Source of the DNA: Alkalinema sp. RU_4_3
Lineage (GTDB): Bacteria > Cyanobacteriota > Cyanobacteriia > Leptolyngbyales > Leptolyngbyaceae
Length of the DNA stretch: 50,642 nt
NCBI GenBank assembly: GCA_012031975.1
Contig: JAAUSA010000008.1
Location: 1 to 50,642 of the forward strand
Direction: 5' to 3'
Of this stretch, positions 1 through 50,642 are shown in pieces (the stretch's first letter is position 1; each line of letters opens with the position of its first letter). The notes under the pieces were generated by a model. That model saw only the letters and a list, made by a program, of their open reading frames with translations, was not told the origin of the DNA and searched no databases. The position numbers and the translations under genes were made by a program.

Positions 1-147
1 AAACAATCCGACTTTCCTGGTACAGGTATAGGGCTTGCCATTGTGCAAAGAATTGTCAATATTCATTCAGGTTCAATCTGGGCGGAAGCACAGCCTGGAA
101 GAGGCGCCTGTTTCTATTTTACCCTTAATGGCGGAAATAATATTTAA
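1..147 (+). CDS. Sensor histidine kinase, C-terminal end (partial)
   Basis: Only the last 48 codons lie in the window. They read in frame 1 from the first base to a TAA at 145-147. The translation contains the G2 box of a HATPase_c domain (GTGIGLAIV) followed by the usual HSGSIWAE...[10 protein letters not shown] ending, so this is the ATP-binding tail of a histidine kinase. The gene lies 8 bases upstream of a receiver-only regulator, the typical arrangement for a kinase and its partner. The sensory part is outside the window, so the signal is unknown. The DNA is AT-rich, unlike the genes after 1250. Confidence 0.85.
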
Positions 148-155
148 TTAGAACT

Positions 156-599
156 ATGGAGCTAAAGTCAATATTGTTAGTGGAAGATAATTTGAGTGAT
201 GTGGAGCTAGCTATTCGTGCGTTTGAAAAAACTGGGTTGTCGAATTCTGTTTTTGTTGTGGAAGATGGGAAAGAAGCATTGGATTACTTGTTTTGTACTG
301 GTCAGTATTTTAAACGAGATCAATTAGACATACCGGGCTTAATTCTGCTTGATTTAAAACTTCCATTTGTTGATGGCTTATCTGTTTTAAAACAAATTCG
401 GTTAAACCGCATAGTCAAGAATGTTCCGGTAGTTATACTTAGTTCGTCTATAGAAGAACAAGATATTATGGCGGCTTATGAATGTAATGTAAACAGCTAT
501 TTAAGAAAGCCAGTTGATTTTACAGCGTTTGCAAACACTATACAACAGCTGGCAAATTATTGGTTGAAATTGAATATTCTATCACCCAAACCCAAATGA
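156..599 (+). CDS. Rcp1-like single-domain response regulator
   Basis: 147 aa, a receiver domain with no output domain. Visible are the acidic pair E10-D11, the phospho-acceptor Asp at about residue 66 in LILLDLKLP, the Ser of the ILSSS motif and the Lys of YLRKP. The extended loop between the acidic pair and the acceptor Asp (DYLFCTGQYFKRDQLDIP) is characteristic of the Rcp1/CphA family, partners of cyanobacterial phytochrome-type kinases. It starts 8 bases after the preceding kinase and probably takes phosphate from it. Codon use is AT-rich, as in its neighbours. Confidence 0.88.
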   Translation: MELKSILLVEDNLSDVELAIRAFEKTGLSNSVFVVEDGKEALDYLFCTGQYFKRDQLDIPGLILLDLKLPFVDGLSVLKQIRLNRIVKNVPVVILSSSIEEQDIMAAYECNVNSYLRKPVDFTAFANTIQQLANYWLKLNILSPKPK

Positions 600-602
600 A
601 AT

Positions 603-1084
603 ATGAAACCACTGCTAAGTGTTTTATTTATTGAAGATGCGGCAACAGATGTGGCATTAATAGTTAGAGCATTAGAAAAAACTGATTTTTCATTGCAATA
701 TGATATTGCAGATGATGAAGCCAGTTTGCGGTCACTATTGACCCAAAGAAGTATCAAGTTATAATAGCTGACTATAATATTCCCGGTTTTGCGGTGCCGT
801 TGCTTTAAAAATTGTTCAATCAGTATGCCCGGAAGTGCCATTTATACTAGTTTTCTGGAACTATAGGAGAAGGCGCAACACAACAAGCATTTAATATTAA
901 TATGTACAGAACAACTGGTGTTGGTGAATATGTTTTTTCCAATGTAACAGAAAACGCATTTGCAGTAGATAAGAAAGTAGGACAATTGGCCAATTTAACA
1001 ACTCAAGATTATTTATATGGTGGATTATTAGGTGTTTATAACATGAAAGTAAAAGTAGTTAAAGGCGAGGTAGTATCCGTCTAA
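603..1084 (+). pseudogene. Second response regulator, frame-broken, with an unrecognised C-terminal segment
   Basis: An ATG at 603 opens a receiver domain (MKPLLSVLFIEDAATDVAL) that stops at 762. The same protein continues in a second frame from about 743 (PKKYQVIIADYNIPGF), in a third from about 784 (GAVALKIVQSVCPEVPFILV), and in another from about 853 (SGTIGEGATQQAF) to a stop at 1082-1084. The breaks lie at runs of C, T and T. ADYNIPG carries the acceptor Asp, and VSGTIGE is typical of this receiver subgroup. After GEG the sequence no longer looks like a receiver and I do not recognise it. It may be a true pseudogene or a miscalled intact gene. Confidence 0.6.
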
Positions 1085-1141
1085 AAGCATTTTGAAGCAA
1101 CATCCTCAACAGAATTAAGTTAGGTATGCGCTTTGTATAAG

Positions 1142-1387
1142 ATGTTAGGTATGCTCATTTTAAAAAGCATTGTTGTTTGGCTTGTGTTTATCCTCGCCGA
1201 GAGCCTCAATGGAACTGTTCGGATCTTATGGCTAGTGCCATTTAGGCGATCGCCTAGCGATCAAATTTCCTTTGTTATCGGTTCGATATTGATATTGGCG
1301 ATCGAAACAGGTGCGGGCACATTGGGAATCGAGCTGATGCTGCGGGCCATCTTGAGGAAGGCACTCGGATCGCCCACCTTGGGTTGA
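1142..1387 (+). CDS. Possible membrane-protein fragment overlapping the cpcG 3' end
   Basis: An 81-codon frame with a hydrophobic N-terminal helix ([15 protein letters not shown]) followed by [13 protein letters not shown], then a second hydrophobic stretch. It reminds me of small bacterial multi-pass membrane proteins that carry an NG..R...LVP signature, but I cannot name the family. From 1261 on it is antisense to the certain cpcG coding sequence, so at most the first ~40 codons can be a genuine remnant. Low confidence: it may be chance. Confidence 0.18.
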
Positions 1388-2007
1388 TCTTGGTAGGACC
1401 GGAAGGTGCGCACGGACTCCTGCCAGATCCCCTTGGGGAAGCCCAACTGCGTCCGGTGATAGGCATCGTAGCGGGGCGACGTAATATTGAACGGAATTTC
1501 ACCGATCGCCCGACTCGGTAAGGTTCGACGACGGTGATAGGGGACAATATTCTCCCCAAAGTTCTCGATATATTCGTCGCTATTGAGCAGGTCATCCACA
1601 AACCCCTTGACCCCCTTCGTCATCACCACCGCCGACCAGGCAATCTTTTCTGCCTCATTGTACACCCGGCGTCCGAGTATCTTCTGGACACAATGCTCCA
1701 CAAAACGATAGTTACTGTTTTTGTTGTAGAAGCTATCAATGAAGGTATTCGATAGCATCAACCCACGGATAAAATCACGCACCGTAATCTGACGATTGCG
1801 CAACTGCGATTCGAGGATCACTTCCCGGTCCCACTTGAACGCATGGAAGAAAATCTGACGGTAGGCCGCATCAATCAGATTCCCCATGTCCGTCGGCGAA
1901 AACAAATCATCCGTTGAATAGATAATCGCCTGATCATCCCGAGCACCGAGGGGGTCTACGCGATGATTTGGGCAGGAAGGCGGATAGGCCAGTAGAGGAA
2001 TAGTCAC
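1261..2007 (-). CDS. cpcG: Phycobilisome rod-core linker CpcG
   Basis: 248 aa when started at the GTG at 2005-2007, which gives the family N-terminus [17 protein letters not shown]. An open extension further upstream does not resemble CpcG. One PBS-linker domain (Pfam PF00427) runs from about residue 15 to 180, with [35 protein letters not shown] and FGENIVPY. The short Pro-rich C-terminus fits the family, and no CpcD domain is present. CpcG attaches phycocyanin rods to the allophycocyanin core. It is transcribed away from cpcB, with 324 bases between the start codons, so the two may share a regulated divergent promoter region. Confidence 0.92.
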
Positions 2008-2331
2008 GTTTATTACAAACTCCCAATCTTTCAAAACGTTATTACCAGGGTGTTCTGCCCATGATATATGGAACAGGAATTTGAATCTGGCCCTGCCGAA
2101 TAAAACGTTACAGAGAAGCAACTGGTTTATTAAAAATGCTTGCGTGAGCGTTTTTTGCACACTTTTTGCACAATTGAATTCTCTGGACTAGCATGCATAA
2201 AATCCCTCAATAAATTGTAATAGAAATACCCTCCTTGCCATTGTACAAACAGATTACCAGGACTGAATCTCCCGAATTTCGAGCGAGATAGAAGTTTTAC
2301 CCCATTGAACATCTTTTAGGAGACTGGAATA
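2008..2331. promoter_or_regulatory. Divergent cpcG / cpcB promoter region
   Basis: This 324-base region separates the two divergent phycobilisome transcription units. On the plus strand a plausible sigma-70-type promoter is TTGAAT at 2174-2179, an 18-base spacer, and TAAAAT at 2198-2203, giving cpcB a leader of about 120 bases. An AGGAG ribosome site lies 10 bases before the cpcB ATG. On the minus strand a weak GGGAG precedes the cpcG GTG. The promoter assignment is by eye only. Confidence 0.4.
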
Positions 2332-2850
2332 ATGTTAGATGCCTTTACTAAGGTCGTTACCCAGGCCGATAACCAGGGTGCGTTGGTGAGCGCCGCTCAG
2401 ATCGATGCCCTGATGGCGATGGTTAAGGATGGTGCGAAGCGGACCGATGTCGTAAACCGGATTACGGGTAGCGCCTCGGCCATCGTCGCCAATGCCGCTC
2501 GGGCCCTGTTCGATGAGCAGCCCCAGTTGATCGCCCCCGGTGGAAACGCTTACACCAACCGTCGCGTCTCGGCCTGTTTGCGTGATATGGAAATCATTCT
2601 GCGCTATGTCACCTATGCAATCTACCTCGGCGACGCGAGTGTCCTCGAAGATCGCTGCTTGAACGGCCTGCGTGAGACCTATTTGGCCCTCGGTGTGCCC
2701 GGTTCCTCCATGGCCAACAGTGTCCTCAAAATGAAAGATGCCGCCGTGGCGATCGCCAACGACCGTAATGGTATCCAGCCCGGTGATTGCAGTGCTTTGA
2801 TGGCGGAATTGACGGGCTACTTCGATCGCGCCGCCGCCGCCGTTAGCTAA
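2332..2850 (+). CDS. cpcB: C-phycocyanin beta subunit
   Basis: 172 aa, the exact family length. Both chromophore cysteines are visible: Cys82 in the [12 protein letters not shown] motif and Cys153 in PGDCSAL. The conserved GGNAYTNRR segment contains the Asn that is usually methylated at position 72. FDAFTKVV is replaced by LDAFTKVV at the N-terminus. The subunit carries two phycocyanobilins and pairs with CpcA to form the rod hexamers. It is the first gene of the operon, 77 bases before cpcA. The Cys context (172 aa, C82 and C153) fits CpcB better than PecB, although a phycoerythrocyanin-like chromophore cannot be excluded from sequence alone. Confidence 0.96.
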
Positions 2851-2927
2851 GGGCCGAATTCCAGCCTAGCGATGTTGCACCCAGATTCTAAAACATGTTC
2901 TAACACCAGTAGGGAGAGATTATTCCA

Positions 2928-3416
2928 ATGAAGACCCAATTGACAGAGGCAGTGGCTGCTGCGGATTCCCAAGGTCGTTTCCTTGGCAACGTTGAGTTGC
3001 AAGTTGCCTTTGGTCGCCTGCGCCTGGCGACCGCTGATCTAGAAGCCGCTAAGGCCATTGGGGCCAAGGCAACTCAGTTGGCAGAAGGTGCCGCCAACGC
3101 TGTCTATCAGGCTTACCCCTACACCACCTCCATGCAGGGCAATAACTACGCCTCCACCGCCCGTGGTAAGGCCAAGTGCTTGCGTGACATTGGCTATTAT
3201 GTGCGGATGATCCAATATTGCCTGATTTCCGGGGGGACTGGCCCGGCGGATGATTTCCTCTTGGCGGGTTTAGCCGAAATGCATAGCCGCTTTGAGTTGG
3301 TGCCTAGCTGGTATGCCGAAGCTCTCAAGTATATCAAGGCCAACCATGGCTTGAGCGGCGATCCGGCCCTGGAAGCGAACTCCTACATCGACTACATGAT
3401 CAATTCACTGAGCTAA
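2928..3416 (+). CDS. cpcA: C-phycocyanin alpha subunit
   Basis: 162 aa, the standard length, with the single bilin cysteine Cys84 in [12 protein letters not shown]. Other family blocks are [19 protein letters not shown] at the start, MQGNNYAS, and [25 protein letters not shown] near the end (given here in parts). It forms the alpha-beta monomer with CpcB. An AGGGAGAG-type ribosome site lies just upstream. A large imperfect stem-loop follows its stop codon before the linker genes, a common way to make the pigment subunits in excess over linkers. Confidence 0.96.
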
Positions 3417-3427
3417 CGTCAGTATTT

Positions 3428-3487
3428 TGCCCGAAAAGTGAAGCAGCCTATTCCTTTGTGATGGCTTTGCAGCGCTTTTTCGGGGCA
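3428..3487 (+). terminator. Stem-loop between cpcA and cpcC (probable attenuator or mRNA stabiliser)
   Basis: Arms at 3428-3438 (tgcccgaaaag) and 3475-3487 (ctttttcggggca) pair over about 11 bases with two single-base bulges. A ~36-base loop lies between them. No U-tract follows, so it is unlikely to be a full terminator. The position just after cpcA matches known cyanobacterial cpc operons, where such structures reduce read-through into the linker genes or protect the cpcBA message. Confidence 0.5.
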
Positions 3488-3570
3488 ATGTCGTTCAGGC
3501 GCAATATTTAGAGAACTGTGAAAACTGGTTTACCGAAGTTTATTGAATTAGTCGCATAGGGGGATCAAGT

Positions 3571-4386
3571 ATGGCTGGCTTACAAGAGGCAGGGAGATTG
3601 GGGATTACACCCTTTGAGGAGACGGCACCTGTGGAGTTGCGCTCCAATTGGAGTCAATCCGATGCCAAGGATGTGATTCGGGCCGCCTATCGGCAGGTGC
3701 TGGGCAATGAGCATCTGATGGAGAGCGAACGGTTGCTGGGGGCTGAGTCCCGGTTGGTGCAGGGTCTGTCCACGGTGCGTGAGTTTGTGCGGGCGATCGC
3801 CGAATCTGAGCTGTATCGCAGGAAGTTTTTGTATCCCAATTTCCATATGCGGTTCATCGAGCTGAATTATAAGCATTTTCTTGGCCGGGCACCCTATGAC
3901 CAGTCTGAAATTGCCGATCATTTAGATTTGTTCCTGGACAAGGGCTACGAAGCGGAGATCAATTCCTACCTGAGCTGCGATGAATACCTCGATCGCTTTG
4001 GGGATAATATCGTGCCCTACCCCTGTGACTTCCAACTCGATCGTCCCAACCAGCGAGCCATCGGCTTCAGTCGCCTATCCCACCTCTATGGCGGCTATGC
4101 CAACAGCGATCGCGCCCAGGGCCAAACAAAGCCCCATCTGACCTGGGAAGTCGCCCGCAACTTGGCCAGGCCGATTTCTGCGATCACGCCCGCTGCCCTG
4201 GCCGGGGGCACGGGGGGCCAGCGGGGGGATCTCTATCGTCTACGGGTGCTGCAGTCCGCTTCTCCCAAGGCCCCTGTCGTGCGGCGTAGTACCATTGAGT
4301 TGTTGATTCCCTACGATCAGTTGACGACAAAGCTACAACAGTTAAGCCGGGCCGGGCGGAAGGTGGTGAGTGTCACCGCTGTGTAG
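3571..4386 (+). CDS. cpcC: Phycobilisome rod linker CpcC
   Basis: 271 aa. An N-terminal PBS-linker domain (PF00427, about residues 20-155) contains [30 protein letters not shown] and [12 protein letters not shown]. The C-terminal CpcD-like domain (PF01383, about residues 220-271) contains [15 protein letters not shown] and [20 protein letters not shown]. CpcC joins phycocyanin hexamers within the rod and tunes energy transfer. It is followed 41 bases later by a paralogous linker, as in the cpcBAC2C1 arrangement of some cyanobacteria. A GGGGG-type ribosome site precedes the ATG. Confidence 0.93.
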
Positions 4387-4427
4387 ATTTTTTATCCAGG
4401 CAAAAATTAATTGAAGGAGAATTTCAG

Positions 4428-5296
4428 GTGGCTATTACAACCGCAGGCTCCCGTCTAGGGACCTCAGTCTTTACGAATTCTGCTCCGCTGGAACTACTGC
4501 CGACTTCAACGCCCAGGGATATTGAAGCGGTGATTTTGGCGGTCTATCAGCAGGTCCTGGGCAATCCCCATCTGCTGGCCTCCGATCGCTTGGTGATTCC
4601 AGAGTCCCTGCTGCGCGATCGTAAGATTACGGTGCAGGAATTTGTGCGTCAATTGGCCAAGTCCGACCTTTATAAGCAGAAGTTTTTCCACAACTGTTTC
4701 CAGAGTCGGACGATCGAGATGAATTATAAGCATCTCCTAGGCCGGCGCCCTACAGCCAAGCCGAAATCACGGACCATATGAACCGCTATCAAACCCAGGG
4801 ATTTGATGCGGATATCGACTCCTATATCGACTCGCCCGAGTATCAGAGTACCTTTGGGGATAATATCGTGCCCTATTACCGGGACTTTGTTACCACGGGG
4901 GTGGGTCAGCGAGCGGTGGGTCTGCCCCGTCTGCTCCAGCTCTATCGGGGGCCAGCCAATAGTGACTGTGCCCAGATGATCGGCAATGCGCCCCGTCTGG
5001 TGAAGGATATCGCCCAGAAGACAGCCTCGACAGTGGTGCCTTCGGCGGCGGATACCAACGGTTTTGCCTTCCTCGGTGCTAGCAAGGGGGATGCTTCCTT
5101 CAGTGCCTTTGGCGGATCTAAGGCCTTTGGGGCGGGTCGTCTCTTCCGGGTTGAGGTGGCTGGGATTGCCGGACCGGGCTATCCGAAGGTGCGCCGCGTC
5201 AACAAAGCCGTGATTGTCCCCTACGAAGAGCTGACCAACCATATGCAGCGTGTGCAGCGCCAAGGTGGCAAGATCGCCAGCATCACGCCCCTGTAA
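4428..5296 (+). pseudogene. cpcC: Second phycobilisome rod linker CpcC, broken by one frameshift
   Basis: It starts with GTG at 4428, 9 bases after a GGAG ribosome site. The first frame gives a normal linker up to [10 protein letters not shown] and then stops at 4779. The remainder continues in another frame from 4751 as [18 protein letters not shown] through FGDNIVPYY to a CpcD-like domain ending at 5296 ([25 protein letters not shown]). Restoring one C in the CCC run at 4748-4750 gives an uninterrupted 289-residue protein. All domains are otherwise well conserved, which argues for a sequencing error rather than a dead gene. If the break is real, the cell would lack one rod-extension linker. 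Confidence 0.85.
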
Positions 5297-5323
5297 CCCT
5301 CGTTTCAGTCAAGGGTTGATTGA

Positions 5324-5354
5324 GGGGGTGTGAGGATTCGCATCCCCCTTTTTT
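5324..5354 (+). terminator. Intrinsic terminator of the cpc operon
   Basis: A 9-bp G-rich stem (5' arm 5324-5332, 3' arm to 5347, two G-T wobbles, loop aggatt) is followed by six T residues at 5349-5354. It lies 27 bases after the second cpcC stop codon and should end the operon before the kinase gene. Confidence 0.75.
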
Positions 5355-5433
5355 CTGAGCTTTGCCAGGGAACCCTGTGATCTGGCATTAAGTTTTTCAA
5401 AGTTATTTTAAGTGGGGTTAGAACTCGAATAGA

Positions 5434-7254
5434 GTGGAAATTATAGCTATCTCCATTGGTAGGTCTCCTGTGGCAGGTTCTAAGGCGCGCCCATCCTCAA
5501 AAAAATCCGCTCCGCCCAGCCATGCTGGCCAGGCTGATTCCATCGCGGCGGAACTGCGTCTCCAGCACCAGCGGGCGGAACTCTTCGCCGAAGTGACTTT
5601 GAAAATCCGCCAGTCGCTTCAGCTTAAGGAGATTCTTAGTACTACAGTTTCGGAGGTGCAGCGGATCTTGCGCGCCGATCGCGTGTTGATCTATCAGATC
5701 CTGCCCGATGGCACGGGTAAGGCGATCAGTGAAGCGGTACTGCCGGACTTTCGATCGATTCTGGGCTGCGAGTTTCCCGAGGAAGTCTTTCCCACGGACT
5801 ACCAGGCCCTGTACGCCGAGGGGCGGGTGCAGGCGATCGCCGATGTCCGGGATCCGCAGGCGGGTCTGGCAGATTGTCTGGTGGAATTTGTCGAGCAGTT
5901 TGAGATCAAAGCGAAGTTGATTGTGCCGATCTTGCCCCATCTGAACAAGGCACCCGCCGCTGCCGAAACGCTGCCAGCCAATCAACTCTGGGGACTGCTG
6001 ATCGCCCACCATTGTCAGAATCCCCATCCCTGGAGTGAATTTGAGTTGGCCTTGATGCAGCAGTTGGCGGACCAGATTAGTATTGCAATTGCCCAGGGAG
6101 AACTGCTTGAGGGTTTGGAAGAGATTGTGGCCCGGCGGACGGCGCAGCTGCGGCAGGTGAATCAAGATTTGCAGCAAGAAATGAATGATCGCCAGCAGGC
6201 AGAGGATGCCCTGCGGCGCAGTGAGGAACAACTGCGATTGATCACCAATGCCTTGCCTGTGTTGATTGCCTATGTGGATAAGAAACAGCGCTATCAATTC
6301 AATAACCAAGCCTACTTTAATTGGTTGGGCAAAACACCCGCCAGTATCCAAGGTCAGACCCTAAAACAGGTTTGGGGCGAGCTGTATGACCAACGGATGG
6401 TCATCTGGGTGCAAAGGGCACTCTCCGGTGAAACGGTGACCTATGAAAATGAAATTCGCTGGACCGATGGCAGTAGGAGATCGGTCGATGTCACCTACAT
6501 TCCCCATCGAGAAGGTAGTCGAATTAAGGGATTTTTTGCCCTGACCAGTGATATTAGCGATCGCAAGGCCATAGAACGCATGAAGGATGAATTTATCTCC
6601 GTCGTCAGCCACGAATTGCGCACGCCCCTCACCTCGATTCATAGCGCCCTGAAGATCTTGGCCACGGGCCGCCTAGGCAATTTGTCGCCCGATGGTCAAC
6701 AGATGCTGGAGATCGCCGATGAAAACACCGATCGACTGGTGCGGTTGGTGAATAATGTGCTCGATCTGCAACGGATTGAATCCGGGGCGGTGACCATGGA
6801 TCGCCAGCTCTGCAATGCGGCGGAATTAATGGTGACGGCCACGGAATCGATGCAGGCCATGGCCCAGCAGCATGACATCACCCTATCCACGGAGCCTGTG
6901 TCGATTCCCCTCTGGGCCGATGCTGATTATGTGGTGCAGACCTTGACCAATCTGTTGAGTAATGCCATTAAATTTTCCCAGCCCCATAGCACCGTCTGGC
7001 TAACGGCCCAGCAACGACAGGTGGAAGAAATCCAATTCCAAATCCGCGATCAAGGGCCAGGTATCCCGGAGGCGCAGCTAGAGACGATTTTTGAGCGCTT
7101 TCATCAAGTGGACTCCTCCGATGCCAGGAAGCGAGGGGGGACGGGCCTCGGCTTGACGATTTGCCGTAAAATCATTGAGCAGCATGGGGGGCGGATTTGG
7201 GCAGAAAGTGAGCTGGCCAGGGCAGTCGATTTCTCTTTACGCTGCCCGCCTTGA
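5434..7254 (+). CDS. GAF-PAS hybrid-type sensor histidine kinase (3' end frameshifted)
   Basis: 606 aa as read, from a GTG at 5434. Domains: GAF (about 50-230) of the phytochrome/CBCR-related type (VLIYQILPDGTG, VQAIADV, LWGLLIAHHC), coiled coil (about 230-265), PAS with PAC (about 268-380), DHp with phospho-His 393 in VVSHELRTPL, and HATPase_c with NLLSNAIKFS, DQGPGIP and GGTGLGLTI. No transmembrane segment is evident, so it is probably cytoplasmic. The last residues (ELARAVDFSLRCPP) are abnormal. Adding one G at the GG run at 7216 restores ELGQGSRFLFTLPA and moves the stop to 7286, overlapping the next gene. Cys148 sits where bilins attach in phytochrome-like GAFs but is followed by Leu instead of His. 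Confidence 0.88.
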   Translation: MEIIAISIGRSPVAGSKARPSSKKSAPPSHAGQADSIAAELRLQHQRAELFAEVTLKIRQSLQLKEILSTTVSEVQRILRADRVLIYQILPDGTGKAISEAVLPDFRSILGCEFPEEVFPTDYQALYAEGRVQAIADVRDPQAGLADCLVEFVEQFEIKAKLIVPILPHLNKAPAAAETLPANQLWGLLIAHHCQNPHPWSEFELALMQQLADQISIAIAQGELLEGLEEIVARRTAQLRQVNQDLQQEMNDRQQAEDALRRSEEQLRLITNALPVLIAYVDKKQRYQFNNQAYFNWLGKTPASIQGQTLKQVWGELYDQRMVIWVQRALSGETVTYENEIRWTDGSRRSVDVTYIPHREGSRIKGFFALTSDISDRKAIERMKDEFISVVSHELRTPLTSIHSALKILATGRLGNLSPDGQQMLEIADENTDRLVRLVNNVLDLQRIESGAVTMDRQLCNAAELMVTATESMQAMAQQHDITLSTEPVSIPLWADADYVVQTLTNLLSNAIKFSQPHSTVWLTAQQRQVEEIQFQIRDQGPGIPEAQLETIFERFHQVDSSDARKRGGTGLGLTICRKIIEQHGGRIWAESELARAVDFSLRCPP

Positions 7255-7269
7255 ACTTAGGGGAGGAGC

Positions 7270-7650
7270 ATGGCTATGATGCATAGGCGGGTATTGATTA
7301 TTGATGACGAAGAGTCGATTCAACTGGTGGTGCAATTTGGTCTAAAACTGTCAGCGGGTTGGGATGTCTTGGTGGCAAGTTCTGGGCTAGAGGGGATTCG
7401 GCAGGCAGCATCGGAGCAGCCGGATATGATTTTACTAGATGTGATGATGCCGGAGATGGATGGGTTAACGACCTTTCGGGAATTGCAGAACAATGGGGAG
7501 ACGCGATCGATTCCAGTGATTTTGTTGACGGCCAAGGCCCAGGCGTCAGAAAAGCGGTTGTTTAATGACACTGGGGTGCAGGGGGTGATTACGAAACCGT
7601 TTAATTCCTTAGAGCTGGCGGAGCAAATCATTAAAGTTTTGGACTGGTAG
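7270..7650 (+). CDS. CheY-like single-domain response regulator
   Basis: 126 aa. The acidic pair is in VLIIDDEES, the acceptor Asp is at about residue 57 in ILLDVMMPEMDG, the Thr/Ala switch is in ILLTAKAQ, and the Lys is in ITKPF. There is no output domain. A GGGGAGGAG ribosome site precedes the ATG at 7270. A second in-frame ATG follows at 7276. The gene lies between a kinase and a multi-domain regulator with 8 bases to the next start, so all three are probably one transcript and one phosphorelay. Confidence 0.92.
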   Translation: MAMMHRRVLIIDDEESIQLVVQFGLKLSAGWDVLVASSGLEGIRQAASEQPDMILLDVMMPEMDGLTTFRELQNNGETRSIPVILLTAKAQASEKRLFNDTGVQGVITKPFNSLELAEQIIKVLDW

Positions 7651-7658
7651 GAGGGTCT

Positions 7659-9185
7659 ATGCGGATTTTAGTGGTTGAGGATGATGACATTGTACTGACC
7701 TTGCTGACAGCGCGTCTGGGTGCGGAGCATTATGCCATTGATGCGGCCACCGATGGGCTGACGGGTTGGGAATATGCTTCCATCTATGACTATGATCTGC
7801 TGATTCTCGATGTGGTGCTGCCGAAGCTCGATGGGATTTCGCTCTGTCAGAAATTACGGCAGGCGGGGCATACCTTACCGATTTTGATGCTGACCTCCCA
7901 GGACACCAGCATGGCTAAGATTTTGGGCCTGGATGCCGGGGCCGATGACTATGTGGTGAAGCCCTTTGATCCGGAGGAATTGACGGCGCGGGTGCGGGCG
8001 TTACTGCGCCGGGGCAGTACGAATCCGCTGCCGATTATGCTCTGGGGCGATCTCTGCTTAAATTCCAGTACCCAGGAAGTCAGCTATGGCGGAACCCTGC
8101 TGGACCTGACGGCCAAGGAATATGGCCTGCTGGAAATGATGCTGCGGGAAAGTCAGCGGGTGTTTAGCAAGGATGAGATTCTCGATTGTCTGTGGAGTGC
8201 GGAGGAATTTCCCGTCGAGGCCACGGTGCGATCGCATATGCGCCGCCTGCGCGGTAAATTGCTGGCGGTGGGGGCTCCGGCGGATTTGATCGCCACATCC
8301 CATGGTCGGGGCTATTATCTAAAACCCGTCAATGGGGGGGGCGAGACCTTGTTTGAGCCTGCCCCATTGACGGACCCAGAGCCCCCGGCCCCTCACCCCA
8401 GCGACGATCAACAGGCCCAGTATTTAGAATTCCTGAACCAAACCTGGCAGGAGCAGCGATCGAACTGTCTCCAGCGCGTCCATCGCCTAGACTTGGCCTT
8501 AGATCAGTTGCAAACCCAGGCCTTGCCCCTCACTGAGCAGTCTGAAGCCTATCGGATAGCCCATAATTTAGTGGGCACCCTGGGCACCTTTGGCCTCCTG
8601 GAGGCCATGGCGATCGCTCGCCTCCTGGAGCAGGAATTCCATCCCGATATCTATCTAGAACCGAGCCAAGTAAACCCCCTAAAACTATTATTAGCCAACC
8701 TCCAACAGCAGATCGAAACCACCGATACCTTGGTCAATCTGCCTAAACCCACTGGGGTAGAGCCCTTGGTGGGCAATGGCCAGGCGGGGCGATCTCTCGC
8801 AACACAGCGCTTGATGCTGGTGGATGACGATCCGATTTTGCTACAAACCCTATCTAAACAGCTTCAGGGCCATGGCTTCCAAGTGGGTGTACTCGATGAC
8901 CCACAGCAGTTTTGGGCCGTGCTAGAGAACCTACAGCCTGATGTTTTGGTGTTGGATATTCAAATGCCCCAGATGAATGGCCTGGTGCTTTGTCAGAGTT
9001 TGCGATCGGCCTCTCAGTGGCAAAAAATACCCGTGCTCTTTCTGAGTACCTTTGCCGACGCCCAGACCCAACACCAAGCCTTTGCCGCTGGGGCCGATGA
9101 CTATCTTTGCAAACCGATTACGGCCCAGGATTTGAGCGATCGCATCCACCATCGCCTCCAACGGATTCAAGCGGTTTCGCAGTAA
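7659..9185 (+). CDS. REC - winged helix - HPt - REC phosphorelay regulator
   Basis: 508 aa with four domains. Receiver 1 (1-120) has acceptor Asp51 in LLILDVVLPKLDG. An OmpR/PhoB-type winged helix (about 125-225) has LTAKEYGLLEMM, VRSHMRRLRGKL and HGRGYYL. An HPt-like domain (about 245-350) has phospho-His 302 in RIAHNLVGTLGTFG. Receiver 2 (about 383-505) has Asp433 in VLVLDIQMPQMNG. It can therefore bind DNA and also store or pass phosphate through an internal HPt and a terminal receiver. It follows the kinase and CheY-like gene with a GGAGG ribosome site and is very likely their partner. This architecture recurs in cyanobacteria; its targets cannot be read here. Confidence 0.9.
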   Translation: MRILVVEDDDIVLTLLTARLGAEHYAIDAATDGLTGWEYASIYDYDLLILDVVLPKLDGISLCQKLRQAGHTLPILMLTSQDTSMAKILGLDAGADDYVVKPFDPEELTARVRALLRRGSTNPLPIMLWGDLCLNSSTQEVSYGGTLLDLTAKEYGLLEMMLRESQRVFSKDEILDCLWSAEEFPVEATVRSHMRRLRGKLLAVGAPADLIATSHGRGYYLKPVNGGGETLFEPAPLTDPEPPAPHPSDDQQAQYLEFLNQTWQEQRSNCLQRVHRLDLALDQLQTQALPLTEQSEAYRIAHNLVGTLGTFGLLEAMAIARLLEQEFHPDIYLEPSQVNPLKLLLANLQQQIETTDTLVNLPKPTGVEPLVGNGQAGRSLATQRLMLVDDDPILLQTLSKQLQGHGFQVGVLDDPQQFWAVLENLQPDVLVLDIQMPQMNGLVLCQSLRSASQWQKIPVLFLSTFADAQTQHQAFAAGADDYLCKPITAQDLSDRIHHRLQRIQAVSQ

Positions 9186-9306
9186 GGAACTTGCGTTTAA
9201 ATAAAGTACCATTCCAAAAGTTTTCGCGGATAGTGAACAAGTCGTATACGTAGCCCAGATATCCGCGAGAATTCCACCAGGCGCTTAATGAACTGAGTAC
9301 GGTTAC

Positions 9307-9323
9307 CTGCTTGACTGACAAAA
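9307..9323 (+). repeat. Left terminal inverted repeat of the IS
   Basis: 17 bases, exact reverse complement of 10286-10302. It defines the outer left boundary of the insertion sequence. Confidence 0.88.
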
Positions 9324-9324
9324 C

Positions 9325-10204
9325 TCAAGAAGCTGGCATGTGCTTTAGGACAGTCAATTCAAGGGTAAATGATCGTTCGTGTTGACGTTTAGAAGCAATG
9401 GCAGGGTCCGGGTCCGGTGCACTTGATAAATAGTGAAATATTGGAATCAGACATTGGTCCGTAATAGCCCGTCGAATCCAATTCCAACCAATTTTGAGAT
9501 AACTCATCCCTCGATGCCAATAGGGCTTTGTCTTACCCAAGGTGACGGGACCTGTGAAGTAAGCTTTTCCCCGCTTGGGTTGCACATCGGACACTTTATA
9601 CCATCGACCCTCCGACTGAAACTGGAACCGTTGTTTGATTCTGATCCGAAAATGCCACTTTAGATTCTGCTGAAGATATTTCATTAGTTTACCATCCGCA
9701 AACCCTCGGTCTGCTAAGAGCACAACCTCTGTCCCCATGGGAAGGAGCTTGCTTACAGGCCGTAGAACCCGTTGGATCTGCCATAGTCCCACCGTGCTGC
9801 TCTTATGCACCACGATGTTGAAATGGATAGGGACCGTCCGACCTCGATAGACCACACCGACCCAGACCACGCAGAAACAATTCCATAGCATCGTTGTATC
9901 CAAACTCAAGTTACAGGCGCTCTTTCCCCCACTTTGACAGGGCCTGAGCGATTAGCTGGTGATGGACGGACATCACATTGATCCGTCGATTCGACAACCA
10001 CCGCCGGAAGCGGCGCTGGTGGGATTGGGACTTCTTGGCTCGACTTTTGACGTAGACCCCAAATCCACTCGGATGCACTTTTTGGCTCTGGATCATGCCA
10101 ATCATCATCCAGCATAAGGTTTGAACATGACGGATGTCCCGCCATAGAGCATATTGACGTAAATAAAGATCTAGCGCATCATACAAGTGGGATGTTGGAG
10201 TCAT
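9325..10204 (-). pseudogene. DDE transposase (IS4-like), frame-broken
   Basis: The N-terminal part is read from 10204 to 9911 (MTPTSHLYDALDLYLRQYA, then FRRWLSNRRINV and KWGKERL). The C-terminal part is in another frame from about 9909 to 9325, with SLDTTML (first catalytic Asp), VVLLADRGFAD (second Asp) and SKRQHERSFTLEL (Glu region). The two parts join around 9911-9914 if one base is removed or two are added. No slippery heptamer is obvious at the junction, so this is more likely a mutation or miscall than programmed frameshifting. The reconstructed length of about 290 aa is normal for a 1-kb IS. Confidence 0.75.
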
Positions 10205-10285
10205 CGGGATTAGCTCGGTTTGTGATTACTCTTAGCTTAAACCAGACTCCAGCTCCCGCCTAGCTTTCGTTTCACCCCTTAATAT

Positions 10286-10302
10286 TTTTGTCAGTCAAGC
10301 AG
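10286..10302 (-). repeat. Right terminal inverted repeat of the IS
   Basis: 17 bases, exact reverse complement of 9307-9323. It lies about 80 bases upstream of the transposase start, so the transposase promoter probably lies between the repeat and 10204. Confidence 0.88.
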
Positions 10303-10425
10303 AACATACAGGTCAATCCGTTATTTATGTATTGATCGATCGCGCAAACACGTTATTCGTCGATCGCACAGACGCCCGCGAAGGTCATTGCGGGCTATTG
10401 GTGCCGTCCCTGCAGGACGATGAAT

Positions 10426-12928
10426 TTATTTTTTCTTAGCCGTTTTTTCCCAGCGTTCTTTGATTTGTTTTAATTCTCGATCGCGATCCAATTCAGGATT
10501 AATATCTTTGGCGCGTCGGACCAGGAAATTGGCTTCTTCGAGGTAGGCTTTCATGAGGAAATCAAACCGCTGGGTGACGATCGCATTGTCGCTAGCGAGA
10601 CGGGAGCGATCGGCAATCGTAACGCGATCTTCGGCTTGCCAGAGGAGGGCTTGGGCGGCGGTGTGGCGGGCGTCGGCGAGGGGCTGATCGATCGATAACT
10701 TTGGATCGCGTTGATTCGCTTCTTCAAGTATGGCTTTGGCGCTGTTAAAGTTGCCAAGTAAGGCTGTGGCACGGGCTTGAGAAATCAAAAGTGGTGGAAT
10801 TCTAGATTGGGCCTGATTACAATCATTTTTTAATCCTTGAATATCAGGCTCATTCATCATATCTTTGAGCCAATAGCAGCCTAGGGCGAATTTTGATGCC
10901 TCGTCCCATAGTCTGGTTTCCCATAGCTTCACCGTGTTATCCCAACTCCCCGAGGCGATCGTATTGCCATCCGGACTGAAGGCCACGCTAGAGACAGAGG
11001 ATTCATGCCCTTTGAGCGTGGTAATCAGCGTCCCATCCCGTCGCCATAGCTTCACCGTGTTATCCCCACTCCCCGAGGCGATCGTATTGCCATCCGGACT
11101 GAAGGCCACGCTCCTGACTTCGGCTGAGACTTCTCGCCGGGGTTGGGCTGGCTTCTGGATGGATTCCCACCAGGTTTGGGCCTGAGATTGGGTTTTCTGG
11201 AACCAATTTTGAGACGGGCGATGATCTAGCCGATTCACCATTCGGACCTGTCCATTTAGGACAACTGCCGCTGACCTTTCTGTGGATTCTGCCGCAATCC
11301 GATAGGGTGGAATTGGCAGCCAGCCTAGCCAGCCCAATGACTTAACTTGCTGCTGAGCTTGTAAACTCTGAACTAATGATTGACCAATCTCACCATCCTG
11401 TTGCAGATCCTTGACCATCAGACTCGTAATCCGAATATCTGCAATTTTCCAAGAGACTACTCCTGCCCCAGCACCCAATATACTAGCGGCCAACACCGCC
11501 GTCCCAAGTCGCAGCCGACCATTGGCTTTGCGTATCGTGTCTTTTGCTTTTTCCTGTGCAGATTTTAGAGTTAGATTCGCTTCCTGCTCTAGTTGAATTT
11601 GTGTCTCTTTTTGTTGCAGCTCACGTTGTACTTCAGTCTCCCGACTGGCCTCCAAAAACGCTCGATCGATCGCCGCGAGCTGTTTGTCCTTCGCCCACGA
11701 TCGCGCATCTTGAAGCGCAGCCCCTTGCAATAGCAAATTGGGGTCTTGCTTGGCTTTTTCCCATTTTTGCAATGCTTCCCCATAGGGCCGTAATGCTAAA
11801 AGTCGCTGGGCAACCCAATCTGCATTAAAAATTTGTTGATAAATTCGATTGGAAACTTGGAGCGATCGCCTTTCTTCACCACCAATCCCGTCAGCCGCAA
11901 CGCCACCTGCTCATCACTACCATCCAACGGTATACCAGCTTCAGTCAAAATGCGCTGATAGCATCCCAGCATCGCTCCCGCCATCAATTCATTATTCATC
12001 ACCAAATTCTGAATTGTCTGAAAATGGATCTGTTTATCATTAGATTCCCAAACACTGATAATTTCCGATTCAATCAGAGCTTGCACAGGAGAACTCACCC
12101 CAGGAGAACCCTCCGCCTCCCGCATCAACCGACAAACCCGCTGCGTCAGAAATGGCTGCCCACCCGTCCAATCAACAATTTCTCGCAGCGTCTTTTCCCC
12201 ACCCGGCAAACCCTCCGCCAAAGCGATCGCCTCTTCTGCCGTAAACCCCGTAAGTTCGATCGCCTGCCCAATATTAAACGGTGTACGCCGCCGATCCTGA
12301 ATCAAATCCTGCGGCGCACAAACCCCCAACAGCGCAAACGTCAACCGCTGATAACTCGGCACATCCACCCGTCTGTTATAACACTCCCGAATCGCCGCAA
12401 AAAATCATCCGCCCGGAACGACAACCCCAACACACTATCAATCTCATCCACAAAAATTACGATCGGCTCTGCAACCTGGGTGAGCAACACTCCCTCCATA
12501 AACGATCGCCACCGTTGCACAAAAGGCAATCGTTCACGCTCATCCCACCAAGTCGATAACCGATCAAAATCCCAATCATCCAGCGATCGAGACTGCGCTT
12601 GCACCTGCTCCACAATCTCCCACAGCAACCCAAAATAAAATTGTTCCGCCGTAACTTCCGCAGAACCGCCTCCCGTCACATCGATCGCGACACAGACAAC
12701 CCGATCGCGCTGCAAGCGATCCATCGTCCGTACCCTCAGACTCGACTTCCCCATCTGCCGTGAATTCAGCACATAGCAGAAGTTTCCCGCCTTCAGCCCG
12801 GTATAAAATGACTCATCTGCCTGTCGCACAACATAGCTTCTCGCCTGCAACGGCAAACTCCCACCCACCTGATATTCAAACTTAGGCAAACCTGCTTCAG
12901 ATTGGCTCATAGAAGAAGTCCTCGTCAT
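10426..12928 (-). pseudogene. STAND-type AAA ATPase with WD40 repeats, broken by two frameshifts
   Basis: About 834 aa when reconstructed. The start is taken as the ATG at 12926-12928, which overlaps the TGA of the upstream gene (ATGA), so translation is probably coupled. The AAA-like domain (AAA_35 type, about 15-350) has YQVGGSLPL, Walker A LNSRQMGKSS and Walker B VIFVDEIDSVL. Next come a coiled coil, one membrane helix ([18 protein letters not shown]), and only two WD40 units ([17 protein letters not shown]...VKLW). The last part is a C-terminal ~170-residue helical domain ([10 protein letters not shown] onwards). Breaks: six A at 12399-12404 (seven needed) and one missing G near 11862. 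With both repaired, the domains join without loss. The role is likely signal-dependent ATP-driven assembly; no substrate can be read. Confidence 0.8.
10921..11113 (-). repeat. Two near-identical WD40 repeat units (123-bp period)
   Basis: The stretch starting at 10921 recurs 123 bases later at 11044, with one mismatch over about 70 bases (cccaactcc against ccccactcc). The 123-bp offset equals 41 residues, one WD40 blade. Near-identity at DNA level shows recent duplication or gene conversion within the array. Confidence 0.85.
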
Positions 12929-14514
12929 TTCCACAGATCTAAGAAGTACTGACGATATAGCTCACAGGCGACTCGAACACCGTTACGCTGGAACACCACC
13001 AACCCGAGGCTGCGGAGCATGGCTTTATGGGCTAGGTCGATCCTAACTTCTACATCTTTCGCTGCTAAGACCTGACGCATAGCAGCTTTCAAATCGCTAT
13101 TGCCATCCAAACGCCTTCGCATCTGCTCCAAATGCCTCCCGTAGAGACCCGCTTCAGTGGCTCCATTTTCCATGAGTTGCTCTAATGAAACCTGCTGTCG
13201 TGCGATCGCATACAAGCCCTGCCGAACCAACTGCGGATGCCCTCCCACTAAACCCATCAACTCCCTCGCAGTTCCTTCCGATACACCATGCAGCTTTGCC
13301 AATGCGAGAATCTGCGGCTCGGAAAATTCGCTTAATTCCATCTCATCCCCAACATTGAACGGAGACTGCCGCTCTGGCAGCGTATCAATATGTCGAGAAT
13401 GAACCAAGACGAGTCGTAGCTTCTGCCACTGAGCATTAGCTTTCATCTTATCATCATGCCAAGTTCGTAGCATTGAAAAGAACTCCACAATCCAAGTCTT
13501 TTCCTGATGGGAGTCCAGGAGGATATCCACTTCATCTAGTTCCAAAACCAGTAAATTAGGAATTTGTGGCAGTAGGACTGATTGGAAATAATCTCCGCAG
13601 GCTTTTTTATACCCTAACTTTTCTGCTCGCCGCTCATCTAGCTGGCTCTCAAATCCCAACTCAAAAGTCACGAGATCGCAGAAATATGCCAAAAACTTAT
13701 TCAGGCTTCCCATCGAGTCGAAATCTAATTCGCGAAAATTAATGCCAACAATCTTTGCTCCCGCCTCTTCTGCTTTAGAGATTGCCTTTGCCATCAGACT
13801 CGACTTCCCAAATTCCTGCGGCCCTTTAATCCGAATCAACGCACCTGATCGCAAGATTTTTTGCTCAATATCTGCTTCACAGGGTGGTCGATCGACATAA
13901 AATCTCGACTCGATCGCCATCCTCCCCCCCGGCTCCTCCAGTTCTTTCGCAACCTGTCTCTCCCGAGTCTCATCCCACAACAGCACAGGCGTCCCAACCT
14001 CCCCATCATTCGCCATCCCCGATAGCCCCATCTTATAGGCCTCACCGTAATCCCGCCCCGCCGCCAGCCCATCATAAAAAGCCACCGCGAAGTCCTTTGC
14101 TGCCCGATCGCCAATGGGCCGACTCATCCCAATCACACAGGACACATGCTCATAAATTGCCCTAGCCTGCACCTCCGAATAGCAAGCATTCAGCACCACA
14201 CATTCCACACAGGAAAACAGCTCAAACATCCGCCCTCATGCATCCGCCGACACCAGCCGACTCGAACCATCCGCATCCTCCAATAGCAGCCCCTCCGCCA
14301 CCCCATGCCCCGAAAAATGCACAATCGTAGGCTGGAGATCCTCGATCGCCCGCCTCACATCCTGCCACCGCACCGCCACTCGACAGTCCAACCTGAACGC
14401 ATCGCGATCGCGCGACAACTTCAATGCCTCCCGCACCTCCCGCATCTCCTCATCCAAACGCAGCTCAGCAGTTCCCCGAGGATGAGCCGCCAAAATTAAA
14501 ATAGTCTTTGTCAT
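12925..14514 (-). pseudogene. CHAT protease domain fused to a STAND/AAA ATPase, with an in-frame stop
   Basis: 529 codons from the ATG at 14512-14514. The CHAT (caspase-like, clan CD) domain covers about residues 1-190. His70 is in VHFSGHG and Cys111 in VVLNACYS, the expected His-Cys dyad. A DETRERQ linker leads into an ATPase (about 205-520) with Walker A near residues 230-238 (GPQEFGKSS) and Walker B LLVLELDEVDILL, then an all-helical tail. The frame is uninterrupted except for TGA at 14236-14238 (codon 93), between His and Cys. TTA to TGA is a single change, and Leu is what I would expect there. The gene overlaps the next gene by 4 bases, so the two proteins are probably made together. CHAT proteins act as proteases in cell-death and defence signalling. 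Confidence 0.78.
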
Positions 14515-16331
<1,817 letters not shown>

Positions 16332-16358
16332 AAATCATAGGGAAAACGCCAAGCTCCA

Positions 16359-16760
16359 TTATCCCCCAGGACGCGCCCCACCCATCAATTCCCCCAACCG
16401 CATTCCCAACAGCACGCAAACCACCCCCAGGACCGCCGACCCCAGCCCATAGAGCAGCGCCTCCATCCCCTTGTTTCGCATCAGCATCACCGTCTCCAGC
16501 TCGTACGTGGAAAACGTCGTATAGGCCCCCAAAAACCCCGTCGTCACCATCAGCCTCACCTCCGGGGACCATCGACCTGGTGCGATCGCGGTGACTATGC
16601 CGATCAAAAAGCACCCCGATAGATTGATCACCCCCGTACCCCAGGGAAACCCGATAAATCTCTGACTAAACCAGAGCGTCAGATAATACCGGACCAAAGC
16701 CCCGCTAATAGCTCCCAAACTTATAGCCAGAGGCGATCGTAACCCTGTGAATATTTCCAT
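16359..16760 (-). CDS. crcB: Fluoride channel CrcB/Fluc
   Basis: 133 aa with four hydrophobic helices. The signature blocks are visible: GTGVINLSGCFLIG (usually G(T)..VN..G.F..G) in helix 2 and GFLGAYTTFSTYELE in helix 3, which contains the TTFST fluoride/Na+-binding motif. The protein exports fluoride as a dual-topology dimer in the inner membrane. No fluoride riboswitch could be recognised in the 180 bases upstream. The ATG at 16760 is the natural start. Confidence 0.88.
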   Translation of the reverse strand: MEIFTGLRSPLAISLGAISGALVRYYLTLWFSQRFIGFPWGTGVINLSGCFLIGIVTAIAPGRWSPEVRLMVTTGFLGAYTTFSTYELETVMLMRNKGMEALLYGLGSAVLGVVCVLLGMRLGELMGGARPGG

Positions 16761-16940
16761 ATGCGTATACCTTTGTATAGATTAGCGGTATTTAGAGTTC
16801 TACCCTGGGGTAGAAGAAATTCTCGGTTGACTCTGTAAAGATAAGCACTAATCGATCCAACTGGATTGAACAGATCAGAAACTCACAGTCATTGCATCTG
16901 CCGTTCCTGAACCCTATCGAACTGCGGAGCACATATTTCT

Positions 16941-17681
16941 ATGCTTTTAGAGCGTATGCGGTTACCTCAACGTCTGCGACTGACGGGGGCGATCGCCTTC
17001 ATCGGTGTCGGTGCGATCGCCTTTGGCCAAGCGAGTTCTGCCCAGGCCGTCACGATTCAGTTTAAGGGCAGTCTGATTGATTTGACGGATGGGGAGAACC
17101 TAACAGGCCTCCAACCTAACAATCTGCAAAATGCCACCTTTACGGGCAGCTATACCTTCGATCGGAGCCCTAGCCTATTCCAAGGGACGACTGGGGATGG
17201 CCTGGGCAGTGCTCGCTATGCTCAGCAGGTCATGACCCAGGAGGAGGGGCTCCGTATCCAACTGGGCAAGTTGGACCTACGGGGTCCAACGGGGGGCTAT
17301 AGCTCGATTTCTCGGGAATTTGTGAACGGGCCGCCCCAGTTCGATGAATATCGCATCCAGAGCTTTGCGAGCAATGGGAAGACCAGCTTTGGTGGCTCCA
17401 TTAGCCTCCTGGATAGTTCCTCTCAGGCCTTGAAGGGCATCAGCCCTGGCTCGGACCCCACTAGCCTCGACGCCTGGCAGCGCACCTTTGTCCAGGTGGC
17501 TCGACGCAATACGGATGGTCGGGGGGATGTGGCCTTCCGAGGCACCCTTTCCGAATGGAAGGTGATCGAAACACCCCAAGTCCCGCCCAACAAGGTTCCT
17601 GGACCTTCTCCCATACTGGGGATCGCCTGGATGGGCCTGATCAAGGGGGTGCAGAAGCTACGCGATCGAGTGTCGGCGTAG
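16941..17681 (+). CDS. Exported protein with a PEP-CTERM-like C-terminus
   Basis: 246 aa. The N-terminal signal peptide has a positively charged n-region, a hydrophobic core GAIAFIGVGAIAFG and a cleavage site after SSAQA. The mature part looks like a beta-rich secreted domain (TIQFKGSLIDL, NATFTGSYTFDRS, GTLSEWKVIE). The C-terminus VPGPSPILGIAWMGLIKG followed by KLRDR matches the layout of cyanobacterial PEP-CTERM sorting signals (Pro-rich motif, hydrophobic helix, basic tail), but has PGP in place of PEP. The function of the secreted domain is unknown. Confidence 0.7.
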   Translation: MLLERMRLPQRLRLTGAIAFIGVGAIAFGQASSAQAVTIQFKGSLIDLTDGENLTGLQPNNLQNATFTGSYTFDRSPSLFQGTTGDGLGSARYAQQVMTQEEGLRIQLGKLDLRGPTGGYSSISREFVNGPPQFDEYRIQSFASNGKTSFGGSISLLDSSSQALKGISPGSDPTSLDAWQRTFVQVARRNTDGRGDVAFRGTLSEWKVIETPQVPPNKVPGPSPILGIAWMGLIKGVQKLRDRVSA

Positions 17682-17706
17682 AACGATCGGACTGATGTTG
17701 CATGAG

Positions 17707-17738
17707 AGGCTCTATGCGTTATGGCGTAGGGCTTTTTT
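17707..17738 (+). terminator. Intrinsic terminator after the PEP-CTERM-like gene
   Basis: A stem of about 10 bp with one bulged G and two G-T wobbles (arms 17707-17718 and 17724-17733) is followed by six T residues at 17733-17738. It lies 26 bases after the stop codon at 17681. Confidence 0.65.
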
Positions 17739-17782
17739 GTGATTTAACTGGGTTTGAAGCGGGGTTTCTTGGCCTGTTTTCT

Positions 17783-18156
17783 CATAAACTTAACAATTAT
17801 TTACAATAATCCATCGATCCCCGAATTTTCCAGGGCTCTCCCCAGGCTTTTCCCCACCTTTTCCCCAGGCTGTGGAAAGTTATCCACAGATGTTGCCCTG
17901 ACCTTGGGCACGCGATCACTTTTTGTGGATAACCCGATCGCCCTCTGCCACCCCTGGGGAAAAGCCATTTGTATGAAGTTTTGTAACAAAAACTGGGCTC
18001 AAACCCCCATTCTCTCGCTCAGGACAGTGGGGATTTGGGGTAAAAATTCTTCGGGGCGATCGGTTGAATTTTGGGAGGTGATGGCACAGAATAGAGCGAC
18101 TTCGACAGGCTGCCCCAACGGTTGGGTGCAAACGGAGTTTCTCTGCCTGTGGATGA
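17783..18156. other. DnaA-box cluster beside an AT-rich stretch (origin-like region)
   Basis: This lies within a 522-base gap (17682-18203). An AT-rich run occupies about 17783-17815. It is followed by a perfect DnaA box TTATCCACA at 17880-17888, a perfect reverse box TGTGGATAA at 17924-17932 and a one-mismatch box TGTGGATGA at 18148-18156. The first box lies in a 7-bp inverted repeat, 17870-17876 with 17883-17889. Several TTTTCCCCA-like sequences occur at 17840-17868. This could be a replication origin, a DnaA-titrating site or a DnaA-regulated promoter. No dnaA or dnaN gene is in the window, so the origin reading is uncertain. Confidence 0.4.
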
Positions 18157-18203
18157 TGTGCCTGTTTCACTTGCCTGTATTAGTTGCTCAAGGGGTTTTG
18201 TCC

Positions 18204-18431
18204 ATGGATACGCCGATTAGTTTGTTTGTTGAGATTCCTGAAACGCTGCACCAGTCCCTGGCGACCTTCTTGGATAGCCGTCCGGACTGGGATCAAGATC
18301 GCGTCTTTTCGGCAGCAATTTCACTCTTTCTGCTTCAGAACCGCATGCCGGACCAGGGCAGCGATCGCGCCTCCGCCCGGATTTACTTGGATTCCCTATT
18401 TGGCCGCACCAGCGCCGATGTTTCTGCCTAA
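18204..18431 (+). CDS. DUF2811 family small protein
   Basis: 75 aa from the ATG at 18204. It resembles the cyanobacterial DUF2811 family as I remember it: ISLFVEIPETLHQSLATFL, DWDQDRVFSAAISLFLLQN, and a C-terminal ARIYLDSLFGR. The EIPE...D.DRVF..A...FL pattern suggests a ribbon-helix-helix or helical regulator-like fold, but the function is unknown. The frame is open far upstream. The ATG that begins just before the conserved block is chosen. It is followed 100 bases later by a nuclease-like gene. Confidence 0.75.
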   Translation: MDTPISLFVEIPETLHQSLATFLDSRPDWDQDRVFSAAISLFLLQNRMPDQGSDRASARIYLDSLFGRTSADVSA

Positions 18432-18531
18432 AAAAGTTGCCTCCCTACCACGAGTCTTCTTTCTTCTTTCTTCTCTCTTCCATTTTCATTGTTTCTGCCT
18501 GCCTTGTCTTTGTCCTTATTTGTGCGTACCC

Positions 18532-19329
18532 ATGGTCTATCCAATTTCGGCTACGAAATTGCGCACCTACCAGCGCTGTGCCTATGCCTACTATCTCAAG
18601 TATGAGAGACGGGTTGAGAGTAACGAGTTCTATGGTTCGGCGGCTCTCGGGTCGGCGCTCCATCAAGCCTTGGCCGAGTCCTATCGAGACTGGCACTACC
18701 GCGAGGCCAAGCCCCACCGCCATTGGTTTGACCACTGTTGGAATAAATATTCCAAGGATCTCAATGTGGGCCAAGTTCGGGAGGGGCGACGGATTTTAGA
18801 GAGCTATTACGATCGCTTCGTAGACAAAGAAGCGGTGGTGCGGCAGCCCCTGGCGGTCGAAGGTAAAATTCAATCCAAGCTCCAGGTGGGGGATTTAGAG
18901 TTTTTAATTACGGGGCGCTACGATCGAATTGATTTTCTGCCCGATGGCTTGGAATTAATCGACTACAAGTCCGGGCGGGATGTGGATTTGCCAACCAATG
19001 GCGATATGGAACTGCAAATCGGGCTCTATTACATTGCCTTGGAGCAGACCTATCAACAAAGTCTGAAGTATTTGAGTCTGTTGTATTTGCGCACGGGGGA
19101 GAAGATTCGCTTTACGGCCTCCCGACAGCATAAAAAACGCGCCCTGGAAATTGTGGCGGATTTGGCTGTGAAATTGCGGCAGGATGAGGCCTGGGTGCCG
19201 ACGCCAGGTCAGGGGTGCGATCGCTGTAGCTATTCCCGCTATTGCAGTGCGATGCCGGGACAGACGGCCGCCTTGCCTGAGTTGCGCCCAGCCAAGAGTT
19301 TGCAGTTGGCGCTGCCGTTATCAGCGTAG
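18532..19329 (+). CDS. PD-(D/E)XK nuclease superfamily protein with four-cysteine (Fe-S type) signature
   Basis: 265 aa from the ATG at 18532; the frame is open further upstream, but homology-like sequence starts at YPISATKLRTYQRCAYAYYL. RecB/Cas4-type nuclease features: a Gly-x-x-x-H in GSALHQALAESY, an Asp in GRYDRIDFLPDG, the catalytic LIDYKSG, and a downstream Gln-rich helix (MELQIGLYYIALEQ). One Cys near the N-terminus plus three in GQGCDRCSYSRYC form the Cas4/AddB-type iron-sulphur cluster pattern. It is probably a DNA-processing enzyme in repair or recombination. No CRISPR array or cas gene is nearby, so it is not called cas4. A purine-pyrimidine microsatellite lies just upstream at about 18456-18482. 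Confidence 0.83.
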   Translation: MVYPISATKLRTYQRCAYAYYLKYERRVESNEFYGSAALGSALHQALAESYRDWHYREAKPHRHWFDHCWNKYSKDLNVGQVREGRRILESYYDRFVDKEAVVRQPLAVEGKIQSKLQVGDLEFLITGRYDRIDFLPDGLELIDYKSGRDVDLPTNGDMELQIGLYYIALEQTYQQSLKYLSLLYLRTGEKIRFTASRQHKKRALEIVADLAVKLRQDEAWVPTPGQGCDRCSYSRYCSAMPGQTAALPELRPAKSLQLALPLSA

Positions 19330-19340
19330 AATGGGCATGG

Positions 19341-19360
19341 CCTTCCCTAAATAGGGGAGG
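19341..19360 (+). terminator. Weak hairpin after the nuclease gene
   Basis: The arms ccttccc (19341-19347) and ggggagg (19354-19360) pair over 7 bp with one G-T wobble and are followed by a T-rich but interrupted tract (tttgttcgtttt). It could end transcription before the channel gene. Confidence 0.35.
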
Positions 19361-19393
19361 TTTGTTCGTTTTATCTTGTGGAATACGCGGCGG

Positions 19394-20566
19394 ATGAAAG
19401 TTCTTTTTGCGAAACGGGTTTGGCTAGGTCTAGGGTTAGGGTTGCTGCTGAGTTGGGTGGTGACGGGCTCCCTAGTAAATGGTCAGGGTTCCGTGGCGAA
19501 GGAGGTTTCTGCCGAGGTGGTGGCGCTCGGGAAACCCAAGGTTGAGACAAAAGTTGAAACAAAAGTTGAAACAAAGGCTGAGGCGGCGAAACCTGAGTCC
19601 TCGATGGATGCGGCAGAACGGCTGAAGCTGTTGCCGGAGAATCGTCCGGTGGTGGTGCAGGTGGGACTCTATGTGAGCAATTTGGCGGAAATTAATCAGA
19701 GTTCCGAAACCTTTGATGTGGCGGGGTATTTGTTTTACACCTGGCGGGATGGACGACTTGCCTACAATGCCAAGCAGATGGGGACCAATGCGCGATCGGT
19801 GAAATTAGAGGACATTTGGCATCCATCCGTGGAGATGGTGAATTTTAAGGAGTCTAAGGCCTCAGATACAACGGTGACGGTCGCGCCAGATGGGACGATC
19901 ACCGCCCAGGAAAGATTTTCTAAGACCCTGTCGTCTGGGTTGGACCTGCGGCGGTTTCCCTTCGACCAGGAGCATTTGCAGGTGGTGATCGAGTCGTTGC
20001 TCTATCCGTTGAGTGATCTGCGATTTACGACGGATAAGGGGAAATTAGCGATCGGGAAGGATAGTTTTGTCAGTCTGTCGGAATGGACGATTCAGGGGAT
20101 TCAGGGGAAGGATGGTAAATCCTTTTTTCCTCCGGAGCAGCAGGACTATTCACGGGTGACGATGGATGTTACTATTCAGCGTAATTCGGGGTTTTATCTA
20201 TTTAAGGTGATGATGCCTTTGTTTTTAATTACCATTGCGTCTTGGAGTGTCTTTTGGATCGATGCCAAGGAATTTTCGACACAGATTACGATCGCATTTA
20301 CGAATCTATTGACCGTGGTGGCCCTATTGCTCGTGGTGAATGATTCCTTGCCGCGTGTGGGATATTTGACGTTTATGGATGGCTTTACGATGCTGTGTTT
20401 TGCAGCAATCCTGGCGGTGATTATGGAATTAATCTGGGCGCACCGCTGGGAAAGCCGAGATGACCATGACCAGGCCCAGAGAATCCATGTAATGGCACGT
20501 TGGATCGTGCCATCAGGATTTCTTTTAACCTTCTTAGGGCTATGGGGAATGATGATTGGGGTTTAG
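19394..20566 (+). CDS. Prokaryotic pentameric ligand-gated ion channel (Cys-loop receptor homologue)
   Basis: 390 aa from the ATG at 19394; a TTG at 19376 is an unlikely alternative. A signal peptide/hydrophobic leader is followed by a short KVET tandem repeat. The beta-sandwich ligand-binding domain (about 75-270) contains VVVQVGLYVSNLAEIN, the family motif DLRRFPFDQEHLQVVIES (the loop lacks the two cysteines, as in GLIC and ELIC), and W-containing loops. Four membrane helices follow: M1 LFKVMMPLFLITIASWSV, M2 with FTNLLTVVALLLVV, M3 FTMLCFAAILAVIMEL, and M4 near the C-terminus. The channel would sit in the plasma membrane with an external ligand domain. Ligand and ion choice cannot be read. 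It ends 2 bases from a convergent gene. Confidence 0.88.
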   Translation: MKVLFAKRVWLGLGLGLLLSWVVTGSLVNGQGSVAKEVSAEVVALGKPKVETKVETKVETKAEAAKPESSMDAAERLKLLPENRPVVVQVGLYVSNLAEINQSSETFDVAGYLFYTWRDGRLAYNAKQMGTNARSVKLEDIWHPSVEMVNFKESKASDTTVTVAPDGTITAQERFSKTLSSGLDLRRFPFDQEHLQVVIESLLYPLSDLRFTTDKGKLAIGKDSFVSLSEWTIQGIQGKDGKSFFPPEQQDYSRVTMDVTIQRNSGFYLFKVMMPLFLITIASWSVFWIDAKEFSTQITIAFTNLLTVVALLLVVNDSLPRVGYLTFMDGFTMLCFAAILAVIMELIWAHRWESRDDHDQAQRIHVMARWIVPSGFLLTFLGLWGMMIGV

Positions 20567-20568
20567 TC

Positions 20569-21702
20569 TCACTTACCAAAGGATGGTAATTCAATGGCGA
20601 GGAGAGACTCGCGCTTGATGCGATCGCCCTCGCTCTCCCCTTCCTCATGCTTAAGGGTGATAAACGGTGAGACCACAGGAGCAATTTCCACTTCAATGTC
20701 GCTCGCGGGTTCTTCCCAGCCATCTAAGCGTGGACTCGGTAGGTCAATATCCATCTCGGTTTCGGAGGCTGGCATCTCTTCAATCACGTAGCTGACAGGT
20801 TCATGGGATTCCAACGCTGTCTCAGAGGTTAAATAGACCGTCTTTGCTTCATCGTTGGGGAATGCTTCGGGGGAGTCACTTAAGAAGGCATTCACCCAGG
20901 CCTTAGAACTCCAGTCGGACTCATTGCCACTGCCCGATTGAGCAGACCAGGGCTGCACAGGGGTTGCCTTGGGAATGGCCACCCGCGCAGCTACCATCTT
21001 CGGCGCCACAGGCTCCGCATCCACGATCGGATCTTCAAACAGACCCGGCACTTCAAGGGACTTTTCTAAGGCCGCCTTAAACTGTAGGGTATAGCGCTGC
21101 TGACGGTTGAGGCGCGATCGCAAATCTCGACAGGTCCGCTCCGCCTGGGCCACCAATTGGACCTGCTCCGCAAAATTCTGCTGGGTCGTCGCACATTCAC
21201 GCTCTAGCTGAGCCACCTGCTCTTGGCTGACCCGCAGCTCAGTATTCATGGTGTCGATCAAAATCTGCTGGCGCTGGGTCAACTGGTGCGATCGCTCCAA
21301 CTGCTGGAACAATTCCGTCACCTTCTGCTGGGACTGGGTCAAATCGCCCAAATACCGGGCAATCACCGCCTCCTGCTCCCGCAGCCAAGCATCCTCCGAC
21401 GCCTTGACCCGCGATTCCCAGCGTTCCGACTCCTGCTGGAGGGTCAGTTGAGACTGACCTAGGGCGGCTTCTAGGAAGGTAACGCGGGCGCGAAGGGTGT
21501 CATTTTGTTGAGTGAGGGAATCGACTAGATCGATCGAATCACCTTCCTCTAATTCCTCAGCCCCGATCGCATTGGGCAGGGCAATCGTTGTCCAAGGATC
21601 CTCATCATCCACCGCAGGCGCTGAAGCCACATCCACCAGCACAATATCGTCCGTTCGGTAGGACATTTCGGCGGTTTGATCCAAATTTACTGCTTCATTC
21701 AT
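20569..21702 (-). CDS. Coiled-coil protein of unknown function
   Basis: 377 aa when started at the ATG at 21700-21702 (MNEAVNLDQTAEMSY). An upstream TTG/GTG extension lacks support. Residues 80-230 are a long Gln/Glu-rich coiled coil with heptad character (LTQQNDTLRARVTFLEAALG, QQKVTELFQQLERSHQL). The C-terminal third is acidic and low in order, ending LLAIELPSFGK. There is no signal peptide or membrane helix. The composition fits a cyanobacterial scaffold or septum/carboxysome-associated filament protein, but no family is recognised. Confidence 0.65.
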   Translation of the reverse strand: MNEAVNLDQTAEMSYRTDDIVLVDVASAPAVDDEDPWTTIALPNAIGAEELEEGDSIDLVDSLTQQNDTLRARVTFLEAALGQSQLTLQQESERWESRVKASEDAWLREQEAVIARYLGDLTQSQQKVTELFQQLERSHQLTQRQQILIDTMNTELRVSQEQVAQLERECATTQQNFAEQVQLVAQAERTCRDLRSRLNRQQRYTLQFKAALEKSLEVPGLFEDPIVDAEPVAPKMVAARVAIPKATPVQPWSAQSGSGNESDWSSKAWVNAFLSDSPEAFPNDEAKTVYLTSETALESHEPVSYVIEEMPASETEMDIDLPSPRLDGWEEPASDIEVEIAPVVSPFITLKHEEGESEGDRIKRESLLAIELPSFGK

Positions 21703-21965
21703 CTCACGGCTGCCTATAGATACTGGGTGTGGACAAGGGGTAAGGAAGGGTAAACCCATCGACATAACACACACAGGTAGCGTCCTACAAAAGGAACTCC
21801 AGCAATTTTGCTACAGGTGTGGTGTGAACCAACAGGATGATACCCTACTTTCGAACAGATCGGCGGAATCTTTAAATCCCAAAGGTAGGCATCAGAATAC
21901 CCAAGCCTTATTTAAAAGCAACAGAGCTAGATCAAAATTAAACAATTTATATTCAACCCCTGTGC

Positions 21966-22160
21966 CTAGGTGCCCATTCGGTTAATACAGCCCGGTCGAT
22001 CCTTCACATGCTGACAGACCCGCTGGTATAGCACTTCCCTGGTGCCATGGGCGCCCGTCGCAAAAATGACCCGATCGGCCCCAATCAGCTTCTGAATTTT
22101 CACCCCACAAACCCCACAAACCTGGGTCGTAAACCCGCTGGCTACGGTGCTATCTGTCAT
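21966..22160 (-). CDS. Small four-cysteine protein, conserved-looking
   Basis: 64 aa from the ATG at 22158-22160 (MTDSTVASGFT); a GTG 15 bases earlier is an alternative. The cysteines are arranged VCGVCG ... VCQHVKDRPGCIN, that is C-x2-C and C-x8-C, so metal or Fe-S binding is plausible. It is located 35 bases after lpxB on the same strand and could be the last gene of the lpx operon. I do not recognise the family. Confidence 0.6.
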   Translation of the reverse strand: MTDSTVASGFTTQVCGVCGVKIQKLIGADRVIFATGAHGTREVLYQRVCQHVKDRPGCINRMGT

Positions 22161-22195
22161 AGGAAATATGCTCACGCGAAAGGGATTGCACCATT

Positions 22196-23386
22196 TTAGG
22201 CAGAAGGCTGGGAGAAACCGTTCAGCATGAGCAAAATTTCCTGGGCGGCACGATCGCTCACCCCTGGCTTCCCAAGGGCCTCTGCCATGGCATCATAGCC
22301 CTGGCGCTGCCGAGCTCGCGCCTCGGGAGTGATTTGAACCATGACGGCCTGGCAGATATTTTCCGGGGTCATCTCCTCCTGCAACAGCTCCGTCACCACA
22401 GGCTGCATCTGCACAAGATTCACCGGGCAAGCAAAGGTGGGAATCTTAAACCGCAGCACATGGCGTCCCAGCCAAGCCGTGATCGGATTGAGGGCATAGA
22501 CCACCACCTGGGGCACCTTCAGCAGGGCTAATTCCAGGTTTATGGTTCCAGATTTGGCGATCGCCAGGTCCGCCGCCGCCAACACCGTTTTACCCTGGTC
22601 TGGAGGCAAGATTTCTGCCCGTAGGCCGTACTGCTCCACGAACGATCGCACCAGGGGCTCAAATTCGGCGATCGCCAGGGGGATCCAAAATTTCACCTGG
22701 GGCAATTGGGCCTGGATTTGCTGGGCGGCGGCGAACACCCTGGGCACCAAATACTTCAGCTCCTGCTGGCGCGAAGCGGCGGACAGCACAACGGCGATCT
22801 GCTCCGGGGGAATGCCCAGTTCCGCGCGAGCGGCTTCGCGGCTGGGAAAGGTGGCGATGCGATCGACGAGGGGATGGCCCACAAAGGTCACAGGTAACCC
22901 ATGGCCTTCGTAGTAGCGGGCTTCCTCGGGGAAGATGGCTAGCAATCGATCGGTGATTCTGGCAATGGCATTGGTGTTTTTGTCATTAATGGACCAGGCC
23001 CATTCCTGGGGGGCAATGTAATAGACGATCGGCACCTTCGGAAACCGCTGCCGAACAAAGCTGCCCATGGGGGTATTGACGGCAATGTAGTCGATCAAAA
23101 TCACCAAATCGGGCGGATGCGCTTCGAGATAGCGCTCCACTTGCTTTTTCAAGAGCAGCATGGGCATCAGGTGGGGCAGGGCTTCGAGGAGCCCAATCGA
23201 AGAAATTCGCTGGGTATCGCCAATCAAATCAGCCCCCGCCGCCGCCATGCGAGGACCGCCGATGGCCACAATTTCTAGCTCAATCCCCTGGAGGCGGGCC
23301 TGGGCGAATAGGGACTCGATTAAAATCGCCCCCTGCAGGTCCCCCGACACTTCACCCGTCGAAATAAACAGCCTACGCTTCCCCAT
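22196..23386 (-). CDS. lpxB: Lipid-A-disaccharide synthase
   Basis: 396 aa. It condenses UDP-2,3-diacylglucosamine with lipid X to form the lipid A disaccharide (GT19 family). Motifs are FISTGEVSGDLQGA at the N-terminus, IDYIAVNTPMG, YYIAPQEWAW, VGHPLVD, and the nucleotide-binding end AKSGTINLELALLKVPQVVVY. It overlaps the end of lpxA by 14 bases, so the two are coupled. It acts at the inner face of the plasma membrane. Confidence 0.95.
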   Translation of the reverse strand: MGKRRLFISTGEVSGDLQGAILIESLFAQARLQGIELEIVAIGGPRMAAAGADLIGDTQRISSIGLLEALPHLMPMLLLKKQVERYLEAHPPDLVILIDYIAVNTPMGSFVRQRFPKVPIVYYIAPQEWAWSINDKNTNAIARITDRLLAIFPEEARYYEGHGLPVTFVGHPLVDRIATFPSREAARAELGIPPEQIAVVLSAASRQQELKYLVPRVFAAAQQIQAQLPQVKFWIPLAIAEFEPLVRSFVEQYGLRAEILPPDQGKTVLAAADLAIAKSGTINLELALLKVPQVVVYALNPITAWLGRHVLRFKIPTFACPVNLVQMQPVVTELLQEEMTPENICQAVMVQITPEARARQRQGYDAMAEALGKPGVSDRAAQEILLMLNGFSQPSA

Positions 23387-24182
23387 GCTTCGTCCGTCCG
23401 GGGGTCAGGCCACGGCGTCCCTTGGTTTGCGACTGCTTTAGGAAGCGGCACAGGTGCTGGAGATGTTCTAGATCGGACAGCAGCTCCACCTGCTCAAGGG
23501 CCTGATTAAAGGTCAACTCCGATCGGTACAGCAACCGATAGGCCTTCTTCAAAATCTTCACATCCAATTCCCCCAGCCCCGCCCGCTGCAAGCCAATGAT
23601 ATTAATCATCCGCACCCTTGAAGGGTTGCCCTCCACCATCATGTAGGGCGGGATATCACGATCGATGCGGGTCATGCCCCCCACCATGGCCAGGCGCCCA
23701 ATATGCACGAACTGATGAACCCCCAATACCCCGCTAATGCGGGCCTGGGATTCAATATGCACATGGCCCGCCAGGGCCACGGCGTTGGAAATAATAATAT
23801 GGTCCGCCAGCACGCAATTGTGGCCCACATGGGTATAGGCCATCAGCATGTTGTGGTCGCCAATCTGGGTGACCTCCCCCGCCTTGGTCGCCTGGTGGAT
23901 CGTCACGTATTCGCGAATCAGATTGTGGTGGCCAATCCGAACGGTATTGGTATGGCCGTCGTACTTGAGGTCCTGGGGTTCGAGGCCAATGGTGGCCCCC
24001 GCTGAAATGCGATTGTGTTCGCCGATTTCGGTATCCCCCTCGATCACCACATGGGGGCCGATTACCGTCTCCGCACCGATCCTAACCTGTCCCCCAATTA
24101 CCACATAAGGCCCAACCTGTACCGAAGGATGGAGCTGGGCATCGGGGTGGATCACCGCCGTTGGGTGAATCAGGCTGGACAT
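23373..24182 (-). CDS. lpxA: UDP-N-acetylglucosamine acyltransferase
   Basis: 269 aa from the ATG at 24180-24182 (MSSLIHPTAVIHPDA), which fits the family N-terminus. A ~43-codon open extension upstream is Ser/Pro-rich and not LpxA-like. Left-handed beta-helix hexapeptide repeats run over residues 5-190, with the catalytic His in YTHVGHNCVLADH and the family block GVLGVHQFVHIGRLAMVGG. The C-terminal helical domain starts after MINIIGLQRAGL. It performs the first acylation of lipid A synthesis. Confidence 0.94.
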   Translation of the reverse strand: MSSLIHPTAVIHPDAQLHPSVQVGPYVVIGGQVRIGAETVIGPHVVIEGDTEIGEHNRISAGATIGLEPQDLKYDGHTNTVRIGHHNLIREYVTIHQATKAGEVTQIGDHNMLMAYTHVGHNCVLADHIIISNAVALAGHVHIESQARISGVLGVHQFVHIGRLAMVGGMTRIDRDIPPYMMVEGNPSRVRMINIIGLQRAGLGELDVKILKKAYRLLYRSELTFNQALEQVELLSDLEHLQHLCRFLKQSQTKGRRGLTPGRTKHGEA

Positions 24183-24449
24183 GGGCGGACGTACCAGAGG
24201 TGTGACTGCCGGCACAGGCATCAGCGGGGTAACCGAGGAACTTGTGCGCGGGTTGAGAGATGTTGTGAGACCGGAGGCAGACATGCGTTCGGAGTTAGAC
24301 TTAGACAACATGAACTTTTTTATCGTTTTCGTAAATGTATTAAAAACGCCAAATCCTAGAGAATCACTCGCCCTATTAATTAATCTATTCGGAGATTAAT
24401 CGTATCAACGCCACATTGCACTAACCCGTCGGGGTTATTATTGAGCGCT

Positions 24450-24941
24450 TTAGTCAACCAGGGCAAACATCAATTCCCCTTCGCAGGCCAGTTGTCCATC
24501 GACCTCCGCCCGGCCCTGCATCTTCCCAAAACGACGTCCTTTGACGGACAACAGTTCCACGGTCATCACTAGCTGATCCCCAGGTACCACAGGCCGCCGA
24601 AACCGCACCTTATCTATCCCCGCAAACATAAACAACCCACTTTCTACCTTCCCGGCCATTTGCGTCAGGACCACGCCGCCCACCTGGGCCATGGCCTCCA
24701 CAATCATCACCCCAGGCATGATCGGTCGGTTGGGGAAATGGCCCTGGAAATGGGGTTCGTTGAAGGTGACATTCTTGATCCCCGTGGCCATTTTGCCCGG
24801 CACATAGTCGATGATCCGATCGACCAAGGCAAAGGGATAGCGATGGGGCAGCAATTGGTGAATCTCCTCCAGGGTGAAGGTAGTCTTCAGCACTGGAGGG
24901 ATCCCAGCATGGTCAGTTGGGGTTTCGGTCAAGGTAGACAT
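24450..24941 (-). CDS. fabZ: 3-hydroxyacyl-ACP dehydratase FabZ
   Basis: 163 aa hot-dog fold enzyme. Signatures are [14 protein letters not shown], the catalytic His in [16 protein letters not shown] and the catalytic acid in [11 protein letters not shown]. It dehydrates 3-hydroxyacyl-ACP in fatty acid elongation and competes with LpxA for the same substrate, which explains its place between lpxC and lpxA. It is separated from lpxC by 18 bases and from lpxA by 267 bases, so a separate promoter for lpxA is possible. Confidence 0.95.
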
Positions 24942-24959
24942 GGCGAATGGTGCAAGGGA

Positions 24960-25793
24960 TTAGGGGAACCGGAGAATCGTGTCAAGCCGCAGGGCGAGTT
25001 GCCCATGGAGATTATGGCTGGCTTTGTAGGCCATATAGTGTGCCACAGGTAACTGGCCCACCAGACTTAAATCTCCCACTAAGTCTAAAAGCTTATGACG
25101 GACTGGCTCATTTGAAAATCGTAGGGGTGGATTTATCCAAGCTTCTTGGTCGCAAACCAAGGCATTGTCGAGGCTGCCACCTTTAATCAGACCCGCCGAT
25201 CGCAGTTGGTCGATTTGACGAGCCAGGCCAAAGGTGCGGGCGGGGGCGATCGCCTCACCAAAGCTTTCACTCGCTGGGGACCAGCTATGCCACTGGTTGC
25301 CGATGGGTTCGACCTCAAAATCAATCCCATAGCTAAACCGCAGTTCCGGGGAGGGAATTGCCGCGACGAATTGATCGCCCTGGTGAATCCAGATCGCCTC
25401 CGTCAGTAAGGCGGGAGTTGGCGTAGTTTGGTGGTGCAGCTCGGGGTGAGCGGCAATCACATCCCACCAAGGCTTGGCAGAACCGTCCAGCAAAGGCACC
25501 TCTGGCCCATCAATCTCAATGCGCACATCCAAAACCCCAGCGGCAAACAGCGCCGCCAGGAGATGCTCCACGGTGCGGACCCTCGCTTCTCCCGCCACCA
25601 ATTCCGTTGAAAGCTGAGTCTGCTGTTGCAGCGCTATGGTGGCGGGAATTTCCGGCTGGCCGGGTAAATCAGTGCGGACAAAATAGCGCCCCCGACCCTG
25701 GGGGGCGGGCACGAGTCGCACGGTGGCAGTGGTGCCGGAATGGAGGCCGACACCGCTGATACCGGGGGCGATCGTCCCAGAAGCCGCCTCCAT
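24960..25793 (-). CDS. lpxC: UDP-3-O-acyl-N-acetylglucosamine deacetylase
   Basis: 277 aa zinc-dependent enzyme of the committed step of lipid A synthesis. It shows GVGLHSG near the N-terminus, zinc ligands His in [11 protein letters not shown] and His/Asp in [10 protein letters not shown], and the general-acid region ASHNLHG near the end. Its ATG overlaps the bamA stop (TAATG), so translation is coupled. LpxC is slightly shorter than the E. coli enzyme, as in other cyanobacteria. Confidence 0.94.
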
Positions 25794-28149
25794 TAGAAGC
25801 GTTCTCCAATCCCAAAGTGCAGACGACCGTCGCCGCGATCGTTAAAGCCATAGTCCACGCGAATTGGGCCGAGGGGGGATTGAATCCGCACGCCTAGGCC
25901 ATAGCCAATCCCGCCGCCGGGCTTGCCCCGCAGACCCGCCGGATCCCCCTTGACGTTGCTACCACTGCCAAAGTCGGTGGCGGCATCCACAAAGGCGGCG
26001 GCGGAGACAATCGAAAAGAGGGGGAAGCGATATTCTGCCGTGGCCTGGAGGAAGCTCTTGCCGCTGCCGACATCCCCTTCTTCATAGCCCCTCACGGAGT
26101 TACTCCCACCGAGAGAAAAGGCCTCATAGGGGGGCAGGTCGCCCAGCACGGTACCCGCTTGCACATTAAAGGCAAAAGCCTGGGGACAGATCCCACGGGC
26201 CTTCTGCTGCAAATCGATCCGCTTTGGATTGACCGTCTTGCATTCGGGGGTGAACTTGGTCAAGCGGGTGGGGATATAGAAGCTGTAGCTACCGCGCAGG
26301 CGGTTGAAGAAGATACTGCCCTGGCCCAAAGGCACAGACTGCTCCGTCCCAATCCGGAATAGGGAACCGCTGGTCGGGCGCAGTGGATCGTTGCGATAGT
26401 CGCCGGACAGGCCAAACTGAAGGGTAAATAAATCATCCTTCCCTTTGCCGCTGAAACTCAGATCGCTACCGATACCCACCACCTGGCCAGCATCATTGAC
26501 CTGGGGCGCATTGTCCCGAACCAAGTCGCCATCACTGTCCTGAATCCGGACCTGCTGGTACTGAAGGCCCAGGGAGGCCGTCAGGGGCGCTCGCTTGAAG
26601 ACATCCTTCGACAGGGGTCGGGTAAAGCTAATGCCGCCGCCGCTGCGGACGACGCGGGGGCGATCGCGATCGGTGCCATTGTTGAGCACGCGCACTTCGT
26701 CGCCGCCGTCATAGATCAGTGAGATACTGCGGCGGCGGAAGCCGTTGATCGTGTAGGAGGTGCGGTAGGGATCCCCGGCGATCCAGGGGTTGGTGAAATT
26801 GAGATCGAAGAGCAGTTCCCGCTGGCCGAGCTGTAATTCTGCCCCGAGTTTTTGGTTGTTGCCGCCGAGGTTTTGCTGCTGGTAGCTGGCGGTGCCAAAC
26901 AGGCCGCTGGCGGAGCTAATCCCGGCCCCGGCGGCGATGGAGCCGGCTTTTTTCTCGGCGACATTGACCACCACGTTGACCTTGCGGGGGTCCTGACCCG
27001 GATCGAGACCGAGTTTGACATCATCGAAAATGCCGAGGCCGAAGACGCGGGCGAGATCGGATTCGGCGGTGTTTTTGTTAAACACCTGGCCGGGTTTGAG
27101 TTCCATCTCGCGCTTGATGATGAAGTCCCGCGTGCGGCCCTTGATTTCTTTGCCGTTTTCGCTCGTTTCGCCCTGCTTGTTAATGAACTGGATGGAGATG
27201 GTTTCGATGGAGCCCTCGGCCATTTCCACCGTCACGGTCCCATCGGGGGAAACCTTGGGCAGATCGACCACCTGGGCGAGGACATAACCCTTGTCCTGGT
27301 ACTTCTTGACCAGTTCCTGGACGCTGCGTTGCACCTCGCGCAGGTTGATGTTTTGGCCGAGTTGGGGCTGGAAGAGGGCTTCGACTTCGGCGGCGGGGAA
27401 GACCGTATTGCCGTTGATGCGGATGGCTTTGAATATGGGGTTGGCCTCCACTTCAAAGGTGACCCGTACGCCTAGGGGCGTGTCCTCGGGCGTAGCTTTG
27501 ACATTGCTGAAGAAGCCCGTGGCGAAGATCGCATTGATGTCTTCCTGGAGCTGGGTGCGGGTGGTGGTTTGGCCCGGCTTGGTGCGGACGACGCGGTAGA
27601 TCTCGTTTTGGAGTTCGCCACTGGTGCCCTTGACGGCGACCTCTGCCACCAGACGCGGGGCTCACTGCCGGGGGCCGGAGCTGGAGCACCCGGTACGGTT
27701 TTGTTTTGGCTCGGGGGCAGGGTGATTTCGGAGGGGGGCACCTTCGGTTCGGGCACCACTGGGGGCGGCGGCGTGTTGATCGAGGGGGTGGAAGGCGTGG
27801 TGCCTGTTTCGGGGGAAATTTTGATTACATTCGGGGTCTCTTGCTCCGCATTGGCCTGGGCAATTTTCTCCGTTGTCGGGGCGGGAATCGTCGGCTCCAC
27901 CGGGGCGATCGGTACCACGATCACATCGGGAGACTTGGGCTCCGGCTTGCTTTGGTCTGGGCTGTTATTGGGAATAGCAGGCGGGTTCGGCGTAGCATTG
28001 GGCGCCCCTTCCGTCGGCACCACTAGATTTTCGGTAGGCTGCGCGATCGCAATCTTTAGGGAGGAGGCTGATTTGGCATCAGCCGGCCCAACATTAGCAA
28101 TAACAGACAGGGCCGCAAGCGCGACCGGGGACCAACGCAACATATTCAC
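25793..28149 (-). pseudogene. bamA: Outer-membrane assembly protein BamA/Omp85 (Toc75 family), one frameshift
   Basis: About 785 aa when joined. The N-terminal part (28149 to 27650) has a signal peptide (VALAALSVIANVGPADA) and a long Pro-rich low-complexity linker. The second frame from about 27650 gives three POTRA-like repeats (VAVKGTSGELQNE, FKAIRINGNTVFPAAEVEAL, ITIQ-type) and a C-terminal 16-strand barrel domain (GTASYQQQNLGGNNQ, LPPYEAFSLGGSNSVRGYEEG, final GIGERF). The break is at about 27652 where one G (plus strand) is missing. RVLVAEVAV then reads through. BamA is essential for outer-membrane protein insertion, so a sequencing error is likely. The start can be the GTG at 28149 or the ATG at 28143. 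Confidence 0.88.
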
Positions 28150-28243
28150 GCGAACACTCCTCTAACAACCACTTGAGATAAATAACGGGGCGATCTGGGG
28201 ATCTACTTAAACAAATATTAAGATGAACTGCGAGAATTCTACC

Positions 28244-28968
28244 TTACAGCCGTTGCCCAAGCACACGTTCTAGGACTTGACGATAGCCGCCTTCGACATC
28301 GCCCAGGTCCTGACGGAAGCGATCTTTGTCTAGGACGCGTTTGACCGGATCTAGTTCCCCCTGCTTCCAAAGCCTGCAGGTGTCGGGGCTGATCTCGTCG
28401 GCGAGGATGACTGCCCCGGTGCGATCGCGGCCAAATTCCAATTTGAAATCCACAAGGGTAATTTCACATTGATTGAAAAATCCTTCAGGATTTTGATTGA
28501 TTTCAAGGGCCATTTGGTTGAGCTGGGCCACCTCACTATCGGTGGCCACATTGATTAATTTGATCCGATCGCGGGTCAACAGCGGATCACCCATGGCATC
28601 GTCTTTGAGGTAAAACTCCACCAGGGGATTGGCGAGTATCGTCCCGAGGCCAGGCCCGTCTGCTTACAGAGGCTGCCAGCGGCGATGTTGCGCACCACGA
28701 CTTCCAGGGGGATGATCGTTACAGCCTTAACCCGCATCTGGGTGGGACTGGGCTGGTCCACAAAGTGGGTGGGTACGCCCTTGGCGGCCATCAGCTTAAA
28801 TAGATGGGTAGAGATCGCATTGTTGATTTCCCCCTTGCCCAGGATGCTGCCTTTTTTCTGGGCATTAAAGGCCGTAGCATCATCTTTAAAATGGGTGAGC
28901 AAGATATCTGGATCCTCAGTGGCATACAGAATTTTTGCCTTGCCTTCGTAGAGTTTTTCGCCTGCCAT
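28244..28968 (-). pseudogene. purC: SAICAR synthase (PurC), one frameshift
   Basis: About 241 aa when joined. The first frame from the ATG at 28968 gives KLYEGKAKILYATEDPD, GKGEINNAIS, THFVDQPSPTQMRVKAV and PLEVVVRNIAAGSL, then goes off at TGLASG. The second frame resumes as TILANPLVEFYLKDDAMGDP and runs to LERVLGQRL at 28244. Restoring one C (plus strand) in the CCC run at 28643-28645 repairs it. The enzyme makes SAICAR from CAIR, aspartate and ATP in purine synthesis. Loss should cause purine auxotrophy, so the break is probably an assembly error. Confidence 0.88.
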
Positions 28969-29042
28969 TGCTTTTATGAGACCAATCTTTGTGGTACCAA
29001 TCAGGGGCGTTGAACATTCTAGACGGTTTGCGGACTCGTTTT

Positions 29043-29900
29043 ATGGGCTTTTACCTGGGGCTGGCCATCTGGGGCTACAAAAATTGGCTGGGCGATCTGT
29101 TTCCAGCGGGACTGACCGCACGGGAGTTTCTCGCCTGCTACGGCGATCGATTCTCCGTCGTCGAGGGCAATACCACCTTCTACGCGATTCCCAGCCCTGA
29201 GACAGTCGATCGCTGGGCCGCCGAAACGCCCCCTGGGTTTCGGTTCTGCCCAAAACTCCCAAAGAGCGTCACCCACAATGGATTGCTGCTGCCCTACCTG
29301 GAAGAGGCCGTGGCGTTTGGTGCCCTGATGGAGGGATTGGGCGATCGCCTAGGGCCATTCTTGATGCAGCTACCCCCCAACTACGGCGTGAATCGGCTGG
29401 CGGATTTGCAGGGGTTTCTAACGCAATGGGTCGATCGCACCGCCCGGCCCCTGGCCCTGGAGGTGCGGCATTTGGATTGGTTTAGCGAGGGATGCCGGGG
29501 GGATTTGCAGGATCTGCTGCGGGATCTGGGCCTGGCCCGCGCCATACTCGACACTAGGTCCATCTACAATGCCACGGACAATCCCCAGCAGTACTCCCAG
29601 AACAAGAAACCCCAGGTGCCCGTCCAGCCCCAGATCAGCGCCGACTTTATCCTGGTGCGCTACATCAGCCACCCGATCTGGGAGAACAATCTGCCCTACC
29701 TAGAACAATGGGCCGCCTGGATCGATCGCCAGCTCCAAAACAACATCACCATCTATTTCTTCATGCACTGTCCCCTGGAGGACAATTCCCCCACCAATGC
29801 CCGGAATTTCCAAGCCCTACTGGAATCGAAGGGCATTCCGGTGTCGCCATTGCCTTGGAATCAGATCGAAACGCCACCGGAGCAGTTGGGGTTGTTTTAG
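29043..29900 (+). CDS. DUF72 (YecE-like) family protein
   Basis: 285 aa from the ATG at 29043 (MGFYLGLAIWGYKNW); a longer TTG-started form has no support. The TIM-barrel DUF72 signatures are present: AIWGYKNWLG, FSVVEGNTTFYAIPSPETVDRW, RFCPKLPKSVTH, FLMQLPPNYG, LALEVRHLDWF, and FFMHCPLEDNSPTNARNF at the end. The function of the family is not established. It is divergent from purC with only 74 bases between starts. Confidence 0.9.
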   Translation: MGFYLGLAIWGYKNWLGDLFPAGLTAREFLACYGDRFSVVEGNTTFYAIPSPETVDRWAAETPPGFRFCPKLPKSVTHNGLLLPYLEEAVAFGALMEGLGDRLGPFLMQLPPNYGVNRLADLQGFLTQWVDRTARPLALEVRHLDWFSEGCRGDLQDLLRDLGLARAILDTRSIYNATDNPQQYSQNKKPQVPVQPQISADFILVRYISHPIWENNLPYLEQWAAWIDRQLQNNITIYFFMHCPLEDNSPTNARNFQALLESKGIPVSPLPWNQIETPPEQLGLF

Positions 29901-29910
29901 ATCAATCCGC

Positions 29911-30090
29911 CTAGCGCGATCGCAACCATCGACTGACAATCGGGGGCAAGGGGGGGAGGGGACTAACCGATCGATCAATCTGACTGGGCATATCTAAGTT
30001 TTTTGCCATCTGGGCCACCGGACCTTGAACCAAACAAACCGTGGCATGGACCGCCATCAAAGGCAGCAGCATTCGGGGGGAGAACTGCAT
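29911..30090 (-). CDS. Possible small exported protein
   Basis: 59 aa from the ATG at 30088-30090: a hydrophobic start (MLLPLMAVHATVCLVQGPVA) followed by a Pro-rich polar tail (SVSPLPPLPPIVSRW). It could be a small secreted or membrane-anchored peptide. It lies convergent with the DUF72 gene in an otherwise gene-free 317-base gap. No family is recognised and coding status is uncertain. Confidence 0.3.
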   Translation of the reverse strand: MQFSPRMLLPLMAVHATVCLVQGPVAQMAKNLDMPSQIDRSVSPLPPLPPIVSRWLRSR

Positions 30091-30217
30091 AGCAACCGCA
30101 CAAAAAAATGGGGGGGACAATCAACGCGAGGCAAAGGATGCAAGTACCTTCACCTAGAGAGTGCCCCCCAATTTGGGGTTGTATCAGGGAGTTTGAAATT
30201 TGTTACTGCGAGAGAGA

Positions 30218-30892
30218 TTAGCCTTCAGAGCCTTGCTGGGTCTGGTTCAGGGCATATTGGGCGATCTCCAGGACCAGCTTGGCGCGATCGACCTCGGAAA
30301 GCACTGTCCAATCCTTGGCAATGGTCTCGGCCTTTGCTTCACCGCCGCGCAGGGCGTAGGCCATGGGGCGAGCCATCACGGACAGATCATCGATGTCCCA
30401 CTGGGGTAGGGCCTGCTGGGCGCATTGGATGAGCTGATCGGCCTGGCTGGCAGCGGATTGGGCGAGGCGCTCGGCCTGGCTGGCAATGGTGGCCAGAATC
30501 GCCTGGGGCACGGTGGCAAACTTACGCACCAGCATTGTCTGGAGGGAGCGATCCCAGAGCTGGTCGAGGGTGTTGAAGAAACTATGGGCGCGGGTTTCGA
30601 TCTCGCCATCATCCATCAAATCGGTGAGCTGGGGAGCCTGATCCATGGCATTGAAAAAGTCGGCGCTTTCCGAGGGATTCCAGGGATAGCTGATTTTGCC
30701 GTGGGGCGAGGGGGCGATCTCTACGGAGATGTCGTTGCCATTTTTGAGCAATGTGACATCTCGCTGTTGCACGATGGCATTGTAGAGATCGGTTGAATGG
30801 GGCGCTTCCATGAATTGAGCGGGTTGCTTAGAGTGACTGGTCATAGGGTTAAATCGTGCTGTCCCTGGTAAGTTTGTCGGAGAGTTAGCCAT
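30218..30892 (-). CDS. Conserved hypothetical protein (helical, acidic)
   Basis: 224 aa from the ATG at 30892; an internal ATG at 30844 (MTSHSKQPAQF) is an alternative. The visible pattern is IVQQRDVTLLKNGNDISVEIAPSPH near the front (split here only for description), WNPSESADFFNAMDQ, and a long Ala/Gln-rich helical region (AILATIASQAERLAQSAAS), ending in LEIAQYALNQTQQ. There is no signal peptide or membrane helix. Codon use agrees with neighbours. I do not know the family. Confidence 0.65.
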   Translation of the reverse strand: MANSPTNLPGTARFNPMTSHSKQPAQFMEAPHSTDLYNAIVQQRDVTLLKNGNDISVEIAPSPHGKISYPWNPSESADFFNAMDQAPQLTDLMDDGEIETRAHSFFNTLDQLWDRSLQTMLVRKFATVPQAILATIASQAERLAQSAASQADQLIQCAQQALPQWDIDDLSVMARPMAYALRGGEAKAETIAKDWTVLSEVDRAKLVLEIAQYALNQTQQGSEG

Positions 30893-31205
30893 GCTTGTTG
30901 AGGTGATCTACAACCGCACCCACTCCGATTCCGCAATCTGCATTTAATTTACCCCGCCTGGGCTGATTCGATCGGATCGGCCTGTAAAAATCTAGTCGTT
31001 TTGGGGCAGCTCTGTATTAGAGTATGGGTGATTAAGGCAAGGGTTGGTTTACCTTGTATCCATTTTAGCAATTGAAGCTGTGTCTCAAGCCAGCCAGTTC
31101 GTAAACCCTTTAAAAAATCAACTCAGAAAGGACGATTCCCTGGGGTTAGCTTAACCTCATCATGCTACCTCTATATACATCTGTACTTCCTTCGATCTAA
31201 CTGCC
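30893..31205. other. Gene-free divergent region upstream of the TPR gene
   Basis: A 313-base gap that separates the hypothetical minus-strand gene and the TPR gene. It holds a short palindrome ggttagcttaacc at 31144-31156, 50 bases before the TPR ATG, which could be an operator. Nothing else was recognised. Confidence 0.35.
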
Positions 31206-31682
31206 ATGTTCCATTCTTCTACGGTTGTTGAACGACTCCTGCAAGATCTGAAGCACCAAGAGTCCACTGTCCGTGAGGCTGCGACTCAAACACTCTGGCG
31301 GCTTTGGTTTGAACAAAAGGGTGCCATCGGCCTCCAACTGCTCCAGCGCTCCCAGGAACTGCTCAATGCTGGGGAACTGCAGGAAGCGGAGCGGGCATTA
31401 ACCCATGTGATCCAGTCCATGCCGGACTTTGCCGAGGCTTGGAATCGACGCGCCGTGCTCTACTTCATGCAACGTCAATACCTCCTGGCCCTAGATGACT
31501 GCCATCAGGTGGTACGCCTGAACAAAGCACATTTTGGTGCCTGGCATGGCCTAGGCCTCTGTCACGCTGCCCTCGGCCAGTATCAAGAGGCGATCCAAGC
31601 CTTCAGGCAGGCCCTCTTGCTCCAGCCCCATTCCCTAGAAAACCAGCGGCAAATCTTAGAATGTACGGCCTGCCTCAACTAA
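31206..31682 (+). CDS. Tetratricopeptide repeat protein
   Basis: 158 aa. At least three TPR units are visible: LLNAGELQEAERALTHVIQS, AEAWNRRAVLYFMQRQYLLALDDC and AWHGLGLCHAALGQYQEAIQAF. The N-terminal 35 residues resemble a HEAT-like helix pair (LLQDLKHQESTVREAATQTLWRL). There is no signal peptide, so it is cytoplasmic. It is a protein-interaction scaffold; the partner cannot be inferred. It is followed by thf1 on the same strand, 105 bases away. Confidence 0.85.
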   Translation: MFHSSTVVERLLQDLKHQESTVREAATQTLWRLWFEQKGAIGLQLLQRSQELLNAGELQEAERALTHVIQSMPDFAEAWNRRAVLYFMQRQYLLALDDCHQVVRLNKAHFGAWHGLGLCHAALGQYQEAIQAFRQALLLQPHSLENQRQILECTACLN

Positions 31683-31787
31683 GGAGTGGGATAAACTCCC
31701 CTTGAATAATGATCCCGCGAGGCGACACAATTGTTAATATGGTATAGGCCTTGAAGTTCTCCCTAGATTTAATTGTTGGATCCTCTT

Positions 31788-32492
31788 GTGAATAATTCTG
31801 TCCGGACTGTATCCGACGCAAAGCGTGCTTTTTACGGCACCCATACCCGGCCCATCAACTCGATCTACCGTCGTGTGGTGGAGGAATTGATGGTGGAGAT
31901 GCATCTATTGTCCGTGCATCAAAACTTTGTCTATGACGCGCTGTATGCCCTTGGGATCACAACGACCTTCGATCGCTTCATGCAGAGCTATCGGCCCGAA
32001 TCTGATGTGGCCCCGATTTTCAGTGCGCTCTGTAGTTCGGTGGGTCTAGACAGTGCCAAGGTGCGCAGTGATAGTGAGCGGCTGCTGGGCGCTCTAGCGG
32101 GGGCCAGTTGGGAGGGCCTGCTCAAGGGGGATGTCTCCGGGGAACTCGGGACGGTCATGGGCCAGGTGCAAAACAACCCTAACTTCAAGTACAGCCGTCT
32201 GTTTGCCATTGGCGCCTACCGGGTGATGGAGGAAATCGATGCCGATGCCCTCAAGGATAATGAGAAGTTTAAGACGGCGGTGGAAGCCGTTGCCACCACG
32301 TTGAAGCTGATACCCGATAAGGTTCAGAAGGATCTCGAACTGTACCGAGGCAACCTAGACAAGCTGAATGCAGCGGCGGTGGCCATCGCCGATACGATCG
32401 CGGCCGATCGCAAGAAGCGCGCTGAGCGGGAACAGGAAAGGGCAGCGGCGGCGGAAAAGGCCGAGAAGAAGGACGAAACCACGGCAGTATAG
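31788..32492 (+). CDS. thf1: Thylakoid formation protein Thf1/Psb29
   Basis: 234 aa with GTG start at 31788 (VNNSVRTVSDAKRAF), which fits the family N-terminus better than the TTG 15 bases earlier. Conserved blocks are HTRPINSIYRRVVEELMVEMHLLSV, FVYDALYALGITTTFDRFMQSY and YSRLFAIGAYRVMEE (quoted in part). A charged coiled-coil tail rich in Lys/Glu follows. Thf1 takes part in photosystem II repair and thylakoid biogenesis together with FtsH. It ends in a bidirectional terminator shared with the aldolase gene. Confidence 0.93.
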   Translation: MNNSVRTVSDAKRAFYGTHTRPINSIYRRVVEELMVEMHLLSVHQNFVYDALYALGITTTFDRFMQSYRPESDVAPIFSALCSSVGLDSAKVRSDSERLLGALAGASWEGLLKGDVSGELGTVMGQVQNNPNFKYSRLFAIGAYRVMEEIDADALKDNEKFKTAVEAVATTLKLIPDKVQKDLELYRGNLDKLNAAAVAIADTIAADRKKRAEREQERAAAAEKAEKKDETTAV

Positions 32493-32494
32493 CC

Positions 32495-32521
32495 TCTGGT
32501 AGGGGCGCGTATCCCGCGCCC
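32495..32521 (+). repeat. 27-bp dispersed repeat, left arm
   Basis: This sequence begins with tctggtaggggcgcg. Its exact reverse complement is at 32663-32689, and a one-mismatch direct copy is at 47627-47653. It holds an internal 7-bp hairpin (gggcgcg with cgcgccc). It starts 2 bases after the thf1 stop codon. Confidence 0.85.
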
Positions 32522-32570
32522 GCTATCTATGCGATCGCGGATCACCCAAAATCTATGCAATAACAAATTA

Positions 32571-32600
32571 AAAACCAGGGCAATCGATCGCCCTGGTTTT
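32571..32600. terminator. Bidirectional terminator between thf1 and the aldolase gene
   Basis: A perfect 11-bp stem, 32571-32581 with 32590-32600, with loop aatcgatc. Four A residues lead in and T residues follow on both readings, so it can stop transcripts from thf1 (plus) and from the aldolase (minus). Confidence 0.82.
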
Positions 32601-32662
32601 TATTGATTCAGTAGGTTCTGGGTTGGAGCCGCTGAAACGTTAATTGTTTGATGCAAAGGCAA

Positions 32663-32689
32663 GGGCGCGGGATACGCGCCCCTACCAGA
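32663..32689 (-). repeat. 27-bp dispersed repeat, right arm
   Basis: Perfect reverse complement of 32495-32521. It ends 5 bases before the aldolase stop codon region. Together the two arms enclose the bidirectional terminator symmetrically. Confidence 0.85.
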
Positions 32690-32694
32690 ATTGA

Positions 32695-33765
32695 CTAAAC
32701 CTTGGCTGCAACTTGCTTCAGGTCACCCTTGGCATACTTGCGGCTGAACTCTTCCATGCTGACCTGTTTGATCTTGCTGGCTTGACCCGCAGACCAGAAC
32801 TCTTGATAGCGATCGGCACAAACCTTCTGCATGTACTTAATCGAAGGCTTCAGGAAGTGGCGAGGATCGAATTCCTCGGGCTTCGCCAACAGCGCTTCAC
32901 GGACAGCAGCGGTGATCGCCAAACGGTTGTCGGTGTCGATGTTGATCTTGCGGACGCCGTTTTTGATGCCCTTTTGGATTTCTTCGACAGGCACGCCGTA
33001 GGTTTCGGGGATCGCGCCGCCCTTGGCGTTGATCAAGGCGATCAAGTCCTGGGGAACGGAGGAGGAGCCATGCATGACCAAGTGGGTGTTGGGCAGGCGC
33101 TTGTGGATCTCAGCAATCAAGCTGATCGCCAGGATTTCGCCCGTGGGTTGGCGGGTGAACTTGTAGGCACCGTGGCTGGTGCCGATCGCCACGGCCAAGG
33201 CATCCACTTGGGTACGCTCAACGAACTCAACGGCTTCATCGGGATCCGTCAAAAGCTGGGATTCATCCAGCTTGCCTTCAAAGCCGTGGCCATCTTCCGC
33301 TTCGCCCATGCCTGTTTCCAAGGAACCGAGGCAGCCGAGTTCGCCTTCGACGGATGCGCCGATGGAGTGGGCCACTTTCACAACTTCCGCTGTGACGTTG
33401 ACGTTGTACTCAAAGGTGGAAGGCGTCTTGGCATCGGCACCCAAGGATCCATCCATCATGACGGAGGTGAAGTTGTTCTTGAGGGCGGTGTAGCAGGTTG
33501 CGGGCTCATTACCGTGATCCTGGTGCATCACGATGGGGATATGGGGGTAGGTTTCCACCGCCGCCAAGATCAAGTGGCGGAGGAAGTTCTCACCAGCATA
33601 GGTACGAGCACCGCGAGATGCTTGCAGAATCACGGGGCTGTCGGTTTCATGGGCAGCCTGCATGATCGATTGGATCTGCTCCATGTTGTTGACGTTGAAG
33701 GCCGGAATGCCGTAGCCATTTTCCGCCGCATGATCCAGCAGCAATCGCATAGGTACGAGCGCCAT
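32695..33765 (-). CDS. fda: Fructose-bisphosphate aldolase, class II (Calvin cycle type)
   Basis: 356 aa from the ATG at 33763-33765, preceded by a strong AGGAGGA ribosome site; a longer open frame upstream is not aldolase-like. Class II features: zinc-binding His in [35 protein letters not shown]-type block [16 protein letters not shown], His in GTSHGAYKF, and HGSSSVPQ. It condenses triose phosphates to fructose-1,6-bisphosphate (and sedoheptulose-bisphosphate). It is convergent with thf1. Confidence 0.95.
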
Positions 33766-33943
33766 AGAGAGTCCTCCTAAAGGGTTTGGGTCCGCCAGCG
33801 GTTGTCCGCTAGCAGTGGTTGGGTAATTAAATCCTGTAATTAATCTTAAACGAATACGGGATCGACGAAGAGGAGGATTTGATAGGTAGAAATAGCCATC
33901 AGAATAACTGATAGTTATTGGGGTTTTCGATCGATTCAATCTA

Positions 33944-34720
33944 TCAAACCTGGCCCGCTATGGTTTGCTGCACGACATCCAGGGGCAAACCCAGGGCATC
34001 GGCGATTTGCTCGGGCGTTAGTCCCAGGGCCTGGAGCTTGGGAATGGCTTGGGTTTGGGCGGATTCGGCGCGATCGGCTCGCTGTTCGGCCTGCTGGCGG
34101 CGCTGGTCTATTTCAACCGGGGACAGAAACTTCTGGCCATTGGGTGCAAACACCTCTAAATTCCCTGGCTGATGCATAAAGCGGATCCCCAAGCGAGGGC
34201 TGACCCAATTGTGCATCGTGGGAATTTCGATCAGGTGTTTACCACCGCGCTGGTAGCCCGTGAGGCGATTGCGATCGGGGTCATAGATATAGTATTCCTC
34301 CACCCCAAACCGCTCATAGAACAGGAGCTTGCGGGCCATTTCCGATGGGCGATTGCCGGGGGAGAGGACCTCAAAGACAACCTGGGGAGGGATATTGCCT
34401 TCTTTCCACTGCTGGTAGGAGCCCCGATCGCCCTTAGGCCTACCAAACGCCACCATGGTGTCGGGGGCAAGCCTGGTTTTGTTGTCGCCTTTGATTGGGT
34501 ACCAGAGCAAATCACCAGCAACAAAGACATCTGGATTTGTGGCAAGGAGAATTTCTAGGTTTTCCTTAAATAGGACAATCCAGTCGAACTGCTTGGTGTT
34601 ATCGGACATGGGCTGGCCGTCGGAGTCAGGATAGACAGTCAAATCCTCTATGCCGTCATCTGGCATAGCTTGGACCGGAGGATTTGTGGGGAGATTCAAA
34701 GTCTGCATATCTGACAACAT
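33944..34720 (-). CDS. Uma2 family endonuclease-like protein (DUF820)
   Basis: 258 aa. The DUF820 PD-(D/E)XK-like core contains [34 protein letters not shown], the catalytic-type [15 protein letters not shown], and [16 protein letters not shown]. The tail is an Arg/Gln-rich coiled coil ([15 protein letters not shown]) ending in a helical [20 protein letters not shown] motif. These proteins are highly expanded in cyanobacteria; their role is unproven although the fold suggests a nuclease. It lies upstream of the aldolase on the same strand, 178 bases away. Start may be 34720 or the ATG at 34708. Confidence 0.88.
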
Positions 34721-34893
34721 TGCACAGGTCCCAACGGATTGTCTTCATCCTAACGGGATAGACCCAGGGATAGAGCCGATCGATTCTAAAGAAATGCGAT
34801 CGCTCAACCGCCCTTTGCCCTGGGAGGTTTCTAAAATAACAACAGTACCCATGGGGGTGCAATCGCCTCATATCCCAACCATCACCAATCCCT

Positions 34894-35367
34894 ATGACAA
34901 CCACCCAAGAGCAAACCTATCCCCAAACCACCGATCTCGGTCCCGATGACTATGTGGTACTAGGTTTGGCCACCTGTTTCCTGAAGGAGGCGGGCGAGGT
35001 GACCCCTGTTAAGGTGCTAGAGCCCATCCCCAGCGCCTGCCTGGAAACCCTGGTCAAGGGAATCCCTACCTCCTATGAATGGGCGATCGCCACCACCCTC
35101 GGCACTATTCTCAACGCCGATGGCCCCCAACTGCCCCAGGGCATGCAGGAAGAATCGCAGCTAGGTAAGGACTTCGCCTACCGGGCCACCGCTGCGGCGC
35201 GCAGCTACAAGTCCCACCCCAATGCCTGTGAGCTCCTGCCTTTGGGCGATCGCCGATCGGACTTCAACTTCAACCTCGATCGCAAGCGGGTGCTCAATCC
35301 CAAGGACAAGCTGGTGACGGCGGCGGACAATGTCAAACAGCATGCCCATACGCACAAGGTGCTTTAG
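34894..35367 (+). CDS. Conserved hypothetical protein (cyanobacterial)
   Basis: 157 aa, soluble, without a signal peptide. Blocks are DLGPDDYVVLGLATCFLKEAG, VLEPIPSACLETLVKGIPTSY, GKDFAYRATAAARSY and LNPKDKLVTAADNVKQHAHTH. The absence of domain signatures prevents a functional call. It is followed 29 bases later by an NlpC/P60 peptidase gene on the same strand, so co-transcription is likely. Confidence 0.68.
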   Translation: MTTTQEQTYPQTTDLGPDDYVVLGLATCFLKEAGEVTPVKVLEPIPSACLETLVKGIPTSYEWAIATTLGTILNADGPQLPQGMQEESQLGKDFAYRATAAARSYKSHPNACELLPLGDRRSDFNFNLDRKRVLNPKDKLVTAADNVKQHAHTHKVL

Positions 35368-35396
35368 ATTGGTAGAGTAGGTTTCCTGTTTGAACT

Positions 35397-36077
35397 GTGG
35401 CTATGTTGTATCGGGCTAAGGCGAATCTCAATCTCTATTCCTCCACGGAGCTCAACAGCCTTGCCACCCAGGCAAGGGCTGGCAGGTTATTGCGGCTGCC
35501 GCCGGAATGGGAGGTGGGGAAGGAGCCCTTGTTGGTGACGCTGGTGGAGGATGACTATCCAGCTTGGCTAAACCCGGCGGACGAAGCCAGCCTGGCCCCC
35601 ACGGATGAAGCCTACCGCTATAGCCCACTGAGTGAGGCGGAAATCCAGACGCGGATCCCAGCGGTGATTGCCTTTGCCGAGGCCGCCTATAAAACCCCCA
35701 ACGAGTACCTTTGGGGCGGCACTGTGGCGCCCAACTATGACTGCTCTGGTCTCATGCAGGCGGCCTTCTGGTCCGAGGGCATTCAGTTACCCAGGGATGC
35801 CTACCAGCAGGAGGGGTTTGTTCAGCCTGTGGCCCTAGAGGACTTGCAGGTGGGGGATTTGGTGTTTTTTGGTCCCGCCGAGAAGGCGAAGCATGTGGGG
35901 CTGTACCTGGGCGAGGGCCGCTATATTCATAGTTCTGGCAAGGACATTGGCCGCAATGGCATTGGCATTGACGAGCTGCGGCTCGATGGAGAGGAGGTCA
36001 GCCGCAATTATTTTTCCCAGTGGCGGACTGGGGGACGGGTGGTGGAGAGCTATCGATCGAAGCATATTAATGTTTGA
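35397..36077 (+). CDS. NlpC/P60 peptidase with N-terminal SH3b-like domain
   Basis: 226 aa from the GTG at 35397 (or ATG at 35403). The N-terminal ~75 residues (YRAKANLNLYSSTELNSLAT, EPLLVTLVEDDYPAWL) form a bacterial SH3-like domain. The catalytic domain carries Cys in NYDCSGLMQAAF (about residue 116), His in AKHVGLYLGEG and the third residue His in RYIHSSG. The layout matches cyanobacterial gamma-D-glutamyl-diamino acid endopeptidases involved in peptidoglycan turnover. No signal peptide is visible, consistent with a cytoplasmic recycling role. Confidence 0.9.
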   Translation: MAMLYRAKANLNLYSSTELNSLATQARAGRLLRLPPEWEVGKEPLLVTLVEDDYPAWLNPADEASLAPTDEAYRYSPLSEAEIQTRIPAVIAFAEAAYKTPNEYLWGGTVAPNYDCSGLMQAAFWSEGIQLPRDAYQQEGFVQPVALEDLQVGDLVFFGPAEKAKHVGLYLGEGRYIHSSGKDIGRNGIGIDELRLDGEEVSRNYFSQWRTGGRVVESYRSKHINV

Positions 36078-36101
36078 AGAAAGAAGAAAGAAGAGAGAAG
36101 T

Positions 36102-36890
36102 TTAGTTTTTGATACCTGTGGCAGCAATGCCCCGGATGAACTGCTTTTGGCCAATCAGAAACAGACCCACCACCGGAATGGTGGTAATTGTCACTGCTGC
36201 CATCATCAGCGCCCAGTTATTGGTAAATTCCTCTTGAAACGCCGCCAGGGCCAACTGCACCGTTTGCAGCTCCGGCTTGGTCGTAAACACCAGGGGTTTG
36301 AACAGATCGTTCCATTCACCGATGAAGGTGAACAGGAAGAGGGTGACTAGGGCCGGACGGGCGAGGGGCAGTAGAACTTGCCAGAGCACCTGGAGACGAT
36401 CGGCCCCATCCAGCATAGCCGCCTCCTCAAGCTCAATGGGCACCGACTGAAAAAACTGCCTCATCAGAAAAATACCAAACCCGTTGGCCGCCGTCGGCAG
36501 AATCAGTGCGCCATAGGTATTGATCAGATGGCCCGCCTTCAGCAGCAGAAAAATCGGAATCACCAACATCTGAAACGGAATCACCAAAGTCGCCAGCAAG
36601 ATCAGCAGCAAACCCCGCTTGCCCCAAAACTGAAACCGGGCCAGGGCATAGCCCGCCAGGGTCGATGTGAAAATCTGCAAAGCCGTCACGCAGAGCGCCA
36701 CCGCCGTCGAATTGGCAAAGGCCCGTAGAAACCCACCCCGCCGCCAAGCCTCCTCGTAGGCGGAGAGCGAAAACCCTGCCTCTGGGAAAAAAGACATGAC
36801 CACCACGGCAATCAGGGGCAACAGCATGGCGATCGCCCCCACAATTAATACAAAGGTGAGCCCTGGGGCGTAATGACGTGGTTTTGACAT
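36102..36890 (-). CDS. Carbohydrate ABC transporter permease (MalG/UgpE type)
   Basis: 262 aa from the ATG at 36888-36890 (MSKPRHYAPGLTFVL); the open extension upstream is not membrane-like. Six hydrophobic helices are visible. The EAA loop that contacts the ATPase is ELEEAAMLDGADRLQVLWQVLLPLARPAL (quoted by its core EAAMLDGA and P). It imports sugars or polyols with a second permease, a binding protein and an ATPase, none of which is in the window. It is divergent from ado and thus probably has its own promoter. Confidence 0.88.
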   Translation of the reverse strand: MSKPRHYAPGLTFVLIVGAIAMLLPLIAVVVMSFFPEAGFSLSAYEEAWRRGGFLRAFANSTAVALCVTALQIFTSTLAGYALARFQFWGKRGLLLILLATLVIPFQMLVIPIFLLLKAGHLINTYGALILPTAANGFGIFLMRQFFQSVPIELEEAAMLDGADRLQVLWQVLLPLARPALVTLFLFTFIGEWNDLFKPLVFTTKPELQTVQLALAAFQEEFTNNWALMMAAVTITTIPVVGLFLIGQKQFIRGIAATGIKN

Positions 36891-37112
36891 GGGTTGTTGT
36901 TTGGGGGGGATCACCAATAGAGTCAAGTCACATAGTTGTATCAAGATTCTGCCATAGCTGGAAAACTCAGGTAATTTGCTCCGTTCATCCCTGACCAGAA
37001 GATGTACAGTGGTGGATGGGATTTCTTGTGACATATTCTTAATATTTCATTGCCCACCAGAAAACCGCAGGGTCTTTCTGGATCCATTTTTAACGATGAG
37101 GAGCGAACGATA

Positions 37113-37808
37113 ATGCCGCAGCTTGAGGCCACGCTTGAACTCGACTTTCAAAGCGACATTTATAAGGATGCCTATAGCCGAATCAACGCTATTGTGATCG
37201 AAGGCGAAGAAGAGGCCTATGCCAACTACAACCAGCTCTCCACCTTGATGCCCAAGGACGCAGAGGAACTGGTGAAGCTGGCGAAGATGGAGTTTAAGCA
37301 TAAAAAAGGGTTTGAAGCCTGCGGTAAGAATCTGAATGTTTCCCCCGACATGGGCTTTGCCCGTGAGTTTTTTGCGGCCCTCCATGGTAACTTCCAGTCA
37401 GCTGCGGCAGAGGGCAAAATTGTCACCTGCCTGCTGATTCAGTCCTTGATCATTGAATGCTTTGCGATCGCGGCCTACAACATCTACATTCCCGTAGCCG
37501 ATGCCTTCGCGCGCAAGATCACCGAAGGGGTGGTCAAGGATGAATACATGCACCTAAACTACGGCGAAGAATGGCTGAAGGCTAACTTTGACACCGCCCG
37601 CGCGGAACTCGAAGAGGCCAACAAGGTCAACCTGCCCTTGGTGTGGAGCATGCTCAATCAGGTGGCTGATGATGCCAAGAAATTGGGCATGGAGCGTGAG
37701 GCCATGGTGGAAGATTTCATGATTGCCTACGGGGAAGCCCTGGCAAACATTGGCTTCACCACCCGCGACATCATGCGGATGTCTTCCTACGGGTTGGCGG
37801 CTGTGTAG
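37113..37808 (+). CDS. ado: Aldehyde-deformylating oxygenase (alkane synthesis)
   Basis: 231 aa, the normal length, from the ATG at 37113 after a GAGGAG ribosome site. The di-iron ligands are all present: Glu32 in [11 protein letters not shown], Glu60/His63 in [11 protein letters not shown], Glu115 in [14 protein letters not shown], and Glu144/His147 in [13 protein letters not shown]. It converts fatty aldehydes from Aar to alkanes and formate in the cytoplasm. It is followed by aar on the same strand with a hairpin in between. Confidence 0.96.
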
Positions 37809-37899
37809 CCCGTTGGCTTGAATGGCTGGATCATCCGCTTGCCTCTTCTAGGAATGATTGCCTAGGGGCATCGGATGGTCTATTTTGAGAAAGGTTTTG

Positions 37900-37923
37900 A
37901 TGGGGCGGTTCGAACTGCCCCAT
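37900..37923 (+). terminator. 24-bp palindrome between ado and aar
   Basis: A nearly perfect palindrome (12 base pairs with one G-T wobble, arms atggggcggttc and gaactgccccat) followed by tcttactttt. It lies 91 bases after the ado stop and 42 bases before the aar ATG. It may attenuate read-through into aar, or serve as an operator. Confidence 0.5.
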
Positions 37924-37965
37924 TCTTACTTTTCAATGTTGCAATCCCTATATTCACTGCTGCCC

Positions 37966-38985
37966 ATGTTCGGTCTTATCGGTCATCCCACCAGTCTTGA
38001 ACACGCTCAGGCAACCGCCGATTTCCTGGGGTTTTCTGAGTATTCCAGTATGGATTTAGATTTTTGGTGCGGTGCACCACCGTTCATTGCCGATGAGATT
38101 AAGGTCACCAGTGTGACTGGGGACCAGATCGAAGGGCGCTATGTGGAATCCTGCTTCATCCCAGAAATGCTGGCCACGCGGCGCATGAAGGCCGCCACCC
38201 GCAAAATCCTTAACGCCATGGCCCACGCCCAAAAGCATGGTCTCAACATCACGGCCCTGGGGGGATTTTCGTCGATTATTTTTGAGAACTTTGAGCTGTC
38301 GCAGATCAAGCAGGTCCGCAACATGACCCTGGAGTTCGATCGCTTCACGACAGGCAATACCCACACGGCCTATATCATTGCCCGCCAAGTCGAGCAGGCT
38401 TCCAAGCAGTTGGGCATTGATTTGGGTAAGGCGACGATCGCCGTCTGCGGGGCCACTGGGGACATTGGCAGTGCGGTCTGTCGCTGGTTGAACAAGAAGC
38501 TGGATGTGGCGGAGATTTTGCTGGTGGCCCGTAATAAGGAGCGCCTGGAAGCTTTGCAGGCGGAGCTGGGTCGGGGCAAGATTATGGGCCTAGAGGAGGC
38601 GCTGCCCGAGGCGGATATTGTGGTCTGGGTGGCCAGTATGCCCCAGGGGGTGCAGATCGATGGCGATCGCCTCAAGAAGCCCTGCCTGATGATCGATGGG
38701 GGCTATCCGAAGAATATGGGCAATAAGATCCAGATGGATGGGGTCTATGTGCTCAATGGTGGGATTGTGGAGCATTCGCTGGATATTGACTGGCGGATTA
38801 TGGAGACGGTGGATATTCCCCATCGGCAGTTGTTTGCCTGTTTTGCGGAGTCGATGCTGTTGGAGTTTGAGAAGTGGTATGGGAGTTTTTCCTGGGGGCG
38901 GAACATGATCACCCTGGAGAAGATGGAGATGATCGGTGGGGCTTCGGTGAAACATGGGTTTAAGCCCTTGTTGCTGCCGCTTTAA
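37966..38985 (+). CDS. aar: Long-chain acyl-[acyl-carrier-protein] reductase
   Basis: 339 aa from the ATG at 37966 ([15 protein letters not shown]), the family start; the upstream open frame is not conserved. It has [37 protein letters not shown], the NADPH-binding Rossmann block [16 protein letters not shown], and the Cys in [14 protein letters not shown] proposed as the acyl-thioester site. It reduces acyl-ACP to fatty aldehyde, the substrate of Ado. It is followed by serA; accA, a frequent neighbour elsewhere, is not here. Confidence 0.96.
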
Positions 38986-39100
38986 GACATACAGTGATCT
39001 CAAATCCACCCCGCAAGAACCCGAACTTTTTTAGGGGGTTTGTGGGTGGTATGGTGTTTTGGCTTCAAAATCTTGGAATGTAGAGTTGGGATTGGTGGCT

Positions 39101-40681
39101 ATGTTGAAGGTACTTGTTTCTGATCCGATCGACCAAGCAGGAATTGATATTCTGTCCCAGGTTGCGACTGTTGATGTAAAGACAGATTTGACCCCCGAGC
39201 AATTGGTGGGAGCGATCGCCGACTACGATGCGCTGATGATTCGATCGGGTACCCGCGTCACCAGTGAGGTGATTGAGGCCAGCAAAAAACTGAAGATCAT
39301 TGGCCGGGCCGGGGTCGGTGTGGACAATGTGGATGTGCCAGCGGCGACCAGACGCGGGATTTTAGTAGTCAATTCCCCCGAGGGGAATACGATCGCCGCC
39401 GCCGAGCATACCCTGGCGATGATGATGGCGATGTCGCGCTATATCCCCGAGGCCAATCGCTCCATGAAGGAGGGTAAATGGGATCGCAAGAGTTTCACGG
39501 GGGTTGAGGTTTATAAAAAAACCTTGGGTATCGTGGGCCTCGGCAAGATCGGTGCCCATGTGGCCACCGTCGCCAAGGCCATGGGCATGAACCTGCTGGC
39601 CTTTGACCCGTTTATTTCCGCCGAGCGGGCCGAGCAGATTGGCTGTCAGTTGGTGGATATGGATGCCCTGCTGCGGGAGTCGGACTACATCACGCTGCAT
39701 ATTCCCAAGACGCCAGAGACGACGAATCTGATTAATGAAGAATCGATCGCCAAGATGAAGCCCACGGCCCGGATCATCAACTGTGCCCGAGGCGGGGTGA
39801 TCAACGAGGAAGCCCTGGCCAAGGCCCTGGCCGAAGGTCGGATTGGCGGGGCGGCATTGGATGTGTTTGACGCCGAACCCTTGGGGGAATCGCCTTTGCG
39901 GGGTTTGGGTAAGGAAATGGTGCTGACGCCTCACCTGGGGGCCTCTACGGAGGAAGCCCAGGAGAAGGTTGCCGTGGATGTGGCGGAGCAGATCCGCGAT
40001 GTTTTACTCGGCAAGTCGGCGCGATCGGCGGTGAATATTCCAGGGCTGCGATCGGACGTGATGGAAAAACTCAAGCCCTACCTGGACCTGGCGGAAACCC
40101 TGGGCAACCTGGTGGGTCAGCTAGCGGGGGGCCGGATCGAGTCCCTGACGATTACCCTACGGGGCGATTTGGCCACAAACCAGGGTCAGCCGATCATCAT
40201 CGCGGCCCTCAAGGGTCTGCTCTCCCATGCGTTGCAGGAGCGGGTCAACTATGTGAATGCGACGATCGAGGCCAAGGATCGCGGCATCCACATCACGGAA
40301 ATCCGCGATGAGACCAGCCCGGACTACTCTGGATCCCTACAGCTCTCGGCCAAGGGCACCCTCGGTGAGCATTCCGTGGCCGGGGCACTGCTAGGCAACC
40401 GGGAAATTCATATCACCAGCCTGGATGAGTTTCCGATCAATGTGCCGCCCTCGAAGCACATGCTATTCACCCGTCACCAGGACATGCCGGGCATCATCGG
40501 CAAGATTGGCTCCCTGCTCGGTGGATTCAACGTCAATATTGCAAGCATGCAGGTCGGTCGCAAGATCGTCCGGGGCGATGCGGTGATGGTGTTGAGCCTG
40601 GATGATCCACTGCCGGAAAAGATACTCGGTGAGATTAAGAAAGAAGGCGGCATTCGCGATGCCTACACGGTGACCCTGTAG
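39101..40681 (+). CDS. serA: D-3-phosphoglycerate dehydrogenase
   Basis: 526 aa from the ATG at 39101 (MLKVLVSDPIDQAGID). The catalytic and NAD domain contains GRAGVGVDNVDV, LGIVGLGKIGAHVA, NCARGGVINEEAL and the catalytic His in LTPHLGASTEEAQ. An allosteric substrate-binding domain and C-terminal ACT domain follow (MLFTRHQDMPGIIGKIGSLL, NVNIASMQVGR). This is the long form, typically regulated by serine. It makes 3-phosphohydroxypyruvate for serine synthesis. Confidence 0.95.
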   Translation: MLKVLVSDPIDQAGIDILSQVATVDVKTDLTPEQLVGAIADYDALMIRSGTRVTSEVIEASKKLKIIGRAGVGVDNVDVPAATRRGILVVNSPEGNTIAAAEHTLAMMMAMSRYIPEANRSMKEGKWDRKSFTGVEVYKKTLGIVGLGKIGAHVATVAKAMGMNLLAFDPFISAERAEQIGCQLVDMDALLRESDYITLHIPKTPETTNLINEESIAKMKPTARIINCARGGVINEEALAKALAEGRIGGAALDVFDAEPLGESPLRGLGKEMVLTPHLGASTEEAQEKVAVDVAEQIRDVLLGKSARSAVNIPGLRSDVMEKLKPYLDLAETLGNLVGQLAGGRIESLTITLRGDLATNQGQPIIIAALKGLLSHALQERVNYVNATIEAKDRGIHITEIRDETSPDYSGSLQLSAKGTLGEHSVAGALLGNREIHITSLDEFPINVPPSKHMLFTRHQDMPGIIGKIGSLLGGFNVNIASMQVGRKIVRGDAVMVLSLDDPLPEKILGEIKKEGGIRDAYTVTL

Positions 40682-40732
40682 TTTAGACGTAGTTTAGACA
40701 TCGGCGATCGCACAATTCAATAGGTCAGGCGA

Positions 40733-41623
40733 ATGGGGAAGAGCTGGTGGGAAATACAGGTGCAGTGCGCAGACTGCCTGGAAGAGTCCATGTTTTGGCG
40801 ACTGGAGACCTTTGGCTGCGAAGGGATGGTCAGCGAACGCAAGGGCAATACCCTGGCGGTGACGGCCTACTATCCCCAGATGGAGGCCCAGGTGCTGGAT
40901 CTGGCGGCTCTTGCCCTCTCGATTCGCCAGGATGCCCTCTGCATGGGCCAGGAGGCCCCGGTGGTCACCTGGGAGCTGATCGCTGAACAGGACTGGTCCA
41001 CGAGCTGGAAGGACAAGTGGGAAACCACTTCTATCGGCGATCGCTTCCTGATCCACCCCATTTGGCTACCGGAACCGGAGGCGGGCGATCGGGTCATCCT
41101 GCGTTTGGAGCCGGGTGTGGCCTTTGGCACCGGAGCCCATGCCACCACCCAGCTCTGCCTAGAAGCCCTGGAGATGCGACTCGGCGAGGATCCGGGATCG
41201 CAAACCATCGTGGATGTGGGCTGCGGCTCGGGCATCCTGTCCGTAGGTGCCTTACTCCTAGGCGCAAAACAGCTCTATGCGGTGGATAACGATCCGCTGG
41301 CGATCAAGGCAACGAAGGAAAATATTGAGCTGAATCATTTGGACCCAGCCCGGCTGATCGTTGACGAGGGCAGTGTAGAGACCTTAGTCAAGATGGTGCC
41401 GGAGCCCGTGGAGGGAATTGTCTGTAATATTTTGGCCCATGTGATCGTGGACCTGATTCCCCAGTGGGAGCCCATGGTCAAACCCACGACCTGGGGGATT
41501 TTGAGTGGCATTTTGCTGGACCAGGCCAAGCTGGTGGCGGAGGCCCTGGAGAAGCATGGGTGGTTTGTGGCGGCGCTTTGGAAGCGGGGGGATTGGGTTT
41601 GTTTGAATATTCGGAGAATGTAA
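40733..41623 (+). CDS. prmA: Ribosomal protein L11 methyltransferase
   Basis: 296 aa. The N-terminal PrmA substrate domain ([20 protein letters not shown]) is followed by a SAM-binding Rossmann fold ([19 protein letters not shown]) and the motif [14 protein letters not shown] (the N-I-L-A block of PrmA). [20 protein letters not shown] is the family signature. It trimethylates ribosomal protein L11. It is located 51 bases after serA, so co-transcribed. Confidence 0.94.
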
Positions 41624-41630
41624 GAAGTGT

Positions 41631-41689
41631 GAAGTCGGAGCGCTGAACGCTGAAAATTTTTCTGACTTCAGCGTTCAGCGTTCGACTTC
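41631..41689 (+). terminator. Long hairpin after prmA
   Basis: The arms at 41631-41654 and 41667-41689 pair over about 22 bases with one bulge or mismatch (gaagtc outer end, cgctgaacgctgaa inner part, loop of about 12 T-rich bases). There is no U-run after the stem; instead the loop is T-rich. It probably stabilises the 3' end of the serA-prmA message or ends it in the other direction. Confidence 0.55.
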
Positions 41690-41792
41690 CGCCTTAGTTT
41701 TTCCCATCCCCCAACTAGCGAGTATCATGGGCTGAACAGTTGGGGCATCCCAATCAAATATTCAGACTTCATGGTGGCGGAGGGTTTTGCGG

Positions 41793-42950
41793 ATGTGGTT
41801 TTCTCCTGTGGTGCGATCGATCGCGCTGATTAGTTTATTGGCTGGGGCGGCCACCAAGGTGATGGCTGAGGACAATTCCCCCAAGCCGTCCCCCACGCCA
41901 ACTGCAACACCCTCAACGCCTGTGCCCTTCTATCCGCCCCAGGCTCCGCCACCCGCTGCACCGCCGCTACCGACGGAGCGCACGAACCAAGAGGCGGCTC
42001 CGGAAATTGACTATCGCGTCACAGCTTTGCAGCGGGACTACACTGGCAACCTTTGGGTCGGTGGCTGGCAAGGCTTGGCACAGATCGATCCAAACAATGG
42101 CCGCGTCATGAAGCGGGTGGTAGTCCCTGGCGGTCAGGTGACGGCCTTAGCCGAAGACAAGTCGCGGCGGATTTGGGTCGGCACCCAGGAAGGGCTGTGG
42201 CGCGTGGACAGCCGCACCAAGGAAATCACAGCGGCGAATTACACCCTGCCCTCGAACCGAATTCTTTCTTTGCTCGTTGATGCGCGGGGTTATTTGTGGG
42301 TGGGCACCGATCGCGGCCTCGCTCTAATCAGCCCCGACAAGGGTTTGCTCATGACCACGGTACAGAACTTACCTGGTGTGAGCGCCAACGCTCTGGCCTT
42401 AGATGCCAGACAGCAAAGGCTTTGGGTTGGCACCTTAGAAGGTGTGGTTCAAGTCGATACGGCCAACGGGATTGTCCGCTATCACATTAGCGATTTTCCC
42501 GGTGGGACTGTGCAGGCTTTGGCGATCGATCCAACAGGCAGACTCTGGGCTTCGACTCCCAGCGGCATGGTCACGGTGGATACGAAAAAACGCCAGATTA
42601 TTAGCACCGTGGAAACCTTGAAGGGCCGGAATATTCAGGGGTTTAAGCCCGATCGCGCGGGCAGTCTGTGGCTGGCGACCAGTGCGGGGCTATTGCGGTT
42701 CAATCCAGCGGATGGGGCATTGCTCGGTCAGGTGGCGGGGTTGCCGAGCGATCGGGTGTTGACGGTGGCACCGGATGCGGGGAACAAGCTGTGGGTCGGC
42801 ACGACGGAGGGGTTGGCTTGGGTGAGCTATAAGACCTTTAAGAGTCAGCCCATGATACGTTTGGGCCTGTGGTGGGGCGGTGATTCATGGTGGTTTCGAT
42901 CGCACAGTTCACTGAATACAAACGTCAAAACCGCAAGATCTCGGTGCTGA
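41793..42950 (+). CDS. Exported beta-propeller (two-component regulator propeller-like) protein, 3' end uncertain
   Basis: 385 aa from the ATG at 41793. Signal peptide ([17 protein letters not shown]), Pro/Thr-rich linker to about residue 70, then seven propeller units with the LWVG..GL motif ([96 protein letters not shown]). As read it runs 64 bases into panB with an unrelated tail. One extra G at the run 42863-42865 gives RLGPVVGR and a TGA at 42881-42883, 3 bases before the panB ATG, which is far more natural. Function unknown. Confidence 0.75.
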
Positions 42951-43663
42951 CGGCCTGGGATGCGGTGTTTGCTGCCATCCTTGATGAGGCGGGTGTGGAT
43001 CTGATTCTGGTGGGGGATTCCCTGGCCATGGTGGCCCTGGGGCATCCGACGACTTTGCCGATCGATCTAGGTGACATGATTCACCATGCCCAGGCGGTGA
43101 CGCGGGTGGTGAAAAAAACGCCTGTGGTGGTCGATCTGCCGTTTATGGCCTACCAATTGGGTTGGCAGCAGGCGTTAGAATCCTCGGGCCGAGTCCTGAA
43201 GGAAACCAATGCCCAAGCGGTGAAACTTGAAGGCGGCTATCCCGAAATGGCGGAGACCATTCGGCGGATTGTTCAGGCGGGGATTCCGGTCATGGGCCAC
43301 GTTGGCCTGACGCCGCAGTCGGTGCAGCAGTTGGGGTTTAAGCAGCAGGGCAAGTCGGAACAAGAGGCCGATCGCATCCTCCAGGAAGCGGTGGCGATCG
43401 AAACAGCGGGGGCCTTTGCCATAGTACTCGAACATATTCCGGGGCCGTTGGCAGCGAGAATTACGGAAAAGCTGTCGATTCCGACCATAGGCATTGGGGC
43501 GGGCCGGGATTGTGATGGCCAGGTGCTCGTGACCACGGACCTTCTGGGGTTGGGGTCTTGGAAACCACCGTTTGCCAAAGCCTATGTGGATCTGCGCCTC
43601 CAGGTCAAACAGGCGGTTCAAGCTTTTGGAGAAGAAATTAGGGATGGGTCGTTTCCGGGATAA
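42887..43663 (+). CDS. panB: 3-methyl-2-oxobutanoate hydroxymethyltransferase
   Basis: 258 aa. The TIM-barrel enzyme makes ketopantoate for pantothenate and CoA. Motifs are MLTAWD-type [78 protein letters not shown] and [15 protein letters not shown]. The ATG at 42887 fits the family start. The stop overlaps the cofH start (TAATG). Confidence 0.95.
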
Positions 43664-44835
43664 TGGAGGCGGCGAAAAAAGAAGGTTCCCTAATGGTTGT
43701 TGACAACGAAACATCGGTGCAGCGGATTCTCGATCGCGCCCTCAATCATCAAGACCTCACCCCCGCAGAAGGTCTGACCCTCCTGACCACCACTGATCCA
43801 AACGCCATCGAAGCGATCCGCGCTACAGCCGACCAACTCCGCAAAGCCCAATCCGGCGACACCGTCAGCTACATCATCAACCGCAACGTCAACTACACCA
43901 ACATCTGCGAACAGCACTGCAGCTTCTGCGCCTTCCGCCGTGACGAAGGAGAGGAAGGGGCCTACTGGTTGGAGTGGGGAGCGATCGCCCACAAGGCCCA
44001 GGAAGCCGAGGCCCTCGGTGCTACGGAAATCTGCATGCAGGGTGGTTTGAACCCAGCGGCGAAGGAGAATGGCAGCTCCCTTGGGCATTATTTGAAACTC
44101 CTCGAAACCGTCCGTGAAGCCGCCCCAAGTCTGCATATCCATGCCTTCTCACCCCAGGAAGTGGAGTTTATCGCCCGCCAGGATGGATTGTCGTTCAAAA
44201 CGACGATCGAATCCCTCAGAGATGCGGGGGTTGGTTCCCTACCAGGCACAGCGGCGGAGGTCTTGGACGATCGCATTCGCCAGATCATCTGCCCTGAAAA
44301 AATCAACTCAGCGACCTGGTGTGAAATCGTCACCACGGCCCACGCCTGCGGCCTGCCCACCACCAGCACCATGCTCTGCGGCCATATCGAAACCCCGGCC
44401 CAGCAGATCGCCCACCTCGATCAGCTCCGACAGATCCAACAGCAGGCCGTACAAAACGACCATTCCGGCATCAGCGAATTCATCCTCCTGCCCTTCGTCG
44501 GCCAAGAGGCCCCCAAACCCATGCGCAAACGGGTGGGCCGCGATCAGCCTGTGCTGGAAACTACCCTTCACCTGACCGCCGTCTCCCGCATCTACCTCGG
44601 CAACTGGATTACCAATCACCAGCCCAGTTGGGTCAAGCTGGGTCTCGACGGTGCCACGGAAGCCCTGCGCTGGGGCTGCAACGACATCGGTGGCACCCTG
44701 ATGGAGGAACATATTACGAGTATGGCGGGGGCGATCGGCGGCACGGGCAAAACCGTGGTGGAATTGCAGCGGGCGATTGAGGGGATCGATCGGCCCTATC
44801 GGGAACGGACAACACTCTATGGCAACCCCAATTAA
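43663..44835 (+). CDS. cofH: 7,8-didemethyl-8-hydroxy-5-deazariboflavin synthase subunit CofH
   Basis: 390 aa from the ATG at 43663, which overlaps the panB stop; an ATG at 43693 (MVVDNETSV) is a more conservative choice. It is a radical-SAM enzyme with the cluster motif [12 protein letters not shown], followed by [25 protein letters not shown], and ITSMAGA near the end. It acts with CofG to make FO, the deazaflavin chromophore used by cyanobacterial DNA photolyase. cofG is not in this window. Confidence 0.94.
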
Positions 44836-44903
44836 ACCCACGCATCCCAAGCGATTTCTGTTAAATTGACAGTCGGCTCCCTAACGCGCGTCAACCATCC
44901 CCC

Positions 44904-46682
44904 ATGCAAGCCCTCAAGCCCCTACCGAGCAAAGCCAAACAACTCCTCACCCAATATCCCCTCCTCGCACCGATCACAGGCAGCTTGCTGTTGGTCGCCG
45001 GGGGCGCGGGTATCTTTTGGCTACTCACCCGGAGCACCTTCACACCGGGCACCATGCCCACGGGCGCCAATATCGTCCCCCAGGACGCCCTACTCGTACT
45101 CACCGTCAGCACCGAACCCGACCAATGGCGGACCCTGCGTCGCTTCGGCTCCCCCACCAGCCAACAGGCCTTCGACCAAACCCTCGCAGGACTTCGAGAG
45201 CAGATCTTCACCAGCAACGGCCTCGACTACGAAACCGACATCCAACCCTGGATCGGCAGCGAAATCACCATCGCCCAGCTCTCCCCCCAGTCCGAACTCG
45301 CCCCCCCCGAAGGATCAATACCCAACGCCATCAGCCCCCAGCCCATGGTCGCCGTCCTACCAATACGCGATCCCCTCAAGGCCAAAAGCACCTTCGACCA
45401 GCCCCGCGAACTGCCCGGCCGCAAATGGTCCGAACGCAAATACAAGGACATTCAAATCCGCGAAGCCCAGGTCCAGGATCTTTCCAAACCCCTGACTGCA
45501 CTTCAGGTCGCTGTTCTGAACAACAACCTACTCGTGATCGCCAACAGCAGCCGATCGATCGAGCAGGCCATCGACACCTTCCGCGACAGCAAAAAATCCC
45601 TCGCCGCCACCCCCGGCTACAGCCAAGCCCTGGGCCAGGTTCAGACAGAACGGCCCTTCTTCAGCCTCTACCGCAACATCCCCGCCAGCATCACCAGCGC
45701 TAGCGTCAACCTGGATCAAAAACTCAGCGCCGCTAACCAAGATTGGGTCAAGCAAAGCCAGGGCTGGACCACGGTCGCCACCCTCGAATCCAACGGCATC
45801 ACCCTGCGCAACATCGCCTGGCTAAAACCCGACAGCAAACGCAAATTTGCGGTTAAAAACACCGCGAAAATCCTGCCCGATCGCCTGCCCGCCGAAACGA
45901 TCGCCATGTTCTCCGGCAGCGACTTCCAGCAATTCTGGGCCGACTATCGCCAGGACTACTTCACCTATCCGATCCAGCCGATCAACCCGGAGATCTTCTC
46001 CGAAGGCATCGAAAAATCCATCGGCATGAGTTGGGAAAAGGACTTCCTTCCCTGGATGAAGGGGGAATTTGCCCTAGGACTGGTGCCCTCCCCGGACCAA
46101 CAGTCCCTGAGTGTCCTGCTGATGGCCCAGACAAGCAATCGCCGCGCCGCTGAGGCTGTCCTGAAAAAACTCGATGGGGCGATGCTCGAACGCAAAAAAA
46201 ATAAGGTCGAAGCCGAAAAACTCGAAGGCCTCGCCGTCACCAGCTGGAGCGATCCGGCCACCGGAGCCAAAACCACCCACGGCTGGCTCAACGACAACGT
46301 CGTATTTCTCTTACTCGGTCCTTCGATCGCCAAAACATTCATCCCCTCTCCCCCCTCCCCCCTCGGCCAGCAGCGCCCCCTTCAAGCAGGCTCCACCAAT
46401 CGCCCCGAAACCCCCGTCAACGGCCACTTCTACACCAACTTCGAGCGCACCTTCAGCTACCCCAAACTGCCTGCGGCCCTGCAATGGCTCGAACCCTACC
46501 GCCCTTGGCTCGACGGTATCCAATCTGTTGGCCTTACCGCCGTCAATCAAACCGATCGCAGCAGCAGCTTCGACATCCGCGCCATCCTCAAGCGCGGCCA
46601 GGAACCCGGACCACTGCCTAGCTTTAGTCCCAGCCCAAAACCCAGCCCAAAACCCAGCCCAAAACCCAGTGCAAAACCCTAA
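44904..46682 (+). CDS. DUF3352 domain protein
   Basis: 592 aa. One N-terminal membrane helix (LLAPITGSLLLVAGGAGIFWLL) anchors a large extracytoplasmic domain matching the cyanobacterial DUF3352 family (NIVPQDALLVLTVSTEPDQW, FFSLYRNIPASITS, MFSGSDFQQFWADYRQDYF, LPWMKGEFALGLVP). The C-terminus is a tandem KPSPKPSP repeat. The function is unknown; the family is widespread in cyanobacteria. The next gene starts 4 bases after the stop codon. Confidence 0.85.
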   Translation: MQALKPLPSKAKQLLTQYPLLAPITGSLLLVAGGAGIFWLLTRSTFTPGTMPTGANIVPQDALLVLTVSTEPDQWRTLRRFGSPTSQQAFDQTLAGLREQIFTSNGLDYETDIQPWIGSEITIAQLSPQSELAPPEGSIPNAISPQPMVAVLPIRDPLKAKSTFDQPRELPGRKWSERKYKDIQIREAQVQDLSKPLTALQVAVLNNNLLVIANSSRSIEQAIDTFRDSKKSLAATPGYSQALGQVQTERPFFSLYRNIPASITSASVNLDQKLSAANQDWVKQSQGWTTVATLESNGITLRNIAWLKPDSKRKFAVKNTAKILPDRLPAETIAMFSGSDFQQFWADYRQDYFTYPIQPINPEIFSEGIEKSIGMSWEKDFLPWMKGEFALGLVPSPDQQSLSVLLMAQTSNRRAAEAVLKKLDGAMLERKKNKVEAEKLEGLAVTSWSDPATGAKTTHGWLNDNVVFLLLGPSIAKTFIPSPPSPLGQQRPLQAGSTNRPETPVNGHFYTNFERTFSYPKLPAALQWLEPYRPWLDGIQSVGLTAVNQTDRSSSFDIRAILKRGQEPGPLPSFSPSPKPSPKPSPKPSAKP

Positions 46683-46686
46683 TGCC

Positions 46687-47049
46687 ATGAACGATCGCAT
46701 TCAACTTTCAGACATTCGTTGCTACGGCTACGTAGGCTTTCTGCCAGAAGAGCAGGTCCTGGGGCAGTGGTTTATTGTCGATCTGGGGATTGAAGTGGAT
46801 TTGGCGGCGGCCGGGCAGTCCGATGACCTGGGGGATACCCTGGACTATCGGGCGGTAATCGATCGCACCAAAACCCTCGTCAAGACAGCGAAGTTTGCCC
46901 TCGTTGAGCGGCTGGCCCAGGCGATCGCCGACGAGATTTTGGGGTTTTCGCAGGTACAGCGGGTGAATGTGCGGCTGCATAAGCCCTCGGCCCCGATTCC
47001 AGAGTTTGGCGGGGGGATTACGATCGACATTACGCGCGCTAGGACCTAG
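46687..47049 (+). CDS. folB: Dihydroneopterin aldolase
   Basis: 120 aa from the ATG at 46687 (MNDRIQLSDIRCYGYVGF), 4 bases after the DUF3352 stop. FolB signatures are the active-site Glu in GFLPEEQVLGQWF, the acidic region DDLGDTLDYRAVID, and KTAKFALVERLAQAIADEIL. It makes 6-hydroxymethyl-dihydropterin in folate synthesis. The open frame continues far upstream within DUF3352 in another frame, but only this part is conserved. Confidence 0.93.
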   Translation: MNDRIQLSDIRCYGYVGFLPEEQVLGQWFIVDLGIEVDLAAAGQSDDLGDTLDYRAVIDRTKTLVKTAKFALVERLAQAIADEILGFSQVQRVNVRLHKPSAPIPEFGGGITIDITRART

Positions 47050-47092
47050 GCTGGTAGTAGGCTTTTTCTAAAACATTTTTGTTAAAAACCCC

Positions 47093-47611
47093 ATGAAATA
47101 TCTGGTTGCTGTACTAAAAGATCGCAATGCGGCAGAGGTTGCCTATACAAAGCTGGAGACCCAGGGGTTGGCATTGCAGGATATTGGCATTGTGGGGCGG
47201 GGGTTTCGATCGATCGAGGACTATACGATTTTGGACCCGAGCGAGAACGCCCGACGGCAGTCCCGGATGATGGCCCTATGGCTGACCCCCTTTGGTTTTG
47301 GAGGCGGGATTGTATTCACTTTGATGACCCAGCTAGACACCTTCGCCTGGGCAGGCCCAACGGGTAACTATTTAGTAGGCGGTTTGGCCGGAGCGATGTC
47401 CGGGTTAATGGGCAGTGTCGTCGCCGGAGGCGGAACAAGTTTGTTATTTGGGGGCAAAGAAGGGATGCCCCTCAGGGAGCACTTGAAACTGGGGCGGTAT
47501 TTAGTCGTGGCGCGAGGCAGCGAAGGAACCTTGAGGAAAGCCATTCCAGTCCTAGAAGGCACCATAGATTTAGAGACATTAAAAAGTTTCGCCGACGAAG
47601 CCGATGATTAA
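47093..47611 (+). CDS. Membrane protein with GspA/YflT-like N-terminus and glycine-rich helices
   Basis: 172 aa. Residues 1-60 resemble the general stress protein 17M/YflT-type fold (YLVAVLKDRNAAEVAYTKLE, GLALQDIGIVGRGF). Two Gly-rich hydrophobic segments follow (FGFGGGIVFTLMTQL, LVGGLAGAMSGLMGSVVAGGG), then a conserved LKLGRYLVVARGSEGTLRKA. It is probably membrane-associated, of unknown function, possibly in stress response. Confidence 0.75.
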   Translation: MKYLVAVLKDRNAAEVAYTKLETQGLALQDIGIVGRGFRSIEDYTILDPSENARRQSRMMALWLTPFGFGGGIVFTLMTQLDTFAWAGPTGNYLVGGLAGAMSGLMGSVVAGGGTSLLFGGKEGMPLREHLKLGRYLVVARGSEGTLRKAIPVLEGTIDLETLKSFADEADD

Positions 47612-47626
47612 TTTTTAGGTCAAACC

Positions 47627-47653
47627 TCTGGTAGGGGCGCGTTTCCCGCGCCC
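47627..47653 (+). repeat. 27-bp dispersed repeat, third copy
   Basis: It matches 32495-32521 except for one base (gtttccc in place of gtatccc). As there, it begins about 15 bases after a plus-strand stop codon and is followed by a bidirectional terminator. Only the left arm is present here. Confidence 0.82.
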
Positions 47654-47671
47654 TTAACCCCCGCGATCACC

Positions 47672-47711
47672 GAAAAACCGCCAAACCCCCAAAAGGATTC
47701 AGCGGTTTTTC
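47672..47711. terminator. Bidirectional terminator between 47611 gene and ndhB
   Basis: A perfect 10-bp stem, gaaaaaccgc (47672-47681) with gcggtttttc (47702-47711), and a 20-base loop. The A-run and T-run on both sides let it end both convergent transcripts. Confidence 0.75.
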
Positions 47712-47728
47712 AGCATTTAAACCCAAAC

Positions 47729-49315
47729 CTAACCCTGACGATCCGGCACCACCACCACCGGCATCTCCAGCCTAGCCAAAGCCTTCGCCTGAGCCGTCTT
47801 AGCGATCGAAGCCTGCAAAATCGGCGTCCTCTGCACCGCACTATTCGTCAGCAAAAACAGCGGATTCGACAAAATCCCCAGAATCGAAGTCGCGATCAAA
47901 GCCCCAACCATTCCAACCTGCAAAGGCCGTAGTCCCGGCAACGTCCAATTGATTTCGGGGTAGTTTTTCACAGCATCCGACATCTCATCCGGCTCCTTCA
48001 CCACCATCATCTTCACCACACGAATGTAGTAATAGATCGAAATCACACTGGTCACCAGACCCAGCAGCACAAGGCCATAGGCCCCAGCCTGCCAGCCCGC
48101 CCAGAACAGATACAGCTTACCGAAGAAGCCCACCATCGGCGGAATCCCACCGAGGGAGAGCAGGAAGACCGAAAGGGCGAGGGTCATCAGCGGGTCTTTC
48201 TGGTAGAGACCCGAGTATTCGCTAATTTGGTCCGTCCCGGTGCGCAATGCAAACAGAATCACGCAGGCAAACGCCCCCAGATTCATAAACAAGTAAGCAA
48301 TCAGGTAGAACATCATGCTGGCGTAGCCCGCTTCGCTGCCGACCACCAGACCGATCATGATGAAGCCCGCCTGTCCGATCGAAGAATAGGCCAACAGCCG
48401 CTTCATACTCGTCTGAGCCAGCGCCACCACATTCCCCAGCACCATACTCAAAATCGCCAGCGCCGTCATCACAAAATGCCATTCCTCCGTCACCGCCGGG
48501 AAAGCCGTCACCAGCAATCTGATCGCCAACGCAAACCCCGCCGCCTTCGAACCCACGGACAAAAAGGCCACCACAGGCGTCGGCGACCCCTCATAGACAT
48601 CCGGCGTCCACTGGTGAAACGGCACCGCCGCAATCTTGAAAGCAATCCCCGCAATAGCAAACACCAAAGCCACCACCAGCCCCAAAGACTGACCGAGATT
48701 CGCCTGGGCGATCTGCGCCGCAATTTCCGGCAGCTTCGTATGGCCCCCGGACAACCCATAGAGCAGCGAAGAGCCGTACAGGAAGATCGCCGAACTAGAA
48801 GCCCCAATCAGCAAATACTTCAGAGCCGCCTCATTGGACCTAGGATCGCGCTTCGTATAGCCCGTCAGCAAGTAAGACGAAATACTCAGCGTCTCCAGGG
48901 CAATAAACACCATGACCAACTCATTGGCCCCGGATAGAAACATCCCGCCCAGGGTCGCCGTCAACAGAATCGCGATGAACTCTGGCAGAGCTGTCCCAGA
49001 CTGTTCGACATAGCGCATGGACATCAGAAGAGTCCCTGCCGCCGAGAGCGCCACAATGCCGCGAAACACAATGCTCAGGGCATCGCCATCAAAGGCACCC
49101 AAAAAGCCGATCGTGTCCGAACTGTCCCACTGCAGATAGAGCGCAACCACAGCGGCCAACAGTCCAGCGATCGCCGCATAGGGTGTCCAGCGGGTAGCAC
49201 GGGCGCGGCCCACAATTAGATCACCGACAAGCACAACCATGATCGTGGCGATCACAATTCCTTCCGGGAGAATCGTCCCCGCGTTCAGCTGCGAGGCAAG
49301 CGTTGCAAAATCCAT
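47729..49315 (-). CDS. ndhB: NAD(P)H-quinone oxidoreductase subunit 2
   Basis: 528 aa, highly hydrophobic with about 14 membrane helices, from the ATG at 49313-49315. Blocks typical of cyanobacterial/plastid NdhB are [57 protein letters not shown] and [19 protein letters not shown] (each shortened here). It is an antiporter-like subunit of the NDH-1 complex in the thylakoid membrane, used for respiration and cyclic electron flow. It is convergent with the preceding gene. Confidence 0.96.
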
Positions 49316-49412
49316 AGGCGACGGGCCGATAAAAGCGTCCGATTAAATATCTCTGCCCTTGATTTTACAGTGCATCTAGTCCCACAAGCCTTGAGATTTA
49401 CTTGGTTTTCTA

Positions 49413-50642
49413 TCAGGAACAACGTATGGTCTCCGCCTGGGACAGGGGTGGCTGGTCTGGCGCCTTCAACCAGCGGCAGGCCGCCTTCAAACTTTGCTCG
49501 ATCTGGGGTAGCAAGGCCAGGGAAATCAGTTGGGCAGGCCGATCGCCATAGATCACCAGCAACTGCGCCCCATTCGGACTAAAGCTGATCTGCCGGGGCA
49601 CCTCGGGCAACCGCACCATGGGTTGCAACCCCCCAGCCTGGGTCCAGAAACCCAATCTGTTCTCCATATCCACCACCGCCAGTTTCTCGCCCTCTGGACT
49701 CCAGGCCAAGACCCTGGCGACAAAGGGCAGCACATCCGCTCCGGCGGTCATTTCCTCGGTCACTGCCACCGCTAGCTTCTCACCCTGGGCATCCCAATCG
49801 ATCGCCCTTGTCGGCGTGGTAAACAGATGGCTCTGGGCCTGACCATCGGCTTTCCAGAGACTGACGCCCTCGCTGCCCGCGAGGGCAAAGCTGCGATTGT
49901 GGGGATGGAAGGCCACGGAATGGTTACTTTGCCTATTAGCAGCGGGCAAAAATTGCTTGGAGTAGAGATTGAATTTGCGATCATTTTCCCAGCGCCATAG
50001 GTTGACTTCGCCCAGATTGCTGACGGCCAAGAGGGTTTTGCTCTCGGGCTGCCAGGCGAGATTGGTGAGGGCCGATTGGGTCAGGGCACCGATCGGCTGC
50101 CAGTTCGTGGGTTTGTCCATGCTGAGTCGCCAGGCGCGGCCTTTGTCACTGCCGACCACTAGCATCTGACCCTCACTACTCCAGGTCAGGGTCGTCAAGG
50201 GTTCCGCCAATTGCCAGCGCTGGCGCAGTTTGCCCTCTCGGTCCCAGAGCACCACGGTCCCCTGGCGACTGACGGCGGCCAAATGTTGACCATCGGGCTG
50301 GAAGGCTGCTGCGGTGATCCCCTGGGCTAGCTCGGGCAGTGACTGCCGCTAGCAGGCCATTGGGGAGGCCCTCTAGTAAAATTTCATGGTATTGCTGGCG
50401 GTAGGGCTCGATCGGTCGATTGAGCGATCGCCGCAATTGATCCGCCTTGAGCAGCGCGAGAATCGCCGCGCGCGGATCTTGGGGGAGCTGGGCCTGGGCC
50501 TGGGTCAGGGTACTGTCGAGCAGTTGAAGGCGCAACTGGTCAATCTCCTGGGACTGCCGATAGCCGCACATCCCCAAACAACTCAACAGTCCCAGCCCCA
50601 GCAGGCCTAGGCTGGCTTTGCGGATATTCCAGGGTTTCGAGG
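49413..50642 (-). pseudogene. WD40 repeat protein with membrane helix, frameshifted and cut by the window edge
   Basis: The gene runs in from the right edge. A frame open at 50642 gives a membrane helix (ASLGLLGLGLLSCLGMC) and a helical segment with LQLLDSTLTQAQAQLPQDPRAA. It leaves frame near 50346, where one extra C lies (plus strand CC). The second frame continues as LPELAQGITAAAFQPDGQHLAAVS through at least five degenerate WD40 units (VLWDREGKLRQRW, LSMDKPTNWQP, VNLWRWEND, VSLWKADGQ, LGFWTQAGG) to 49413. The transmembrane-plus-WD40 layout resembles the C-terminal half of STAND-WD40 proteins, so an AAA domain may lie outside the window. Confidence 0.75.

Follow-up and report, generated by a model that had tools for sequence, protein, structure and literature searches.

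The window analysed in this study, a contig (C122) of 50,642 nucleotides from the Alkalinema sp. RU_4_3 genome (5.25 Mb in 362 contigs), contains a DUF2811 gene (75 aa; Pfam PF10929, E 2e-24) at 18204..18431 on the forward strand, followed on the same strand by a PD-(D/E)XK (PDDEXK_1) nuclease gene at 18532..19329 (PF12705, E 2e-33). The nuclease gene follows DUF2811 in many same-family genomes and, judging by gene order alone, the two are probably co-transcribed. Between this pair and the left-flanking gene (16941-17681, without a Pfam match), 116 bp (17848-17963) hold five exact matches to the DnaA-box pattern TTWTCCMCA and one near match; no known RNAs were identified in the window at Rfam gathering scores. 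On the forward strand, two exact sites of sequence TTTTCCCCA (17848..17856 and, 11 bp further on, 17859..17867) precede an exact DnaA box, TTATCCACA, at 17880..17888, 21 bp past the second of them. Since the 17880 box is the last forward box, it serves as the anchor from which the conserved spacings are measured. On the reverse strand, a second exact TTATCCACA box is found 44 bp past the anchor (17924..17932), and a third exact TTTTCCCCA site lies another 31 bp on (17955..17963). The near match, CTTTCCACA (17871..17879, reverse strand), abuts the 17880 box and forms with it the palindrome CTGTGGA...TCCACAG; neither the near box nor the palindrome occurs in the other 11 sequences of a 12-sequence alignment of relatives.

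Much of this had been noticed in an earlier, sequence-only reading, whose two oppositely oriented TTATCCACA boxes, inverted repeat over the first of them and AT-rich left side (71% A+T across 17783-17830) were all found as described. Its inventory of boxes was correct for the TTATCCACA sites but overlooked the three exact TTTTCCCCA sites, for which reason the unit is defined here as 17848-17963. The near-exact box that it reported at 18148 is present with one mismatch (TCATCCACA, 18148..18156, reverse strand), but is missing from the other 11 of the 12 aligned sequences and is therefore not counted as part of the array. The boxes are real and non-random: the 5.25-Mb genome contains 238 copies of the pattern TTWTCCMCA, compared to 103 of a reversed-pattern control, and a Poisson estimate gives approximately 7e-9 expected 116-bp spans with at least five sites genome-wide. 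Dense box groups on contigs C153 and C219 were also considered as regulatory arrays and were rejected, both lying inside repetitive coding sequence.

The array is embedded in further conserved elements. An HLR1-like (RpaB/RpaA-type) motif, TTAACAATTATTTACAAT, lies to its left at 17790..17807 on the forward strand, agrees with the HLR1 consensus KTTACAWW-N2-KTTACAWW (PMC13421787) at 15 of 16 positions and has aligned counterparts in most of the 12 relatives. The AT-rich stretch consists largely of this motif and, whereas it had been read as the unwinding element of an origin, it holds no recognisable element of that kind. A reverse HLR1-like motif, GTTACAAAACTTCATACA (17970..17987, reverse strand; 13 of 16 positions), follows 90 bp past the last forward box, and alignment places a sigma70-like promoter, TTGAAT-N17-CAGAAT, at 18064..18092 on the forward strand, 184 bp past that box. 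The alignment of the 12 same-family sequences displays this arrangement: the array is flanked by an HLR1-like motif on its left and a reverse one on its right, and a promoter block of the form TTGNNN-N17-CANNAT is present as well. Beyond the alignment, HLR1 matches at 15 or more of 16 positions were found in 21 of 69 upstream regions (a scan that omitted one locus with a short upstream region, L055) compared to 3 of 1380 shuffles, and 102 of 147 loci had a reverse HLR1 match (at least 13 of 16) 60-130 bp past the last box, compared to 3 of 147 in shuffles. An anchor box is present in 128 distinct loci, of which 75 have the reverse HLR1 at 89-93 bp and 42 have their best promoter match at +180 to +184 from the last forward box. 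Scanning for promoters by score alone gave only a modest gain over shuffles.

The DUF2811 gene was present in 58 of 58 relatives, and arrays were found upstream of copies both with and without a following nuclease gene, as well as upstream of both DUF2811 paralogs among relatives. An exact box lies no more than 800 bp upstream in 79 of 80 named loci, with two boxes within 120 bp in 40 of the 80; the density of exact boxes in these upstream regions is 2.83 per kb (181 in 64.0 kb), compared to 0.05 per kb in the rest of the same loci (20 in 397.6 kb). After duplicate removal reduced 150 upstream regions to 131 distinct ones, 127 of these carried at least one exact box between -700 and -150 and four carried none; in Baaleninema (L142), no exact box was found within 800 bp upstream, and in Nostocales mostly one exact box is kept. 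Consecutive forward boxes (185 spacings, for distances up to 70 bp) are separated by steps of about 11 bp, with 98 spacings at 21-22 bp, 32 at 43-44 bp and 21 at 11 bp, followed by 7 at 33 bp, 6 at 54-55 bp and 6 at 66 bp. Among relatives, the last forward box is followed by a reverse one in 39 cases, and in 26 of these the distance is exactly 44 bp. The window conforms to this pattern, with its forward boxes 11 and 21 bp apart and the reverse box at 17924 a further 44 bp on. The second DUF2811 copy of the same genome (C165:2255-2419, L060) has no exact box upstream, unlike most second copies in relatives. A separate observation concerns a 1.75-Mb, Prochlorococcus-sized genome (G059) with three DUF2811 genes; the two examined (L198 and L199) both have upstream exact boxes, and the link between array and gene therefore survives strong genome reduction.

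The occurrence of dnaA was surveyed in three overlapping draws of genomes, and the gene was present in all 116 genomes drawn from the class, in all 32 drawn from one order and in 371 of the 388 that made up a wider draw. The remaining 17 genomes of the wider draw, which lack dnaA, fall in families f30, f32, f33, f35, f36 and f42. In the class sample, DUF2811 was found in 115 of 116 genomes; the exception (G060, a 380-contig assembly) has dnaA and no DUF2811 match. A DUF2811 match was absent from 13 of the 17 dnaA-less genomes and the copy in another (G322) is broken by two stops, while the gene was present in all 17 chosen dnaA-positive relatives, each with at least one exact box. Fisher tests of the co-loss gave 5e-6 and 9e-14, uncorrected for kinship among these related genomes; contrasts were counted by genus, and loss was scored for DUF2811, such that a general loss of cell-cycle genes may lie behind the absence of this gene. 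Elsewhere in the survey, one genome has a dnaA that is apparently split into two overlapping reading frames (G065:C14:59390-60738), and another (G117, contigs C1 and C2) has ten weak DnaA-domain matches of equal score that probably come from a multi-copy transposon ATPase gene.

Where an intact DUF2811 persists without dnaA, in three genomes, the arrays are eroded or missing. Both dnaA-less and dnaA-positive members were sampled in four genera (g94, g145, g98 and g139), and in all of them the change has the same direction. The dnaA-less members of g94 and g145 lack DUF2811. In g98, the dnaA-less G184 keeps the gene without any box, even at one mismatch, compared to three exact boxes in its congener G296; alignment of these two shows the promoter block and following bases almost unchanged and the boxes gone. 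In g139, to which the broken G322 copy belongs, the dnaA-less G344 and G384 retain one exact box each, compared to two in their congener G316. Box offsets in G336, which has three exact boxes, are approximate. Genome-wide, close pairs of boxes occurred in 3 of 17 dnaA-less genomes compared to 17 of 17 dnaA-positive ones. The close pairs of the dnaA-less genomes amount to four matches, of which two fall within a single 21-bp tandem repeat. The close pair still present in the dnaA-less G384 had no dnaN match alongside within the 3.5 kb fetched.

As read from these genomes, the place and spacing of the array upstream of DUF2811 are kept across cyanobacteria and, without dnaA, either the array decays or it is lost together with the gene. 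The locus also shows what a DnaA-controlled promoter should show, namely several consensus DnaA boxes upstream, a conserved box-to-promoter position and sites that depend on the presence of dnaA (uncorrected for kinship). We consider it quite probable that the cluster is a helically phased, DnaA-bound array in the regulatory region of DUF2811 (here together with the nuclease gene) and that the DUF2811 product belongs to the DnaA pathway. A DnaA-controlled promoter for this pair had been offered in the sequence-only reading as an alternative, and it gains support from the phylum-wide conservation and the co-loss with dnaA. DnaA, probably ATP-DnaA, would assemble on the boxes along about one face of the helix, approximately 135-250 bp upstream of the inferred start of transcription, and would raise or lower transcription from the sigma70-like promoter, thereby adjusting the supply of DUF2811 (and of the nuclease). 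Such binding to a phased array would account both for the geometry and for the decay of the boxes once dnaA has been lost. DUF2811 in turn may act in the DnaA pathway, since the gene is usually discarded once DnaA is gone, and could serve DnaA-dependent initiation, for example as a feedback regulator.

It is also important to note that several observations do not fit DnaA control of DUF2811 easily. The second DUF2811 copy of the Alkalinema genome, the four distinct upstream regions without a box and the Baaleninema locus all lack the expected sites, and most Nostocales are down to one exact box. In addition, G060 has dnaA without a DUF2811 match, and single exact boxes persist in the dnaA-less G344 and G384. 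The promoter scan by score exceeded shuffles only modestly. The HLR1 sites present a similar difficulty. Both match the consensus expected of an RpaB target (15 and 13 of 16 positions), but they lie at approximately -112 to -129 and -292 to -309 of a start inferred near 18099, outside the ranges published for activation (-45 to -66) and repression (-38 to +23) by RpaB (PMC13421787). Because of this mismatch, RpaB control of the DUF2811 promoter is put forward as a suggestion, in which RpaB/RpaA would perhaps add a light or redox input. As described in the available text on RpaB/HLR1-controlled promoters (PMC13421787, PMC6331805), these also have the HLR1 consensus near a sigma70-type promoter; in the present case, however, the motif is upstream of the activating range and beside DnaA boxes.

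A more far-reaching proposal is that DUF2811 represents an undescribed kind of cyanobacterial DnaA partner or regulator in a feedback loop with DnaA, which is a tentative idea that we find plausible but stop short of favouring. DnaA would sense its own level on the phased array and set the amount of DUF2811, which would in turn influence the initiation that depends on DnaA; RpaB/RpaA would contribute a light or clock signal. After a loss of dnaA, the loop would have no purpose, and gene and array would both decay. The AlphaFold model of the DUF2811 protein, with three helices, is weak (pLDDT 57.6), and a Foldseek search of the PDB with it yielded nothing usable. A profile search of PDB sequences for DUF2811 gave nothing useful, and a ribbon-helix-helix fold was considered and dropped when no such Pfam family matched. 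No paper naming DUF2811 was found in the literature searched.

Among other explanations, the one that survives best is that the array is a DnaA titration or activity-resetting site that binds or recycles DnaA and neighbours DUF2811 by chance, in the manner of E. coli datA and DARS, which are non-coding loci acting on the nucleotide state of DnaA. The size and phasing of the array would suit DnaA oligomers, and DnaA-box arrays away from promoters seem to exist in these genomes. A third recurrent array was observed just 3' of guaA, the gene for GMP synthase; of 20 fetched regions away from both dnaN and DUF2811, 13 contain it (L081-L084, L086 and L090-L097; for example, L081:1735-1785 and L086:1742-1792), guaA being identified by Pfam in 3 of the 13 and read from open reading frames in the remainder. 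Because the flanking genes converge in 12 of the 13 regions and convergent genes need no promoter between them, this array looks like a non-promoter, titration-type site; in the Alkalinema genome, no exact TTWTCCACA group resembling it stands out. The array upstream of DUF2811 differs in its fixed geometry relative to the promoter and HLR1 motifs, a tie that argues against a gene-independent locus of the datA/DARS type. Moreover, arrays precede both DUF2811 paralogs, and the DUF2811 gene itself is lost with dnaA, both of which tie the array to the gene. A titration site is unlikely.

Considerably less probable still is that the boxes merely resemble DnaA boxes and are the target of a different protein whose binding site is similar. 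The sequence TTTTCCCCA differs from the published TTTTCCACA box, and the binding of DnaA to the array is itself a deduction from sequence. On the other hand, the same 9-mer is the published cyanobacterial DnaA box (PMC4674748), and the arrays vanish with dnaA in several lineages.

The box cluster is probably not the chromosomal origin. The sequence-only reading had proposed a minimal origin here and had named a better box cluster beside dnaN among the findings that would refute it; an origin-type cluster was found on another contig of the same genome, C167, where dnaA (8019-9344) and dnaN (9592-10716) are adjacent with four exact boxes in between. Neither gene is near the DUF2811 array, which is therefore not the best cluster beside dnaN. 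In seven single-contig genomes measured by hand (G038, G039, G047, G051, G055, G057 and G064), DUF2811 lies 0.67-2.2 Mb from dnaN. In the last of these, an S. elongatus-like genome of 2,696,255 bp, 20 spaced samples place the cumulative GC-skew minimum at 1.48-1.62 Mb, with dnaN at the minimum (1.62 Mb) and DUF2811 0.85 Mb away (0.77 Mb); the origin of S. elongatus has been mapped near dnaN (PMC7198777). Within the window itself, the cumulative skew reaches its minimum near 16-18 kb, but it swings just as far at 44-48 kb, and the genome is divided into 362 contigs. Cyanobacterial origins at dnaN, as reported in the available text of PMC4674748 and PMC7198777, share box sequences and some 11- and 21-bp spacings with the array, which nevertheless has no dnaN or dnaA neighbour, is far from dnaN where the distance could be measured and has a conserved promoter and HLR1 geometry. 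Hence, despite boxes adjoining AT-rich DNA and the local skew minimum, a main or secondary origin with the AT-rich stretch as its unwinding element is hardly credible.

DnaA control of DUF2811 would have precedents, since gene-regulating clusters of DnaA boxes are already known elsewhere: in B. subtilis, DnaA-box regions outside oriC regulate transcription (cited in PMC7198777). According to that citation, these regions are clustered, intergenic, away from the origin and beside the regulatory region of a gene, as is the array described here; the differences are that the target in the present case is DUF2811, that the array is phased and phylum-wide and that target and array are lost with dnaA. 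The datA and DARS loci of E. coli (PMC4585315) resemble the array as non-origin DnaA-box loci, but the array stands in a fixed relation to one gene. The array was not found described in the available literature on DnaA boxes, RpaA/RpaB, datA/DARS and cyanobacterial dnaA loss, a body of text in which subscription journals are mostly uncovered, and the main text of the cyanobacterial gene co-occurrence studies that were checked does not mention dnaA. What DnaA does in those cyanobacteria whose replication does not require it has been described as unclear (PMC7198777). The present finding points to one particular, widely conserved candidate target of DnaA and to a candidate partner protein, such that the role of DnaA in these cyanobacteria becomes testable, and the finding may also provide a path by which the sensing of light reaches the control of replication.

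Two further observations were made in the window. Directly after the nuclease gene, 19394-20566 on the forward strand encodes a protein homologous to pentameric ligand-gated ion channels, with matches to Neur_chan_LBD and Neur_chan_memb. On the reverse strand, at 12925-14517, CHAT-domain pieces occur in two adjacent frames (14236-14517 and the start of 12925-14229), the latter of which also contains AAA_35; this is possibly a single CHAT-AAA gene split by a frameshift or a sequencing error.
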